This document shows, in pieces, positions 1 through 64,000 of a DNA stretch of 64,000 nucleotides (position 1 is its first letter; each line of letters begins with the position of its first letter). The position numbers and the translations under genes are program-made. This stretch comes from Verrucomicrobiaceae bacterium (GTDB lineage Bacteria; Verrucomicrobiota; Verrucomicrobiia; Chthoniobacterales; JAATET01): the NCBI GenBank assembly GCA_027488755.1, contig JAIYAZ010000075.1:1-64000 (forward strand), written 5' to 3'. The notes beneath the pieces were generated by a model, which was not told the origin of the DNA, searched no databases, and saw only the letters and a program-made list of their open reading frames with translations.

Positions 1-1
1 A

Positions 2-97
2 CCCGGCAACAACTTCCTGCGTTTCTACGGGGTCAACTCCGAAACCAAGCAGAAGACTGAAACCGCCAACGGCAACATCGTCCGCTCCCGCCGCTAA
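2..97 (+). CDS. C-terminal fragment of a secreted protein, paralogue of the next gene
   Basis: The last 31 codons of a gene that enters from the left edge, ending in TAA. The encoded tail differs at only two residues (L for V, R for N) from the end of the complete gene at 415-1422. By hand alignment the two DNA stretches agree at 86 of 96 positions, and most differences are synonymous, which fits an older duplication kept under purifying selection. The function of the shared domain is unknown. A strong hairpin terminator follows. Confidence 0.8.
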   Translation, partial: PGNNFLRFYGVNSETKQKTETANGNIVRSRR

Positions 98-124
98 CCC
101 GGCCGGTCTACCTCCCTTCAAAAA

Positions 125-156
125 GGGCGCGGGTTCATCCCCGCGCCCTTTTTTTT
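125..156 (+). terminator. Rho-independent terminator
   Basis: A perfect 9-bp G+C stem (GGGCGCGGG / CCCGCGCCC) with a 6-base loop is followed by eight T residues, 28 bases after the stop of the truncated first gene. Almost the same hairpin recurs after the paralogous gene at 1446-1477, so the duplicated unit probably included the terminator. Confidence 0.85.
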
Positions 157-414
157 GGGGATCGCGGAGAAGCACAATCCTGCCCATGGGCGCGGTGATT
201 GGCCGCAACCCGTTTCCCTTCCCTCCACACCGCCCAGGAAATCCGCCCATGCTCTCCCGAAGAAACCAGGCAGCCCAAAAGGCAGGAAAATCCGCTCTCC
301 GCGCCTTGGAGTCTCGTCGCGAAACCCGATCTCTTTCTAACCCCATTGACGCCGGCCCAGAACTCGACGAGGTTGCCAACTCGTATCATCACTAACCTTC
401 GTCTTCCGAATCAC
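157..414. other. Intergenic region before the second surface-protein gene
   Basis: About 260 bases with no gene I can support. The downstream reading frame stays open back to about 199, but that stretch encodes a low-complexity peptide with no secretion signal, whereas a clear signal peptide begins at 415. I treat it as leader DNA. I see no convincing promoter. Confidence 0.5.
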
Positions 415-1422
415 ATGACTATTCGCCGTCTCCTTATTGGGAGTGCCTGTTCGCTACTCGTTTCGCTCGCTTTTTGTTCAATCGGACGTGCCAATGGCGT
501 CACTGGTTCGCAAGCCTTTGCCGACATCGGTGCGCCCTCCACCACTGGGTCTGGAGACACCGGCAACATCAATACGGCCACGCAAATCACCCTCGGAAAT
601 CTGGTCTCCTGCGGCTCCCAAGCGGGGTATTTTACCGGGCTTAACACGCAGATCTTCGGAACGGTGGTCTTCACCGTGTCGACCCCCGGAAGCCTTTCCT
701 TCAATAACGGCGCCTTTGGCAACTTCACGGCCACGTCGATCGTCGAAACCCAAAACACGCCCGGAACCCGGAGCTTTTACGTGCTCGGCCAATACACCGG
801 CGGAGGCTTCACCGAGCCCATCGGAACCACGCCCGCCAGCTTCTTGATTTCCTTCACCCAGTCGCCGGTGGGCACCGGAGCCATCTCGAATTCGGCGACC
901 CTCTCGATTCCGCCCGCCACGACTCCGTCGCCGAGCCCCTCTCCGACCGCGAGCCCTTCGCCGTCGCCCACGCCGAGCCCGTCCCCGAGTCCGAGTCCTT
1001 CCCCGAGCCCCTCGCCGACCGCAAGCCCGAGCCCGTCGCCCACTCCTATCCCGAGCCCGACCCCGTTCCCGAGCCCGACGCCGGTTGAGTCCCCGAGCCC
1101 GTCCCCGTCGCCCAGCGCCTCACCCACCCCGATCCGCAAGCCCACCCTCCAGCTCGGCAAGCGCGGCGTGATCGACGGCAAGTTCACCACGAACGACTCC
1201 TCCTACGTCCTCCCGGGCACCAGCAACAACGTTAACGTCGTCTTCTGGCGCTTCCTCGGCGAAACCAAATTCCGTTCCTTCCCCGTCAAGGGCGACTCCT
1301 GGTCTGTCCGCATCACCGGCCTCAAACCCGGCAACAACTTCGTGCGCTTCTACGGCGTCAATTCCGAAACCAAGCAGAAGACCGAGACCGCCAACGGCAA
1401 CATCGTCCGCTCCCGGAACTAG
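415..1422 (+). CDS. Secreted protein with Pro-Ser linker and duplicated C-terminal domain
   Basis: A 335-residue protein. I place the start at ATG 415 because it opens a textbook Sec signal peptide (MTIRRLLIG, hydrophobic core, cleavage near GRA/NGV); the frame is open upstream without one. Residues about 28-168 form a Ser/Thr/Gly-rich extracellular-looking domain. Residues about 171-239 are a (Pro-Ser/Thr)n linker, probably an extended spacer or glycosylation site. The last ~95 residues form a globular domain whose tail is almost identical to that of the truncated upstream gene. I see no PEP-CTERM, LPXTG or other sorting tail. It is probably a cell-surface or matrix protein; its function is unknown. 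Confidence 0.75.
925..1131 (+). repeat. Proline-serine coding repeat
   Basis: About 207 bases of imperfect repeats of the six-base unit CCGAGC / CCGTCG (Pro-Ser, sometimes Pro-Thr). It encodes the linker between the two domains of the surface protein. Such tracts can change length by slippage. The opposite strand carries a Gly-rich shadow frame caused only by this repeat. Confidence 0.85.
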
Positions 1423-1445
1423 GTCAGACCCACGAGCAATTCCGA

Positions 1446-1477
1446 AAGGGCGCGGGGATTTTCCCCGCGCCTTTTTT
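1446..1477 (+). terminator. Terminator between convergent genes
   Basis: Stem GGCGCGGGG / CCCCGCGCC, a 5-base A/T loop, then six T residues on the plus strand. It lies 24 bases after the surface-protein stop and just beyond the end of convergent leuS. Read on the minus strand the same stem is followed by CTTTC, so it may also help end leuS transcription. Confidence 0.8.
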
Positions 1478-1494
1478 CGTTCATTCCGGCGCGC

Positions 1495-4023
1495 TCAGCG
1501 CACGACGACGTTCACGAGCTTGCCCGGCACGACGATCACCTTCACCACCGTCTTGCCCGCGGTGACCTCGGTCACCTTTGGGTGCGCCAGCGCGACGGCC
1601 TCCAGCTCGGCGTTCGTCGCCGTCTTGGCCACCATCACCCGCTCACGCGGCTTGCCGTTGACCTGGAACAGCACCTCGACCTCGGTCTCGACAAGCAAGC
1701 TCTCGTCGTAGCCGGGCCAATCCTGCTGCGACGCCAGCCCGGCAAAACCGAGGCGCGTCCACATTTCCTCCGCGAGGTGCGGCGCAAACGGACTGAGCAG
1801 CCGCAGCAGCACGCGCACGGCCTCGAGCGGCCGCGGCTCCGCGCCGGTGAACTCATTTACAAAAATCATCATCTGCGCGATGGCCGTGTTAAACGACAGG
1901 GCCTCGATGTCCTCGGTGACCTTCTTGATCGTCGCGTGAACCACCCGCGCCTGCGCCGGGGTGAACTCCGCCTCGGCCAGCGCGCCGGAGCGCGTCCATT
2001 CGCCCTCCTGGTTTTCCTCAAACCCGAGCCGCCACACGCGCGCGAGGAAGCGGAACACGCCCTCCACGCCCTTCATGCTCCACGGCTTCATCTGCTCGAG
2101 CGGGCCCATGAACATTTCGTAAAGCCGCAGCGCGTCCGCGCCGTATTCCGCGATCACCTCGTCGGGATTCACCACGTTGCCGCGGCTCTTCGACATCTTC
2201 ACGCCGTCGCCGCCGAGAATGAGGCCCTGATTCACCAGCCGCTGAAACGGCTCGGGCGTGGAAACCTGCCCGAGGTCGAACAGCACCTTGTGCCAGAACC
2301 GCGCGTAGAGCAGGTGCAGCACGGCGTGCTCGGTCCCGCCAACGTAAAGATCGACGCCCCCGCGCTCGCCGCCCATCCAGTAACGCTCGGCGGCATCGCC
2401 GACGAATCGCCCGGCGTTCTCCGGGTCGCAAAAGCGCAGGTAATACCAGCACGAGCCCGCCCATTGCGGCATCGTGTTCGTCTCGCGGCGCGCGGTTTCG
2501 CTGTAACGAATCCAGTCCACGGCCTTCGCCAGCGGCGGCTCGCCCGTGCCGGTGGGCTTGAAGTCTTCCAGCGGCGGCTGCACGAGCGGCAGCTCGCTTT
2601 CGGGAATCGCGCGGTGTTGGCCGTCTTCCCACACGATCGGAAACGGCTCGCCCCAGTAACGCTGCCGCGAAAACAGCCAGTCGCGCAGCTTGTAGTTCAC
2701 CCGGCCCGCGCCCACGCCCTGCTCCTCGAGCCAGGCAATCATCCGCCGCTTCGCTTCCGGCGTCGAAAGCCCGTCGAGGAATCCACTGTTCACCGCGACG
2801 CCGTCGCCGGTGAAGCCGCGCCAATCCACGCCCTCGGGGGCCTGCACGACCTGCGTGACCGGGAGCCCAAAGACCTGCGCAAACTCGAAGTCCCGCTCAT
2901 CATGCGCCGGCACGGCCATGATCGCCCCCGTGCCGTAGCCCATCAGCACGTAGTCCGCGATCCAGATGGGCAGCTTCTCTCCGCTCACGGGATTCACCGC
3001 GAAGGCCCCCGTGAAGACGCCGGATTTCTCCTTCGCGAGTTCGGTGCGCTCCAGGTCGGACTTCGACGCAATCTTCGCCCGATACTCCGCCACCGCCGCC
3101 GCTTGTTCCGGCGCGGTGATCGAATCCACAAGCGGATGCTCCGGCGCCAGCACGAGATACGTCGCGCCAAACAGCGTGTCCGGCCGCGTCGTGAAGACCT
3201 CAATCGAAGACCCAACATCCAAAACCGAAAACTCCACCCTCGCCCCTTCGCTGCGACCAATCCAGTTGCGCTGGAGGAGCTTGATCGACTCGGGCCAGTT
3301 CACGAGGTCGAGCTCATCAATGAGCCGCTCGGCGTAGGCGGTGATGCGCAGCATCCACTGCCGCATCGGGCGGCGCTCGACGGGGAATCCCCCCACCTCG
3401 CTTTTGCCGTCCACGATTTCCTCGTTCGCCAGCACCGTGCCGAGGGCCGGACACCAGTTCACCGGACGATCCGCGATGTAGGCAAGCCGCACGCTGTCCG
3501 GATCCTCCCCCGAATACGTCTCGATGGGCTCGGCGCGGTTCGTCGCGGGGTTGAACCACGCGCCGTAAAGCCGCAGAAAAATCCACTGCGTCCACCGCAC
3601 GTAACCCGGGTCCGTCGTGCTGATCTCGCGCGACCAGTCGTAGCTGAACCCGATGCCCTGCAATTGCTCGCGAAACCGCGCGACGTTCCGCTCCGTCGTC
3701 ACCCGCGGGTGCTGCCCAGTCTTGATCGCAAACTGCTCCGCCGGCAGCCCGAAGGCGTCCCACCCCATCGGGTGCAGCACATTGTGCCCCTGCATGCGCT
3801 TGGCCCGCGCCAGAATGTCCGTCGCCGTGTAGCCCTCGACGTGCCCGACGTGCAGCCCCTCGCCGCTCGGGTAGGGAAACATGTCGAGCACGTAGAACTT
3901 CGGCCGCGACGCGTCGAAACCGGGCTCGCCGGGATTCGGCGCGCGAAAGGCGCCCGTCTCGAGCCAGTGTTGCTGCCAGCGGGCTTCGAATTCGGGGAAC
4001 GGAAAGGGCTTGCGCGTGGACAT
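1495..4023 (-). CDS. leuS: Leucyl-tRNA synthetase
   Basis: An 842-residue class I aminoacyl-tRNA synthetase that charges tRNA-Leu, of normal bacterial length. The HIGH-type motif is at about residues 51-65 ([15 protein letters not shown]) and the KMSKS loop at about 609-613 (KMSKSRGN). Between them lie the CP1 editing domain and a tryptophan-rich catalytic segment ([11 protein letters not shown]). A C-terminal anticodon-binding region follows. The start is a plain ATG. It is convergent with the surface-protein gene, with a shared hairpin between them. Nothing is unusual. Confidence 0.97.
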
Positions 4024-4113
4024 CGGAAAAAGGCGGAGCCGCGCATTGTCCGCCCCGCATCGGACCAGTCAATGCCAATCCCCGACCTGCCCGCCGCGAT
4101 CCAGCTCCGGGCC

Positions 4114-4410
4114 CTACGGGTTGCTCCCCGGCGGGAAGAGCGCCTTGATGTAAGGGGGATAGTCCGGCGTCTTTCCGGGAGCGGGCCGGCCGGCCCTCGT
4201 CGTCTCCTTTTTCGGCGTCCTGGCATCGACCGCCGAAGCGACCGAATGCGGGGGCCGCGCCGGGGCCCGGTCAAACCATCCGCGCTTCAAGCCGAAAAGG
4301 ACCGCCCCCATCACCACCGCCACCACGAACAGCAAAATCCAGTCGTGCCGTTTCGGAAAACGATTCCGCTTGCGCAACTGGGTTCGCCGGGTGAATGCGG
4401 GAAATCTCAT
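4114..4410 (-). CDS. Small single-pass membrane protein
   Basis: 98 residues if it begins at ATG 4410: a strongly basic N-terminus (RRTQLRKRNRFPKR), one hydrophobic segment at about residues 25-41, and a Pro/Lys/Arg-rich tail. The frame extends further upstream, but that part is Arg-rich and unlike a protein. A GGGGAGAAG sequence lies about a dozen bases before the chosen start. It sits 90 bases upstream of leuS on the same strand. I recognise no family. By the positive-inside rule the N-terminus is cytoplasmic and the tail extracytoplasmic. Confidence 0.5.
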   Translation of the reverse strand: MRFPAFTRRTQLRKRNRFPKRHDWILLFVVAVVMGAVLFGLKRGWFDRAPARPPHSVASAVDARTPKKETTRAGRPAPGKTPDYPPYIKALFPPGSNP

Positions 4411-4632
4411 ACGGGTAAGGCTTCTCCCCCCAACCGGAGGCGATTCCGCGGATCGGGGATTTTCCCCCACCCCCGGGATTCGCTCCGTTCGATGCAGGAC
4501 TGCGGGAGTGCGGTGATGATAATTCCTCCGAGGCGGAAGGCACGTCTCCGCGTCGATGTGGCGAAGACTTAACACGGCAGCCTTCGAGCGGGACTCACGC
4601 CTTTTCTGTTCCGTCGCGGCCATCTACTGCTT

Positions 4633-5238
4633 GTGGGCATGACGCCCCTCATCCTCGCCACCCGCAACGCCCACAAAACCGCCGAAATCAGCGCCATGCT
4701 CGCCGGCTTCTTCACCGTGCAGGACCTCCACGCCCTGCCCGACGCCCCCGAGATTGAGGAAACCGGCCTCACCTTCGCCGCGAACGCCGCCCTCAAGGCC
4801 GTCGCCATCTCCGCCTTCACCGACGGCTGGGCGCTCGCCGACGACTCCGGCCTTGAGGTGGACGCCCTCGGCGGCGCGCCCGGCGTCCACTCCGCCCGCT
4901 ACGCCGGCCCCACCGCCACCGACGCCGCCAACAACGCCCTCCTCCTCGCCAATCTCGCCGCCCTCCCCGCGGACGCCCCCCGCACCGCCCGCTTCCGCTG
5001 CGTCCTCGCCCTCGCCCGCCGGGGCGAGGTCGTCGCCACCTTCGACGGCACCGTCGAAGGCCGCGTGGTGAACGCCCTCCACGGCCCCGGCGGCTTCGGC
5101 TACGACCCGCTCTTCGTGCCCGACGGACACGACCGCACCTTTGGCGAACTTTCCGCCGACGTGAAAAACGCGATCAGCCACCGGTCCCGCGCCCTCGCCG
5201 GTTTCCGCGCCTGGCTCGCGGACCATCCCCTCGCGTAA
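4633..5238 (+). CDS. rdgB: XTP/dITP diphosphatase (RdgB/HAM1 family)
   Basis: 201 residues from a GTG start; an ATG two codons later (4639) is an equally good start. The enzyme hydrolyses dITP, XTP and related non-canonical purine triphosphates to monophosphates and so keeps them out of DNA. Family motifs in order: ATRNAHKTAEI near the N-terminus, DDSGLEVDALGGAPGVHSAR, GFGYDPLF, and SHRSRAL near the end. The length is typical. The exbD gene follows 50 bases later on the same strand. Confidence 0.95.
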   Translation: MGMTPLILATRNAHKTAEISAMLAGFFTVQDLHALPDAPEIEETGLTFAANAALKAVAISAFTDGWALADDSGLEVDALGGAPGVHSARYAGPTATDAANNALLLANLAALPADAPRTARFRCVLALARRGEVVATFDGTVEGRVVNALHGPGGFGYDPLFVPDGHDRTFGELSADVKNAISHRSRALAGFRAWLADHPLA

Positions 5239-5288
5239 AGCGCCGCCTTGTTTTCACCGGACGGCTGTGCGAAGCATGCCACGCCCGC

Positions 5289-5705
5289 ATGAACTTCCGC
5301 CGCACCGCCGTCTCACCCACGCCGATCGTGTTCAACGTCACGGCGTTCGTGGACGTCCTGCTGGTGCTCTGCTTCTTTTTCCTGCTCACCTGGTCGAACC
5401 GCACCAAGGAAACCGACCTCACCATCGCGCTCCCGCAATCCTCCCAGAAGGAAGCCCCGCAGGCCCCGCCCGCGCCGATGATCGTGAACATCCGCTCCAA
5501 CGGCACCCTCAACGTCAACAACCGCAACGTGTCGTTCGCCGAGTTTGAGTCCCTCGTCAAAAAGCTCGCCGAGCTCAATCCCGACCAGACCGTCGTCATC
5601 CGCGGCGACCGCCGCTCGCAATACGACCTCATCCTCCGCGTGCTCGACGCCTGCAACGCCGCCGGCATCGGCTCCGTCGGCTTCGCCGCCGCCGTCCAAA
5701 ACTAG
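5289..5705 (+). CDS. exbD: ExbD/TolR-family biopolymer transport protein
   Basis: 138 residues: a short cytoplasmic N-terminus, one transmembrane helix at about residues 16-36 carrying the family's membrane aspartate in FVDVLLVL, then a periplasmic ExbD fold (TVVIRGDRRSQYDLILRVLDAC). These proteins form the proton-driven stator that energises TonB or TolA. No exbB/tolQ, tonB or tolA lies beside it, so its partner must be elsewhere. It ends six bases before the convergent methyltransferase gene. Confidence 0.9.
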   Translation: MNFRRTAVSPTPIVFNVTAFVDVLLVLCFFFLLTWSNRTKETDLTIALPQSSQKEAPQAPPAPMIVNIRSNGTLNVNNRNVSFAEFESLVKKLAELNPDQTVVIRGDRRSQYDLILRVLDACNAAGIGSVGFAAAVQN

Positions 5706-5711
5706 CGCGCG

Positions 5712-6494
5712 TCACTCCGGCCGGCGGGCGACCAGGTGGATGATTGGCCACTGCCAGCTCACCCGCCCATTCTCCTCCGCGAGCGAAAAGTAGTCCCGCA
5801 CCACCGGCGTCGCCGCCGCGATCAACCGCCGCACCAGCTCGCGATTCTCGGGCGACGTCGCCGCCGTCTCGAAATACCACTCCAGGTCCGGCTGCCGCTT
5901 ACGCGCCAGGTCGCAGCGCTCGATGCGCAGCCCCGCGGCCGAGCAGAGTTTGCGCCACTTCCCGGGCCGCAGAAACCGCCCGTGGCTCGGATCGCGCGCC
6001 TTTTCCACCTGGTGAAGCCAGTCCTCGGCCTCCCAGAGATCGTCGGGCGCCGTGCCGTCCACGACAATCAACACGCCGCCCGGCTTCAACACCCGCGCCA
6101 CCTCCTGCATGAACGCCGCGGGATCGCTGAAGTGGTGCGCCGCCACCCGGCACGTCACCACCTCAAAACTCCGCGCCGCGTAGGGCAACTCCTCCGCCGG
6201 ATGCTGGCGCGCATCCGCGAGAAACCCCTCCTCCTCCAGCAGCGCCGAGGCCTGCCGCAGCATGGCCTGCGACACATCCGTCACGACCACCCGATACCCG
6301 CGCCGCGCCAGCCACAGCGCCGTGTGCCCACCGCCCGTCGCCACGTCCAGCGCCGCGCCCCCGGCCGGCAGCGGAATCCCCGCCACCGTGGCCTCAAGGT
6401 CCGAAACATCCGCCAGAATGTGGCTGCGCCCGTAGCGCGCGCTCTGCCGGTCAAACTGCGCCTGCGCGGCGCGCTGGCCTTCGTCGAGGTTCAT
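5712..6494 (-). CDS. Class I SAM-dependent methyltransferase
   Basis: 260 residues from ATG 6494, which overlaps the preceding stop as ATGA. SAM-binding motif I is LDVATGGGHTALWLARRG, followed by VVTDVSQAML (the acidic residue after strand 2) and the late motif RVLKPGGVLIVVDG, as in UbiE/COQ5-like enzymes. The substrate is not apparent. It is the last gene of a four-gene operon headed by an ECF sigma factor, so it is probably expressed as part of that regulon. Confidence 0.85.
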   Translation of the reverse strand: MNLDEGQRAAQAQFDRQSARYGRSHILADVSDLEATVAGIPLPAGGAALDVATGGGHTALWLARRGYRVVVTDVSQAMLRQASALLEEEGFLADARQHPAEELPYAARSFEVVTCRVAAHHFSDPAAFMQEVARVLKPGGVLIVVDGTAPDDLWEAEDWLHQVEKARDPSHGRFLRPGKWRKLCSAAGLRIERCDLARKRQPDLEWYFETAATSPENRELVRRLIAAATPVVRDYFSLAEENGRVSWQWPIIHLVARRPE

Positions 6495-6931
6495 TTCACC
6501 TCCAGAATGAAAATCAGGCGTCCCCGGCCCCACGCCGGTCCGCGAATGTAAAGCGGCGCCCCGCGCGCCAGCCGCACCTCCGTCGTCACCACCAGCCGCT
6601 TCTTCACGTAAAGCTCGAGCTGGATCGTGTAGGCGGCCGGTTCGCGGTCCAGCACCCGCATCTTCAAAAACACCTCGCGCGACGGGACGATCCATTCCTC
6701 CGTGCCCTCGCGAATCTTCTGCGCCCGCACCCCGAGCACGTAAAACGTGTTGGCCCCAAACACCGCCTTCAACCCCGCCGCATACGCCGCGAGCTCCTTC
6801 GGCACGGCCTTCGGCGGCTGCTCGTTCGTGCCGAGCACGAGCGCGGCCCAGATGCGATCCTCCGCCCGCAGCGTCGCGGCGCAGAGCAGCGTGAGCACCG
6901 CCAGAATTCCCGCCCGCACAACCCGCCTCAT
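6491..6931 (-). CDS. Secreted hypothetical protein in ECF operon
   Basis: 146 residues from ATG 6931. The N-terminus is a signal peptide (MRRVVRAGILAVLTLLCA, cleavage near LRA/ED). The mature part is a mixed alpha/beta domain with several basic and aromatic beta strands and no cysteine motif. No family recognised. It overlaps both neighbours by four bases (ATGA), so translation of the three downstream genes is coupled. Its place between a membrane protein and a methyltransferase in a sigma-factor operon suggests an envelope-stress role, by inference only. Confidence 0.75.
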   Translation of the reverse strand: MRRVVRAGILAVLTLLCAATLRAEDRIWAALVLGTNEQPPKAVPKELAAYAAGLKAVFGANTFYVLGVRAQKIREGTEEWIVPSREVFLKMRVLDREPAAYTIQLELYVKKRLVVTTEVRLARGAPLYIRGPAWGRGRLIFILEVK

Positions 6932-7422
6932 TTGATCTTCTCGTTCGCCGGAATGTAGCCGGCATCCTGGATCCACAGCACCGTGCCCTTGCCGCCCGGC
7001 GCCGTGAACGCATAGGCCCCCAGCTTCGGATCCGCCGAGCGGGCCTCGATCACCTGCGAAATGAATCGCTCCCCGCCCGCATGCGCCCGCTCCTCGGCGA
7101 GCGTGAAAACGCCCAGCACCGCGGCGGCGAAAATGAGCATCGCCCCCGCAAACACCAGCCGCCGCAGCGGCCGCCACGCGCCGCGCCCGGCTCCCGCCGC
7201 CGGCTGCTCCCGCGCGATCGCGGCCAGAACCTGGTGGTTGAGAAACTCGCCGTGCGGCATCGCCGCGGGCTGCATCGCCCCGCGCAGGAGCCCGCGCAGG
7301 CGGTCCCACTCCGCGGCCTCGACCGCGGCGGGATCCTCCCCGGGCTCGCGGGACGCCCCCGCCGGTTTTTCGCCCGGGCGGCCGTCCAGCCACTCCATGT
7401 AGCGTTGCTCAAAGTTGCTCAT
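6928..7422 (-). CDS. Putative anti-sigma factor or sigma-linked membrane protein
   Basis: 164 residues. A cytoplasmic N-terminal half (about residues 1-88) contains a helical stretch starting MSNFEQRYMEWLDG, then one transmembrane segment at about 89-108 (LVFAGAMLIFAAAVLGVFTL) and a ~55-residue outer domain. No zinc-binding HxxxCxxC signature is visible, so it is not a classic ZAS anti-sigma protein. Overlap with the sigma gene (14 bases) and the membrane topology are the evidence for an anti-sigma role. It overlaps the next gene by ATGA. Confidence 0.65.
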   Translation of the reverse strand: MSNFEQRYMEWLDGRPGEKPAGASREPGEDPAAVEAAEWDRLRGLLRGAMQPAAMPHGEFLNHQVLAAIAREQPAAGAGRGAWRPLRRLVFAGAMLIFAAAVLGVFTLAEERAHAGGERFISQVIEARSADPKLGAYAFTAPGGKGTVLWIQDAGYIPANEKIK

Positions 7423-7996
7423 AGACGTCGCGGAGTTGAGTTTGCAGTTTTCGGCGGGCGTAGAAAAGGCGGGACATCACCGTGCCCATCGAGCACCCGA
7501 CGGCGTCGGCGATTTCGTGGTAGGAGAGATCCTCGATTTCCTTGAGCACGATCACCGCCCGATGCTCGGGGCTGAGCGTCGCGAGGGCGGCGTCGAATCG
7601 CGCGCGCAGCGTCGCGGCATCCAGCCCCTCCCCCGGCGCCGGCGGCTGGCTCGGCGTCGTGCGCGAGGCCGCGTCAATCGCCTGCGGTCCGCTCTCAAAC
7701 TCCTCCTGCGGATGGGCCTGCCGCCGCCGCACGACGTCGATCGCGGCGTTCGTGGCGATGCGCGCCAGCCAACTCGCCAGACTCGCCGCGCCGTCAAAGC
7801 GCGCGAGGTTGCGCCACGCCCGCAGGAAGGTTTCCTGCGCGACGTCGAGCGCCTCGTCCTCGTTGCGGAGAATGGAATTTGCCACCATGAATACGCGGTC
7901 CCGGTGCCGGGTCACGAGCAGGTCGAAGGCCCGCGTGTCCCCCTGGCGGCTTTGCGCCAGAAGTTCGGGTTCGTCGACCCATTCAACCCTGCCCAT
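7409..7996 (-). CDS. ECF RNA polymerase sigma factor (RpoE-like)
   Basis: 195 residues. Region 2 includes FDLLVTRHRDRVF and the core-binding/-10 segment DEALDVAQETFLRAWRNLARF. A Pro/Ala-rich spacer (about residues 107-127) separates it from region 4, which carries the helix-turn-helix LSYHEIADAVGCSMGTVMSRLFYARRK. It would redirect RNA polymerase in response to a signal. It overlaps the putative anti-sigma gene by 14 bases and heads a four-gene operon; such operons are usually self-activated, but I could not identify the promoter. Confidence 0.93.
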   Translation of the reverse strand: MGRVEWVDEPELLAQSRQGDTRAFDLLVTRHRDRVFMVANSILRNEDEALDVAQETFLRAWRNLARFDGAASLASWLARIATNAAIDVVRRRQAHPQEEFESGPQAIDAASRTTPSQPPAPGEGLDAATLRARFDAALATLSPEHRAVIVLKEIEDLSYHEIADAVGCSMGTVMSRLFYARRKLQTQLRDVYEQL

Positions 7997-8054
7997 GGTG
8001 AGAAACGCGCAGCGGGCGGCGTTTATTCAAGAAAACGGAAAAAAACGACGGCCA

Positions 8055-8717
8055 TCAGCCCTCGCCCCGGCGGCGGCGGAGTTCCGCGCGGTATTCACCC
8101 ATCATGTCCACGATGCATTCGCGGATCGGGAACAGCAGGCTCGTGATGGATTCCAGATCGTCCGCGTCGATCATGCCGGCCTCGTGGAGGCGAAACGCGG
8201 CTCCGAGCGCGTCGTTGGCGGCCTTCAGCCCGCGCTTGAGGTAGGCAATCGTCATGCCCACCTCGGAAAGGTCGTCCCCGCAGAGCGCGGCAGCCAGCTT
8301 CGCCCCGCAAATGGCCACGCGGGTGGCGAGCTCCACGGCCACCGGGTGGTCCTTGAGGGTGTCGCGGTCCTCGACCAGCGTGAAGACGCGGCGGTTCAGC
8401 TCCATGCTCTGCATGTAGACCTCGGAGTGCTGCAGCTCCTCAAACTCGGCGGCGTCCTCGTCCTCCTCCTCGCTCGCGTCGTCGTCCTCATCGACCACCT
8501 CGATCCAGTCGGACTCGCCTTCCTCCTCCTCTTCGTCCTCGTCCTCCGAGGCGCTCCAGCCCATTTCGCGCGCAATGATTTCGTCGCGATCAGGATGGTC
8601 CTGATACTTCTCGAAAAGCTCGAAGTATTGCTCGGTCTTGCGGTCCTGCTGCTGAAGGAATCGTTCCCACTGGTATTCGTCCCACAGCTCGGGCACTCCG
8701 GAATTTTCTTCGGCCAT
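8055..8717 (-). CDS. Highly acidic hypothetical protein
   Basis: 220 residues from ATG 8717. The start is fixed by a near-perfect Shine-Dalgarno sequence (TAAGGAGGAA) a few bases upstream. The N-terminal third is rich in Trp, Gln and Tyr. Residues about 60-115 are an acidic, probably disordered tract with runs of Glu/Asp, and the C-terminal half is a helical domain with no recognised motif and no signal peptide. It probably acts in the cytoplasm. It lies ten bases after rlmN and is probably co-transcribed with it. Confidence 0.8.
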   Translation of the reverse strand: MAEENSGVPELWDEYQWERFLQQQDRKTEQYFELFEKYQDHPDRDEIIAREMGWSASEDEDEEEEEGESDWIEVVDEDDDASEEEDEDAAEFEELQHSEVYMQSMELNRRVFTLVEDRDTLKDHPVAVELATRVAICGAKLAAALCGDDLSEVGMTIAYLKRGLKAANDALGAAFRLHEAGMIDADDLESITSLLFPIRECIVDMMGEYRAELRRRRGEG

Positions 8718-8720
8718 CAA

Positions 8721-8730
8721 TTCCTCCTTA
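8721..8730 (-). promoter_or_regulatory. Shine-Dalgarno overlapping the rlmN stop codon
   Basis: On the minus strand this reads TAAGGAGGAA. The TAA is the rlmN stop and AAGGAGG is a near-consensus ribosome binding site for the acidic protein starting at 8717. Termination of rlmN would place a ribosome on the next gene's binding site, which suggests coupled translation. Confidence 0.75.
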
Positions 8731-9840
8731 GTGCACGCTTCCCGGGGCTGCAACGGGATTTTCATCCCCCGCCTGCGCGCGGGTCGTTTGCAGCCGCAGC
8801 TGCCCGCAGGCGGCCGCGATGTCGTGGCCCTTTTCCCGCCGCAGCGTGGCCACCGCTCCCCCGCGCCGCAGCACCTCCATAAAGGCATCCTGCACCCGCT
8901 CGGTCGGCCGCACCCAAGGCAGGCCCTCCACCGTATTGTAGGGGATCACGTTCACCTTCGCGTCGAGCCGCTTCGTCAATTTCGCCAGCTCCGCCGCCTG
9001 CTCGGGCGAATCATTCACGCCCTCGATGAGAATAAACTCAAACGTCAGCTTCTGCTTCTTGCGGGCCCGGAAATACGCGCACGCCTCCAGCAGCTCGGCG
9101 AGGGGATACTTCCGGTTCACCGGCATGATCTGATCGCGCACGGCGTCCGTCGCCCCGTGCAGCGAAATCGCCAGGCGGATTTGCAGCGGCTGGTCCGCGA
9201 GGTCGCGAATCCGCGGCACCAGCCCGCTCGTCGAGACGGTGATGTGCCGGGCGCCGATCGCCGGACCCCACGGCGCGTTGATGATGCCGATGGCCCGCAG
9301 GAGATTGTCGTAATTGGCCAGCGGCTCGCCCATGCCCATGAAAACAATGTTGTTCACCCGCTCGCCGGATTCGCCCTCCACGCGCAGCAGCTGATCGACG
9401 ATCTCCCCCGCGTCGAGATTGCGCTTCCAGCCATCCAGCCCGCTCGCGCAAAACCGGCAGCCATACGCGCAGCCGACCTGCGAGGAGATACAGATCGTGC
9501 GGCGGTCCGCGGTGTCCCCGTAGAGCGAGGGCGAGGCCGGGATGAGCACCGTCTCGACCATCTGCCCGTCCCGCAGGCGAAAAAGGAACTTCTGCGTCGT
9601 GTCGTGCGAGCCGGTGCGGCGCACCACCTCCAGCGGCCGCTCGTCGAATTCCGCCCCGAGCCGCTCGCGCAGCGGCGCCGGGAGGTTCGTCATCTCCGCA
9701 AAGCGGCCGACGCGCTTGCGGTAAAGCCATTCAATCACCTGCCGCGCGCGGTAGGGTTTCTCCCCGAGGCCGCCAAAGCGGGCGGACAACTCGTCGAGGG
9801 TGAGGGATTTGATGGAGCGCGTTTCGGCCGGGCCGGTCAT
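8728..9840 (-). CDS. rlmN: Dual-specificity 23S rRNA/tRNA A2503/A37 methyltransferase RlmN
   Basis: 370 residues from ATG 9840 (ATGA overlap with the upstream gene). A radical-SAM enzyme that makes 2-methyladenosine in 23S rRNA and some tRNAs. The [4Fe-4S] motif CxxxCxxC is C124-AYG-C128-RF-C131. Other family segments are GMGEPLANYDNLL, LAISLHGATDAVRDQIMPVNRKY and NVIPYN, with the substrate-binding cysteine near the end (AAACGQLRL). The length is normal. Confidence 0.96.
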   Translation of the reverse strand: MTGPAETRSIKSLTLDELSARFGGLGEKPYRARQVIEWLYRKRVGRFAEMTNLPAPLRERLGAEFDERPLEVVRRTGSHDTTQKFLFRLRDGQMVETVLIPASPSLYGDTADRRTICISSQVGCAYGCRFCASGLDGWKRNLDAGEIVDQLLRVEGESGERVNNIVFMGMGEPLANYDNLLRAIGIINAPWGPAIGARHITVSTSGLVPRIRDLADQPLQIRLAISLHGATDAVRDQIMPVNRKYPLAELLEACAYFRARKKQKLTFEFILIEGVNDSPEQAAELAKLTKRLDAKVNVIPYNTVEGLPWVRPTERVQDAFMEVLRRGGAVATLRREKGHDIAAACGQLRLQTTRAQAGDENPVAAPGSVH

Positions 9841-10664
9841 GGGATCACGTGATCGTTGTCCGCCACCACCGTCCATCCCTGCGGCCCCGGACGCAACGTC
9901 AGATCGCGCGAAAACCACAGCCCGTCCCGCTCGTTAAACGCCACCAACACCGTCACGTCGCCCTGCGCGTCCGGCGCGCTCACGGCGTCCACGCGGAAGG
10001 CCGCGCCATACGCGCCCGTGTCCCGGTCGCGGATCGCCTCATTCGTGACCTCAAGCAGCTTCGACAGCGGGCGGATGCGCACCTTGTCGCGCTCCAGCGT
10101 GGCGTCGGATTCCAGGGCGGCCAACAGGCTCGGCGGCGCGTCGGCCAGATGCGGACCAAAACCCACAAAATACACCGTCGTATCCGGCGCAAACCCCCGG
10201 CTCCGGTAGGTGAAAAGATACCGGTAAACCGCCGCCAGCATCGCCTGCTGCTCCGCCTTGTCAAAATACTGCGGCTCCGGCTGCTCCAGCGCGATGGCCC
10301 GATCCGCTGGCGTCAGCGTGGCCCGCGCCTCGTAGGAAAGCTCGCCGCCGCCGAACTCCGCCGCCCGCCGCGTCATCGTCTGCGAGGCCCACACCGAATA
10401 CCGCGAGCGAAAAGGCCCCTCCGCCGACTCCAGCACGTTCCGGCGGATCGCCGCATCGTCCGCGTCGGTGTCACGGCGCAGCGTCCACATGTGCCCATAG
10501 TGCTCCTCCTGGCTCATGCTCGTCCGCCGCAACTTCACGCGAATGCGATCCTCCGGCGTCTCGAAAATCTGCTCCTTGTTCTTCGTCGGCGTGATCCTCT
10601 GCGCCTGCAACGCGGGCAGCATCCCGCCCAGCAGGCAGGCGGCAAGGAACAGGCACCGGGTCAT
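9837..10664 (-). CDS. Secreted hypothetical protein upstream of rlmN
   Basis: 275 residues from ATG 10664, chosen because it opens a signal peptide (MTRCLFLAACLLGGMLPA, cleavage near LQA/Q). The longer frame upstream has no protein-like character. The mature protein is polar and mixed alpha/beta, with the segment TTVYFVGFGPHLADAP and a C-terminal strand-rich region (GDVTVLVAFNERDGLWFSRDLTL). No catalytic motif recognised. It overlaps rlmN as ATGA, so it is the first gene of a three-gene operon. Confidence 0.75.
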   Translation of the reverse strand: MTRCLFLAACLLGGMLPALQAQRITPTKNKEQIFETPEDRIRVKLRRTSMSQEEHYGHMWTLRRDTDADDAAIRRNVLESAEGPFRSRYSVWASQTMTRRAAEFGGGELSYEARATLTPADRAIALEQPEPQYFDKAEQQAMLAAVYRYLFTYRSRGFAPDTTVYFVGFGPHLADAPPSLLAALESDATLERDKVRIRPLSKLLEVTNEAIRDRDTGAYGAAFRVDAVSAPDAQGDVTVLVAFNERDGLWFSRDLTLRPGPQGWTVVADNDHVIP

Positions 10665-10770
10665 CGCCCGCGAACCTAACCACGCCGCTCCCCGCCCGAC
10701 AAGCGCGCTCGCGCCCCCGCGCCGGCAAAAATAGTGGCGCTCACGGTGCGAGTGGCTATCTTCGGCCGGA

Positions 10771-11589
10771 ATGGGTCGTAATCGCGTCGGGATCGGAAAC
10801 ATCAAGCTCGGAGGGAAGGATCTGCCATTCATCCTCGGTCCCTGCGTCATGGAAAGCCCGGCCTTCACCCGCCGAATGGCCAAAAAAATCGACGCCATCT
10901 GCCGCGACCTCGGCGCCTCCTACCTCTTCAAAGCCTCCTTCGACAAGGCCAACCGCAGCTCCGGCGCCTCCTTCCGCGGCCCCGGCATCGAGGACGGCTG
11001 CAAGCTCCTCGCCGAGATCGGCGCCGACCTCGGCGTCCCCGTCACCACCGACATCCACTCCCCCGAGCAGGCCGAGCTCGCCGCCCCCTACATCGACCTC
11101 CTCCAGATTCCCGCCTTCCTCTGCCGCCAGACCGACCTCATCGTCGCAGCCGCCCACACCGGCCGCGCCGTGAACGTCAAAAAGGGCCAGTTCCTCGCCC
11201 CGGGCGACGTGAAAAACATCGCCGACAAGCTCACCGCCGCCGGCTGCCGCGACTTCTGCTTCACTGAACGCGGCACCACCTTCGGCTACAACAACCTCGT
11301 CGCCGACATGCGCTCCATCCCCTGGATGCAGGAACTCGGCTATGCCGTCATCTTCGACGCCACCCACTCCGTCCAACGCCCCGGCGGAGCCGGCGACCGC
11401 ACCAGCGGCGACGGAGCCCTTGCCCCCGTCCTCGCCCGCGCCGCGGTTGCCGCCGGCTGCGACGCCGTCTTTATTGAAACCCACGAAAATCCGTCCCGCG
11501 CCCTTTCCGATGGCCCCAACCAGATCCCGCTCCGCAAACTTTCCGCGCTCCTGCGCCAACTCCGGTCGATTCGTGAGATCGTGGTTTAG
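10771..11589 (+). CDS. kdsA: 3-deoxy-8-phosphooctulonate synthase (KDO-8-P synthase)
   Basis: 272 residues. Condenses phosphoenolpyruvate with arabinose 5-phosphate to make KDO-8-phosphate, the first committed step of the LPS inner-core sugar. Family motifs: LGPCVMES near the N-terminus, LFKASFDKANRSS (PEP and arabinose-5-P binding), TTDIHSPEQ, NVKKGQFLAPGD, and the late histidine and aspartate regions IFDATHSVQRPGG and THENPS. It heads a plus-strand run of LPS and PTS genes. The next gene starts inside its 3' end. Confidence 0.96.
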   Translation: MGRNRVGIGNIKLGGKDLPFILGPCVMESPAFTRRMAKKIDAICRDLGASYLFKASFDKANRSSGASFRGPGIEDGCKLLAEIGADLGVPVTTDIHSPEQAELAAPYIDLLQIPAFLCRQTDLIVAAAHTGRAVNVKKGQFLAPGDVKNIADKLTAAGCRDFCFTERGTTFGYNNLVADMRSIPWMQELGYAVIFDATHSVQRPGGAGDRTSGDGALAPVLARAAVAAGCDAVFIETHENPSRALSDGPNQIPLRKLSALLRQLRSIREIVV

Positions 11590-12115
11590 TCTGCTCGCGG
11601 CCGCGGCCCTGCTGCTTGCCCCCTCCGCCGGCGCCCAACCCGCGCCCGCCGCCTCGCCCACCCCCGAGCAGAAGGAAAAGCCCGCCAAAAAGCCCAAGCC
11701 CGAGCTCACCGACGCCGAAAAGGCCGCCCGCGACGAGGAACGCGAAAACGCCGTGCTCGAAAGCCTCCCCGCCGGCGAGACCTACACCGGGCTCCGCATC
11801 CCGAACTTCAGCCCCACCGGCAAGCTGCTCATGCTCTTCGCCGCGAAATCCGCCCGCCGCGCCGGCGACCGCGAAATCGAAATGACCGACCTCAACATCG
11901 AGATCAACAACGACGACGGCACCTCCTTCCGCGTCCAGATGGCCCACTCCGTGTTCAATCTTGACACCCGCATCCTCACCAGCGACACGCCTACGAAGAT
12001 CAGCCGCGACGATTTCACGATCGAGGGCGCACGCGCCGAGTTCCACACAAAAACCCGTTTCGGCCGCATGCTCGGGCCGACCACGATGGTGATTAAATCC
12101 GAAAACGCTCAATGA
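11573..12115 (+). CDS. lptC: LptC-like periplasmic LPS-export protein
   Basis: 180 residues if it starts at GTG 11573, which opens a clean signal peptide (RSWFSLLAAAALLLAPSAGA); ATG 11510 is the alternative and adds a basic extension. A Lys/Pro/Glu-rich linker follows, then a beta-rich domain of the LptC/OstA kind (FNLDTRILTSDTP, DDFTIEGARAEFHT). LptC links the inner-membrane exporter LptBFG to the LptA bridge. The gene overlaps kdsA by 17 bases and the next gene by ATGA. Assignment rests on fold pattern and neighbours more than on strict motifs; lptF and lptG are not in the window. Confidence 0.65.
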   Translation: MRSWFSLLAAAALLLAPSAGAQPAPAASPTPEQKEKPAKKPKPELTDAEKAARDEERENAVLESLPAGETYTGLRIPNFSPTGKLLMLFAAKSARRAGDREIEMTDLNIEINNDDGTSFRVQMAHSVFNLDTRILTSDTPTKISRDDFTIEGARAEFHTKTRFGRMLGPTTMVIKSENAQ

Positions 12116-12687
12116 CCACCCGCAGCCTCTCCGGCCTCCTCGTCCTTCTTGGCGCGACCGCCACCCTCGCCGTCGCCCAGACCCCCGCCCCCGCCGCCAA
12201 AAAGACCGCCGCCTCCGACGTCGGCTTCATCCAGAAGGACCGCCCCAAGGGCGCCAAAACCGAGATCACCTCCCAGACCGAGGCCACCTTCGACAACGCC
12301 ACCAGCGTCGCCACTTTCGTCGGCAAGGTCGTCGTCAAGGACCCCCAGTTCACCCTCTACTGCGAAAAGCTCGTCGTTTACCTCCGCGCCGACCGCAAGG
12401 GCATCGACCGCGCCGAAGCCGAGGGCAAGGTCGTCATCGTTCAGGAAAACAAAAACGACAAGGGCGAGATCGTGAAATCCATCGGCCGCGCCGGCAAGGC
12501 CGTCTTCGTGCCCTCCACCGGCGACGTCACCCTCTCCATCTGGCCCCAGCTCCAGCAGGGCATCAACAACCAGGTCGCCACCGACCAGGGCACCGTCATG
12601 ATCCTCAACCGCGCCGGCCGCCTCAAAACCATCGGCGGCAGCCGCGTCACCCTCGTGGACGCCGACAAGGCCGGCCTCTCCCAATAA
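12112..12687 (+). CDS. lptA: LptA/OstA-like periplasmic LPS transport protein
   Basis: 191 residues with a signal peptide (cleavage near AVA/Q). The mature part is an OstA-N beta-jellyroll: DNATSVATFVGKVVVKDPQFTLYCEKLVVYL matches the usual pattern in which a toxic-free polymer carries LPS on a hydrophobic groove. It is the periplasmic bridge between LptC and the outer membrane. It overlaps the lptC-like gene by four bases and lptB by one base (TAATG). Confidence 0.82.
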   Translation: MTTRSLSGLLVLLGATATLAVAQTPAPAAKKTAASDVGFIQKDRPKGAKTEITSQTEATFDNATSVATFVGKVVVKDPQFTLYCEKLVVYLRADRKGIDRAEAEGKVVIVQENKNDKGEIVKSIGRAGKAVFVPSTGDVTLSIWPQLQQGINNQVATDQGTVMILNRAGRLKTIGGSRVTLVDADKAGLSQ

Positions 12688-13445
12688 TGAGCGAGGCCCC
12701 CACCCCCGTCCCGGCCGACGCCAAGCCGCTCCTCGAGACCGACAAACTCGTCAAGGTCTACGGCGGCCGCGCCGTCGTCAACGGCGTCGACATCAACGTC
12801 AAAAAGGGCGAAATCGTCGGCCTCCTCGGCCCGAACGGCGCGGGCAAAACCACGTCGTTTTACATGATCGTCGGCCTCGTGAAGCCCAACGGCGGCCGCG
12901 TCTTCTTCCACGGCGAGGACGTCACCACCCAGCCCATGTATGTCCGCGCCCGCCACGGCATGGGCTACCTCCCCCAGGAGGAATCCATCTTCCGCAAACT
13001 CACCGTCGAGGAAAACATTCTCGCCATCCTCGAGACCACCAAGGCCACCCGCAAGGAACGCAAGGCCCGCTGCGAGGAACTCCTCTCCCAGTTCGGCATC
13101 GAGCACGTCGCCAAGCAATACGCCCTCACCCTCTCCGGCGGCGAAAAGCGCCGCCTCACCATCGCCCGCTCGCTCGTCACGAACCCCTCGCTCCTCATGC
13201 TCGACGAACCGTTCAGCGGCGTCGACCCCATCGCCGTCTTCGACGTCCAGCAAATCATCACCGACCTGCGCAAAAGCGGCCTCGCCATCATCATCACCGA
13301 CCACAACGTCCGCGAGACCCTCAACATCGTCGACCGCGCCTACCTCATCTACGAAGGCCGCGTGGAAAGCCAGGGCAACAAGGAATTCCTCCTCAACGAC
13401 CCCATCAGCCGCAAGCTCTACCTCGGCGAAAGCTTCCAGATGTAA
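12687..13445 (+). CDS. lptB: LPS export ABC transporter ATPase LptB
   Basis: 252 residues. Walker A is GPNGAGKTT (about 48-56), the ABC signature LSGGEKRR, and Walker B with catalytic Glu LLMLDEPFSGVDPIAV, followed by the switch His in ITDHNVRE. The DPIAV segment is typical of LptB rather than of generic importer ATPases. It would power extraction of LPS from the inner membrane with LptF/LptG. It starts within the stop of the lptA-like gene, so the pair is translationally coupled. Confidence 0.95.
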   Translation: MSEAPTPVPADAKPLLETDKLVKVYGGRAVVNGVDINVKKGEIVGLLGPNGAGKTTSFYMIVGLVKPNGGRVFFHGEDVTTQPMYVRARHGMGYLPQEESIFRKLTVEENILAILETTKATRKERKARCEELLSQFGIEHVAKQYALTLSGGEKRRLTIARSLVTNPSLLMLDEPFSGVDPIAVFDVQQIITDLRKSGLAIIITDHNVRETLNIVDRAYLIYEGRVESQGNKEFLLNDPISRKLYLGESFQM

Positions 13446-13467
13446 CCGGCCGCGCCCGACCAACCGC

Positions 13468-14433
13468 ATGCCCGACCGCCCCACGCCCCGCCCCCTGCAA
13501 CTCACGGTCGGCCAGTTCTACGCGAACCACGCCGAGCACCTCGGCCTGCGCCTGGAGGGCCTCTCCCTCGGCATGAACCGGCTCATCCGCGAGCCCACCA
13601 TCAACCGCCCCGGCCTCGCCCTCGCCGGCTTCTACAGCTACTTCCCCAGCCGCCGCGTCCAGGTCATCGGGAACTCCGAACTCAGCTACCTCCGCTCCCT
13701 CCGCGGCCCCGTCCTCCAGGAGCGCTGCCGCGAGCTCTTCTCCCGCAAAATCCCCTGCCTCGTCGTCGCCCGCGGCGCCAACATCCCCCCCGCGCTCATC
13801 GAGCAGGCCGCCGAATTCGAGACCCCGATCTTCAGCACGCCGATGATCACGATGAAGTTCATCAACGCGGCCACCATCGCCCTCGAATTCGAATTCGCCC
13901 CCACCGCCTCCGAATACGGCAGCATGGTCGACATCCAGGGCATCGGCACCCTCATCCGCGGCGCAAGCGGCATCGGCAAAAGCGAATGCGTCCTCGGCCT
14001 CATCGAACGCGGCTACAGCCTCGTCAGCGACGACATCACCAAAATCAAGGCCATCGAAGGCCGCGAACTCGTCGGCATGTCCTCCGAGCTCACCCGCTTC
14101 CACATGGAGGTCCGCGGCATCGGCATCATCAACGTCGCCTCCATCTTCGGCGTCGGCAGCGTCCGCCCGGAAAAACGCCTCGACCTCGTCGTGTCACTTA
14201 TGGATTGGCACGAGGTCGAGGACGTGGATAGACTGGGCATTGACCAGGATTACTACGAAGTCCTAGGCATCCGCGTGCCGCACGTCACCCTGCCCGTGCG
14301 CACCGGCCGCGACCTCGGGCGACTCGTGGAAGTCGCGGCGCTCGACCAGAAACTCAAAAGCATGGGCCACAACACGGCCCTCGAATTCAACCAACGCCTG
14401 CTCTCCCGCATGCAGCAAAATCCCGAGCGCTAA
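13468..14433 (+). CDS. hprK: HPr kinase/phosphorylase
   Basis: 321 residues. Phosphorylates or dephosphorylates the regulatory serine of HPr. Walker A is GASGIGKS (165-172). The family signature HMEVRGIGIINV follows at about 212-223, with R255 and the C-terminal LPVRTGRD loop. Equivalents of the catalytic K159, D177 and R243 are present (K171, D189, R255). The residue aligned with the active-site His138 is Tyr150, in an otherwise conserved context (YGSMVDIQGIG). The gene for the substrate HPr starts eight bases downstream. Confidence 0.93.
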   Translation: MPDRPTPRPLQLTVGQFYANHAEHLGLRLEGLSLGMNRLIREPTINRPGLALAGFYSYFPSRRVQVIGNSELSYLRSLRGPVLQERCRELFSRKIPCLVVARGANIPPALIEQAAEFETPIFSTPMITMKFINAATIALEFEFAPTASEYGSMVDIQGIGTLIRGASGIGKSECVLGLIERGYSLVSDDITKIKAIEGRELVGMSSELTRFHMEVRGIGIINVASIFGVGSVRPEKRLDLVVSLMDWHEVEDVDRLGIDQDYYEVLGIRVPHVTLPVRTGRDLGRLVEVAALDQKLKSMGHNTALEFNQRLLSRMQQNPER

Positions 14434-14440
14434 ACAAATC

Positions 14441-14749
14441 ATGGGTCTGCTCTCCCGCAAAAAAACGACGGACGATGCGAGCCGATGCGCGCGCGAGGTG
14501 GTCATTCAGAATCGCAATGGCCTCCACGCGCGCCCAGCGGCTATGCTGGTGAAAGTTTCCAGCCGCTTCCGCGCCGAAATCTGGATCGAAAAGGACGGCG
14601 AACGCGTCAACGGCAAAAGCATCATGGGCCTCATGATGCTCGCCGCCGGCAAGGGCTCCAAGCTCACCCTCATCGCCGAGGGAGCCGACGCCGACCGCGC
14701 CCTTGAGGAGCTCAACGGCCTCATCGACAGCCGGTTCGGCGAAGAATAG
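14441..14749 (+). CDS. ptsH: HPr phosphocarrier protein
   Basis: 102 residues. The EI-phosphorylated histidine is His29 in NGLHARPA and the HprK-target serine is Ser60 in NGKSIMGL, with the standard spacing of 31. An N-terminal extension of about 14 residues (MGLLSRKKTTDDAS) is longer than usual. It sits between hprK and ptsI. No EII components are nearby, so a regulatory role seems more likely than bulk sugar uptake, as an inference. Confidence 0.93.
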   Translation: MGLLSRKKTTDDASRCAREVVIQNRNGLHARPAAMLVKVSSRFRAEIWIEKDGERVNGKSIMGLMMLAAGKGSKLTLIAEGADADRALEELNGLIDSRFGEE

Positions 14750-14801
14750 CGCACCGCCGCTCGCGATCACTCCCCGGCGCAAGTCCCGGCACGCAAGTGC
14801 T

Positions 14802-14829
14802 TTGACCCCCCGGGAAAATCCTGTTAGCG
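14802..14829 (+). promoter_or_regulatory. Possible promoter for ptsI
   Basis: A TTGACC element, 16-base spacer and a weak TTAGCG sit 14 bases before the ptsI ATG. The -35-like half is good and the -10-like half poor. The 93-base gap between HPr and ptsI is the largest in this gene run, which makes an internal promoter plausible. Confidence 0.25.
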
Positions 14830-14842
14830 CTTCCCCTTGATT

Positions 14843-16609
14843 ATGGGAGACGCAGACGGGACCGGTGAACTTCGCTTCGAAGGCATCGCCGTCGCGCCCG
14901 GAATCGCCCGCGCCTCCGCCCTCGTCCACCACGTCGAGGAGGAGGAAATCCCCTGCCGCAAAATCGCCCCCGAGGCGATCCCCGCCGAGATCGCCCGCTT
15001 CGAGGCCGCCCTCATCGCCACCCGCGCCGAGCTGCTCGAAATGCAGCAGAAAATTGCCGAGGCCATCGGCACCAGCGACGCCAGCATCTTCGACGCCCAC
15101 CTCCTCGTCGTCGAGGACCGCACCCTCATCGACGAGGTCCTCCGCAGCGTCGAAACCGAGCACCACAACGTCGAGTTCGCTTTCAATCTAATCGCCGAGC
15201 GTTACTGCAAATCTCTCAGCGAAATTGACGATCCCTACCTCCGCGAGCGCGTCGTCGACATCGAGGACGTCAGCCGGCGGGTGATCGGCCACCTCCTCGG
15301 CCGCAACGGCAGCCGACTCCACGACCACGACGAGCCGCACATCATCATCGCCCACAACCTCACCCCCTCCGACACCGCGCTGCTCAACCGCGCGCTCGTG
15401 CTCGGATTCGGCACCGAGGTCGGCAGCAAAACGTCGCACACCGCCATCATGGCGCGGTCGCTCGACATCCCCGCCATCGTCGGGCTCCACGAAATCACCG
15501 CCCACATCGCCCCCGGCGATCCCCTCCTCATCGACGGCTACCGCGGCATCCTCATCGCCCGGCCCTCCGCCGAAACCCTCCGGGAATACGAGGTCTACGA
15601 ACGCCAGAAGGATCTCGTCGAGGAACGCCTCGAGCTCATCCGCGACACGACCAGCACCACCGCCGACGGCATCAACATCACCCTCTCGGCCAACATCGAA
15701 CTCCCCGCCGAGATGGACGACGTCATCGAGCAGGGAGCCGAGGGCGTCGGCCTCTACCGCAGCGAATTCCTCTTCCTCAACCGCGACGAGCCCCCCACCG
15801 AGGACGAGCAATACGAACATTACCGCATCGTCGCCGAGCGATGCGCGCCCCACTCCGTCATCATCCGCACGCTCGACATCGGCGGGGACAAGAATGCCGC
15901 CGGCCTCGACCTTCCGCCCGAGGACAACCCCTTCCTCGGCTGCCGCGCCATCCGCCTCTGCCTCGAGCACCCCGAAATCTTCAAGCCCCAGCTCCGCGCC
16001 ATCCTCCGGGCCTCCGCCCACGGCAGCGTCCGCATGATGTATCCCATGATCTCGGGCCTCAGCGAATACCGCCAGGCCAACGCCGTGCTCGAGGAGTGCA
16101 AGGCCGAGCTCCGCGCCGAAGGCCGCGTCTTCAACGAAGCCCTCGAGGTCGGCGTCATGATCGAAGTGCCCAGCGCCGCCCTCGCCGCCGACCTCCTCGC
16201 CCGCGAGGTGAAATTCTTCAGCATCGGCACGAACGATCTCATCCAATACTCCATCGCCGTCGATCGCGTGAACGAACGCATCGCCCACCTCTACAAGCCC
16301 ACGCATCCCGCGATCCTCCGCCTCATCCGCATGGTGGTGGACGCCGCCCGCGCCAACGGCATCTGGACCGGCGTCTGCGGCGAAATGGCCGGCGACGTCG
16401 TCCTCACGCCCCTCCTGCTCGGCCTCGGCATCGACGAGCTCAGCACCAGCCCCGCCGTCGTGCCGCGCGTGAAAAAGGCGATCCAGAGCGTCAGCCTCAA
16501 GGAATGCCAGGCCCTCGCCGAGAAGGCCCTGCAAACGCACACCTCCTCCGAGATCCTCCAGCTCTGCGTGGATCTCGCCCGCTCCCGCTACGACGAGCTC
16601 GTGTCCTGA
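14843..16609 (+). CDS. ptsI: Phosphoenolpyruvate-protein phosphotransferase (Enzyme I)
   Basis: 588 residues from ATG 14843 (a TTG two codons earlier is possible). Transfers phosphate from PEP to HPr. The phospho-histidine is His199 in GSKTSHTAIMARSLDIPAIVG. The PEP-binding C-terminal barrel includes GVGLYRSEFLFL, ILRASAHGSVRMMYPMIS, FFSIGTNDLIQY and the active cysteine in TGVCGEMAGD. The length is typical; no GAF domain, so it is the plain EI rather than PtsP. It converges on mlaD 12 bases away. Confidence 0.96.
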   Translation: MGDADGTGELRFEGIAVAPGIARASALVHHVEEEEIPCRKIAPEAIPAEIARFEAALIATRAELLEMQQKIAEAIGTSDASIFDAHLLVVEDRTLIDEVLRSVETEHHNVEFAFNLIAERYCKSLSEIDDPYLRERVVDIEDVSRRVIGHLLGRNGSRLHDHDEPHIIIAHNLTPSDTALLNRALVLGFGTEVGSKTSHTAIMARSLDIPAIVGLHEITAHIAPGDPLLIDGYRGILIARPSAETLREYEVYERQKDLVEERLELIRDTTSTTADGINITLSANIELPAEMDDVIEQGAEGVGLYRSEFLFLNRDEPPTEDEQYEHYRIVAERCAPHSVIIRTLDIGGDKNAAGLDLPPEDNPFLGCRAIRLCLEHPEIFKPQLRAILRASAHGSVRMMYPMISGLSEYRQANAVLEECKAELRAEGRVFNEALEVGVMIEVPSAALAADLLAREVKFFSIGTNDLIQYSIAVDRVNERIAHLYKPTHPAILRLIRMVVDAARANGIWTGVCGEMAGDVVLTPLLLGLGIDELSTSPAVVPRVKKAIQSVSLKECQALAEKALQTHTSSEILQLCVDLARSRYDELVS

Positions 16610-16621
16610 GCCCGCCGCCCG

Positions 16622-17548
16622 TCAGCGCGTCGCGTTTGGCGCCGGCGCATCCTTGTCCCGATACCAGAGGATGCCGCGCGAGCGGAGATTCGCGATGAAG
16701 GCCTTCAGGTTTTCCGCCATCGCGCGGTCCCCGATCAACGCGCCCAGCGCCCCCTTGCCGTTGCGCGCATCGCGCACCAGCCCGCGAATCTCGTCCATCG
16801 TCTTCTCGAACGACTGCGCCGCCGCCTTCGTGGCCACGAGCGTGTCCGTCGTCTTGTTGGCCGTGGTCGTGACTTGACCGACCGCCTCCCCGAGCTTCGA
16901 CATCGCCGAGGTGGCCTCGGTCACGACGCCATCGAGCTTCTTCGCCGCCGTGTCGATCTCCCCGCTCGTCGTCTTGAAGTTCTGCAGCGTCTCGTTCACC
17001 GCCTTCACGCTCTCGGGGCTCAGCACCTCCGTGTTGAGCCGCTGGACCACGGTATCAATGTTCTTCACCGCCTTGCGCACGTCTTCAAGCAGCTCGCCGC
17101 CCGATCCCGCCAGCTCGGCAATGCCTCCGGAGTCCTTCTTGCCCACGACGACGCTGCCCGGCGCGATCGGCGTGTAGCTCTCCACGTTCAGGTTCGACGG
17201 CATCGTGATGTCCACGAAGCTGTCGCCCAGCAGGCCGGAGCTGCCAATCGTGAACGCCGATCCCTCCGGAATCGAAACGCCCTCGTAAATCTTCAGGATC
17301 ACGTAGACCCCGCGCATGTTCGGCAACACAAACGGCCCCTGCTGCACCGAGCCCACCTTCGCGCCCGCCAGCAGCACATCCGCGCCGACAAACAGCCCGC
17401 TCGCGTTCGGATACTCCACGCGGATTTCGTAGAACTTCTTCAACCCGTCGCCGAAGCGGCCGAAATAAACGACCATCGCGCCGATCGCGACCAGGCCGAT
17501 CAGAATAAAAAAGCCCACCCGGGCCTGCGTCACTTTTTCCGAACTCAT
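16622..17548 (-). CDS. mlaD: MCE-domain lipid transport protein (MlaD-like)
   Basis: 308 residues. One N-terminal membrane anchor (about 10-28), then an MCE domain (EIRVEYPNASGLFVGADVLLAGAKVGSV ... GSSGLLGDSFVDI), then a long helical region (about 140-270) of Ser/Thr/Ala-rich amphipathic repeats likely to form a coiled coil. MlaD binds phospholipid in the periplasm on top of MlaE/F. It is preceded by a good ribosome binding site (AAGGAAGG) and is the last gene of the mla operon. Confidence 0.9.
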   Translation of the reverse strand: MSSEKVTQARVGFFILIGLVAIGAMVVYFGRFGDGLKKFYEIRVEYPNASGLFVGADVLLAGAKVGSVQQGPFVLPNMRGVYVILKIYEGVSIPEGSAFTIGSSGLLGDSFVDITMPSNLNVESYTPIAPGSVVVGKKDSGGIAELAGSGGELLEDVRKAVKNIDTVVQRLNTEVLSPESVKAVNETLQNFKTTSGEIDTAAKKLDGVVTEATSAMSKLGEAVGQVTTTANKTTDTLVATKAAAQSFEKTMDEIRGLVRDARNGKGALGALIGDRAMAENLKAFIANLRSRGILWYRDKDAPAPNATR

Positions 17549-17566
17549 CTTGGTTGTGTCCTTCCT

Positions 17567-18319
17567 TTAATCGGCTTCGTCCGAGCGTCCATCCACAAAA
17601 TCCCGGATCACCGGATCGCGGCTCTGCTTCAATTCCTCCACCGTCCCGTAAAAATACACCCGCCCCGCGTTCAGCAACGCCACGCGATCCGCCACGTGAT
17701 AGCAGCTCACCATGTCGTGCGTGACCACGATCGAGGTCACGTGCAACTGCCGCTGCATGCGGCGGATCAGCCGGTTGATGCTGTCCGAGACAATCGGATC
17801 CAGCCCCGCGGTCGGCTCGTCGTAAAGGATCACCTCCGGCGGCGAAACGATCGCCCGCGCCAGGGCCACGCGCTTGCGCATGCCCCCGCTCAGGTTCACC
17901 GGCATCTTGTGCTCGTGGCCCGTCATGTTCACCAGCGCGAGCGTTTCGTTCACCTTCCGCGCCACGACGGCTCCATCGCGCTCGCCCCGTTCCCGCAGCG
18001 GGAAGGCGACATTCTCGGCGACCGTCATGGAGTCAAACAGCGCGCCGTCCTGAAACACCATGCCCACCTTGCGCCGCACCGCCTCGAGCTGCCGCTCCGA
18101 GTATCCGGTGATGTCCTCCCCCTCGACCAGGATCCGGCCCGAGATCGGTTTCATCAATCCGATCAAATGCCGCAGAAACACGCTCTTGCCCCCGCCGCTG
18201 CGCCCGAGCAGCACCAGCGTCTCGCCGCGCATCACCGGCAGCGAAAAGCCGCGCAGAATCTCCTGCCCCCCGATGCGCTGCACGAGGTCACGCACGTCGA
18301 TCATGGGTTCCGCCGCCAT
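17567..18319 (-). CDS. mlaF: Mla-type ABC transporter ATPase
   Basis: 250 residues from ATG 18319; ATG 18304 is an alternative. Walker A is GRSGGGKS (39-46), the signature LSGGMRKR, and Walker B VILYDEPTAGLDP with a following VVTHDM switch. It pairs with the permease directly upstream (two bases apart) and with MlaD downstream. The complex moves phospholipid between the inner and outer membranes, retrograde in E. coli; direction here cannot be read from sequence. Confidence 0.93.
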   Translation of the reverse strand: MAAEPMIDVRDLVQRIGGQEILRGFSLPVMRGETLVLLGRSGGGKSVFLRHLIGLMKPISGRILVEGEDITGYSERQLEAVRRKVGMVFQDGALFDSMTVAENVAFPLRERGERDGAVVARKVNETLALVNMTGHEHKMPVNLSGGMRKRVALARAIVSPPEVILYDEPTAGLDPIVSDSINRLIRRMQRQLHVTSIVVTHDMVSCYHVADRVALLNAGRVYFYGTVEELKQSRDPVIRDFVDGRSDEAD

Positions 18320-18321
18320 GC

Positions 18322-19110
18322 CTACACCCCCGCGGGGAAGAAAATGTTCAGGAACATGGTGAGGAAGAAATTCGAGATGAGCACCGCCAGCGAGCAGATC
18401 ACGACGGCCTCCGTGGTCGCGCGGCCCACGCCCACCGCCCCGTCGCGCGCGTGCAGCCCCTCGCGGCAACTGATGAGGACGATGATCACGGCAAAGATAA
18501 AGCCCTTGATCACCCCCATGAAAATATCCTCCGCCTCCGTGAACTTATACATGTTCATCAGGAAATAGGACGAGCCAACCCCCAGCACCTGCGTCGCCAC
18601 GAGGTAACTCGCCAGGATGCCGAAGAAAATGCACTCGCCCACCAGCAACGGCACCGACACGAGCATCGCCAGGGCGCGCGGCACGACCAGGTAATCCACC
18701 GGATGAACCGCCAGAGCCCGCAGCGCGTCAATCTGCTGCGTGACCTTCATCGTCCCGAGCTCCGCGCTCATCGCCGCCCCCACGCGCCCCGCCACCATCA
18801 GGCCGGTCAGCACCGGCCCGAGCTCCCGGCACATTGCCACGGAGATCACCGGACCCACGGCGGACTCCATGTTCAACCGCGCGAACTGAAAAAACGTCTG
18901 CGCCGTAAACACCGCCCCCGTGAACATCCCGGTCACAATCACCACCATCTGCGAACCAAAGCCAATGTGGCTGATCTGCTGGAGCGTGAGCCCCAGGCGC
19001 ACCCGCCCGGCGAACACCGACCGCACCGTCTCGGACGCAAGCTCACCCAACTGCCCCAGATACGTGCAAAAGGCCTGAAACGCAGCCCCGAGTGCGAGCA
19101 GCAGATTCAT
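18322..19110 (-). CDS. mlaE: Mla-type ABC transporter permease
   Basis: 262 residues, about five or six hydrophobic segments, no signal peptide. The family-typical stretches are GFGSQMVVIVTGMFTGAVF, FARLNMESAVGPVISVAMCRELGPVLTGLMVAGRVGAAMSAELGTMKVTQQIDAL. It forms the membrane channel of the Mla transporter. It sits 40 bases after a small gene and two bases before mlaF, clearly one operon. Confidence 0.94.
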   Translation of the reverse strand: MNLLLALGAAFQAFCTYLGQLGELASETVRSVFAGRVRLGLTLQQISHIGFGSQMVVIVTGMFTGAVFTAQTFFQFARLNMESAVGPVISVAMCRELGPVLTGLMVAGRVGAAMSAELGTMKVTQQIDALRALAVHPVDYLVVPRALAMLVSVPLLVGECIFFGILASYLVATQVLGVGSSYFLMNMYKFTEAEDIFMGVIKGFIFAVIIVLISCREGLHARDGAVGVGRATTEAVVICSLAVLISNFFLTMFLNIFFPAGV

Positions 19111-19150
19111 GGGCGCAGGTTCAGATCACTCGCCGGCCGCCGCGGTCTGG

Positions 19151-19417
19151 TCACGCGGAGAGACGCTGGGTCTTTTTCTTGTCGGCGTTCACCTCCGGCG
19201 GCAACGCGCCGACGAAGCGGGCCAGCAGCCCCGCGCGCACAAAGGCCGACTTCAGCTCCGTGAGCGTCGGCGCCTCCCGGTCGAACTCCATGTAAACAAT
19301 GTCGTGGTTCGTATCGACCTTGTAGCGGATGCCCGGCAGGGCATCGAGCTCCAGGCCCAGAGCCATGATTTTCTCCGGGCTCCGGACCCCCGCGGCATAG
19401 ACTTCGACCTCGACCAT
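19151..19417 (-). CDS. Small HMA-like-fold protein upstream of mlaE
   Basis: 88 residues from ATG 19417. The strand/helix order and segments such as DALPGIRYKVDTNHDIVYMEF and LTELKSAFVRAGLLARFVG resemble a heavy-metal-associated (HMA) domain, but the CxxC metal site is absent. No signal peptide; probably cytoplasmic. It lies 40 bases upstream of mlaE and is likely the first gene of the mla operon. Function unknown. Confidence 0.6.
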   Translation of the reverse strand: MVEVEVYAAGVRSPEKIMALGLELDALPGIRYKVDTNHDIVYMEFDREAPTLTELKSAFVRAGLLARFVGALPPEVNADKKKTQRLSA

Positions 19418-19494
19418 GCCGCCATCTTTCGCCCGCCGCCCGGACAAGGGCAAGGCGCATTTTCGCGCCCCGCCCCCACCCCGCCGGCCCGGCC

Positions 19495-20187
19495 TCAGGC
19501 CAGGTCAAAAACCAGCGCCTCCAGCCCCCCGGCGGTGCCGAATTCCACCGCCGCCTCGCCGGAAATCCCCGCCGCGTCGCCCGCGACAAGCGCCTGGCCG
19601 TTCACCCGCCCCTCGCCGGCAAACACCTGCACCCACGCGTGGCGCCCGGCCGCAATCGGCACCGTGAGCGTCCCGCCCGGCTCGAGCCGCAGCACGGAGA
19701 CCCGCATGTCCGCGCGGATGCTCATCGAACCCTCCTGGCCGTCGGGACTCGCCACCAGCGTCAGCGGCGCCGCGGAGCCCACCGGCCCCCACTCCGCATA
19801 CCGCGGCTCCGCCCCGCGCTCATTCGGCACAATCCAGATTTGCAGCAGGTGCACCGGGTCGGTTTTCGAGGGGTTCATCTCGCTGTGCTGCACGCCCGAA
19901 CCCGCGCTCATGTATTGAAGTTGCCCGGGCTCGATCACGCGCCCGTTGCCCATGCTGTCTCGGTGCGCGAGCCGGCCCGAAATCACGTAGGTCAGAATCT
20001 CCATGTCGCGGTGCGGATGCGGCGGGAAGCCGTGCCCGGCGGCCACGCGGTCCTCGTTGATCACGCGCAAAGAGCGAAAATGCATGTGCGCGGGATCGTA
20101 ATACTCGGCGAAGGAAAACGAATGCTTCGCCTGCAGCCAGCCATGGTCCGCCTGGCCGCGGTCCTCGGATTTTCGAATGGTGATCAT
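19495..20187 (-). CDS. Pirin family protein
   Basis: 230 residues from ATG 20187 (ATG 20199 adds four residues). A two-cupin pirin. The N-terminal cupin carries the metal ligands in PHPHRDMEILTYV and GVQHSEMN; the C-terminal cupin has the usual LEPGGTLTVPIAAGRHAWVQVF. Bacterial pirins can oxidise quercetin or act as redox-linked regulators; which applies here cannot be read. It follows the wrbA group on the same strand after a strong terminator, so it probably has its own promoter. Confidence 0.92.
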   Translation of the reverse strand: MITIRKSEDRGQADHGWLQAKHSFSFAEYYDPAHMHFRSLRVINEDRVAAGHGFPPHPHRDMEILTYVISGRLAHRDSMGNGRVIEPGQLQYMSAGSGVQHSEMNPSKTDPVHLLQIWIVPNERGAEPRYAEWGPVGSAAPLTLVASPDGQEGSMSIRADMRVSVLRLEPGGTLTVPIAAGRHAWVQVFAGEGRVNGQALVAGDAAGISGEAAVEFGTAGGLEALVFDLA

Positions 20188-20269
20188 GGGTCCCAGCATG
20201 CGCCGAATTCCGCGCCGCACCATTGCTTTGTTGGCATCGGCCCATGCCCGCCGGGCATCACCCAACGCC

Positions 20270-20304
20270 AAAAAAAACGCCGCCCCGGTTTTCGCGGGGC
20301 GGCG
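20270..20304 (-). terminator. Rho-independent terminator after yceI
   Basis: On the minus strand: stem CGCCGCCCC / GGGGCGGCG (9 bp, perfect), 9-base loop, then eight T residues. It lies about 30 bases past the yceI stop and ends the wrbA operon before pirin. Confidence 0.9.
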
Positions 20305-20332
20305 CGGCGGAAAAAATCCCGGCCTTCGCGCG

Positions 20333-20941
20333 CTACGACTTCGGCGCGGCCCCGGCGAGCGCGAGCGTGATCTTCACGTCCTCGGCCACCTTGTCCTGCG
20401 CCTGCCCGGCCATGATGCCGTAGTCACTGCGCTTGATCGTGAATTCCGCGCGAATGACGAGCAGATCGCCCTCCACGCCCGGCTGGCGATCCTTCAACCG
20501 CCCGGGCAGATACGTGACCTTCACCGGCACGGTGATCTCCTTGCTCACGCCGCGCAGCGTAAAGGTGCCCGTGGCATCAGCCGTGGCCGTGGTGCCGTCC
20601 TGCTTCACGTTCGCCACGCTTTTCAGCTCGAAGGAAATCTCCGGAAACTGCTTCGCGTCGAGCCACTTTTCGCCGTGCATGTGCTCGTTCATCATCGCGT
20701 TCGGCGTCTGCGTGGAGGCCGTCGCAACGACGATCTTTCCCTTCGCGGAGGCGAGGTCCGCGGGATCAACCGTGACCGTGCCCGCGACCCCGTTGGCCGT
20801 GCCCGCGATGGATTCCAGCGGCGCGTCGAGGTGGAACTGGGCGTTGTTCACGCCCTTGGCATCCTTGAAGTCAAACGTGGCGGCAAACGCCGGCGCAACA
20901 AGGCCCAGGGCAATGGCGGTGAGGAGGTGGGTGGTTTTCAT
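20333..20941 (-). CDS. yceI: YceI-family periplasmic lipid-binding protein
   Basis: 202 residues from ATG 20941, with a signal peptide (cleavage near AFA/A). The mature beta barrel carries YceI landmarks: FPEISFELKSV, GTFTLRGVSKEITVPV and RSDYGIMAG. These lipocalin-like proteins bind polyisoprenoids or ubiquinone-type lipids. It is the last gene of the wrbA operon, overlapping the preceding gene as ATGA. The pairing with a quinone reductase suggests a redox or quinone role. Confidence 0.93.
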   Translation of the reverse strand: MKTTHLLTAIALGLVAPAFAATFDFKDAKGVNNAQFHLDAPLESIAGTANGVAGTVTVDPADLASAKGKIVVATASTQTPNAMMNEHMHGEKWLDAKQFPEISFELKSVANVKQDGTTATADATGTFTLRGVSKEITVPVKVTYLPGRLKDRQPGVEGDLLVIRAEFTIKRSDYGIMAGQAQDKVAEDVKITLALAGAAPKS

Positions 20942-21201
20942 GAGGTTGGGTTTTTGGGAGTGATTCGAACAAAAAGGGTGGCGGCAAAAATGACGACCGC
21001 GCCGCCCACGCCCAGCGCGAGAAACTCGACGCCCGGCACGAAGGCTTTGCGATACTCGACAAACTCGATCCCGGTCACCGGGTCCGTCCGCTTCTCGGGC
21101 ACCTGGTTTTTGGTCCAGCCCAGTGTGCCGCCCAGGCCGGCCCAAAGGCCGACCGTCGCGAGAAACAAAACCAGCGCCGCGGCGCGAATGACCGCTCTCA
21201 T
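20938..21201 (-). CDS. Small two-pass membrane protein
   Basis: 87 residues from ATG 21201. Two hydrophobic helices (about 6-24 and 57-79) flank a polar loop with GGTLGWTKNQVPEKRTDP. No family recognised. Four bases follow the wrbA stop and the 3' end overlaps yceI as ATGA, so it is certainly part of that operon. Confidence 0.75.
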   Translation of the reverse strand: MRAVIRAAALVLFLATVGLWAGLGGTLGWTKNQVPEKRTDPVTGIEFVEYRKAFVPGVEFLALGVGGAVVIFAATLFVRITPKNPTS

Positions 21202-21205
21202 GGGC

Positions 21206-21805
21206 TTAAGCGGCGAGCTTGGCCGCAATCGTGGCCACGTGCCGCCCCTGGAAGCGGGCCTGCGCGAGTTCCTGCGGCAGCGGACTGCGGCTGCCATCCG
21301 GGCCGGCAATCGTCGCCGCGCCGTAGGGCGAACCACCCTTCACCACGCTCAGATCGGTGAGTTCGGGGCAGGAATACGGCAGCCCCACCACCACCATGCC
21401 ATGGTGCAGCAACGTCGGGAGAAACGTGAGGATCGTCGACTCATTGCCCCCGCCCGTGCCCGTGCTGGTGAAGACGCTGCCGACCTTGCCGACCAGCGCA
21501 CCCTGCATCCACAGCTTGCCGGTCTGGTCGAGAAAGTTGCGCATCTGCGCCGCCATGTTGCCGAACCGCGTCGGCGTGCCGAAAACGATCGCGTCGTATT
21601 CGCCAAGCTCCTTCGGATCGGCGATCGGCGCGGCCTGATCCACCTTCGCCCCCACCGCGCGGGCCTTGTCCTCGGGAATGATGTCCGCCACCCGCTTCAC
21701 GACCACCTCGGCACCGGGCACCTCGGCCGCCCCCTCCGCCACGGACCGGGCGAGGGTTTCCACGTGACCATACATCGAGTAATAAACGACCAGAATTTTC
21801 GGCAT
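21206..21805 (-). CDS. wrbA: NAD(P)H:quinone oxidoreductase WrbA
   Basis: 199 residues from ATG 21805. A flavodoxin-like FMN enzyme that reduces quinones by two electrons and so limits oxidative stress. Family motifs: [12 protein letters not shown] (phosphate loop), [24 protein letters not shown], and [11 protein letters not shown]. The length matches WrbA exactly. First gene of the wrbA/small membrane/yceI operon, divergent from a lysR gene. Confidence 0.95.
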
Positions 21806-21889
21806 AACGATTTGGGGTATTTGGTTTGATCCGCGCCGAACATGCACGCGCTTCCTCCCGCGTTCCAATGCTTCTTTCCTTGGTCGGCG

Positions 21890-21904
21890 ATGCTTTTTAG
21901 GCAT
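21890..21904 (+). promoter_or_regulatory. Candidate LysR-type operator
   Basis: ATGCTTTTTAGGCAT is an interrupted dyad (ATGC / GCAT) containing the T-N11-A pattern typical of LysR-family sites. It lies 15 bases before the lysR start in the 113-base divergent region shared with wrbA, a position suited to autoregulation. Confidence 0.4.
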
Positions 21905-21918
21905 AGCCTCGCCGGGCC

Positions 21919-22800
21919 ATGGAATTGCGCCACCTTCGCTACTTCGTCGCGGTTGCGGAGGAGCTGAATTTCTCGCGCGCCGCCGAGCGGCTCCATGTCA
22001 CCCAGCCCGCGCTCAGCCGCCAGATTCGCGACCTGGAGGACGACCTCGGCTCCCCGCTCTTCCTGCGGGAAAAAGGCCGTATCTCCCTCACTCCCACCGG
22101 ACTCCGCTTTCTCGACGACGCCCGCGAGATTCTCGCGAAATCGGACCGCGCCGTGAAATGCGTGCGCCACCGCGAATCCCTCATCACCCTGCGCGTGGCC
22201 TACCTCCCCTCGGCCGGCGCGTCGGACCTTCCCGCGGTCATCCGCGCCTTCCGCCAGTCCCACCCCGGGACCGACGTCGCGCTTTCCGAACTGCCTCCGG
22301 CCTCCCAGTTCGCCGACCTCCAGGCCGGCCGCATCGACCTCGCCCTGCCCGGCAACGTCTACGCGCCCCTCCCCCCGGGAATGACCAACCGCGTCGTCGC
22401 CACGCACCGCCTCGCCGTCGCCGTGCCCGCCGGCGACCCCCGCTCCCGCCGCCGCAAGCTCCGCCTGCTCGACCTGCGCGACGCAGATTTTCTCTCCCTC
22501 GACGAAAGCAGCTACCCCGGCCGCGGCGCCATGCTGGAAACCCTTTGCCAGCAGGCCGGGTTCCCCCCGCGCATCGTCCAACGCGCGGACTCCCTCACCG
22601 CGCTGCTCACGCACGTCGGGGCCGGCGCCGGCCTCGCGCTCGTGCCCGACCACCTCGGCATCCTCCCGCGCTGCGGCTTCCGCCTCGTCCCGCTCGTTGA
22701 GCCCGAGGTCACCATCCCCAGCCACGCGGTCTGGAAAACGACGGCAACCAGCCCCGGACTCGAAGCCTTCGTCGACGCCCTCGCGGCGGATCGCTCCTAG
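21919..22800 (+). CDS. LysR-family transcriptional regulator
   Basis: 293 residues. N-terminal winged helix-turn-helix ([55 protein letters not shown]), a linker helix, then a periplasmic-binding-like effector domain ([21 protein letters not shown]). Divergent from wrbA, so wrbA is the probable target. Its TAG stop overlaps the smc stop in the four bases CTAG. Confidence 0.93.
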
Positions 22801-25800
22801 CCCGGCAGCACCACGCCGGACTCCGCCGCCGCGGCCTCGCGCTCGGAGTGCAGATCGCCATGCTTGCCAAAGCTCTCGGCCACGCTGCGCGGCCGTTCCT
22901 CCGGCTCGATATCGGCGGCGAACTTCACGCCCACGATCTTGCTCACGCCGTGCTCCTCCATCGTCACGCCGAAGACGGTGTCCGCCCGGGCGATGGTGCG
23001 CTTGTTGTGCGTGATGACCACGAACTGGCTCTGCGCAACGAAGCGGTCGAGGATCTTGATGAAGCGGTTGATGTTCGACTCGTCCAGCGGGGCGTCCATT
23101 TCGTCGAGAACGCAGAACGGACTCGGCTTCACCATGTAGATCGAGAACAGCAGCGCGACCGCCGTCATCGTTTTCTCGCCGCCGGAAAGCAGCGTAATGC
23201 TCTGGAGCTGCTTGCCGGGCGGCTTGGCGATGATCTCGATGCCGCTCTCCAGCGGGTCGCTCTCGTCGGTGAGCAGCAGGTTCGCCTTTCCGCCGCCGAA
23301 GAGCTCGGTGAACATTTCCTGAAAGTTCACGCGGATCTTCTCGAACGTCTCCGCAAAGAGTTCCTTGGTCGTGCGGTTGATCTTCGAGATCACCTCCAGC
23401 AGTTCCGCCTTGGAGTTCACGAGGTCGGTGTTCTGCTGCTCGAGGAAGTTGTGGCGCTGCTCAAGCTCATCATACTCCTGGATCGCGTCGAGGTTGACCG
23501 GCCCCATGGAATCCAGCTTCCCGGTGAGCTCGGCGACGAGTTCCTCAATCGTGCCCCACGGAATCGTCTCGCGATTCTCCTCCTCGACCGGCGCGACGGC
23601 CTCCGCCTCCGGGGCGACCGGCGCATCGGCCGCCTCCTCCGCGTCACCGCGGGCCTTCTTCTCCCGGTCCCGCAGCGCAACAAGTAGCGAGTAGGTGTCG
23701 GGCTGGAACTCATCGAGCGCGAGCTGGTAACGCTGCGCCACGTGCTCGGCGATGTGCTCAAGGCGCATCTGGAGCTGCGTGCTGCGCACCTCGAAGCGGC
23801 CGCGGGACTCCTGCAACTCGGCGAGCGCGCGGCGGGCCGTGCGCAGGCTCTGCTCGAGCGTCTCGACGTTTTCCTGCGAGCCGGCGCGCTGGGCGATGAG
23901 CCCCGCGATTTCCTGCTCCCCGGTCTCGAGGAGAAGCTTCCAGTTTTCGATGCTGCCGCGGAATTCCTCGGCCTCCGCCTCGAGGCTGGCAATGCGGCCC
24001 TCGTATTCGGCGATGTCGCGCTCGCGCTGCACGAGCAGCTCGTTGAGTTCCTGCACGCGGGCGGTGAGCGGTCCGCGCTGCCGGGCGAGCGTCTCCTGCT
24101 GCTGACGCTCAGTCGCCACGCGCACGCGGAGTTCGTTGAGTTCGTCGGTGACGAGCCGCTCGCGGTCACGGGCCGTGTCAATGCGGGCCGCCACCTCGCC
24201 CTGACGCTGCCGCGCCTCCATCAGCGCGACCTCGAGTCCGCCGACGTTGCCCTCGAGTTCGGCGCTCTGGGCCGCCGCCTGGCCGACAATCTGCTCCAGG
24301 CCCGCGGCCTCGCGGGTGAAGTTCTCCAGCCGCGCCGCGGCCTCGGTGCGCTGGCGCGCCAGCATGCCGACCTCGCTCTGCGCCGTGGAATGGGCCACCT
24401 GCGCGGCCTGCACGCTCTCGCGGGCGGAACGCAGACGGTCCTGCGCGAGCTCAAGGGTCTCGGTCGCAGCGTTGCGACGCTCGCCAGCCTCGGCGACCAC
24501 GGCCTGACCCGCCGCCACGTCCCGCTCCAACGCAAGAATCTGGTTTTTCCGGGCCAGCGCGGACTGCGTGGAACCCTCGCCGTTCCGGCCGGCGTGAACG
24601 ATGCCCTCGGCGGAAATGAAGTCCCCGGCCATCGTGACAAATCCCAGCGCGCGATGCTGCGCCTTGAGCGCAAACGCGGTGTCGATGCGCTCGACGAGCA
24701 CCACCCGCGCAAGCAGCTGCCGGGCGAGTTCGCCGGCGGGATCCGTCACGCGCACCTGGTCAGCCACCCACCCCAGCGCGCCCTCGGGCAGCGGCTCAAA
24801 CCCCGCCCCGGCCGCGCCGGCAAACCAGTCGCGCGGCACCACCGCCGCGCGGCCGAGCTTCTGACCGCCCAGCGTGAGAGCGGCGGCCTCGGCGACGGCG
24901 GGGTCCTTGAACACAATCGCGGAGAGGTTCGCGCCCAGCGCGGCTTCCACCGCCGGGATGTAGGGGGCCTCGACCTGAATGAACGACGCCAGCGCGCCGT
25001 GGATGGCGGGGCGGAAGAAATCGGGATTGTCCAGACCGCGCAGCACGGCCTGAGCGCCTTCGCCGAAGCCCTCGCCGGCCTCGGCGAGCTGGCGGAGCAC
25101 GTCGAGGCGGGACTCCTGCTCGGCGAGCGCGCGGGTGGCCGCGGCGAGTTCCGCCTCGGTCTGCTGTCGGGCGCGCTGGGCCTCGTCGTGGGCGAACTGC
25201 GCCTCCTCGGCCTCGGCCTGCGCGGCGGTGAGCTCGGCGGCGGCGGCCTCGGCCCGGCTCTGGGCCTCGCTGGCGCGGCCCTCTGCGGCCGCGAGCGCTT
25301 CATGGGCGGCGGCCTCCTCGGCGCGGAGCACCTGCAGGCGGGCCTCGCCGGCCTCGCGCTTGTTCGCGGCGAGCGAGACGTCGCGGCGCAGATTGCTCAG
25401 GCGCGACTCGATCTGGGCGATCTCGGCGTTGAGCGCCTGGGCGGCGCGTTCCTCGGCGGCGCGGTCTTCGCGGCTGAGGCGCACGCGTTCGTTGGCCTCG
25501 GCAAGCTGCTGCTCGCCGGAGCGGAGGAGTTCGAGCATCTCGGCGATCATCGCGTCGGTGCGGGCGATCTGGTTTTCCTGCTCGCGGCGTTTTTCCTCGC
25601 AGGCGGCGATTTCGAGTCGGTTGCGCTCGATCATGGCGCGGGCTTCGTCGCAGCGCTCGGCGTTCGCGGCGATGCGGGTCTCCGCGGAGTAAATGCGGTT
25701 GCGCTGGGTCTGGATGCCGTCGCGGGTGGCGTTGACCTGTTCTTCGAGCTCGGCGAGCTGCGCGCGCAGGCCGGCCATTTCGGCCTCCTGCCCCTCGATC

Positions 25801-26582
25801 TCGGCCTCATGCGCGGAGCGGGCGTCCTCGAGGCCATCGAGGCGGGCGGTCACGTCGGTCAGTTCGGCGTGTAGGTTGCGGTGGTTGCGGTGGGAAAGGT
25901 GGAGATCGAAGGTGCGCAGATCCTCCATGAGCGCCTGGTAGCGGCGGGCCTTCGCGGCCTGGCGCTGGAGCGAGCCGATCTGGCGCTTGACCTCTTTGAT
26001 GATGTCGCCGACGCGGACGAGGTTCGCCTCGGTGTATTCGAGTTTCCGCAGGGCCTCCTTTTTCTGCGCCTTGTATTTGGTAATGCCGGCGGCCTCCTCG
26101 AAGATGGCGCGACGATCCTCCGGGCGGCTGGAGAGAATGTCGGCGATCTTGCCCTGCTCCATGATGGAGTAGGCCGAGCGGCCGATGCCGGTGTCCATGA
26201 AGAGCTGGTGGATGTCCTTGAGCCGGCAGGGCGCTTTGTTCAGCAGATACTCGCTCTTGCCGTCGCGGAAGACGCGGCGCGTGATGCGCACCTCGTTCCA
26301 CTCGACGCCGAGTTCCTTCTCGCAGTCGGAGAAGGTCAGCGAGACCTCGGCCATGCCGAGCGCGGCGCGGCTGTCCGTGCCGCTGAAAATCACGTCCGCC
26401 ATCTCGCCGCCGCGCAGGGCCTTCGCGGACTGCTCGCCGAGCACCCAGCGCAGGGCGTCGAGGACGTTCGACTTGCCGCAGCCGTTGGGTCCCACGACGG
26501 CGGTGACGCCCTCGTTGAAGTGCAACGTCGTCTTCGGGGCAAAAGACTTGAACCCGATCATTTCCAGCGATTGAAGATACAT
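22797..26582 (-). CDS. smc: Chromosome segregation ATPase SMC
   Basis: 1261 residues. N-terminal Walker A GPNGCGKSN (31-39), a long Ala/Glu-rich coiled coil, a hinge domain around residues 500-680 (NPDFFRPAIHGALASF ... GLVERIDTAFAL-type region), the returning coil, then the C-terminal signature LLSGGEKTMTAVALLFSI and Walker B FCVLDEMDAPLDES. It organises and helps segregate the chromosome with ScpA and ScpB, which are not here. A short polar tail after the ATPase head (about 45 residues) is slightly longer than usual. GAGG serves as ribosome binding site before the ATG. Confidence 0.97.
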   Translation of the reverse strand: MYLQSLEMIGFKSFAPKTTLHFNEGVTAVVGPNGCGKSNVLDALRWVLGEQSAKALRGGEMADVIFSGTDSRAALGMAEVSLTFSDCEKELGVEWNEVRITRRVFRDGKSEYLLNKAPCRLKDIHQLFMDTGIGRSAYSIMEQGKIADILSSRPEDRRAIFEEAAGITKYKAQKKEALRKLEYTEANLVRVGDIIKEVKRQIGSLQRQAAKARRYQALMEDLRTFDLHLSHRNHRNLHAELTDVTARLDGLEDARSAHEAEIEGQEAEMAGLRAQLAELEEQVNATRDGIQTQRNRIYSAETRIAANAERCDEARAMIERNRLEIAACEEKRREQENQIARTDAMIAEMLELLRSGEQQLAEANERVRLSREDRAAEERAAQALNAEIAQIESRLSNLRRDVSLAANKREAGEARLQVLRAEEAAAHEALAAAEGRASEAQSRAEAAAAELTAAQAEAEEAQFAHDEAQRARQQTEAELAAATRALAEQESRLDVLRQLAEAGEGFGEGAQAVLRGLDNPDFFRPAIHGALASFIQVEAPYIPAVEAALGANLSAIVFKDPAVAEAAALTLGGQKLGRAAVVPRDWFAGAAGAGFEPLPEGALGWVADQVRVTDPAGELARQLLARVVLVERIDTAFALKAQHRALGFVTMAGDFISAEGIVHAGRNGEGSTQSALARKNQILALERDVAAGQAVVAEAGERRNAATETLELAQDRLRSARESVQAAQVAHSTAQSEVGMLARQRTEAAARLENFTREAAGLEQIVGQAAAQSAELEGNVGGLEVALMEARQRQGEVAARIDTARDRERLVTDELNELRVRVATERQQQETLARQRGPLTARVQELNELLVQRERDIAEYEGRIASLEAEAEEFRGSIENWKLLLETGEQEIAGLIAQRAGSQENVETLEQSLRTARRALAELQESRGRFEVRSTQLQMRLEHIAEHVAQRYQLALDEFQPDTYSLLVALRDREKKARGDAEEAADAPVAPEAEAVAPVEEENRETIPWGTIEELVAELTGKLDSMGPVNLDAIQEYDELEQRHNFLEQQNTDLVNSKAELLEVISKINRTTKELFAETFEKIRVNFQEMFTELFGGGKANLLLTDESDPLESGIEIIAKPPGKQLQSITLLSGGEKTMTAVALLFSIYMVKPSPFCVLDEMDAPLDESNINRFIKILDRFVAQSQFVVITHNKRTIARADTVFGVTMEEHGVSKIVGVKFAADIEPEERPRSVAESFGKHGDLHSEREAAAAESGVVLPG

Positions 26583-26644
26583 GGTGCGACCTCTAAATTT
26601 CCGTCGAGGCTAGGGCCGGAACTTGCGGGGGATCAACCCCAAAA

Positions 26645-26692
26645 ACACAATCGGCGGTAATTTTAGTGGGGTGATACCACAATATATTGTGG
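26645..26692. promoter_or_regulatory. NrdR-like palindrome pair
   Basis: A perfect 16-base palindrome, CCACAATATATTGTGG (26677-26692), matches the interior of the NrdR consensus (acaCwAtATaTwGtgt) at 14 of 16 positions; only the outermost bases differ. Thirty-two bases upstream, from 26645, a weaker copy starts ACACAAT and keeps only part of the right half. That spacing is the usual one for NrdR box pairs. The region is the smc/M20 divergent promoter; no nrd gene is near. Confidence 0.5.
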
Positions 26693-26732
26693 ATTGCCCC
26701 CACGGACGACTCCCCGTAAGGTGTCAGCCGCA

Positions 26733-28130
26733 ATGAACGACGACGCCCTCGGCCTGCTCCTGAAGTTTCTCCGCTTCCCGTCGATCTCCGCGCAATCCGC
26801 CCACGCCGGGGATCTGCGCCACTGCGCGGGCTGGCTCGGCACGCTGCTTCAATCCTGCGGTCTCCACGCCGAGGTCCACCCCACCGCCGGCCACCCGATC
26901 GTCGTGGCCCGCACCCCGCCCGATCCCGCGAAACGCACCATCCTTTTCTACGGCCACTATGACGTGCAGCCGCCCGACCCGCTGGAACTCTGGGAAACGC
27001 CGCCCTTCGAGCCCGCCGTGCGCGACGGCCGTATCTACGCCCGCGGCGCGTCCGACAACAAGGGGCAGATCCTCGCCCACATCCTCGGCGTGCGCGACAC
27101 GCTCGCGGAAACCGGCACCACGCCCGTCAACGTCATCTTCCTCATCGAGGGCGAAGAGGAGGTCGGCAGCGAAAACCTTGCGCCCTTCCTGCTGGCCCAC
27201 CGCGACGAACTCGCCTGCGACGTCATCTGCATCTCCGACAACGGCATGGTCGCCGACTTCCACCCCACGCTCTCCTACGCCATGCGCGGCATCGCCGCCC
27301 TCGAAGGCGTCGTGCGCGGCCCCGCCGTGGACCTCCACTCCGGCGTTTACGGCGGTGCGGTCATGAACCCCGCCACCGCCGCCGCCCGCCTCGTCGCCAG
27401 TCTCCACGACGCTGACGGCCGCGTGCTCATCCCCGGTTTTTACGACGACGTGCAGCCGCTGGCTGATTGGGAACGCGCCGCCGCGGCCGCCAACCCGATC
27501 ACCGACGCCGACCTCCTCGCGCAAACCGGCGCGCCCGCCCTCTTCGGCGAGGCCGGCTACTCCGCCGTCGAACGCATCGGCGCCCGCCCCACCGCCGAGG
27601 TCAACGGCCTCGGCGGCGGCTACCAGGGCGAAGGCTCGAAAACCGTCCTGCCCGCCCAGGCCTTCTTCAAGCTCACCTTCCGCCTCGTGCCCGCGATGGA
27701 CCCCGCAAAAATCCTCGCCGCCGCCGAGGCCCACCTCCGCGCCCACTGCCCGCCCGGCGTCACGCTCGAGCTCACCCCCGGCCACGCCGGCGCGCCTTAT
27801 TTCAGCGACCCCACCTCACCCGACGGCCTCGCCGCCCAGCGCGCGCTCGAACGCGTCTTCGGCGCTCCCGCCGCTCTCTACCGCGAGGGCGGCAGCATCC
27901 CGATCCTCACCGCGTTCCGCGAAATCCTCGGCGCGAGCGCCCTCCTGCCCGCGCTCGCATCCCCCGACTGCGCCGCCCATTCGCCCAACGAAAACTTCCC
28001 GCTCGGCAACTTCGAGGCCGGCATCGCCCTCAACCGCGCCCTGCTCGAGGAATTCGCCCGCGTCCCGCCCGATTTCCACGGCTACCGCGGCGACGTGCCC
28101 GACTTCACCCGCGCCGCCCGCACCGCGTAG
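26733..28130 (+). CDS. M20-family metallopeptidase (dipeptidase type)
   Basis: 465 residues from ATG 26733. A di-zinc hydrolase of the ArgE/DapE/CPG2 group. The metal and catalytic segments are YGHYDVQP (His, Asp), RGASDNKGQ, and EGEEEVGSENL (catalytic Glu pair); a dimerisation/lid domain lies between and NENFPLGNFEAG near the end supplies a further family motif. Most such enzymes cut dipeptides or N-acyl amino acids; the substrate is open. It is divergent from smc and preceded by the palindrome at 26677. Confidence 0.92.
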   Translation: MNDDALGLLLKFLRFPSISAQSAHAGDLRHCAGWLGTLLQSCGLHAEVHPTAGHPIVVARTPPDPAKRTILFYGHYDVQPPDPLELWETPPFEPAVRDGRIYARGASDNKGQILAHILGVRDTLAETGTTPVNVIFLIEGEEEVGSENLAPFLLAHRDELACDVICISDNGMVADFHPTLSYAMRGIAALEGVVRGPAVDLHSGVYGGAVMNPATAAARLVASLHDADGRVLIPGFYDDVQPLADWERAAAAANPITDADLLAQTGAPALFGEAGYSAVERIGARPTAEVNGLGGGYQGEGSKTVLPAQAFFKLTFRLVPAMDPAKILAAAEAHLRAHCPPGVTLELTPGHAGAPYFSDPTSPDGLAAQRALERVFGAPAALYREGGSIPILTAFREILGASALLPALASPDCAAHSPNENFPLGNFEAGIALNRALLEEFARVPPDFHGYRGDVPDFTRAARTA

Positions 28131-28145
28131 GCGCGACCTCCGGCG

Positions 28146-28991
28146 CTACCGCCCCGCGTCGCCCGACTCCGCCGCCGGCGCAAAAACCCGCACGTAATCG
28201 AACTCCGCCGTCGCCGGCAGCCGCGCATCGTCCACCGCCTTCGTTCCGCCCAGGTGGGAGGCAATCGCCGTCAGCCACACATGCTGGTCGCCATGCGGAA
28301 ACGGGACCGTCGTCCCATCCTTGCGCCGGGCATTCGTCACGTCCACCGTCTGCACCACGCGACCATCAAGATAAAACGTCACCGTCTTCGGCGTGAACTC
28401 ACAGCCAAAGACATGGAACGCCTCGCTCAACGACGGCTCTCCCCCCGGCACCTTCACGGTGCGCCCGCCGAACGCCACATGCCCGTCGCGCCACTTGTGA
28501 ATGTTCACGCCGTAGGACCGCGGATGCACCGAGTCATTTTCAATCACATCGATCTCCTGCCGCGCCCCATCCGGCTTGGTCCCGCCCAGCCCGCCATGCG
28601 CCATCATCCAGAACGACGTGTGCCAGCCCGCACCCGGCGGCACCTTCATCCGCGCCTCGTAGTAGCCATAACGGAACGCCTCCCGGCTGATCACCCCTCC
28701 GCCCGTGTAGGCCATGCCATCCACCGGCTCCTTCCGCAGCGCGATGATCAACCGCCCGTCGCGCACGCTCACGTTCCCCGGCTCCTGCGCGCTCCAATGC
28801 TTGCGGTCGGTGCGGTAAATCCACTTCTGCTGATCCAGGCTCGCGCCCTCAAACTCGTCCGCCCAGACCAGCCGATACCCCGCCAGTTTTCCCGCCTCCC
28901 CGAAGAGTTCGGGCGCCGCGACCGCGGGACCAGGCAACAGGAGGAAACCGAGCACCAGCGTGCCCGCAAACCGCAGGAGGGGGATTTTCAT
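28146..28991 (-). CDS. Glycoside hydrolase family 16 protein
   Basis: 281 residues from ATG 28991, with a signal peptide (cleavage near AVA/A). A single GH16 jelly roll: WADEFEGASLDQQKW at the start and the catalytic motif EIDVIE (E146 nucleophile, D148, E151 acid/base), then the family's HVFGCEFTPKTVTFYLDG. It would cut a beta-1,3/1,4-glucan, agar-like or related polysaccharide outside the cell. Convergent with the M20 gene. The exact substrate cannot be told. Confidence 0.93.
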   Translation of the reverse strand: MKIPLLRFAGTLVLGFLLLPGPAVAAPELFGEAGKLAGYRLVWADEFEGASLDQQKWIYRTDRKHWSAQEPGNVSVRDGRLIIALRKEPVDGMAYTGGGVISREAFRYGYYEARMKVPPGAGWHTSFWMMAHGGLGGTKPDGARQEIDVIENDSVHPRSYGVNIHKWRDGHVAFGGRTVKVPGGEPSLSEAFHVFGCEFTPKTVTFYLDGRVVQTVDVTNARRKDGTTVPFPHGDQHVWLTAIASHLGGTKAVDDARLPATAEFDYVRVFAPAAESGDAGR

Positions 28992-29060
28992 GGGGGGAAC
29001 TCGAACATTCGGCAACCCCGCCCGAAAACACCAGCGGGAAACCCCGGCGGAAAAATCTCC

Positions 29061-29088
29061 TTGCGCGGACCCAATTACCCGTTACTTT
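29061..29088 (+). promoter_or_regulatory. Possible tRNA promoter
   Basis: TTGCGC, 16 bases, TACTTT, ending 12 bases before the first tRNA base, so transcription could start just upstream. Both boxes are imperfect. Confidence 0.3.
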
Positions 29089-29100
29089 CTTCTATCCAAT

Positions 29101-29177
<77 letters not shown>

Positions 29178-29183
29178 CTTTCA

Positions 29184-29216
29184 AGCCCTGCAGCTCTCCG
29201 AGTTGCGGGGCTTTTT
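29184..29216 (+). terminator. Terminator after initiator tRNA
   Basis: Stem AGCCCTGCA / TGCGGGGCT (one T:G pair), an 11-base loop and a short T-run, starting seven bases after the CCA end. Confidence 0.75.
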
Positions 29217-29353
29217 CTTGGCGCCACCCTTCCGAACGCCGGGAAAACGAAACGCCGCCTCCCCCCGCCGCCGCGGCCACCCCCTACCTTGGTAGCATCG
29301 CTTTTTGCTCGTAAGGAGGGGCATCGCGGTTTTGAAAAGGGGCGACTTTGTTT

Positions 29354-30727
29354 ATGGAATCCCCTTCCCGTCTTTTCCTCCTCGGCCTTAGCCTGACCGC
29401 CCTGCTTACCGGCTGCGTAAATCCCATCGATCCCCTCGGCCGCGTCGGCAAGGGCCCGGAACCCCGCCCGGCCCCCTCGAAGGTCCACCCCACCGACAAA
29501 TTCGCCTGGGGCATTTCCACCGCCAGCTACCAATACGAAGACCCCGCCGTCAAACCCGGCGAAAAAGCCTACTTCCAGACCGACTGGGACATCCTCGTCT
29601 CGCAGAAAAAAGCCCCGGAAAAAGGCAACGCCCTCTACTCCTGGAGCGACTTCGACAAGGACGTCGCCGCCATCAAAAAACTCGGCATCACCCACTACCG
29701 CTTCAGCATCGAGTGGGCCCGCGTCGAGCCCCAGCCCGGCAAATACAACGAGGAAGCCATCCGCCGTTACGTCGAAATGGCCCGCCGCCTCAAGGCCGCC
29801 GGCATCGAACCCGTCATCTGCCTCTGGCACTTCACCTTCCCCGACTGGCTCTACGACCACAAGACCCCCGCCAAATCCAACTGGCTCCACCCCCTCGCCC
29901 GCGAACGCTGGAACGCCTACGTCGAAAAAATCGTCCGCCGCACCGCCCCCTACACGAGCTACTACGCGCCGCAAAACGAGCCTAACGGCCAGATCACCAC
30001 GGCCTACATCGTCGGCCAATGGCCCCCCGGCATGTCCCTCGCCTTCGGTCACTACTGGCAGGCCATCGACGCCAGCACCGGCATGTTCCGCGACGCCGCC
30101 GCCCGCATCAAGGCCATCAAACCCACCGCCAAGGTTATGAGCGTCGAAGCCCTTCCCTGGTGGGACCGCGGCCCGCTCGACCCCGGCGGCCTCATCTACA
30201 ACACGATGGTCCACGGCAACGTCGACCACCTCGACCGCATCTACGACGTCTGCGACATCCTCGGCGTGAACTACTACTACACCCAGGCCACCGGCCCCCT
30301 CGCCCTCCTCTCCGAGTCCTACCGCCACGGCCACAACTTCACCATGATGGGCTGGCGCGTCGACCCGAACGGCCTCTACAAGGAAGTCCGCCGCGTCGCC
30401 CGCCGTTACGGCAAACCCGTGATGATCACCGAAAACGGCATCGCCACCAAAAACGACGCCAAACGCGTCTGGTATCTCCAGAACCACCTCGCCGCCGTCG
30501 GCCGCCTCATCAACGACGGCTACGACGTCCGCGGTTACTTCCACTGGTCCCTCGCCGACAACTACGAGTGGCACTACGGCTACAAGGCCACCTTCGGCCT
30601 CTCCACCATGGACCCCGCCACCCGCGACCGCGTCTTCAAACCCAGCGCCAACCGCTACGCCGAGATCATCCGCACCCACCCGAAGGTTGAATCCCTCACT
30701 CGCATCGAACCCCAAAAGACCTACTGA
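29354..30727 (+). CDS. GH1 beta-glycosidase, predicted lipoprotein
   Basis: 457 residues from ATG 29354; a TTG two codons earlier is possible. The N-terminus is a lipoprotein signal with lipobox LTGC (Cys21), unusual for GH1 enzymes, which are mostly cytoplasmic. The (beta/alpha)8 barrel begins about residue 48 (FAWGISTASYQYE). Catalytic acid/base is Glu209 in QNEPNG and nucleophile is Glu360 in MITENGI. It probably removes beta-linked glucose or a related sugar in the periplasm or at the outer membrane, and could act with the GH16 enzyme just upstream. Confidence 0.93.
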   Translation: MESPSRLFLLGLSLTALLTGCVNPIDPLGRVGKGPEPRPAPSKVHPTDKFAWGISTASYQYEDPAVKPGEKAYFQTDWDILVSQKKAPEKGNALYSWSDFDKDVAAIKKLGITHYRFSIEWARVEPQPGKYNEEAIRRYVEMARRLKAAGIEPVICLWHFTFPDWLYDHKTPAKSNWLHPLARERWNAYVEKIVRRTAPYTSYYAPQNEPNGQITTAYIVGQWPPGMSLAFGHYWQAIDASTGMFRDAAARIKAIKPTAKVMSVEALPWWDRGPLDPGGLIYNTMVHGNVDHLDRIYDVCDILGVNYYYTQATGPLALLSESYRHGHNFTMMGWRVDPNGLYKEVRRVARRYGKPVMITENGIATKNDAKRVWYLQNHLAAVGRLINDGYDVRGYFHWSLADNYEWHYGYKATFGLSTMDPATRDRVFKPSANRYAEIIRTHPKVESLTRIEPQKTY

Positions 30728-30731
30728 CCGC

Positions 30732-31343
30732 TTGAGCACCGACCGCTGGCTTTCCTGCGCGGAATGCGGCGCCTCCTGCCAGGATCGCCCGCTCCCCCCC
30801 CGGGCGATGCTGCGCTGCCGCCGCTGCGGCATGCCCGTCCGCCGCGCCACCGGCATCCGCTCGCTCCAGCCCGCCTGGGCCCTCGCGACCACCGGCCTGT
30901 TGCTCGTCGTGCTCGCCAACATCGAGCCCGTGCTCACCTTCGACGTCGCCGGCAACACCCAGTCCAACCTCATCGTCACCGGCGTCTTCAACCTCTTCGA
31001 CCAGGGCTACTGGCCCGTCGCGAGCCTGGTATTTTTCGCCGGCATCGCCGGCCCCGCCCTCTACCTCGTGTCCGTCTGGTATGTCTCCGCCGCCTGCTCC
31101 CTCGGCCGGCGCTGGCCCGGCCTGCCCCGCGCCGCCCACGCCGCCGAAGTCCTCGAATCCTGGAACCTCGTGCCCGTCTACGCCATCGCCACCGTCGTCG
31201 CCGTCGTCAAACTCGACATGCTCGGCACCGTGAACTGGCAGCCCGGCGCCCTCTGGATCCTCGCCCTCTCCCTCTGCTCGCTGCTCACCGTCCAATTCTT
31301 CGACCGCGAGCTCGTCGAGGAACGCCTGGAGGACCTCGCATGA
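30732..31343 (+). CDS. pqiA: PqiA/LetA-like membrane protein, N-terminal half
   Basis: 203 residues if it starts at TTG 30732 (another TTG at 30687 overlaps the GH1 gene). A zinc-ribbon-like C-x2-C ... C-x2-C pair (CAEC, CRRC) precedes four hydrophobic helices with the family segments LANIEPVLTFDVAG and NLFDQGYWPVASLVFFAG. PqiA and LetA normally carry two such units in one ~420-residue chain; here each unit is a separate gene. It ends overlapping the second half as ATGA. Confidence 0.82.
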   Translation: MSTDRWLSCAECGASCQDRPLPPRAMLRCRRCGMPVRRATGIRSLQPAWALATTGLLLVVLANIEPVLTFDVAGNTQSNLIVTGVFNLFDQGYWPVASLVFFAGIAGPALYLVSVWYVSAACSLGRRWPGLPRAAHAAEVLESWNLVPVYAIATVVAVVKLDMLGTVNWQPGALWILALSLCSLLTVQFFDRELVEERLEDLA

Positions 31344-31852
31344 CCGCCGCCCCCGCCAGCGACCGTCGCCTCCAGATGGCCCAAGCCCTCGTCGTCACCG
31401 GCATCATCCTCTACGTGCCCGCCAACATCATGCCCGTCATGACCATGACCGTCGTCGGCGACGTCGAGCCGCTCACCGTCCTCGGCGGCGTGCAGGAGCT
31501 CTACGACTCCGGCCTCGCCCCCATCGCCGGCGTGGTCTTTCTCGCCAGCATCGTCGTCCCCTTCTGCAAACTCGCCGCCCTCAGCTGGCTCCTCCTCATG
31601 CACGGCCAGCCCCGGTGGCAGCGCCAGCGCGGCAACCTCCGCCGCGTCGTCCACCTCATCGGCAGCTGGTCCATGGTCGACGTCTTCCTGCTCTCGATCC
31701 TCGCCGCCGTCGGCCAGCTCGGTGCCCTCGCCAGCGTCCAGGCCGAACCCGGCGGCCTCTTCTTCGCCGCCGTGCTCGTCTGCACCCTCTTCGCCTCCGA
31801 GTGCTACCACTCCCGCCTCATCTGGGAAACCAAGCCAACGCCCGCCACATGA
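31340..31852 (+). CDS. pqiA: PqiA/LetA-like membrane protein, C-terminal half
   Basis: 170 residues, starting within the previous stop codon. It has the same four-helix unit (YVPANIMPVMTMTVVGD, YDSGLAPIAGVVFLASIVVPFCKL, GSWSMVDVFLLSILAAVGQLG) but no zinc ribbon. The paralogous repeat of the preceding gene; together they equal one full PqiA. It overlaps the MCE gene as ATGA, so all three are translationally coupled. Confidence 0.85.
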   Translation: MTAAPASDRRLQMAQALVVTGIILYVPANIMPVMTMTVVGDVEPLTVLGGVQELYDSGLAPIAGVVFLASIVVPFCKLAALSWLLLMHGQPRWQRQRGNLRRVVHLIGSWSMVDVFLLSILAAVGQLGALASVQAEPGGLFFAAVLVCTLFASECYHSRLIWETKPTPAT

Positions 31853-34164
31853 CCACCAACGCCCAACCCCCGACCGACCCCACCGACCACGGCGAGATCG
31901 CCCACCGCCCCCCCATCCGGCTTTCCTGGGCCTGGCTCTTCCCCGTCCTCGCCGCCGCCGCCACCACCTGGCTCTTCTGGTCCAACTGGAAATCCAACGG
32001 CCCCGAAATCACCGTCAGCTTCCACACCGCGCCCGGCATCCAACCCGGGAAAACCCCGCTCATCTACCGCGGCGTCCCCGCCGGCCTCGTCACCGGCGTC
32101 CACCTCGACTCCGCCCTCGACAAGGTCGTCCTCTCCGTCCGGCTCAAGGCCTTCGCCGCCGAACTCGCCCGCGAAGGCACCACCTTCTGGATCGACCAGC
32201 CCGTCGTCGGCATTGGCGAGACCTCCGGCCTCGACGCCCTCATCCAGGGCAACACCCTCCAGGCCCGCATGGGCGACGGCCCGCCCGCCCGCACCTTCAC
32301 CGGCCACGACCGCGTGCCCCTCCTCCCCGTCGAGGAACCCGCCCTCGTGCTCAAGCTCCGCGCCCCCCGCATCCCCTTCCTCGACCGCGGCTCCCCGCTC
32401 TACTACCGCGGCCTTGCCGTCGGTTTTGTTGAGGACAAACAACTCGACGAAAACGGCCCCTACCTGCGCGCCGTCATCGAAAAGGAATTCGTCCACACCG
32501 TCCGCGCCAACGCCCGCTTCTGGCCCGTCGCCGCCACCTCGCTCAAGCTCAGCCCGTCCGGCGTCAAGCTCGACACCCTCGGGCTCAAATCCATCCTCCT
32601 CGGCGGCGTCGAGTTCGACGTCTTCGGCACCCCCGGCGAACCCGCGAAGGACGAAACCGAGTTCACCCTCTTCCCCGACCAGACCTCTGCCCGCGCCACC
32701 GGCGAGCCCTTCCGCATCGCCTTCCGCGACGGCCAGGGCCTCCTCGCCGGCCAGACCGAAGTCCGCCGCCTCGGCCAGACCATCGGCTACGTCGAAACCT
32801 CCGCCCTCGACCCGGGCAGCCAGGCCGTCACCGCCACCGTGCGCCTCCAGCCCGCCTACGACCACCTGCGCACCGCCGACGCCATCTTCACCCTCGTCCG
32901 CCCGCGCATCTCGCTCGACGGCGTCACCGGCCTCGAAACCATCGTCGGCGGCCCCTACATCGACTGCGAACCCGGCACCGCCAAAACCCTTGCCGACGAC
33001 TTCCAGGGCCGCTCCCTCAGCGACGGCGAAATGCTCGCCGCCCAGGCCGAGCGCGACGGCCTCCACCTCACCCTCCAGGCCGCCACCCTGCCGCCCGTCG
33101 CCGACGGCGCCCCCGTCCTCCATCGCGGCATCCCCGTAGGCCGCGTGAAACGCAGCGTCCTCGCCGCCAACGGCACGCCGCAGCTCGACATCCTCATCCG
33201 CCGCGAATTCGCCGCCACCGTCACCCGCAACGCCCGCTTCTGGGCCCTGCCCGGCGCGAGCCTCCAGGCCGGCCCCGGCGTCTTCGACCTCAACGTCTCC
33301 GGCCTCGAAACCCTTCTGAAGGGCGGCATCGCCTTCGACGCCTTTGCCGGACCCGCCGCGCCCGCCGCCGACGGCGACACCTTCCCGCTCCTGGCCTCCG
33401 AGCCCGCCGCCCGCGCGACCTCCGCCCCGCTCCGGCTCACCTTCGACAACGGCCAGGGCCTCCTCGCCGGCCAGACCCAGCTCCGCTACCTCGGCCTGCC
33501 CGTCGGCATCGTCGAAACCGTGCGCGCCACCAACGGCCGCGTCGAAGCCACCGCCCGCCTCCAGCCCGGCTACGACTTCCTCCGCCGCGAAGGCTCCGCC
33601 TTCTCCATCGTGCGCCTCAACGTCTCGCTCAACGGCGTCACCGGCCTCGAGACCGTCGTCAGCGGCGTCTACGTCGAGTGCGTGCCCGGCGAAGGCTCCG
33701 CCCTCCGCGACCAGTTCACCGGCGTCTCCCTCGCCCGCGCGACCGCCGAGGAAGAGGAGGAAACCGGCTTCGAAATCGTCGTCACCACCGCGCAGACGAC
33801 CATCGCCGTCAACGCCCCCGTTTCCTACCGCGGCCTCGCCGTCGGCCGCGTCCTCCGCAAGGAACTCTCGCCCGACGGCCGCAGCGTCGGCCTCCGCGTC
33901 GTCATCGACGAACCCTACTCCCGCCTCATCCGCGCGAACACCCAGTTCTGGGACGCCAGCGGCGTCAAGGTCTCCCTCGGCTTCCTCTCCCTCAAGGTCC
34001 AGTCCGTCCCGCTCGACACGCTCACCACCGGCGGCATCGCCTTCGCCACGCCCGACAACGACGCCATGGGCCCCGCCGTCAAACGCGGCCACGCCTTCCC
34101 GCTCCACCCCGCCGCCCGGCGCGAATGGCTGCGCTGGGCCCCGGACTTCCCCGCGGAAAACTAG
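31849..34164 (+). CDS. pqiB: PqiB/LetB-like protein with six MCE domains
   Basis: 771 residues. One N-terminal membrane anchor (about 25-43), then six MCE repeats beginning near EITVSFHTAPGI, LVLKLRAPRIPF, FRIAFRDGQGLLAGQ, LHLTLQAATLPP, LRLTFDNGQGLLAGQ and FEIVVTTAQTTI. Each has the YRG-x-x-VG pattern. E. coli PqiB has three and LetB seven. Stacked MCE rings form a hollow tunnel or needle that carries lipids across the periplasm. With the split PqiA genes upstream it is a complete PqiAB-type unit; no PqiC lipoprotein is seen downstream. Confidence 0.9.
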   Translation: MTTNAQPPTDPTDHGEIAHRPPIRLSWAWLFPVLAAAATTWLFWSNWKSNGPEITVSFHTAPGIQPGKTPLIYRGVPAGLVTGVHLDSALDKVVLSVRLKAFAAELAREGTTFWIDQPVVGIGETSGLDALIQGNTLQARMGDGPPARTFTGHDRVPLLPVEEPALVLKLRAPRIPFLDRGSPLYYRGLAVGFVEDKQLDENGPYLRAVIEKEFVHTVRANARFWPVAATSLKLSPSGVKLDTLGLKSILLGGVEFDVFGTPGEPAKDETEFTLFPDQTSARATGEPFRIAFRDGQGLLAGQTEVRRLGQTIGYVETSALDPGSQAVTATVRLQPAYDHLRTADAIFTLVRPRISLDGVTGLETIVGGPYIDCEPGTAKTLADDFQGRSLSDGEMLAAQAERDGLHLTLQAATLPPVADGAPVLHRGIPVGRVKRSVLAANGTPQLDILIRREFAATVTRNARFWALPGASLQAGPGVFDLNVSGLETLLKGGIAFDAFAGPAAPAADGDTFPLLASEPAARATSAPLRLTFDNGQGLLAGQTQLRYLGLPVGIVETVRATNGRVEATARLQPGYDFLRREGSAFSIVRLNVSLNGVTGLETVVSGVYVECVPGEGSALRDQFTGVSLARATAEEEEETGFEIVVTTAQTTIAVNAPVSYRGLAVGRVLRKELSPDGRSVGLRVVIDEPYSRLIRANTQFWDASGVKVSLGFLSLKVQSVPLDTLTTGGIAFATPDNDAMGPAVKRGHAFPLHPAARREWLRWAPDFPAEN

Positions 34165-34168
34165 CCCA

Positions 34169-34183
34169 CGTTAACGGTTAACG
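34169..34183 (+). promoter_or_regulatory. Palindrome before phosphofructokinase
   Basis: CGTTAACGGTTAACG is a perfect inverted repeat around one central base, five bases after the pqiB stop and 79 bases before the pfk start. It is a plausible operator; the protein that might bind it is unknown. Confidence 0.35.
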
Positions 34184-34262
34184 AAATTTCCCCACAGCCC
34201 CGCTGGTCGAATCGGACACGCGCTGGTATGAGCCGTGCTGCCTACACTTTCGCCAATCCTTC

Positions 34263-35588
34263 ATGAACCCGCTCCGGCCATCCGACCTCGCCATTCGATC
34301 CCTGGGCCCCCGCACGATTGAATCCCCGCTCAATCGCCACTTCCACGAACTCGGCAACGACCACGCCTTCTACTCCGACGACCAGCGCATCCTCGTCGAC
34401 CACAACCTCACCAGCCTCCGCGCCGCCATCGAGGCCGGCGGCGACCTCCCCTGCTTCGAACTCGCCGGCCCCCGCCGCCGCCTCTTCTTCCGCCCCGAGG
34501 AGACCGTCTGCGCCGTCGTCACCTGCGGCGGCCTCTGCCCCGGCCTCAACGACGTCATCCGCTCCATCGTCATCCAGGCCCACCACCGCTACGGCGTCGC
34601 CCGCATCCTCGGCATCCCCTTCGGCTTTGAGGGCCTCGTGCCGGAATACGGCCACCACGTGTTCAACATGACGCCCGGCTTCGTCAGCAACATCCACCGC
34701 TTCGGCGGCACGATGCTCGGCTCCTCCCGCGGACCGCAGAGTCCCGAGCGCATGGTCGACCGCCTCGAGGAACTCGGCGTGAACATCCTCTTCGTCATCG
34801 GCGGCGACGGCACCCAGCGCGGCGGCCTCGCCATCGAAGCCGAAGCCCACCGACGCGGGCTCAAACTCGCCGTCGTCGGCGTGCCCAAGACGATCGACAA
34901 CGACATGGTCTACATGGACAAAAGCTTCGGCTACGACACCGCCTGCGCCGCGGCCGTCGAACCGATCCGCGCCGCCCATACCGAGGCCCGCAGCGCCCGC
35001 AACGGCATCGGCCTCGTCAAACTCATGGGCCGCCACTCCGGCTTCATCGCCTCCGCCGCCGCCATCGCCAGCGGCGAGGTCAACTTCGTCCTCATCCCCG
35101 AGGTGCCCTTCGCCCTCGAGGGCGACAAGGGCTTCCTCGAAGTCCTCCGCCAGCGCGTCGTCAACCGCGGCCACGCCGTCGTCGTCGTCGCCGAGGGCGC
35201 CGGGCAGGAGCACCTCGAAGCCGCCGTGGGCACCGACGCCTCCGGCAACAAAAAGCTCAGCGACATCGGCCCCTTCCTCCGCGACCGCATCACCGACTAC
35301 TTCCGCAGCTGCCGAACCGATCTCACGCTCAAATACATCGACCCGAGCTACATGATCCGCAGCGTGCCCGCCAACGAGCAGGACCGCATCTACTGCATGC
35401 GCCTCGGGCAGAATGCCGTGCACGCCGGCCTCGCGGGCAAGAGCGGCATCATCGTCGGCCGCTGGCACAGCAGCTACGTGCACGTGCCCGTGGCGGTCGC
35501 CACCTCCGCCCGCCGCCAGGTCGACACCACGGGGGACGTCTGGCTCTCCGTGCTCGAGACCACCGGCCAGCCCGCGACCTTCCGCTAG
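34263..35588 (+). CDS. pfkA: 6-phosphofructokinase (ATP-type, group X)
   Basis: 441 residues, longer than E. coli PfkA by a ~75-residue N-terminal extension. The glycine-rich site TCGGLCPGLNDVIRSIV, GGDGTQRGG, the catalytic loop PKTIDND and GRHSGF are all present. Gly after GGD points to ATP; the lysine in PKTIDND is seen in pyrophosphate enzymes but also in plant and trypanosome ATP enzymes with the same G+K combination. I therefore favour ATP, without excluding pyrophosphate. It follows the MCE operon after a palindromic site. Confidence 0.88.
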   Translation: MNPLRPSDLAIRSLGPRTIESPLNRHFHELGNDHAFYSDDQRILVDHNLTSLRAAIEAGGDLPCFELAGPRRRLFFRPEETVCAVVTCGGLCPGLNDVIRSIVIQAHHRYGVARILGIPFGFEGLVPEYGHHVFNMTPGFVSNIHRFGGTMLGSSRGPQSPERMVDRLEELGVNILFVIGGDGTQRGGLAIEAEAHRRGLKLAVVGVPKTIDNDMVYMDKSFGYDTACAAAVEPIRAAHTEARSARNGIGLVKLMGRHSGFIASAAAIASGEVNFVLIPEVPFALEGDKGFLEVLRQRVVNRGHAVVVVAEGAGQEHLEAAVGTDASGNKKLSDIGPFLRDRITDYFRSCRTDLTLKYIDPSYMIRSVPANEQDRIYCMRLGQNAVHAGLAGKSGIIVGRWHSSYVHVPVAVATSARRQVDTTGDVWLSVLETTGQPATFR

Positions 35589-35600
35589 CGGAGCCGCCGC

Positions 35601-38600
35601 CTACTCCCAGGCGCAGAGCGCATCCACGTGCGCCGCAGATCCGTCCCGCAGCCAGCCGTCGAGCTGCGCCTGATCCTTGAGTTGCTGGCCGCGCGAACGC
35701 GGCACCGCCACAAAGCCCGTCCGCAACTCGGGCAGCGTCGTCATGTCGCCCCAGAGCTTCTCGAACTGCGCGACCGGGAAGATGTCCTCCTGCCCGTGAC
35801 CCCAGCGCTTCTTCACGTCCTTCAGCGTGACGTAGGTCGGCATCTTCGCCGCGACCCGCCGCACGGCCGCCGCGACCATCTCCTCGTCGGGCTGGCCGTT
35901 CGCGAAATCCGCGCGACTCAACCCGAAAGCCGCCAGCAGCGGATCGAGGCTGATCCACGTCGTGAGCGTGTTGTAGTAGGTGAGGCGAAACTCCGACTCC
36001 TCGTCAGGCATCGCCAGCCCCTCGACCAGACGCGGGCGGCCGTCCACCATCGCAAGGCCGCCGCCGCGGTCCTCGATCCGGCGCGTAATGACCTCGAAGC
36101 TCAGCGTGTCGCCGGAGGTGATGTGCCGCCCGAGCAGCGTGGGATCAAGGTCCGCGCCGAGGGTGTCGATGTTGTGCAGCAGGAGATACTTGAGCTGCGG
36201 GCGCTCGCCGAGGAGGCGGGCCAGCGTGCCGTTGCGCAGTAGGTTCGGCAGTTCGAACCAGTGGCCGACCGGGTGCAGGCACTGCAGCGGCAGGTTGTCG
36301 CGGTAGTCGCTGGCGGGACCCGCCGACCGCGCCCAGCCCATCAGCGCCGCGCGCAGGCTCTCCCGCACCTTCTGCTGCTGCTCGTCGAGCATCTGCTGGG
36401 GCATCTCCTCCCACGCAAACCGCAGGTCGGCCTCGGTCGGCACGAGCCGCAGGCCGACGTTGCGCCCCGGCGAAAGCAGCAGCGGGCCCTCGTAGCCGTA
36501 GTGGTCGTGGCGCTCGAGGAAGCGGGCCGTGGGCTCGTGCGTGAGGTAGCTGGTCGTGAACACGTGCGGCACGGTGGCCCCCGCCTCGCGCGACGCGCGG
36601 CGGGATTTCGCCAGGTGCGTCTCGAGAAAGGTGCGGTGCCGCCCGGCGAACTTCGCGAAGGGATGCAGCGCCTTCACCACGCCGGCCCCCTGCGTCCAGC
36701 GCGAGCCGGCGCCGGCCGCGAGCGTGACAACGGCGATCTCCCCGTGGGCAAGCGCGGCGAGGCCGACTTCGCGCAGCGGACGGTGCCGCTCGCGCGGGAC
36801 GGTGAAATCCGCCACGTCGTCGGGACGCACGTCCTCGATCTTCGCGGTGGGCGGCAGGCGGTTTTGCCGCAGGCCGATGCGGCCGTCACGGAGCTGGGCG
36901 CGAATGTGCTCGTGCTGCTCGGCGTCAAAGCCGTTGGCGGCCAGCAATTCCTCCAGCGCGCGGTCGTTGCCGGCGCGGGATTTACCCCGCGGGAACATCG
37001 CGTCGAAAAGCGTCGGCACCATGCCGGCCAGCTCCGGCTTTGTGCGGCAGGCCTCGCCGAATTTATCGAGCTCGGCGCGGGTGAGCGCGGGCAGCATGCG
37101 GCGGTCCTGCTGGAGCAGGCCGGGCATCGTGAGCGCGTAGTAGCCGGCGGGCATGAGCGCGTCGGGGCCCTCGAGCCGATCGGCGAAGCTGCCGTTTTCG
37201 TTGATCGCAAAGTCGTAGACCACCGGCTCCATCGCGAAGGGCAGCGCGTTCTCCAGGTCGCGCTTCGCCCGCGTCATGATGCCCAGCAGCTTCTCCTGCG
37301 CCTCGGCCTTGCGCTCCGGCGCGACGATGAACCCCATGCCGCCGCCGGACATGCCGCCCAACATCCAGAAGCCCCAGAAATCCGCGCCAAACTCCGCGCG
37401 CATTTCCGCGATGAGCCGCTCGGTGTAATGCGTGGACGCCCACGGGACGATGGCCTGGATGGGCTGCTCGAAGTTGCGCGTGGTCGCTGCGCCGACGCGG
37501 GCGATGTCGCCCGTGTGCAGGGCGGCGAGGATTTCGTCGAGAATGCCGAGCGCGTCCTGCCGGGCCGCCCATTCCACCGGCGAGCGGAGGAGGTATTTCT
37601 CGGTGACCATCTCGAGGATGGGGCCGACGTTCTGCGCCATGCCGCCGTGGACCAGCACAAGCGAATCCTGCAGGCGCTGGCGGGCCTCGGGCGGGACCTC
37701 GTCGCGCGAAAGGACCTTGTGCGTGGGCATCAGCCGGCCGCGGGAAATGCCGTGCTCGGGATCACCGGGCTGCGCGGGCGTGCCCTCGATGAGCTTGATG
37801 CCGGGCCAGACGCCGCCCGAGTCCTGCCAGCCGCCGCCGGAGCCGCCGATCCATTCCCCGAGCAACGCGCGGGCGAGGATGAGGCGGCGCTCGGACTCCT
37901 GGAGCGGACCGGTGAGCGACTCCGCCTGCCCGGTCGCCCGCATGCAGACGCTGATGAGCGCGGCCAGGAGGTTCGTGGAGACGGCGAGGCGTGAGCCCTT
38001 CGGGATGTCGTTGACGCTGGAGACCAGCTCCAGGCCGCGGCCGGGCCCGAGCATTTCGGCGAGAAGGTCGGCGAGCGACTGGCCGGATCCCTCGATGCCG
38101 GGGGGGACGAGACCCGCGGCGATCACGGCGGCCTTGAGCAGACCGAGGTAGTCCTTCGCGAAATCAAACACCTCGGCGAGGCTGGAAATATCGGCCTGCG
38201 CGCCGAGATCCACGCTCACGAGCCGGAGAACGGGCCGGTCGATCACGCGCAACCACGCACTCACGGGCGGGCGCGGCGCGGCGTCGCGCCCGTGGACGCC
38301 GAGGTCCACGGAGACGTTCAGCACGCGGGCGCCGGCCGGGTAATCCATGCCGAGGAAAAAGATGTCGCTCCACGCGGAGTGCGTGAGGTCCATGCGCACG
38401 GGCGTGAGCTCGCGCAGGATCGAGTAGGTGCCGTCGTGCGGCGACGTGGCGAGCAGCTCGGGGCGGATGCGGAGCGGCTGATCCTTCGGGTGCCCCATGC
38501 GGAACATCCACTGGTTCCCCCGCACCTGCCGCACGCTGCGGCGCACCTGGTCGGCCAGGGTCTGGAAGGCAAGCCGGTGGTAGGCGACCGCCAGCGCGCT

Positions 38601-38942
38601 GCTGAGGGCGTCACTGGGCCCGTCCGCCCGCTGGGCGCGCGAGAAGCTGTCGATGGCTTCGTCGAAGCGACGCTGGAGGAGCAGTTCGTAACCGTGGAAG
38701 GGAATCGTGCCGCCGCGGGGAAGGTCGTCCCGGGCCGGGAGGTGAAACCGGTGGATGGCGGCGAGGAAAAACAGGGCCCGCACGCGCTCGTAGAGATTTT
38801 CGCTGCCGGCGCGGAAGGCCTCCAGCGCATCGGCCTCGGCGAGCAGCTCCGCCGTGGTGGCGGCCTGGCAGAGGGCGTCGAGCGGGCGGTTGCGAATGGC
38901 CTCGTCGCCCGAGGTGATGATTTCGACAAGTCCGAGCGGCAT
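35601..38942 (-). CDS. Fusion of fucokinase-like GHMP kinase and UDPGP pyrophosphorylase
   Basis: 1113 residues. Residues about 190-570 are a fucokinase-like GHMP kinase: [43 protein letters not shown] (about 313), [22 protein letters not shown]-type signature (about 363-380) and [10 protein letters not shown] (about 525). Residues about 735-1100 are a UDPGP-type nucleotidyltransferase: [11 protein letters not shown] with VVKALHPF, and [28 protein letters not shown]. So a sugar would be phosphorylated and then coupled to UTP in one protein. Kinase-first order is the reverse of the Bacteroides and plant fucokinase/GDP-fucose enzymes. A second nucleotidyltransferase starts nine bases upstream in the operon. 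The sugar is unknown. Confidence 0.8.
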
Positions 38943-38951
38943 GGGGCGCGG

Positions 38952-39800
38952 CTAGCGGAGTTTGGCGGCGAGGAGTTCCACGATGCCGCCGAGCACCTCG
39001 TCGCGGTCGACGCCGGAGAGGGCAAGCGCGAGCTGGGAATTGAGCAGGCCGTATTTCACGCCGAAGTCATAGCGGGTGCCCTGGAGTTCCGCGGCGAGGT
39101 AGCGCTCGCGCCGCGCAAGTTCGGCGAGAGCGGCGCGCAGGGTGACGGTGCCCTCCCGGCCGCGGGCGGCGGCCAACTGCTCGCCAAGCAGGGCCTGCAC
39201 GGCGGGGGTGAGGACGTGCATGCCGAAGAAGCACAGGTAGTAGCCGGCGCGCAGGCCGGGCACGTCGAGCTTTTGCTCGGCCTCGGTGGGCGTGGGTTTT
39301 TCGAGCACGGCCTCGATCTGGTAAAGGTTCGGTGCGGCGCTGACGAGTCGTCCGCCCACGGCCCCGTAGTAGGGCAGCTTGCTCTCGTGGGTGGACTGCA
39401 CGGCGGAGACGGCACAGGCCTGGGCCACCGCGATCTCGACCAACTGCTGCGCGCAGCCCTTTTCGGTGCGGCTGAGGTAGAGGTGGTCGCCGACAAGCAG
39501 CAGAAACGGCTGCCCGCCGCAGAAATCGGCCGCGCAGTGAACGGCGTGGGCGTAACCGAGCGGCTGGGCCTGCTCGATGAAAGTGAGGCGCGGCGCGTGC
39601 TCGCCGGCGGCGGCGCGATAGGCCTCGGCGTCGCCGGGCGTGATCACGACGGCGATGCTCTCAATGCCGGCGCGCAGGATTTCCTCGATGATGATGGCAA
39701 GCGCGGTTTTGCTGACCCCGTCGCGGTCCACGAGGGATTGCAGGGGGAGCGTGCGCTGGTTTTTGCCGGCTGCGGTGATGACCGCCTTTTTGATTCGCAT
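38952..39800 (-). CDS. GalU-like sugar nucleotidyltransferase
   Basis: 282 residues. A Rossmann-type nucleotidyltransferase: [16 protein letters not shown] at the start, [44 protein letters not shown] (GD pair that binds metal) and a late LEKPTP and [13 protein letters not shown]. The overall plan is that of UTP-glucose-1-phosphate uridylyltransferase, but the usual GxGTR...PxTK loop is altered to [14 protein letters not shown]. It is the first gene of a two-gene operon with the kinase-UDPGP fusion. Upstream tRNA-Arg is on the other strand. Confidence 0.8.
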
Positions 39801-39858
39801 CGGCCCGAAATCATACCGAACGCCCCCGGAGCGTCAACGCCCCGGCGCGCGGCTTGGC

Positions 39859-39887
39859 TTGTTTCCGGGCGCAAAGCGGCGTATGTC
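39859..39887 (+). promoter_or_regulatory. Possible tRNA-Arg promoter
   Basis: TTGTTT, 17-base spacer, TATGTC, ending 11 bases before the first tRNA base. Spacing is ideal and sequence match moderate. Confidence 0.3.
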
Positions 39888-39898
39888 TGCGGCTTCGG

Positions 39899-39974
39899 GC
39901 GCCCGTAGCTCAGGGGATAGAGCACCGGTCTTCTAAACCGATGGTCGCTGGTTCGATTCCAGCCGGGCGTGCCA
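39899..39974 (+). tRNA. tRNA-Arg (TCT)
   Basis: A 76-base cloverleaf with encoded CCA. The acceptor stem GCGCCCG pairs with CGGGCGT (G1:T72 wobble). The T arm is GCTGG-TTCGATT-CCAGC. The anticodon TCT is at 39932-39934 and reads AGA/AGG. The bottom of the anticodon stem has one C:A mismatch (27:43). Confidence 0.93.
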
Positions 39975-40001
39975 TTTTTCCCGCCGCGCGACGCGGGGGA
40001 C

Positions 40002-41414
40002 CTACGGGTGCGTCATCTCGACGGGGTCCACCCATTGGTCGAACTGCTCGGGCGTGAGGAAGCCCAGCGCGACGGCGGCTTCCTTCAGGCTGGAGTGGTC
40101 CTTGTGGGCCTTTTTCGCGATCTGCGCGGATTTGTCGTAGCCGATGTGGGGATTGAGCGCGGTGACGAGCATGAGCGAGTCGCTCACGTAGTGCGCGATG
40201 CGGTCGAGGTTCGGCTCGATGCCAACGGCGCAATGCTCGTTGAAGGACCGGCAGCCGTCTGCGAGGAGGCGGACGGAGTTCAGGAAGTTGAACACGATGA
40301 CGGGCTTGAAGACGTTGAGTTCGAAGTTGCCCTGGGAGCTGGCGATGCCGATGGCGGTGTCGGCGCCCATGACCTCGACGGCGATCATGGTGATGGCCTC
40401 GCATTGGGTGGGGTTCACCTTGCCGGGCATGATGGAGGAGCCGGGTTCGTTTTCGGGGATGGTGAGCTCGCCGAGGCCGCAACGGGGGCCGCTCGCGAGC
40501 CAGCGGACGTCGTTGGCGATCTTCATGAGCGAGCAGGCGAGGGACTTGATCGCGCCGCTGGCGAAGACGAATTCGTTGTGCGAGGAGAGCGCGGCGAATT
40601 TGTTCGGCGCGGAGGTGAAGGGCAGCCCAGTGATTTCGGCGATGTGGCCGGCGGCGCGGGTGCCGAACTCGGGGTGGGAATTCAAGCCCGTGCCCACGGC
40701 GGTGCCGCCGACGGCGAGGGCGTAAAGCCCGGGCAGCGCGAGCTCGATGCGACGCAGGTCGTCGTCGAGGAGCTGGACGTAGCCGGAGAATTCCTGCCCG
40801 AGGGTGAGCGGCGTGGCGTCCTGGAGGTGGGTGCGGCCGATTTTCACGATGTCGGCAAAGGCCTTCGCCTTCGCGTCCAGCGTGTCGCGCAGCTCGCGCA
40901 CGGCGGGGAAAAGCGTGCGCACGACCTCGGTCGCGGCGGCGATGCCCATAGCGGTGGGGAAGGTGTCGTTCGACGACTGGGACATGTTCACGTCGTCGTT
41001 CGGGTGAATGGGTTTCTTGGAGCCGAGTTCACCGCCGGCGATTTCGATGGCGCGGTTCGAGATGACCTCGTTGGCGTTCATGTTGCTCTGGGTGCCGCTG
41101 CCGGTCTGCCAGATGCGGAGCGGGAAGTGGTCGTCGAGCTTGCCAGCGATGACTTCGTCGGCGGCCTGGACGATGAGGGCGCACTTTTCGGCCGGGAGCT
41201 TGCCGAGGTCGCGGTTCGCGAGGGCGCAGGCTTTTTTCAGGATGCCCAGCGAGCGAATGAGCTCCGGGGGTTTGACGTCCGACCCGATGTTGAAATGGAT
41301 GAGCGAACGGGCGGTCTGGGCGCCGTAGTAGCGGTCGCGGGGCACGGGGATCTGGCCCATGCTGTCGGATTCGAGACGGTGAATGGCGGGATCGTAGGGA
41401 ACCGGGGATGACAT
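40002..41414 (-). CDS. fumC: Class II fumarate hydratase
   Basis: 470 residues. Converts fumarate and malate in the TCA cycle without an iron-sulfur cluster. Family segments: [58 protein letters not shown] and the signature [11 protein letters not shown]. The length is typical. It is convergent with tRNA-Arg (27 bases apart) and divergent from the pseudopilin cassette. Confidence 0.96.
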
Positions 41415-41491
41415 GCAGGGTTTTCTCTAGCAGGCGCATGCGACCAGCGCCAGCCCGGGCATGGCCCAAGGGGCCCAAACGACCGGCCGAC

Positions 41492-41507
41492 TGGCATAAA
41501 AGCTGCG
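41492..41507 (+). promoter_or_regulatory. Candidate sigma-54 promoter before the cassette
   Basis: TGGCATAAAAGCTGCG has the -24 GG and -12 GC pairs with exactly ten bases between them (consensus TGGCACG-N4-TTGCW). It lies about 200 bases before the first pseudopilin-like gene, in the 292-base gap after fumC. Pilin genes are often sigma-54 controlled. The remaining gap shows only G+C-rich leader DNA. Confidence 0.35.
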
Positions 41508-41706
41508 CCAAATCAAAGGATCCGGTGCTATCCCTGTTCCGGTTCCCGCGCCGCCTCACCCAACCATGCTCTCCGCCCCGACTCCGCCACACCGCCGCCC
41601 GGCCCGCGGGCTTGGTCCGCGGGAGCGCAAAGCGGGCTTCGAGGTGGCAACTTTGTCACATTTCGCCTTTTGCCCCGTCCCGCGACGTGCGACGAGGGGT
41701 AGTGTG

Positions 41707-42360
41707 ATGCGGTCTTCTTCGACTTCGCCCGCCGCTCTCCGGGCTTTTACCTTGGTGGAAATGTTGGCTGTGATCGCCATTATTGCCATCCTGCTCGCCC
41801 TGCTCGCCCCGGCCGTGGGCAACATGAGCAGCACGGCGGGGCGGAAGGGCGCCGTAAACACCCTGATGAACACGATGGAACAGGCCCGCGTGGCCGCCAT
41901 CGAGAGCGGCCGCAAGGTGCACGTGGTCTTCTACCGCCGCACGTTCCCCGAGCAGGACGCGATCATGGTCGTGCGCGAGCGCGAGCCCGACGATACCCGA
42001 CCGACCTACGAGCAGCTTACCCGGTGGATCAAACTCCCGAAGGGCGTGCTGCTCCATTCGGTCAAGGACCTCGACATTCTCGCCGAGCCGAACACCGGCA
42101 CCGCCTTCGACCAAACCAAACTGCCCATCCAGCCCACGCTCAAGGCGGCCGAAAAGCTCAACGTCCTCACCTTCAACCCCTACGGCGGCGTCGCCTTCCC
42201 CAGCGCGGGCAAGCTCATGCTCATCGTCAGCGAAGGCGTGCGCGGCGACAATGGCAGCGAGGCCGTCTTCAGCCAGCGCAAGGAGCAATCCACCGGCTTC
42301 GAAATCATCACCCTGCGCCGCTTCACCGGCCGGGCTTCCCTCGAAGTCAGCACCCTCTAG
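41707..42360 (+). CDS. Verru_Chthon cassette protein D (GspH-like pseudopilin)
   Basis: 217 residues from ATG 41707; the longer open frame has no protein character. A class III pilin-type N-terminus: short basic leader, then AFTLVEMLAVIAIIAIL with the conserved Glu at +5 of the methylated helix. The residue before the cleavage point is Ala, not the usual Gly. A polar globular domain follows. Size, helix and position match cassette protein D. It resembles GspH of type II secretion. First of four coupled genes. Confidence 0.85.
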   Translation: MRSSSTSPAALRAFTLVEMLAVIAIIAILLALLAPAVGNMSSTAGRKGAVNTLMNTMEQARVAAIESGRKVHVVFYRRTFPEQDAIMVVREREPDDTRPTYEQLTRWIKLPKGVLLHSVKDLDILAEPNTGTAFDQTKLPIQPTLKAAEKLNVLTFNPYGGVAFPSAGKLMLIVSEGVRGDNGSEAVFSQRKEQSTGFEIITLRRFTGRASLEVSTL

Positions 42361-42369
42361 GCCACCGCG

Positions 42370-42849
42370 ATGTCGTGCTTCAAACAGGCTTTCAAGGCTC
42401 GGGCGCAGGCCGCCTTCTCGTTGGTGGAAATCATCCTCGCGCTGGGGGTCATCTCCTTCGCCATCGTCGCGATTCTCGGCATGTTTCCCGTCGCGGTGCG
42501 GGCGGCCACCGAGAGCCAGGAAGAAACCCAGGCCGCACTCATCGCCCGCGGCCTGTTTGAGCAGATCGCGACCCAGACCGGCGCCACCCGGAAGATCACC
42601 ATTGGCCCGCTCGACCAAGCCAATGTGAGCAAGACACTGAATCTCTCCAGCCCACCGCCCCAACCCATTGAGCTCGGCGGATTCAACAGCGACACCGAAC
42701 AAACCGACGCCCAAAACGCCCGCTACAAGGTCACCGCCACCATCGCCCCAGCGACGGCCAACCCCGCCACCAAGCTCGCGCAGGTCACGTTCACCATCAA
42801 GACGCCGACCCGCAGCTACCCGTTCACCACCCTTGTCTCTTATGAGTAA
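42370..42849 (+). CDS. Verru_Chthon cassette protein B (GspI-like pseudopilin)
   Basis: 159 residues. Leader then AFSLVEIILALGVISFAIVAIL, again with Ala before the cleavage point and Glu at +5. The ~120-residue soluble part has MFPVAVRAATESQEETQAALIARGLFEQI, a pattern seen in GspI-type minor pseudopilins. Nine bases follow the previous stop; the 3' end overlaps the next gene by eight bases. Confidence 0.85.
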   Translation: MSCFKQAFKARAQAAFSLVEIILALGVISFAIVAILGMFPVAVRAATESQEETQAALIARGLFEQIATQTGATRKITIGPLDQANVSKTLNLSSPPPQPIELGGFNSDTEQTDAQNARYKVTATIAPATANPATKLAQVTFTIKTPTRSYPFTTLVSYE

Positions 42850-43753
42850 ACCCGTGCCCGCCCCCGCCCGGATCGGCCGGCACGGCTTCACCCTGCTCGA
42901 GCTGCTGGTGTCGATCACCGTCCTCACCCTACTGCTCGTCATCCTGCTCTCGATGGTCGACACCGCCACCAAACTCTGGCGCACGAACGAGAACCGCGTC
43001 GACGCCTACCGCGAAGCCCGCGCCGCGATCAACATGATCGCGAACGACCTTGCCAGCGCCTACGCCTCCAACGATCCGAACCTGTTTTTTACGCAAAAGG
43101 ACACCGACTTTACCATTCCCGGCACGGCCACGGAGCCGGGAATGGACGGCCGTCTTTTCTTTCTCACCAGCCTGCCTACCGAAGCACAGGAGGAGGGAAA
43201 AAACAAAAGTGACCTCTGCACGGTCGGATACTTTTTAGGCTTTGCCCGCACCTCTTTGCTGAGCAATGGAAAAGACGACCCCTCATTAAACTTGTATCGC
43301 TACTTCCGAAGCAGTGGCGGCGACACATCCGATTCGGGAACCAAAATTGATAACAGCACTTATCTCGCAATGATAGGTGGCGATCCCATCCGAAAGATTC
43401 CATCGGGAACACTTTGGGTCGCCAATAAAGGAGCCGGAACCTCTTCCGAGGTCCTCGCCAAAAACATCACCGGCTTCGAGATCAACGCCTACTCGACGAG
43501 CAACTCGACCGCCACCGGCCTCACCCCCTTTACGAAATCCGCCACGACCCCCGTGCCCGACGTCGTGGAAATCCGGCTCAAGGCCCTCAACAACGACACC
43601 GCCCGCCGCCTCAAGGGCAACGAGAGCGCATGGAAAACCGCCAACAACCCCCTTACCAAGCAGGAGGAGCGCACCTTTGTTGTGCGCGTCCGCATCCCGG
43701 GAGCCGCCGCGGTCAAAGTCAGTCCCTCGCCCACCCCATCCCCCACCCCATGA
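42842..43753 (+). CDS. Verru_Chthon cassette protein C (GspJ-like pseudopilin)
   Basis: 303 residues. Leader ending in Gly (RHGFTLLELLVSITVLTLLL), a canonical cleavage site. Residues 30-60 continue the helix into ARAAINMIANDLASAYA, as in GspJ. The central part (about 43200-43440) has a markedly lower G+C content than its surroundings: 118 of 240 bases by hand count. The C-terminus ends in a short Ser-Pro/Thr-Pro repeat. It overlaps both neighbours. Confidence 0.83.
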   Translation: MSKPVPAPARIGRHGFTLLELLVSITVLTLLLVILLSMVDTATKLWRTNENRVDAYREARAAINMIANDLASAYASNDPNLFFTQKDTDFTIPGTATEPGMDGRLFFLTSLPTEAQEEGKNKSDLCTVGYFLGFARTSLLSNGKDDPSLNLYRYFRSSGGDTSDSGTKIDNSTYLAMIGGDPIRKIPSGTLWVANKGAGTSSEVLAKNITGFEINAYSTSNSTATGLTPFTKSATTPVPDVVEIRLKALNNDTARRLKGNESAWKTANNPLTKQEERTFVVRVRIPGAAAVKVSPSPTPSPTP

Positions 43754-46700
43754 TTGCGCGCCGCCCGCATTCCCTTCTTTTTCGCCGGCCCGAGCAGGGT
43801 TCCGCGTTGATTTCGACGCTACTCGTCCTGCTGGTGCTCACGATCATCGTCGTCGCCTTCCTCCAAAGCATGGCGATCGAGCGCGAAACCGCCCGCAGCT
43901 ACAAAAACCGCTTCCAGGCCGAGTTGCTTGCCCGCAGCGGCGCCACCGAAGCCGTGGGTCTCCTCCTCCAGAGTGATCCGGAATGCCTCGTCAACGCCTA
44001 CTTGGAGGACTCCGTGAACCACGACGGCTCCGCGCAGATTGCCCCCTACCTCGCGACGCTCAAACTCTCCGCCAACGGCGGCAGCGTTCAGGAAACCCGC
44101 TACCTTTGTTCCAGCATCGACCCCACCGCGACCGGCACTTCCTTCTGGAGAAAACCGTCCGTCGCAACCGCCACCGGAACCACCGATATCAACGCCTCCA
44201 TCAGCGCGTTTCCCGAGGGATTCATCGGTTTGGTGGATAGCGTTGGCGATCGCCGCGTCATCCCCGTGCCCTGGCGGGAGTTACTCGCCGACCCAAGCAA
44301 GCCGCGGGACGACAACCGCAACTCGAGCAGCTACAATCCCGTCGTTGGCCGGTTCGCGTATTGGGTCGATGACGAGAGCGCAAAAATCAATGTCACCACC
44401 GCCGGAGGCGTCGTCGACTCCGCCGGCGCGCACAAACGCCAGGCCGGAGGCAGGCTCAGCGAGGTTGCCATGCACCCGGTGCTTCAAACCGATCCCACCA
44501 CGATCGGCCCGAGCCCCGACGTCGCCAGTTTCCTGACGCAGCGTGACGCCCTGCCCGCCATCCGCGATGCCGCGCAGCCGTTTCCTCCGGCCACCTTCCG
44601 GTATCTCAGTTCCGCCCTGGAAGGGGACTCGCTTTGGTCCGAGCGACGGGCCTTTCTCACTACCACCGGCGAGGGTGACGAACGCGGTCCGACCGGCAAT
44701 GCCACGGTCACCGGCATCAGGCGGATCAACCTGAATGACTGGGTCAACGCCGCGAGCGACTACCGGAGCTTCGCCGGACGACAAGCAATCGCCGTCTCCG
44801 TGGTCGGCTTGGGCGACTTCCTCCGCGCCGTGCTGCCCGAGTTCGGCAAACGCGCCGCTAACTCGATTACCAAGCCCGCCGCGTCCACCACCGATCCCGA
44901 ACGCCGTTACTGCGTGCAGATCGCCGCGAACATCCACGACTTCATTGATGGTGACAGCCAGCCCACGGTCATTCGCCAGAATCTGGACACCCCCCAGTGG
45001 GAAGAACCGCCCGACCCCACCGGCATCGGCGAAGGCGCCCCCACCCAACCCCCGGCCGCCTTTGGCAAAGAAGCGGTCCCCAGCGTAACCGAGTATCTGG
45101 GCTACTACTACAACGACGGGGGTGCCCTGAGAGTCGACCACACCTTTGAGGTTCTCAACATCTACACCAAGGACATCACCCTCAGTCCGGCTCGCTGGGG
45201 CACCGTGCGCCTCTTTATGGCCGAGCGCAACGCCATCACCCCAAACACCGGGTCCAACGCCGTCTCCCCCGACCTCGACGACCCCCTGGTGCTCACCCTG
45301 CCACCAGACACCGTCTTCCCCGCCGGCCGCTACTCGCTTCTGACCACCCTGCCGGCCAACTCCTCCTTCCGCAATCAATGGATCGCCGCCGGGCCGCTTT
45401 GGACCCCTCTCAACTGGATCAGCCTGGCCCGCACGGAAGGCACTTTTGCATTCGGAAACAACGGACTTCGCATGGAAGGGGACGTGCTGGCCACCGCCGC
45501 CGATGCCACAACCGAAATCGTCCTCGCCAACGAGTTTGGTTATCTGGACATCCAGCCCCGGATCGCCCAGCAGGGACCGATCACCTTCACCGCGAATTCG
45601 ACCCGACTGATCGGCACCCAGCCCTTCGGTAACGACGGCTCATCGAGCGGAAACAACGTTCACCGCAAGTATCCGCTCGACAGCGGCGACCCAAGGTCGA
45701 TGACCGACGTCTTTCCCGCCTACTCCGAGGCCAGCGGCAACCCGAGTTCGATCGCGTGGCGCCGAAACACGGCCAACAGCCAGACCGCCACCCTCCTCGG
45801 GCAGGACTCCAACGGAGGCACGTTCGGATTCATCCCGGATAACTCCGGCGGCGACGCGACCGCTTACGTTCCCGAGCCCTTTTTTGGCACCGGAAACGCC
45901 CGAACCGTTTCGGTCATCCGCGATGGCAACATGAGTTCCATCGGCGAACTCGGAATGGTTTATGACCCGGCCCTGCCCGCCGGAAGCCTCACGAACGGAA
46001 CCTGGAACCGCGGCGGCTTCCGCACCCTCGCAATTGGAAGCCGCTACGGCGAAACGGAGGCATTCAGCACCAGCAACCCGAATCTCTCGCTCCCCCAGGC
46101 CACCGGCCCTACCAACATGGGACGTCGCGCTTACCGCCTGATGGACGTGTTCGACGCCTCGAACAACCGCAAAGGTCGCATCCTCCTCAACTCCGTCCTG
46201 CGCGACCCCCGCAACATTCCGCTCCGGGCCGTTTTTTACAACCTCCTCACGCAGAGCAACACAGCCGACAAGACCCTGCCCGATGGCGAGTTTGCCGGCC
46301 CCGCCGATCCAAAGCTGACGCCCTCGAAGCAAGTTAAGGTCGAAGACATCCTCAAGGCCTTAAAGAAAGCCGCTCTAGGGACGACCCCTACAATTCCGGA
46401 TAAAGCCGGCCCCTTTGTCAGTTTAGGGCAATTGGGTGAACTCACGCTTTTCAACAAAGACGGCGCACAAGACGAAGGCGGCAACACGCTCAAACTGCTC
46501 GAACAGTCCATTACCCCCGATTCCACCCGCAATACCGCGCTCTACAACCGGGGGCAGGAGGAAATCCTCCGCAACTCCTTCCAGCTCCTGACGCTGAAGG
46601 GCACGGTTTACACCGTCTACGTCGTGGCGCAGAGCGGGCGCACCGTGAATTCGGCGTTTGACCCCACCTCCACGGTTCGCATGGTCCAGACCGTGAAACT

Positions 46701-46818
46701 CGAACGCCAATACCCCGCCTCTTCGCTCGCCAGCACAGCCGCCGCCGCCCTCATCACCAACAACACCCCGCAGGCCGGAAAAACCCAGGCGCGCGTGCTC
46801 AACACCATCTTCTACTAG
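43750..46818 (+). CDS. Verru_Chthon cassette protein A (GspK-like)
   Basis: 1022 residues, starting within the stop of gene C (ATGA). The N-terminus has a basic leader and GSALISTLLVLLVLTIIVVAF, lacking Glu at +5, as in GspK. The next part (RFQAELLARSGATEAVGLLL) also matches GspK, but the remaining ~900 residues form a large secreted domain, three times the size of GspK. Two internal stretches, one near 46320-46500, have lower G+C content. It is the largest cassette member and probably the tip or an exposed surface subunit. Confidence 0.83.
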   Translation: MIARRPHSLLFRRPEQGSALISTLLVLLVLTIIVVAFLQSMAIERETARSYKNRFQAELLARSGATEAVGLLLQSDPECLVNAYLEDSVNHDGSAQIAPYLATLKLSANGGSVQETRYLCSSIDPTATGTSFWRKPSVATATGTTDINASISAFPEGFIGLVDSVGDRRVIPVPWRELLADPSKPRDDNRNSSSYNPVVGRFAYWVDDESAKINVTTAGGVVDSAGAHKRQAGGRLSEVAMHPVLQTDPTTIGPSPDVASFLTQRDALPAIRDAAQPFPPATFRYLSSALEGDSLWSERRAFLTTTGEGDERGPTGNATVTGIRRINLNDWVNAASDYRSFAGRQAIAVSVVGLGDFLRAVLPEFGKRAANSITKPAASTTDPERRYCVQIAANIHDFIDGDSQPTVIRQNLDTPQWEEPPDPTGIGEGAPTQPPAAFGKEAVPSVTEYLGYYYNDGGALRVDHTFEVLNIYTKDITLSPARWGTVRLFMAERNAITPNTGSNAVSPDLDDPLVLTLPPDTVFPAGRYSLLTTLPANSSFRNQWIAAGPLWTPLNWISLARTEGTFAFGNNGLRMEGDVLATAADATTEIVLANEFGYLDIQPRIAQQGPITFTANSTRLIGTQPFGNDGSSSGNNVHRKYPLDSGDPRSMTDVFPAYSEASGNPSSIAWRRNTANSQTATLLGQDSNGGTFGFIPDNSGGDATAYVPEPFFGTGNARTVSVIRDGNMSSIGELGMVYDPALPAGSLTNGTWNRGGFRTLAIGSRYGETEAFSTSNPNLSLPQATGPTNMGRRAYRLMDVFDASNNRKGRILLNSVLRDPRNIPLRAVFYNLLTQSNTADKTLPDGEFAGPADPKLTPSKQVKVEDILKALKKAALGTTPTIPDKAGPFVSLGQLGELTLFNKDGAQDEGGNTLKLLEQSITPDSTRNTALYNRGQEEILRNSFQLLTLKGTVYTVYVVAQSGRTVNSAFDPTSTVRMVQTVKLERQYPASSLASTAAAALITNNTPQAGKTQARVLNTIFY

Positions 46819-46829
46819 GAACAGCCGCC

Positions 46830-47618
46830 ATGCCGCATATCGCCCGTCTCCGCTGGTTACCCATCTGGGCCGTTCTCGCCGCCGCCATCCCGCTTACGTC
46901 GGGCTTCGCCCAATCGCGCAGCGGAGGCTCTCAGGCCTATCTCCGCATCGCCAACCTTCTTCCCGTCCTCACCCCCAAGGTGGACCTCTACCGTGGCGGC
47001 GAACGCTACCTGCTCGGCATGAAGGCGGGCTTTTTTCAAAGCTATCTGCCAGTCCCCGATGGTGGCAGCAATCGATTCACGGTCAAACAGGGAGACGCCG
47101 TCCTCGACAGCTTTTCGATCCCGCAGCGCCCGGGCAATCAATTCTACACGCTCATCATCTATCAGGAACCGGGCAAAGGGGCGACGGTCCTGCTCAAGGA
47201 TGACGCCCTCGAAAAACCCAAGAGCGAATCGGCGGACCAACCTCCCGAACCGCCGAAACCGCGTCTCCGCGTTTTCGCCGGCGGCTATGACTTCCCCATC
47301 AAAGTCGTCGCGAAGGGCGTCGGCGAATGGGTGGCCAACAACTCCGCTCTGCTGGTGGACCAGCCCATCGAAGGCACGCCGCCGGAAATCATTCAGGTCG
47401 TCTTCGTCGACAAATACGACCAGATCATCACGCTGAACTTCCCGACCGATTACAAGGCCGCCGAAAGTTACACCGCGTTCATCTCGCAACGCGGCATCAA
47501 ACGCCCCCGCATCCAAACTTACGCCGACAACACCCTGCCGACGGAGGATCCCCTGGCGGCGGCCGAAATCGCCGCGGCCTCCCCCAGCCCGACTCCTACG
47601 CCGGCTCCCGTGCCGTAG
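46830..47618 (+). CDS. Secreted DUF4397-like protein
   Basis: 262 residues, with a signal peptide ending near GFA/Q. The mature part begins YLRIANLLPVLTPKVDLYRGGERYLLG and shows paired beta repeats; this resembles DUF4397 domains found in surface proteins. The C-terminus is a Pro/Thr tail. AGGA precedes the ATG by about ten bases. Eleven bases follow the cassette A stop, so it is probably its fifth gene. No function known. Confidence 0.65.
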   Translation: MPHIARLRWLPIWAVLAAAIPLTSGFAQSRSGGSQAYLRIANLLPVLTPKVDLYRGGERYLLGMKAGFFQSYLPVPDGGSNRFTVKQGDAVLDSFSIPQRPGNQFYTLIIYQEPGKGATVLLKDDALEKPKSESADQPPEPPKPRLRVFAGGYDFPIKVVAKGVGEWVANNSALLVDQPIEGTPPEIIQVVFVDKYDQIITLNFPTDYKAAESYTAFISQRGIKRPRIQTYADNTLPTEDPLAAAEIAAASPSPTPTPAPVP

Positions 47619-47684
47619 CGGGGTAAAAAACGGCGGCAAAGTCCGGGCTTGTTTTCGCAATCTCCCAGACTCCACGATTTCGCC

Positions 47685-48155
47685 ATGCGACTCCCGGCCC
47701 TCCTTGCCTTCATTTTCTCCCTCGTCCTCGCCGCGCCCATGGCGGGCTGGGCGGAGGCCCCGGCGCCCCAGGCGAAGCTGCCGACCGTGACGCTCACGAT
47801 CGGGGACAAGACGCTCGCCGCGGAGGTTGCCGATGATCCGGCCGAGATGGAGACGGGCATGATGATGCGGACCAAGATGGCCGACGGCGAGGGCATGGTC
47901 TTCGTGCTCGGCAGCCCCCAAAAGGCGAGCTTCTGGATGCAAAACACCCTCATCCCGCTTTCCATCGCCTACGTGAACGCCTCCGGGCTCATTCTCGAAA
48001 TCCACGACCTCAAGCCGAAGGACGAAACGCCGGTCGAAAGCAACTTCGACACGATCAGCTACGCCATCGAGGTGCCGCAGGGGTGGTTCCTCCGCAACGG
48101 CATTCTCCCCGGCACCGTCGTGCGCGGCCTGCCGACCGCGCCCGCGGGAAGGTAG
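47685..48155 (+). CDS. DUF192 family secreted protein
   Basis: 156 residues from ATG 47685, with a signal peptide ending near GWA/E. A single DUF192 domain: VTLTIGDKTLAAEVADDPAEMETGMMMRTKMADGEGMVF, FWMQNTLIPLSIAYVN, and YAIEVPQGW. The biochemical role of the family is not known. It follows the DUF4397-like gene at 66 bases, on the same strand, and converges on rng. Confidence 0.88.
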   Translation: MRLPALLAFIFSLVLAAPMAGWAEAPAPQAKLPTVTLTIGDKTLAAEVADDPAEMETGMMMRTKMADGEGMVFVLGSPQKASFWMQNTLIPLSIAYVNASGLILEIHDLKPKDETPVESNFDTISYAIEVPQGWFLRNGILPGTVVRGLPTAPAGR

Positions 48156-48230
48156 TTGTCCGTTGCAGGTTGAAGGTTGGGCGGCGATGCGTCCGCCGAC
48201 CCCAACAACAAACAACCCTCAACCATCAAC

Positions 48231-48247
48231 GCGGCCCGGCGGGCCGC
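48231..48247. terminator. Hairpin between DUF192 gene and rng
   Basis: GCGGCCC-GGC-GGGCCGC: a perfect 7-bp stem between two convergent genes, with no T-run. The surrounding ~100 bases also show short pyrimidine/purine blocks but no gene. Probably a transcription barrier for both directions. Confidence 0.45.
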
Positions 48248-48254
48248 CCGGCCG

Positions 48255-49838
48255 CTAGGGCTTCAGCTCGACGTTGGTGAGCGCGTTCAGGATCACGAAC
48301 TTCTCCTGGTGGAAGGTCGGGTCGGAGCGGAAGCTGAGCCGGCCGGCGTAGCGGCGTTCGATGTCGATGAGGAGTTCCTCGTCCTCCTCGCGCAGGCGGG
48401 CGAGCAGGTCGGGATGGACGACGATCTTGACCTCATGCACGTCGGCGGCGTGCTTTTTCATGACGGAGTGCAGGGCCCGCTGGAGCTCGACGCTCATGGT
48501 CATCGGGCTCTTGATGAGGCCGCGGCCGTTGCAGTGCGGGCAGGTGACGTATTGCGAGCTGGCGAGGCTTTCCTGGGCGCGCTGGCGGGTCATTTCCATC
48601 AACCCGAGGGCGGAGATCGGCAGCACGTGGGTGCGGGCCTTGTCGCGTTTGAGCCGGTCCTTCACGCGCTGGAAGACGGCCTGCTGGTCCTTGCGGCTCT
48701 TCATGTCGATGAAGTCGGCGACGATGAGGCCGCCGATGTTGCGCAGGCGGAGCTGGCGGGAGATTTCGTCGGCGGCTTCGAGGTTGGTCGTGAGGATGGT
48801 TTTCTCCATGTCCTTCGCGCCCTTGTTCCGGCCGGTGTTCACGTCGATGGCGATCATGGCTTCGGTCTCATCAATGACGATGTAACCGCCGCAGGGCAGC
48901 CAGACCTGGCGGTGGAAGGCGCTCTCGATCTGGGGCTGGACGCCGAAGAAGTCGAAAATGGGCTGGGCGCCGCCGTAGTGATGGACGCGTTTTTTCGCGC
49001 GCTTGGAGATGGTCGAGACGAGCTCCTGCATCTGCTCGAAGGCGTTAAGGTCGTCGACGAGGACTTCGTCGACTTCGTCGGTGAGGAAGTCACGGACGGA
49101 GCGGGCGATGAGGTCAGGCTCGCGGAAGAGTTCGGCGGGGGCCTTCTTTTCCTCGAGGCCTTTTTCGATCTCGGCCCACTGGTCGAGGAGCATGCCGAGG
49201 TCGCGCACGAAGTAGCGGGCGCGCTGGCCCTGGCCGGCGGTGCGCAGGATGACGCCCATACCATCGGGGATGTCGAGGTCGCGGAGGATCTTGCGCAGGC
49301 GGTCGCGCTCCTTCGGGTCGTCGATTTTGCGGGAGATGCCGCACTGGTCGTTGAAGGGCATGAGCACGAGGTAGCGGCCGGGGAGGCTGAGGTTCGTGGT
49401 GATGCGGGGGCCCTTGTTGCTGATGGGGCCCTTGCTGACCTGGACGATGACGTCGGCGCCGACGGGGTAGATGCTCGGGATGTCCTTTGCGGTGATCTTT
49501 TTCTGGGGCTTTTTCGCGCCGCCCTTGCCCTCGCGGGCGACGGCCTCGATGCCGCTGTCGAGCGCGGCGGGGATGGCGTCCCAGAAATGGAGGAACGCGT
49601 TCTTTTCAAAGCCGATGTCGACGAACATGGCCTTGAGGCCGTGCTCGATGTTGCGGACCTTGCCCTTGTAGATGCCGCCGACGATGTTGCGGTCGGTCTC
49701 GCGCTCGATCGTGTATTCCTCGAGGCGATTGTTCTCAAGCAGCGCGACGCGCTTTTCGAGCTTTTCGCAGCTCACGATCAGTTTAGTTCCCGTGGGCTTG
49801 CGGCCCAGTCCCAGTATACGTTTGAAGGTTTCGATCAT
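48255..49838 (-). CDS. rng: Ribonuclease E/G family endoribonuclease
   Basis: 527 residues: S1-like N-terminal segment (GGIYKGKVRNIEHGLKAMFVDIG), a catalytic DNase-I-like part with AIDVNTGRN supplying the metal-binding aspartate, and the zinc link CPHCNGRG that joins the dimer. It lacks the long degradosome scaffold of RNase E, so it is RNase G-like. It starts without a Shine-Dalgarno, just after a hairpin. It is the last gene of the mreBCD-mrdA run, a common arrangement. Confidence 0.93.
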   Translation of the reverse strand: MIETFKRILGLGRKPTGTKLIVSCEKLEKRVALLENNRLEEYTIERETDRNIVGGIYKGKVRNIEHGLKAMFVDIGFEKNAFLHFWDAIPAALDSGIEAVAREGKGGAKKPQKKITAKDIPSIYPVGADVIVQVSKGPISNKGPRITTNLSLPGRYLVLMPFNDQCGISRKIDDPKERDRLRKILRDLDIPDGMGVILRTAGQGQRARYFVRDLGMLLDQWAEIEKGLEEKKAPAELFREPDLIARSVRDFLTDEVDEVLVDDLNAFEQMQELVSTISKRAKKRVHHYGGAQPIFDFFGVQPQIESAFHRQVWLPCGGYIVIDETEAMIAIDVNTGRNKGAKDMEKTILTTNLEAADEISRQLRLRNIGGLIVADFIDMKSRKDQQAVFQRVKDRLKRDKARTHVLPISALGLMEMTRQRAQESLASSQYVTCPHCNGRGLIKSPMTMSVELQRALHSVMKKHAADVHEVKIVVHPDLLARLREEDEELLIDIERRYAGRLSFRSDPTFHQEKFVILNALTNVELKP

Positions 49839-49850
49839 TCGAGTTGGCGC

Positions 49851-49869
49851 CCGGCCTTTCGGGGGCCGG
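49851..49869 (-). promoter_or_regulatory. 5' hairpin of rng
   Basis: CCGGCC / GGCCGG around a 7-base loop, 13 bases before the rng start codon, in the 61-base gap after mrdA. No T-run follows, so it is not a classic terminator, and no ribosome binding site follows. It may be a processing or autoregulation site. Confidence 0.4.
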
Positions 49870-49899
49870 ACAAAGTTGAGTTAACGGAGGGTTTCATCG

Positions 49900-52155
49900 T
49901 CAGCGGCGGATATGACCCGGGGGGGCGTTGTTGCGCTCCGGTTTGGGTTTTTTGTTTCCGCCGCCAAAGTTGAAAAAGTCAAAGAGGCCGCGCTTCTTTT
50001 TCGGGGCCTGTTCCACGCGGCCCTGGGCGTCGGGCTCCTCGCGGATGCTGGGGGCCTCGGTGCCCTGGGCAACGTCGCTCACCGCGGTGGTGGCGGCGGC
50101 GACGGTTTCCACGGTCTCCTGGTCGGCGGTGGCGGCCGCCGGGATGTCGCGGTTGAAGTCGATGGATTCGATGAACTTGAAGTTGCCGATGGTGGGCTCC
50201 AGGGAGGCGAGCTTCACTTCGAGCTCGCCCTTGTCGAGGGCGAAGGCCTCCTCGAGGATTTTGGCCGCGACGGGCGCGGCGACGCCACCGCCGGATTTGC
50301 CGCCCTGGATGAGGACGCAGATGGCGTATTTCGGTTTGTCGTAGGGAGCGAAGGCGATGAAGAGGACGTTATTGTCCTGGGTTTTCTGGCCGGCGGAGTT
50401 CACGCGCCAGTTTTGGGCGGTGCCGGTTTTGCCGCTGACCTCGATGCCCTTGATGCGGGCCTTGGACGCGGTGCCCCCGGCTTCGTTGACGACCTTCCAC
50501 ATGCCATGGCGGACGTGCTCGATCTGCTCGGGGGTCATGCCGGCGTCGGTGATGAGGCTGGAGCGCACCCGGGCGGGTTCCTGTTCGACGACGGTGCCGT
50601 CGGGGGCGACGACGCGGTCGACGATGCGGGGGAAAAAGCAGGTGCCGCCATTGGCGACGGCGGCGGTCATGAGCGCGAGCTGGAGCGGGGAGGCGAGCAC
50701 GCTGCCCTGGCCGATGGCGACGTTGGCGGTGAGGCCGGGGCGCCAGCGGTCGCGGGGGTTGACCTGGGCGAGGTGGGTGGGGCCGTCGAGAATGCCGGGG
50801 TTTTCGCCGGAGAGCGGGATGCCGGTGAGCTGGCCAAGGCCGAGGAGGTGGCCGATTTCCTCGATGTTTTTGATGCCCGCGGCATTGCCGGCCTGGAAGA
50901 AGTAGCCGTTGCAGGAATTCTTGATGCCGCCCTCGAGGTCGAGGCTGCCGTGCTGGCCCTTGCCGAAGATCCAACACTTCATGAAGGTGTTGCCGTAGCT
51001 GACGCCGCCGCCGCAGTTGTAGTGGCGGTCGCCGAGGCCGGCGCGCTCAATGGCGAGGGCGGTGAGGATTTTGTAGGTGGACCCGGGGACGTAGGCGTTG
51101 ATGGAGCGGTTGAGGAGCGGGGAGGTTTCGTCGCCGGTGAGGGCGGCCCAGTCCTTGGCCTCGATGGCGGGAACGAATTTGTTCGGGTCGAACGAGGGGA
51201 CGGAGGCCATCGCAAGAACGTCGCCGTTGTTCACGTCGACGACCACGGCGGCGGCGCGGCCGGCGACGCGCAGGGTGTCCTCGACGATGAACTGGAGCCG
51301 GGCGTCGATGGTGAGGTAGACGTCGGCGCCCTGCTTGGGCGGGACGAGCTGGACGTCCTCCTCGAGGATCTGGTTCTTCGCGTTGCGCTGGAGGATGCGC
51401 ACGCCGGGCTCGCCGCGCAGGTAGCGGTCCATGGCCTTTTCGATCTGGGCCTTGCCCTCCATGTCGGGCTGGAAAAAGTTGTAGTCCTTGTTTTGCGCGG
51501 ACTCCTCGGCGCGCTGTTTGTTGATGTCGCGCGGGGCGCCGACGTAGCCGAGGATGTGCGCGGCGAGAGAGCCGAAGGGGTAGGAGCGCACGGGTTTGAC
51601 CTCGGCCTTGAGTCCGGGGAGACCGAGGTTGTTCTCAAGCAGGCGGGCCATGGTCTCGAAGTCGAGATCCTGCCGGTAGGTGTAGGGGATGAGCTGCTCG
51701 TTGCGGTAATGCGTCTGGAGCTTTTCGGCGTTGTAGTCCTGCTCAAGCTGGAGCTTTTGGAGACGGGGGATGATGGTCTCGTTGACGATGGCGGGGATGT
51801 CCTTTTCGGAGACCTCGCTCAGCATGCCGGTGCGGGGATCGGTGCGGCGGTATTTGACGGCGCGGAGCGGGGCCTTGCCGTGCTCCTTTTCGTAGGCGCG
51901 GACGATGTCGGGCAGGTAGAAATCGACCTCGAAGCTCGCGCGGTTCTGCACGAGCGGAATGCCGTTGCGGTCCTTGATTTCGCCGCGCACGGCCGGGAGA
52001 CGGACGGTGACCTGGGAGCCGCCGCGCACCTTGCTCGTGTAGAAGTCCCCGCGGACGACCTGCAGCCACCAGAGACGGGCCACGAGCACGCCGAGCCCGA
52101 CGAGGATGAGGCCCGCGAGAAAGAGGATGCGGAAGGTGGGGACGCCCTTTTTCAC
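49900..52155 (-). CDS. mrdA: Penicillin-binding protein 2 (elongation transpeptidase)
   Basis: 751 residues from GTG 52155, which lies two bases after the mreD stop with GGAGGG about ten bases upstream. A membrane anchor (about 8-26), the pedestal domain, then the transpeptidase: Ser359 in GSTYKI, SCN in SCNGYFF, and KTGT in SGKTGTAQN. It cross-links side-wall peptidoglycan with RodA and MreBCD. The C-terminal ~90 residues are a Lys/Pro-rich tail, longer than usual. Confidence 0.95.
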   Translation of the reverse strand: MKKGVPTFRILFLAGLILVGLGVLVARLWWLQVVRGDFYTSKVRGGSQVTVRLPAVRGEIKDRNGIPLVQNRASFEVDFYLPDIVRAYEKEHGKAPLRAVKYRRTDPRTGMLSEVSEKDIPAIVNETIIPRLQKLQLEQDYNAEKLQTHYRNEQLIPYTYRQDLDFETMARLLENNLGLPGLKAEVKPVRSYPFGSLAAHILGYVGAPRDINKQRAEESAQNKDYNFFQPDMEGKAQIEKAMDRYLRGEPGVRILQRNAKNQILEEDVQLVPPKQGADVYLTIDARLQFIVEDTLRVAGRAAAVVVDVNNGDVLAMASVPSFDPNKFVPAIEAKDWAALTGDETSPLLNRSINAYVPGSTYKILTALAIERAGLGDRHYNCGGGVSYGNTFMKCWIFGKGQHGSLDLEGGIKNSCNGYFFQAGNAAGIKNIEEIGHLLGLGQLTGIPLSGENPGILDGPTHLAQVNPRDRWRPGLTANVAIGQGSVLASPLQLALMTAAVANGGTCFFPRIVDRVVAPDGTVVEQEPARVRSSLITDAGMTPEQIEHVRHGMWKVVNEAGGTASKARIKGIEVSGKTGTAQNWRVNSAGQKTQDNNVLFIAFAPYDKPKYAICVLIQGGKSGGGVAAPVAAKILEEAFALDKGELEVKLASLEPTIGNFKFIESIDFNRDIPAAATADQETVETVAAATTAVSDVAQGTEAPSIREEPDAQGRVEQAPKKKRGLFDFFNFGGGNKKPKPERNNAPPGHIRR

Positions 52156-52157
52156 GG

Positions 52158-52751
52158 CTAGAATTCCCTCCGTTTGCGCCGCTCGTGGGCCCCGGGCAGG
52201 AACTCGGCGATCAGCACGACCAGCAGCGCGAGCGCGGCGGCCAGCAGGCTGGGGGCGACGATCCGCCAGGCCACGGTTTCGCTCCAATACAGACCGCCGG
52301 TCTCGAAGCGGCGGAGCGTGATGCCGAGGAACTGGAAGGCCAGGTAAGCGAGGGTGGTGCCGGCGGTCATGAGCGGGGGCAGCCACCATTGCCCGCGCAG
52401 GACGAGCGGGCGCAGGCCCTGACAGATCATTCCCGATGCCACGAACAGGAGGATAGACCAGCCCGCCGACAATTCAACCGAGCCCGTGAAGGTGCGGATG
52501 ACGTCGAGATCCGTCATTTCCGGGGCGTTGGTGACGACCTGCAGGGCGGTGAAGTCGCTGAGAAAGCCGGCAAAGAGCGCGAGACCCAGCATGGCCGGGA
52601 AAGGCAGGACGCAGGCTCCGTAGCAGAAAAACACGGGCACGAGCAGCACGCGGGCCCCGGCCGCGAGGGCGATGGGCGGGATGAACTCCTGCGCAAGGAA
52701 GCTCAGGAAAATCGCGGCCGCGAGGCCGAAGGCGAGCAGGACGTCCCTCAT
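52158..52751 (-). CDS. mreD: Rod-shape protein MreD
   Basis: 197 residues, with five or six hydrophobic segments and no motif beyond the family's general pattern. Its identity rests on size, topology and position between mreC (ATGA overlap) and mrdA. It is a membrane component of the elongasome. Confidence 0.82.
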   Translation of the reverse strand: MRDVLLAFGLAAAIFLSFLAQEFIPPIALAAGARVLLVPVFFCYGACVLPFPAMLGLALFAGFLSDFTALQVVTNAPEMTDLDVIRTFTGSVELSAGWSILLFVASGMICQGLRPLVLRGQWWLPPLMTAGTTLAYLAFQFLGITLRRFETGGLYWSETVAWRIVAPSLLAAALALLVVLIAEFLPGAHERRKRREF

Positions 52752-53569
52752 TTCGTGCCCGCGATGACGAACACATCGGCGAGGGTCGAAAAGTCAACCG
52801 CGGGCTCAAGGATGGCCTGACCATCCAATTCCCGGGGTTTGAAACTCTTCACCGTGCCGATGAGCAACCCGGACGGAAACACGGCTCCCACTCCCTGGGA
52901 GTAGACCTTCTGTCCGGGTTGGAGGTTGGCGTTCTTGGTGAGAAAATTCATCTGCAGGGCGGGCGACCCGCCTTCCTGCACGCGCAGGCCGCTCACGATT
53001 CCCTTTTCCTGCGTGCCCTCGATGTAGGCCCCGACCTTGCAGTTTTCGTCGGTGATGAGCATGACCTTCGCGTCGTTTTTTCCGGCGGTCATGACCTTGC
53101 CAACGAGCCCCTGGTCGGTGATGACCGTCATGGGCACGCCGCCCTGGAGCCCGTCGTCGACGCCATCCTCGAAGCCGCGGTTGACGAGCACGTTGTTCCA
53201 CCAAGACGTCGCGTCGCGCGAGATGACCTGCGCGGGGACGAGCCGGAAGATCGAGCGCTCGCGGTAATCCATCGCGGCGCGGAGCTTGTTGTTCTCGGCC
53301 TCCATGTCGCGCAGGATCGCGTTGGTGGCGCGGAGTTCCTTGTTCTCGCGCTCGAGGCGGCGGTTGTCAGCCTCGAGTTCGTCGAGCGATTTGAGCCCCT
53401 GGCCCATGGCGCCGATGCCCTGCTGAACGGCCGAGCCGGTGCGCAGAAACGGCGAGAGCACGCCCATGACCACGCGCTGCACCTGCTGGGCGGAATCCGT
53501 GTTGAGCAGCATGAGGCCGACGCCCAGCAACACCACCAGGGTGGCGAGGAGGATGTTGACCTTCTTCAT
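52748..53569 (-). CDS. mreC: Rod-shape protein MreC
   Basis: 273 residues. An N-terminal anchor (about 5-22), a coiled coil (about 55-100: LDELEADNRRLERENKEL), then the beta-rich MreC domain (VISRDATSWWNNVLVNRG ... GLVGKVMTAGKNDAKVMLITD). It tethers MreB to the periplasmic wall enzymes. The mreB gene is 56 bases upstream. Confidence 0.94.
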   Translation of the reverse strand: MKKVNILLATLVVLLGVGLMLLNTDSAQQVQRVVMGVLSPFLRTGSAVQQGIGAMGQGLKSLDELEADNRRLERENKELRATNAILRDMEAENNKLRAAMDYRERSIFRLVPAQVISRDATSWWNNVLVNRGFEDGVDDGLQGGVPMTVITDQGLVGKVMTAGKNDAKVMLITDENCKVGAYIEGTQEKGIVSGLRVQEGGSPALQMNFLTKNANLQPGQKVYSQGVGAVFPSGLLIGTVKSFKPRELDGQAILEPAVDFSTLADVFVIAGTK

Positions 53570-53625
53570 GGGCGGTTACCGGCCGGCCAGCTCCGCGGGG
53601 GCGGGGCACTCCAGCCGGACGGGCA

Positions 53626-54675
53626 TCAGGCCGTGGGGGCTTGATGCGGACGGTCCATCGAGGAGACGCGGCGCAAAAGATTGATCTCCTGCAGCGCCTT
53701 GCCGGTGCCTTCGGCGACGGCGCTGAGGGGATCCTCGGCGACGTGGACGGGCAGGCCGGTTTCTTCGGCGAGCAGCCGGTCGAGGCCGCGGAGCAAAGCC
53801 CCGCCGCCGGCGAGCACAAGGCCGCGGTCGACGAGGTCGGCGGAGAGTTCGGGCGGACAACGTTCGAGCGTGATGCGCACGGAGTCGACGATCGTGGAGA
53901 TCGGCTCCATGAGGGCCTCGCGGACTTCCTGCGAGGTGATGGTGATCGTCTTGGGCAGGCCGGCGACGAGATCGCGGCCCTTCACCTCCATGCTCACTTC
54001 CTTCTCAAGCTTGTAGGCGGAGCCGATCTTGATCTTGATCTCCTCGGCGGTGCGCTCACCGATCATGAGGTTGTAGGCGCGCTTCATGTATTGAGCGATG
54101 GCTTCGTCGAGTTCATCGCCGGCCACGCGGACGCTGCGGCTGAAGACGATGCCGGAAAGCGAGATGAGGGCGACTTCGGTCGTGCCGCCGCCGATGTCGA
54201 TGATCATGTTGCCGGCGGCATCCTGCACGGGCAGGCCCACGCCAATGGCGGCGGCCATGGGCTCCTCGATGAGATGGACTTCGCGGGCACCGGCGTGCGT
54301 GGCGCTCTCGCGCACGGCGCGTTTTTCGACTTCGGTGATGCCGCTCGGGACCGCGATGACGACGCGCGGGCGGCGCATGCGGCTGCGGCTGTGAACCTTG
54401 CTGATGAAGTGGCGCAGCATGGCCTCGGTGACCTCAAAGTCGGCGATCACGCCGTCCTTAAGCGGGCGGATGGCGACGATGTTTCCCGGGGTGCGGCCGA
54501 GCATGCGTTTGGCTTCGTCGCCGACGGCGAGAACCTTGTTGGTGCCGGCATGGACGGCAACCACGGAGGGCTCCCGAAGAACGATGCCGTGATCCTTGAC
54601 GAAGACGAGCGTATTGGCGGTGCCAAGATCGATCCCAATGTCGTGCGAGAGAAAGCCCAGTAATTTATCGAACAT
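53626..54675 (-). CDS. mreB: Rod-shape actin homologue MreB
   Basis: 349 residues. Actin-fold ATPase: [19 protein letters not shown] (phosphate 1), [14 protein letters not shown] (phosphate 2) and [12 protein letters not shown] (adenosine). It guides elongation of the side wall. First gene of the mreBCD-mrdA-rng run. Its start is a plain ATG with AGGCAG upstream. Confidence 0.97.
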
Positions 54676-54761
54676 CTGCCTGAAAATAAGAGAGTTAGGA
54701 GTGACGCGACGACGCGCACTCAGTCACCCGGCGCGCGCCGCGTTCGGTTAAAAATCGCGCC

Positions 54762-54791
54762 ACCTTAGGAACCGGGCTTTCCCGGCGTCAA
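54762..54791 (-). promoter_or_regulatory. Possible mreB promoter
   Basis: On the minus strand: TTGACG, 18 bases, TAAGGT, about 80 bases before mreB. The spacer contains a CCGGG-(4)-CCCGG inverted repeat, which could act as an operator or as a weak barrier after leuB. Confidence 0.35.
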
Positions 54792-54848
54792 GGGTAATCC
54801 CCGGCGGAGGCCCGGGAATCCCGATTTCGGGTCAAAGGGCCGGCGAAA

Positions 54849-56667
<1,819 letters not shown>

Positions 56668-56669
56668 GG

Positions 56670-57407
56670 TCAAAAGGGCGGCGGCGGCATTTCCCGCAGC
56701 AGTTGGACGACGCCGGCCTGCCAGCCGTCGCGCACCTGGCGGAGCCAGGGATCGTTTTCCTCCAGCAGGGCGCGGCGGCGCACCTCCAGGCTGCCGGTTT
56801 CGTAGCAGAAGACCTCGAAGGGCGTGCCGACGGAGACGTTGCTTTTCGCGGTGGCGTCGAGCGAGAGGATGCCGCAGCGGACGGCTTCGTCCAGCGGGGT
56901 CTCGAAGGTGAAGGCGCGGTCGAGCAGGGGCTTGCCGTATTTCGATTCGCCGATCTGGAGGAAGGGCGATTCGCGGCTGGCGTGGATGGCGTTGCCGGGC
57001 GAGTAGATGCGGTAGATCTGCGGCGGCTGGCAGCCGATCTGCCCGCCGAGGATGAGGTTGATGTTGAACTCGAGCCCGGCCTCGCGCATCGCGGGACCGT
57101 CGAGGGCCCGCACGGCGCGGACCTTTTCGCCGATGTAGCGCACGGTGTCGTAGAGGCTCGGCTGGTTCAGCAGGCAGGGGAGCGCGCCCTCGGGGCCGGA
57201 TTCCGCCATGTCGCCCTCGATCAACTCGGCGACGGACTGCGTGAGCGAGAGGTTGCCCGAGCTGAGCAGGCAGAGCACGCGGTCGCCGTCGCGGCGGTAG
57301 ATGCGCATCTTCGGGTGGATCGTAATGTTGTCCACGCCGGCGCTCGTCCGGGAGTCCGAGAGGAACACGATCCCCTCGCGGCAGAGCAGGCTCAGGCAAT
57401 ACGTCAT
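56670..57407 (-). CDS. Anbu-type proteasome-like peptidase
   Basis: 245 residues. Begins MTYCLSLLCREGIVFLSDSRTSAGVDNIT, the Anbu (ancestral beta subunit) N-terminus; loss of Met would expose Thr2 as nucleophile, with Asp/Arg of DSRT behind it. Usually this gene sits with a transglutaminase-like, an alpha-E and an ATP-grasp protein; here it is between trpF and a small membrane protein. The in vivo substrate of the family is unknown. Confidence 0.88.
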   Translation of the reverse strand: MTYCLSLLCREGIVFLSDSRTSAGVDNITIHPKMRIYRRDGDRVLCLLSSGNLSLTQSVAELIEGDMAESGPEGALPCLLNQPSLYDTVRYIGEKVRAVRALDGPAMREAGLEFNINLILGGQIGCQPPQIYRIYSPGNAIHASRESPFLQIGESKYGKPLLDRAFTFETPLDEAVRCGILSLDATAKSNVSVGTPFEVFCYETGSLEVRRRALLEENDPWLRQVRDGWQAGVVQLLREMPPPPF

Positions 57408-57434
57408 GCCGATGCGATACGCGGGGCGGCGCGG

Positions 57435-57854
57435 TTATTCAACCACGCGGGCGTTCGCGCGCTTGATGCCGTGCGGGCTTTCGTGGTGGGTGATGAGCCG
57501 CACGCGGCCGTCGCTCGTGCGAAAGAGCGAGCTCAGAATCCAGCTCACGAGGCTGATGAGGATGGCCCCGAAAAAGGCCGGCCAGAAGCCCTCAACGTGG
57601 AACGGCGGCACCACGGCCGACACCAGCATTAGGAGCAGCGCATTCACGACGAAGATGAACAGCCCCATCGTCACGATGATGAACGGCAGGCTCAGCAGGA
57701 GCAGAACGGGGCGCACGAGCGCGTTTATGATGCCAAGCAGCAGCGAGGCGCCGAGAAGCGCGCCGGTCGTGCTGTAAGAGATGCCCGGCACCACCCAGGC
57801 GGCGGCCATGACGGCAAGCGTTGTGATCAACCAGCGGATAAGGAACGCTTGCAT
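57435..57854 (-). CDS. Four-helix membrane protein, YvlD/phage-holin-like family
   Basis: 139 residues from ATG 57854: four hydrophobic helices with family segments WVVPGISYSTTGALLGASLLLGIINALVRPVL and FFGAILISLVSWILSSL, and a polar tail. The PF04020 family is called holin-like, but nothing phage-derived is around. It lies 27 bases before the Anbu-like gene. Confidence 0.85.
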   Translation of the reverse strand: MQAFLIRWLITTLAVMAAAWVVPGISYSTTGALLGASLLLGIINALVRPVLLLLSLPFIIVTMGLFIFVVNALLLMLVSAVVPPFHVEGFWPAFFGAILISLVSWILSSLFRTSDGRVRLITHHESPHGIKRANARVVE

Positions 57855-57945
57855 GGTTGGAGGATAGTCCCGGGGCAGGGTTTTTGAAAATTTATTTTGC
57901 CATCGGGCGGGCGGGTTCCTATTCCGTGCGGAGGGGAAAAAACCA

Positions 57946-58308
57946 ATGCCTAAAACCAAAAAATCGGATTCGGAAAAATCGGCCAAGACCAAGGAACTGA
58001 AAACCAAGGCCGCCAAACCCGAGAAGGAAAAGAAAGCCAAGAAGAAGGAAAAGGCGCCCGTCGTTGTTGCGGCCGCCGAACCCAAGCCGGTGAAGGCGGC
58101 AAAGAAGCCGGCCGCGCCCAAGGTCGCGAAGCCCGCTCCCGCGCCGGCGGCGGAGATTGTCATCACCGGCGACGACATTGCTCTGCGCGCCTACTTCATC
58201 GCGGAACGCCGCCAGGCCATGGGCTGGCCGGGCGACTCCACGAGCGACTGGGTCGAAGCCGAGCGCCAGCTCAAGGCCGAGGCCAAGCGCAAAGCCAAGT
58301 CGAAGTAA
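57946..58308 (+). CDS. Lys/Ala-rich DUF2934 protein
   Basis: 120 residues. The first ~75 residues are a Lys/Ala/Pro/Glu tail of the histone-H1 kind. The C-terminal ~40 residues (IALRAYFIAERRQAMGWPG, SDWVEAERQL) match the short DUF2934 domain. The tail suggests nucleic-acid binding, by inference. It is divergent from the membrane protein and convergent with the macroglobulin gene. Confidence 0.75.
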   Translation: MPKTKKSDSEKSAKTKELKTKAAKPEKEKKAKKKEKAPVVVAAAEPKPVKAAKKPAAPKVAKPAPAPAAEIVITGDDIALRAYFIAERRQAMGWPGDSTSDWVEAERQLKAEAKRKAKSK

Positions 58309-58314
58309 CGTCCA

Positions 58315-58336
58315 CCGCCGCGGTGACTCGCGGCGG
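58315..58336. terminator. Hairpin between convergent genes
   Basis: CCGCCGCG / CGCGGCGG with a 6-base loop, a perfect 8-bp stem that fills the gap between the DUF2934 gene and the macroglobulin stop. No T-run is seen. Confidence 0.5.
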
Positions 58337-61300
58337 TTACTTGATGAGGAGACGCCGGTTTTCGCCGTTGGCGCGGATTTCCGGCGCATACATCGCGCGG
58401 GCCTGCGGCGGCCGGGCGGAAAAATCGCCCACCGTTCCGGTGCGCAGATCGTAGCGCAGGGTCCACACGCCGGCCGGCAGCCGGCGAAGGAAGAAGGCGA
58501 CCGTGCGGTCGCGCCATTCGACATAGACGGGAAGTCGTTGCCCGTCGGCGGCAACCGCCTCCGCGAACTCCCCGCTGCGGGCGCCGGGCGTTTCCAGGCC
58601 GGCAGCTTTGGCGTCCTCCACGACGACGTATTCGAGATCGTTTTTGGCCTCAACCGTGAGCACGGACTCCACGCGCTGATCGCGGGCGGAGGCCTCGGTG
58701 TCAGCCCACGGCAGGCGGTCAAAGCGGTAGCCGTCGAGCAACGTGCGCTGGGGATCGAAGCGGAAGAACTCGCGCTTCACGAAGATTTCGTGCCCGGCCG
58801 CAGGGATGCGGGGCTCCTGGGTGAAATAGACGGCCTGGGCCGAGAGGTAGATTGGGCCCGTGCCGGACGTGCGACGCAGCGTGAGGTTGTTTTCGCCGTC
58901 GCGAAGACGGGCGCGATCCACGGCGAAGCGGCTCTGCCCGGCAAGGGCGGTCGCGTCCTTCACCGAGCCGACGACCTCGCCGTTGACCGCGATCTCGAAC
59001 GAAGCCGGGGCCCTCAACTCCCCGCCGGCCGCGAGGTAGCGGCTGAGCGCGAGCAGGGCGATTGCGGTGTCGCGAGTGTTCGACCACTGGGCGCCCCGGC
59101 GGTTTTGGACGAGCCAGTTTACCGCCGGCCCGATGAGGTCGCTGCCGGGGTCGATCGCGAGCAGGGCCTGGAGCGCGAAGGCCGTCGACTCAACGCCGCC
59201 CTCCTGCCACCGGCGGAAGCCGCCGTCCCGGCCCCAGTGCGCGGTGGCCAACGCGGAGGGGCTGGGCGTGCCCACGCCCGTCGCGGGGGAAACGCCCGGC
59301 TGCGGGTCGACCACGACGCCGTCGCGGAGATTGCGCGCGAGCACGGCGGCCTTGTCCTTGTCGCCGAAGGACTGCGCAGCCAGCGCCAAGAGGGCGCGGC
59401 CAAAGGCCGTGAGCGCGGAGCGTTTTTCCCACAGGCGGCCGAGGGAGGCCCGCTCCTCGGAGGCCGGCTTTTGGCCGGAGCGGTGCACGGCCGCGAGGGC
59501 GTGCAGGAGCCAGGCTTCGAGGTCGGGGTCGGCGGAGGCGTTCACGAGCTGAACGCGCAGCCAGTCGGCGGCCCGGGTAAGCACGTCGGAGCGGACGGAC
59601 ACGCCGGCCTGCTGGGCGAGGCGCAGGCCCCAGAGGACGTAGGCGGTCATGAACGCGTCGCCCTCCTGCCCGGGCAACCAGCCCCAGGCGCCGTCCGCGC
59701 GCTGCTGTTCGTAAAGGCGCGCAAGCCCGCTCTGCACGGCGGCATCAAGCTGCGCGAGGCCGGCGCCGCGGGCATCGGCGGGCTGCGTTTTGGCGAGAAA
59801 CTCCGGCGCGATGCCGCCGTAGATCCGGTTGGCAAGGGCGGCGCGGTCGAGGCCCAGCGACGTGAGCGTGCGGGCAGTCACGACCACGGGGAGAAACCGG
59901 CTCATGGTTTGTTCGGAGGAGTTGTCGGGCGCGGTCACGAGAGAGGGCAGCGCATCGAGGGCGGCGGCCGCGAGGCTCGGGGTCGCGCCGATGGTGAGTG
60001 ACTCGGAGCCCGCGCGCCTCGCCGCGGGGAGGGTGAACGTCCAGCTGGTCTCGGCGGCCACGGCCCGTCCCGCCACGAAGACGGATTTCTCGAGGCCGTC
60101 CGGTTCCACGGGCAACTCGGCGCGCACACCATCATGCAGATCGCCGGCCGCCGCGGTGAACGTGAGCCGGGCGGACCCGGGCTCGGTGGCGTTGAGCGTC
60201 CAGTCGATCCGGGCATCCCCGCCGGCGGGGACGTTCACGTTCCGGGCCTTCGCCGCGCCGACCAACCCTTCGACCTGCAGACTCGCGCGGGCGTCGAGCG
60301 CCTTGGGGGTGTGGTTGTTGAGAATGGCCGGAAGGTCAAACCGGTCGCCCGCGACGAGGAACCGCGGGGCCGCCAGTCGCGCGATGAGCGGGCGCGTGGT
60401 CTGCGTCGTCGTTTCGGCGAGCCCGAATTGCGCTCCCGCGCTGGAGCCGCGCGCCACGATGCGCCAGGTCGTGAGCGAATCGGGGTAGCGGAATTTCACG
60501 GTCGCCTCGCCCTCGGCGTTTGTGAGCACCCCCGGCTGCCAGAAGGCGGTCGAGGCGAAATTGGTGCGCACCACGATCGGGGCGGCGTCGGCGGAAACCG
60601 CTTTCGCCAGCGCCCGCACGGCAATCGGCCCCGGGGCGGCGGCGAGGGCAAACGGCGCCATGGCCGCCTCCGCGAGGACGTTTACCGCCCCGGCCTCCGG
60701 CTCATTCCCGGCCGCGCGCGCGAAGGGCTGCCCGGAAATCGAGCTGGCCGGTGCGGGGCCACCCGAACGCGGTTCCCCGAAAAAGACCTCGAGCGGATCG
60801 CCCGCGTAATCCTGTTGAATCGCGGAAACCGCCTCGTCGGTGACCGCAACGGCAAATTCTCCCCGCACCGGCCGGCCCTCGGCGTTGCGCACGCGGAGCT
60901 GCAGCGAAGCCTCGGTGCCGGGACCGACGGGCGAGGCGTTCGGGCGCAGCTCGAGCGTGAGCGCGTGGGCGGTCGGCGGGAACGCGATCTCCTGCGTGTC
61001 CTGAAAAGACTCGAGTCCGCGCACGCTCGTCGCGGTGACGAAGACGTTCGGCACGAAGCGCTCGTCGCGATCGAGTTCGATGAGCTTGGCGTCGCCGTCG
61101 AGGTGGACGACCTCGGCACGGAAGACATCGTCGCCTGCGTGCACGAGCAGGCAGACGTCCCGGCTGGTCGTGTCGGTCGTGAGCATCACCGGCACCTTGC
61201 CCGGTCGGGCGGGCGCGGCGGGATCGACGATCACATTCACCCCGCCGGAGCGATAGGCGATCACGCCCCCGGCGGCCGTGCTGACCCAAACGTTCGCCTC

Positions 61301-63907
61301 GCCGACGACAGGTGGGCCATCCCCATCCCGCCCGGACCAGCTCACGCGGTAAAAACCTGACTCCGCGGGCGTGAAGGCATACGAGGCCCGCCCATTCGCA
61401 TCGGTGGCGACCTCCGCGCGGGCAACTTCCTCGCTGGCGTATTCCTGGCGGATCAAGCGCCAGCCGGCCTCCCCCGGCGGCGGGAACACCCCGCGGCGTA
61501 AGCGGTCAAGCGCCTCGCCGGTGACCTCCCGCCCCTGCGGGTCGAGCCAAACCTCGGTCCAGCGCTGGCGGGCAACCGTGAGCAGACCGTTGGCGGACAC
61601 CTTGCGATCGTTGCCGTCGCGGGTCGCGACCGAAACCTCCACCGGGCCGCCGGGCTGGGTCACGCGGCGCGACGGCGAGACTTCGACAAAATACGACTGC
61701 CGGCCGACGACCAGCGCCGCCTCGCCAACAACCTCGCGGCCGGAGGCGTCCACGAGTCGGGCTGTCACGGTGTAACGCTGGTCCGCCCCCGCATCGAGCG
61801 CCGTGGGCACGCGCAGCTCCGCGGTGCCGTCGGGACCGGTGCGCAGCGTTTCGCGCTGCACGACGACGTCCGGCCCGACCGGGCGGGGAATCGCCCGATC
61901 CCGCCCCGCGAGCGGACGCGGCCACGGGCGAAACTCCTCGCTCCGCCGCACCTCGACCAGCACGCGGGCATCCGCCACCGGCCCGCCGAAGTAGTATTCT
62001 CCCGCGATCCGGACGGTGAGCTCATCGCCCAGCCGCACGCCCTCCCCTCCCCCGGCAACGCGCACATCCACCTTGAATTCCGGGAGGCGGTATTCCTCGA
62101 GGCGGAAGAACGCGGCGTCGCCCACCGTTTCGTTCCCGCGCGAGAACGCGATCGCATACTCGCCGAGCGCAAACTCCGCGGGCAGCGCCAGCTCGCCCCA
62201 GGCCCCGCCGAACTCCGTGAGCTTCACCTCGCCCTTGCGCACCGTCTCGCCGCGGCCATCGCGAATCGCAAACCCGAGCACCGCACCCGCCGGCGTCACC
62301 CAGGCCCCGGCGCGGCGCTCGCGGGCCATCACCTTCCAGCGCACCGTCTCGCCCGGTCGGTAGGCCGCCCGGTCGGTGAACACCTGCACGCGCCACGCCG
62401 CCTCGCCCGCCGGCGCAAAGGCCTCGGTGCGCACCACCGCCGGCTGCGTCCCCGCCAGCCCGAAGGCGAGCACGGCAAGGGAGCCGGCCTCGGCATCGGG
62501 CCACGCAAGCGTCGCCAGACCTTCCTTCACTCCGGCGACCTCCTGCTTCCGCCAGACCCATTCGCCCTCCCGCTGCGCCGCCCGCCAGAGCGTCACCGCA
62601 CCGGCCGCGGCCCGCGCGCCCGTGCGGGCGTCGGCGAAAAACACGACCGCCTGCCGGCCGACGGGCTGGACGGTCATCGCCCCCTCGGTGACGACCAGCA
62701 GCGCGCGGGCGCGTCGGCCGCCGGCCTCCGCCTCGACCAGGTAGGTGCCGGGTTCCGTGACCGGTTCGAGCGTGAGCTGCTTTTCGCGCGGCGCGCGACG
62801 CGAGCCGGCCACCGCGACCTCGCTCCACTGCCGAACCATCTGCGCGGCGTCCACCCGCACGGCGTCGAGCCAGTTCTCGGGCGCGGTTTTTGCGGTCGGG
62901 CGGAAAGCGTCGGCGAGGTTCACCCGGGTGAGCGTGAGGCGAAGCTCGCCCACATTGCGCCAGCGGGCCTGCACGCGCGGACGGTCGCCCGGCAGAAACT
63001 GCTCGCGCACCTCGAGTTCGAGGCTCGCCGCCGTGAGTTCCTCGATGCGCCGCTGCGCCTGCTCGCTGTAGGGCGAGCGTCCCTTGGGGAACTCGCGCAG
63101 AAACCGGCGATACTCCTCCAGCGCCGCGTCGTAGTCCGGCGCAAGCTGCAGCCGGCCGTCGCTTTCCCAGGTCGCGAGACCGAAACTGGCGGTCCATTCC
63201 GCCAGGCCGAACAGGGAGGCCTCGTAAACCGCCGTGGCGGGACCGGCCTCGACGGCGACTCGAAGCTCGCGCCCCGCGCGCTGCTGGGAAAAGGGATCGC
63301 CCGCGGCCTGATACCACCGCGCGAGAAAAAATGCCGCCCGGGCCCGGGCGTCCGGATCGGCGGCAATCTGCCGGGCGTTCGCGAGGATCTCCAGGGGCAC
63401 GCGGCGGTCCGTGAAATCAAGCGTCGGCGGCCCGGTCGCCTTCCAGACGATGGCGAGATACCGGCCCCGGGCCGACGGGATGTCCGTCGAGGCCGCCCAA
63501 TGGCGGAGCGCGGCGGCGTAATGCTCCCAGGCGCGCGGCCAGTCATTCTCCAGCGCCAGCCAGGAATCGCCCAGCGACTCGGCGGCCTCAGCGGCGAAGG
63601 TGTCGTCGCCCTCCGCGAGGCGGGCGAGTTCGGCGCGGGCGCGGGCCACCTCGTCGGGGCCGGGGCGCGAACGCCAGAGCGAGTCGGCGAGGTAGAATTC
63701 GAGCGGACGGCGGTCGGTCGCAGGCACGTCCAGCGCGGCCGCCTTTCGCCACGCGGCGTGGGCCAGGGCGTAGGAACGCTCGGAATAGAATTGCGCGGCC
63801 TGCCGCTGGAGCGCGGGGTAATCCTCCGCCGGCTGGGCCCGGAGCCCGGCGCCGACGGCGAGGGCAAGCGCGACGACGATCCGGAGGCAGGTCAGTCGGG
63901 AGGGCAT
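58337..63907 (-). CDS. Bacterial alpha-2-macroglobulin-like protein lacking the thioester Cys
   Basis: 1856 residues from ATG 63907 (63919 also possible). A signal peptide, an N-terminal helical region (about 25-300), a row of MG beta-sandwich domains, then an alpha/alpha thioester-type domain and a receptor-binding-like C-terminus. The MG1-like DRAAYRPGETVRWKVMAR and the A2M segment TSFWQPGVLTNAEGEATVKFRYPDSLTTWRIVARG-like block are clear. The usual C-x-E-Q thioester is NSSEQTM: Ser1330 replaces Cys. It probably defends the periplasm against proteases or serves as a surface scaffold, without the covalent trap. Confidence 0.85.
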   Translation of the reverse strand: MPSRLTCLRIVVALALAVGAGLRAQPAEDYPALQRQAAQFYSERSYALAHAAWRKAAALDVPATDRRPLEFYLADSLWRSRPGPDEVARARAELARLAEGDDTFAAEAAESLGDSWLALENDWPRAWEHYAAALRHWAASTDIPSARGRYLAIVWKATGPPTLDFTDRRVPLEILANARQIAADPDARARAAFFLARWYQAAGDPFSQQRAGRELRVAVEAGPATAVYEASLFGLAEWTASFGLATWESDGRLQLAPDYDAALEEYRRFLREFPKGRSPYSEQAQRRIEELTAASLELEVREQFLPGDRPRVQARWRNVGELRLTLTRVNLADAFRPTAKTAPENWLDAVRVDAAQMVRQWSEVAVAGSRRAPREKQLTLEPVTEPGTYLVEAEAGGRRARALLVVTEGAMTVQPVGRQAVVFFADARTGARAAAGAVTLWRAAQREGEWVWRKQEVAGVKEGLATLAWPDAEAGSLAVLAFGLAGTQPAVVRTEAFAPAGEAAWRVQVFTDRAAYRPGETVRWKVMARERRAGAWVTPAGAVLGFAIRDGRGETVRKGEVKLTEFGGAWGELALPAEFALGEYAIAFSRGNETVGDAAFFRLEEYRLPEFKVDVRVAGGGEGVRLGDELTVRIAGEYYFGGPVADARVLVEVRRSEEFRPWPRPLAGRDRAIPRPVGPDVVVQRETLRTGPDGTAELRVPTALDAGADQRYTVTARLVDASGREVVGEAALVVGRQSYFVEVSPSRRVTQPGGPVEVSVATRDGNDRKVSANGLLTVARQRWTEVWLDPQGREVTGEALDRLRRGVFPPPGEAGWRLIRQEYASEEVARAEVATDANGRASYAFTPAESGFYRVSWSGRDGDGPPVVGEANVWVSTAAGGVIAYRSGGVNVIVDPAAPARPGKVPVMLTTDTTSRDVCLLVHAGDDVFRAEVVHLDGDAKLIELDRDERFVPNVFVTATSVRGLESFQDTQEIAFPPTAHALTLELRPNASPVGPGTEASLQLRVRNAEGRPVRGEFAVAVTDEAVSAIQQDYAGDPLEVFFGEPRSGGPAPASSISGQPFARAAGNEPEAGAVNVLAEAAMAPFALAAAPGPIAVRALAKAVSADAAPIVVRTNFASTAFWQPGVLTNAEGEATVKFRYPDSLTTWRIVARGSSAGAQFGLAETTTQTTRPLIARLAAPRFLVAGDRFDLPAILNNHTPKALDARASLQVEGLVGAAKARNVNVPAGGDARIDWTLNATEPGSARLTFTAAAGDLHDGVRAELPVEPDGLEKSVFVAGRAVAAETSWTFTLPAARRAGSESLTIGATPSLAAAALDALPSLVTAPDNSSEQTMSRFLPVVVTARTLTSLGLDRAALANRIYGGIAPEFLAKTQPADARGAGLAQLDAAVQSGLARLYEQQRADGAWGWLPGQEGDAFMTAYVLWGLRLAQQAGVSVRSDVLTRAADWLRVQLVNASADPDLEAWLLHALAAVHRSGQKPASEERASLGRLWEKRSALTAFGRALLALAAQSFGDKDKAAVLARNLRDGVVVDPQPGVSPATGVGTPSPSALATAHWGRDGGFRRWQEGGVESTAFALQALLAIDPGSDLIGPAVNWLVQNRRGAQWSNTRDTAIALLALSRYLAAGGELRAPASFEIAVNGEVVGSVKDATALAGQSRFAVDRARLRDGENNLTLRRTSGTGPIYLSAQAVYFTQEPRIPAAGHEIFVKREFFRFDPQRTLLDGYRFDRLPWADTEASARDQRVESVLTVEAKNDLEYVVVEDAKAAGLETPGARSGEFAEAVAADGQRLPVYVEWRDRTVAFFLRRLPAGVWTLRYDLRTGTVGDFSARPPQARAMYAPEIRANGENRRLLIK

Positions 63908-63970
63908 GGCACCCAACATAACGAACCAGCGGCGAAATATTCGGAAAAAATCGTGCCCGACCGGCGCGGA

Positions 63971-64000
63971 TTATTTTTTCTCGGCGTCGAGCGCGGCTTT
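63971..64000 (-). CDS. C-terminal end of a gene entering from the right edge
   Basis: On the minus strand the last ten codons read KAALDAEKK and end in TAA, 51 bases before the chosen macroglobulin start and hence probably upstream in the same operon. Too short to identify; it could also be chance. Confidence 0.35.
   Translation of the reverse strand, partial: KAALDAEKK

Follow-up and report, generated by a model that had tools for sequence, protein, structure and literature searches.

A six-ring MCE protein related to LetB and a split PqiA partner in a Verrucomicrobiaceae bacterium

The window, the whole stretch of 64,000 nucleotides analysed from contig JAIYAZ010000075.1 of a Verrucomicrobiaceae bacterium (assembly GCA_027488755.1), contains a set of three genes at positions 30732-34164 that raises two questions. 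Is a PqiA protein divided over two genes a genuine arrangement, and is the MCE protein encoded next to it a PqiB or a LetB? The coordinates of the set were confirmed (Table 1). The TTG start of PqiA-1 was chosen in the original prediction, and a TTG at 30687 also lies in the open frame. Both junctions, PqiA-1/PqiA-2 and PqiA-2/MCE gene, are 4-base ATGA overlaps, and the next gene after the MCE gene is a phosphofructokinase gene. Clustering of the genes around 17 loci with four or six rings did not establish a conserved neighbour; the biggest cluster common to them contained an ORF that lies antisense to the MCE gene itself.

Table 1. Genes of the set and rings of the MCE protein, in positions of the window
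Feature	Positions	Strand	Description
PqiA-1	30732..31343	+	203 aa, TTG start; N-terminal half of the LetA/PqiA family as a separate gene
PqiA-2	31340..31852	+	170 aa, ATG start; C-terminal half of the LetA/PqiA family as a separate gene
MCE protein	31849..34164	+	771 aa, ATG start; putatively LetB-type, six rings
Ring 1	31999..32349	+	Type A, 13-residue pore loop; start from Pfam match, end placed at the start of the next ring
Ring 2	32350..32700	+	Type B, 20-residue pore loop; paralogue of ring 4
Ring 3	32701..33057	+	Type A; first GQGLLAGQ from base 32731; paralogue of ring 5
Ring 4	33058..33426	+	Type B
Ring 5	33427..33783	+	Type A; second GQGLLAGQ from base 33451
Ring 6	33784..34161	+	Type B; C-terminal tail LetB-like

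PqiA divided over two genes

PqiA had been predicted to be encoded by two overlapping genes, one for each four-helix unit. This holds: in addition to the 4-base overlap, a hydropathy scan gives four hydrophobic stretches for each half (overlapping stretches merged), which are predicted membrane helices. The Pfam PqiA matches are 6e-34 for PqiA-1 and 9.7e-45 for PqiA-2. PqiA-1 aligns to both halves of the LetA chain 9n8w_A (E 3.1e-18), and the best match of PqiA-2 is the C half of LetA (9n8w_A 280-435). Both four-helix domains of LetA/PqiA are present, spread across two genes, and the separate halves score 76.5 and 143.1 bits, short of the single-chain cut-off of TIGR00155 (260.35). E. coli LetA differs in that it is encoded by a single gene and each of its halves is preceded by a zinc ribbon. 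The second part of the prediction, that only the first gene keeps zinc ribbons, is right about the half, to which the ribbon is confined in 11/11 six-ring loci, but not about the plural. PqiA-1 has a single ribbon (Cys 9, 12, 29, and 32), and no ribbon was found in the sequence before PqiA-2.

PqiA is split at 50 of the 56 Verrucomicrobiota loci examined that have a multi-ring MCE protein. The 56 exclude the single-PqiA loci L053 and L054, the tandem PqiA loci without MCE (L094-L097), and five split loci without a called multi-ring protein: L033, L043, and L047 near a contig end, L090 with one type A and one type B ring that lie in different frames, and L038, where no multi-ring MCE protein was found. 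A single fused PqiA gene is present at the other 6 loci, among them L037 and L041 from one genus of the same order and L078 from the single-contig genome G324. In Antonov 2013 (PMC3711429), as far as the consulted part of that catalogue goes, 126 frame-transition genes from 38 genera make up a PqiA cluster, which is classed under phase variation. The fused genes and this cluster would fit a single gene interrupted by a recent mutation or by an error in sequencing or assembly, an explanation that is scarcely credible against the number of split loci. A possible start codon lies at the identical 4-base overlap in 11/11 six-ring loci, and annotated PqiA gene pairs occur also in proteobacterial records of Roseivivax, Acinetobacter, and Burkholderia. 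The original prediction regarded relatives with one intact PqiA gene as a sign of sequencing error. Such relatives exist at the 6 loci, yet they are no proof of an error: the split is also present in relatives from the same genus and in six genomes of the class that consist of a single contig (G141, G152, G302, G305, G321, and G365). Since 50/56 loci share the split and proteobacterial records show it, the divided PqiA is a genuine, ordinary arrangement, and sequencing error is rejected as its cause.

The MCE protein compared with LetB and PqiB

The MCE protein comprises six Pfam MlaD/MCE stretches within one chain, and the predicted count of six repeats agrees with the six rings counted here. 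The label PqiB that it was first given is not supported. Of the proteins with solved structures, LetB is the nearest in the sequence search (9n8w_B, E 7.2e-104, against 1.5e-26 for PqiB 5uvn) and also in the structure search with the monomer model, which is of moderate quality (mean pLDDT 68.8, pTM 0.36) and gives 9n8x_C (LetB) at 7.7e-60 against 5uvn at 3e-22. Even E. coli PqiB reaches 279 bits against LetB. Architecture outweighs these E-values, because the higher domain number of LetB inflates whole-protein scores.

More than three tandem MCE domains, a PqiA-family partner upstream, and an end just past the last ring are the features of a LetB-type protein found here. Residues 407-768 align to LetB 517-876, and the sequence comparison finds no helical extension (needle) after the last ring. 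The residues after the last called ring number 7-19 in 11 six-ring proteins and 181-256 in 25 Verrucomicrobiota PqiB-type proteins. No PqiC-family gene lies beside the MCE gene, and the only PF03886 match of the genome is on another contig. Among 10 six-ring relatives, 8 have no PF03886 match and 2 have one on a different contig. A membrane helix is probable at about residues 27-48, as indicated by the predicted model (low confidence at the start) and the alignment with the LetB N-terminus; it was not flagged by the hydropathy scan, run with a threshold of 1.6.

The best NCBIfam match is the PqiB model PRK10807 at 450.6 bits, below its cut-off of 525, in a search that reported no LetB model. 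This match favours a PqiABC system whose PqiB acquired rings. Such an origin is very unlikely given the absent needle, the absent adjoining PqiC, and the LetB-type C-terminus; the three MCE domains with a helical needle and the downstream pqiC of PqiB are not seen. Moreover, the same order includes genuine PqiB-type proteins (L035, L039, and L050), and in each of their genomes (G022, G030, and G051) a PqiC-family match shares a contig with the PqiA genes, at a distance of about 2 kb. Zinc ribbons are in both PqiA halves in 26/26 PqiB-type loci, including E. coli, and in 0/11 six-ring loci, in counts that exclude nine locus rows without MCE. Because the protein lacks both a helical C-terminus and a PqiC neighbour and its last residues match those of LetB, it is classified from its sequence as LetB-type and not PqiB-type. 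The type IV architecture in the consulted part of Isom 2017 (PMC5561183) has seven rings; with six rings, the protein is therefore assigned as a LetB-type relative and not as type IV.

In E. coli LetAB (YebST), too, a PqiA-family partner is encoded directly upstream, the MCE rings number more than three, and there is no adjoining PqiC. LetB aligns with the window protein at the N-terminus and the C-terminal tail (29% identity over 721 aligned columns) and has both ring types, A at rings 1, 3, and 6 and B at 2, 4, 5, and 7, but it has seven rings (ABABBAB) and the window protein six (ABABAB). By phmmer, rings 1-3 lie on LetB rings 1-3 and rings 4-6 on LetB rings 5-7, with an extra stretch of rings 1-2 on LetB 3-4, whereas the best BLAST alignment extends over rings 1-6 and LetB rings 2-7. 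The two programs thus disagree on which LetB ring has no counterpart. E. coli PqiABC shares the PqiA family, the MCE rings, and types A and B at rings 1-2; its set of three MCE domains, needle, and PqiC is not found in the window system.

Other six-ring proteins are known. Proteus mirabilis LetB (L102) is a natural six-ring LetB outside the Verrucomicrobiota group, but its order is ABBBAB, as if LetB ring 3 was lost, and both its PqiA domains are in one frame. The engineered LetB delta-Ring6 (PDB 7see) is, from its entry title, a six-ring LetB of solved structure; it differs in that a type A ring is missing, giving ABABBB by the classes used here. The six or seven MCE domains reported for MAM-6/MAM-7 in the consulted part of PMC4346855 include the ring number of the window protein. 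These LetB orthologues differ in being described as surface adhesins, and the E. coli MAM orthologue is located in the inner membrane in the part of Isom 2017 (PMC5561183) used here.

Ring types and ring number

GQGLLAGQ, predicted to be shared by repeats 3 and 5, was found at residues 295 and 535 within 29 identical bases. Identity is 51% between repeats 3 and 5, 41% between 2 and 4, and 40% between 4 and 6. The duplication of a two-repeat unit suggested earlier most likely concerns rings 2-3 and 4-5, judging from ring paralogy. The two pairs probably arose as copies of the same two-ring unit, and the tube would therefore have been lengthened or shortened by one ring pair.

In the alignment-based count, the pore loop has 12-13 residues (type A) or 20-22 (type B) in all 196 rings, the third, degenerate PqiB domain being left out of the count and the tree. 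The ring classes come from profiles trained on 109 of these rings, which makes class and loop length interdependent; the absence of loops of 14 to 19 residues among the 196 rings is an independent observation. The pore loops of A and B differ by about 7 residues, a difference with no mention in the titles and abstracts of the part of the MCE literature consulted. The genome of the window also holds four single-ring MCE loci by six-frame profile scoring. L001 leans weakly to type A (19.7 vs 9.0 bits), L003 leans weakly to type B (16.0 vs 6.5 bits), and the other two fit neither type decisively.

Most four-ring relatives have the order ABAB, with seven natural ABAB proteins. Ring pairing is a tendency and not a law. 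A strict law is broken by Proteus mirabilis, by the four-ring relative L049 (ABBA), and by the odd ring number of LetB. The pattern hints that ring pairs are the main step by which such tunnels grow or shrink. It is possible, though somewhat doubtful, that tunnels of the LetB/PqiB kind follow a wider rule, with two fixed ring kinds, an A-B start, no adjacent A rings, and length changed mainly by two-ring units.

The AU test gives p 0.047 for rings 2+4 in a set-up that shuts out L049, the odd protein. Placing it among the six-ring rows gives p values of 0.12 for rings 2+4 and 0.14 for rings 3+5; omitting it gives 0.21 and 0.049, respectively. The claim that four-ring proteins derive from six-ring ones by loss is withdrawn, since p depends on the placement of L049. 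Either a loss in the four-ring proteins or a gain in the six-ring ones may account for the difference of one pair.

Occurrence and proposed function

Multi-ring MCE proteins are present in 55 other Verrucomicrobiota genomes, with two, three, four, six, or seven rings. In the consulted parts of two surveys they are reported from Proteobacteria only, to which one survey adds closely related phyla. Contrary to both, these proteins extend to Verrucomicrobiota. The repeat count proposed for related genomes finds six rings in 10/20 same-order relatives with a multi-ring protein, a recurrence that makes the architecture more than chance. Because the 66 regions sampled (26 + 40) leaned to genomes with PqiA pairs and not every match was sampled, the ring-class frequencies are not unbiased.

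The set is very likely a letAB-type operon that moves lipids between the inner and outer membrane, and the three genes probably form a lipid tunnel across the cell envelope with six rings and a membrane partner made as two proteins. The analysis demonstrates the divided PqiA with its overlaps, the six rings, their two types, and the kinship with LetB; a hexamer, a tube, a lipid cargo, its direction of movement, and translational coupling are what we infer for this system. The MCE protein would be anchored by a single N-terminal helix, and six copies, by homology with LetB, would build a hollow tube of six stacked rings that crosses the periplasm. The two PqiA proteins together would equal single-chain E. 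coli LetA, one four-helix half each. These halves would be made by coupled translation and would come together in the membrane, where the tube has its base.

Ring number might follow periplasm width, with six rings for a narrower periplasm and four for a still narrower one. Four- and six-ring proteins both occur in the genus g16, and the seven LetB rings measure about 20 nm in the consulted part of PMC12612896, which scales to about 17 nm for six rings and 11 nm for four. This dependence is rather unlikely. The two-ring proteins, found at 9 loci with an estimated length of about 310-365 residues, could hardly span the periplasm alone, and extra partners are for this reason as likely.

Multi-ring lipid tunnels thus would reach a phylum where two surveys report none. 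If length does change by two-ring units, the tunnel would have the ring pair as its mechanical unit, in which the A ring could, for instance, act as a gate and the B ring as a conduit. Relatives with 2, 4, 6, and 7 rings form a natural series, with 4 and 6 in one genus. The relation of ring number to periplasm reach and the distinct jobs of the ring types therefore become testable.

Gene organisation and the split PqiA

The genome (3.48 Mb, 99.77% complete) carries the operon on a contig of 256,645 bases. It comprises two PqiA-domain genes and a gene for a protein with six MCE domains, which are co-directional and joined by 4-base ATGA overlaps. A separate Mla-type set gives the same contig both an Mla-type and a LetB-type system, and three further single MCE matches lie on other contigs of the genome.

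Coordinates of the operon, its neighbours and compared loci
Feature	Position	Strand	Content
Preceding gene			GH1 glycosidase
PqiA-1	window 30732-31343	+
PqiA-2	window 31340-31852	+
MCE protein	window 31849-34164	+	771 residues, six rings
GQGLLAGQ repeat	window 32729 and 33449		29 identical bases
Following gene			phosphofructokinase
Mla-type set	window 16622-19110	-	MlaE permease, ABC ATPase, single-MCE MlaD protein
L049, relative	3612-5201		ABBA four-ring protein, last ring type A
L101, Roseivivax plasmid	3489-5951		820-residue MlaD-family protein

The relatives search finds PqiA-family matches in 27 of 57 genomes and the phylum search in 58 of 387; 66 regions were fetched from the positive rows of both. 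Multi-ring MCE proteins are encoded at 56 loci, counting that of the window; at these loci the PqiA domains lie in separate frames in 50 cases and in one frame in six. All 11 six-ring loci have a candidate start codon of the second gene at the 4-base overlap. Single-contig genomes have a split PqiA in six cases and a fused one in one (G324), and two-gene annotations are also found in Roseivivax, Acinetobacter, and Burkholderia records. The split loci, the single-contig genomes, and the annotated pairs rule out a sequencing error, so the two overlapping genes of the original prediction are genuine. Relatives with an intact single gene, which were to reveal such an error, do exist, but they show none. 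Antonov et al. 2013 (PMC3711429) group 126 frame-transition genes from 38 genera in a PqiA cluster; the split is thus real, ordinary, and known in kind, and not new.

Zinc ribbons were scored as at least two CxxC pairs preceding a PqiA half. Their predicted confinement to the first half is true of 11/11 six-ring loci, and also of 6/7 ABAB loci, the single ABBA locus, and 6/9 two-ring loci. Both halves have them in 26/26 PqiB-type and 4/4 seven-ring loci, each count including E. coli. The remaining ABAB locus has ribbons before both halves, as do two of the remaining two-ring loci; the third of these has none.

Locus L038 has a split PqiA pair and no MCE gene called within about 5.4 kb downstream. 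L094, L095, L096, and L097 encode one-frame tandem PqiA-like proteins with a weaker second domain and no MCE gene in the fetched stretch, and are perhaps a different PqiA branch.

Two ring types and the relation to LetB

When each ring position of the 11 six-ring proteins is made into a profile, odd-numbered and even-numbered rings fall into separate groups. Against the ring 4 profile, ring 2 averages 115 bits, vs 9 against that of ring 3; ring 3 reaches 103 bits against the ring 5 profile, vs 6 against that of ring 4. A wider alignment holds 196 rings of 58 proteins, among them E. coli LetB and PqiB. In it, the loop from the end of the conserved aromatic strand to the next conserved position has 12-13 residues in 96/96 type A rings and 20-22 in 100/100 type B rings, class and loop length not being independent since the profiles assigned the class. 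No intermediate length occurs among the 196 rings. The place of this loop in the fold suggests that it lines the pore.

The 56 Verrucomicrobiota loci comprise 11 ABABAB (the window included, in agreement with the six repeats first counted), 7 ABAB, 1 ABBA, 9 AB, 3 ABABBAB, and 25 PqiB-type patterns, the third domain being uncalled in two of the last and doubled in one. Adjacent A rings occur in 0/58 patterns. The AB proteins stand beside PqiA pairs (L058, L059, L061, L062, L077, L078, L088, L092, L093); at about 310-365 residues, estimated from stop-to-stop frames, they would be too short to span a periplasm alone.

Against solved structures, phmmer matches the window protein to LetB at 7.2e-104 and to PqiB at 1.5e-26. 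The LetB value is inflated by its many domains, E. coli PqiB itself scoring 279 bits on LetB, so the architecture decides the type. Only 7-19 residues follow the last ring in six-ring proteins vs 181-256 in the 25 PqiB-type proteins of Verrucomicrobiota, and the C-terminal residues of the window protein align with the end of LetB. No PqiC-family gene (PF03886) was found near the window gene; in the genomes of the ten six-ring relatives, eight have no match and two have one on another contig. Three same-order genomes have a PqiB-type gene that is complete in the region fetched, and each of them has a match some 2 kb away from its PqiA genes. This architecture argues that the protein is LetB-type, and its earlier label of PqiB is not supported. 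It differs from E. coli LetB, which has seven rings (ABABBAB); phmmer and BLAST choose different registers for the LetB ring without a counterpart.

A monomer model from an 11-sequence alignment (mean pLDDT 68.8, pTM 0.36) retrieves LetAB as its top match (7.7e-60); LetB delta-Ring6 ranks 10th and PqiB 17th (3e-22). TM-scores are low (0.23-0.32) for the chains of LetB and delta-Ring6 within the first ten ranks, which would follow if the angles between rings cannot be relied on in a lone chain.

Probable duplication of a ring pair

The GQGLLAGQ repeat rightly hinted at duplication of a two-ring unit. The exact motif is not common to rings 3 and 5 in the other ten six-ring proteins, so their likeness is partly local to the window. 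In the order-level tree, rings 3 and 5 cluster apart from ring 1 (99/94), which joins ring 1 of four-ring proteins (100/98). Rings 2 and 4 cluster more weakly apart from ring 6 (40, quick tree), which joins ring 4 of four-ring proteins (97); within the window protein, ring 4 is 40% identical to ring 6 and 41% to ring 2. These groupings suggest that rings 2-3 were most likely copied to 4-5.

The third ring of four-ring proteins pairs with ring 5 (93/81, in a set including the last ring of L049). Only the quick tree joins their second ring to ring 2 (62); the careful tree lacks this grouping but does not reject it (AU 0.49). These pairings would be consistent with a six-ring ancestor that lost rings 3-4. 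The alternative, that the pair was gained within the six-ring group, is not rejected with confidence: across three treatments of L049, AU p for rings 2+4 is 0.047, 0.12, or 0.21, and that for rings 3+5 is 0.21, 0.14, or 0.049. Genus g16 has both forms, with six rings in G020 and four in G027, G035, and G042.

Distribution, proposed transport and exceptions

Statements in Isom 2017 (PMC5561183) call three- and seven-domain MCE proteins Proteobacteria-specific, and in Grasekamp 2023 (PMC10665443) restrict multi-MCE homologues to Proteobacteria and closely related phyla. Multi-ring proteins in 55 other Verrucomicrobiota genomes (seven single-contig) and the window's own go against both distributions. 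A count of six MCE domains has itself been described before (PMC4346855). No paper on Verrucomicrobiota LetB-type proteins was found among the best literature matches listed, which cover few subscription journals.

From its homology with LetAB, the MCE protein would be expected to form a hexameric tube that conducts phospholipids; at the base of the tube, the two PqiA proteins would serve as a LetA in two chains. Scaled from seven LetB rings of about 20 nm, as stated in PMC12612896, six would measure about 17 nm. The driving force of Let transport is called unclear in a 2021 review (PMC8667587).

The proteobacterial survey is small, with nine of 132 matching plasmid-collection records: seven are AB-plus-long-tail or ABB, one (L106) has weak extra calls, and one is ABBBAB. 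In the MlaD-family protein of the Roseivivax record, only one A and one B ring are called, leaving a remainder of 543 residues; beside it lie a split PqiA pair and a gene for an ABC-type auxiliary lipoprotein.

The exceptions to ring pairing are LetB (seven, an odd number), Proteus mirabilis, and L049, each read here as missing an A ring beside a B ring. L049 lies near a contig end and may have lost rings 3 and 6 or be a broken gene. E. coli LetB reportedly remains functional without ring 3 or ring 6. Both belong to its three type A rings, in keeping with a greater dispensability of A rings. The ring order of the six-ring LetB of Proteus mirabilis (L102, ABBBAB) is that of E. coli LetB minus ring 3, which would make it a natural counterpart of an engineered ring deletion.
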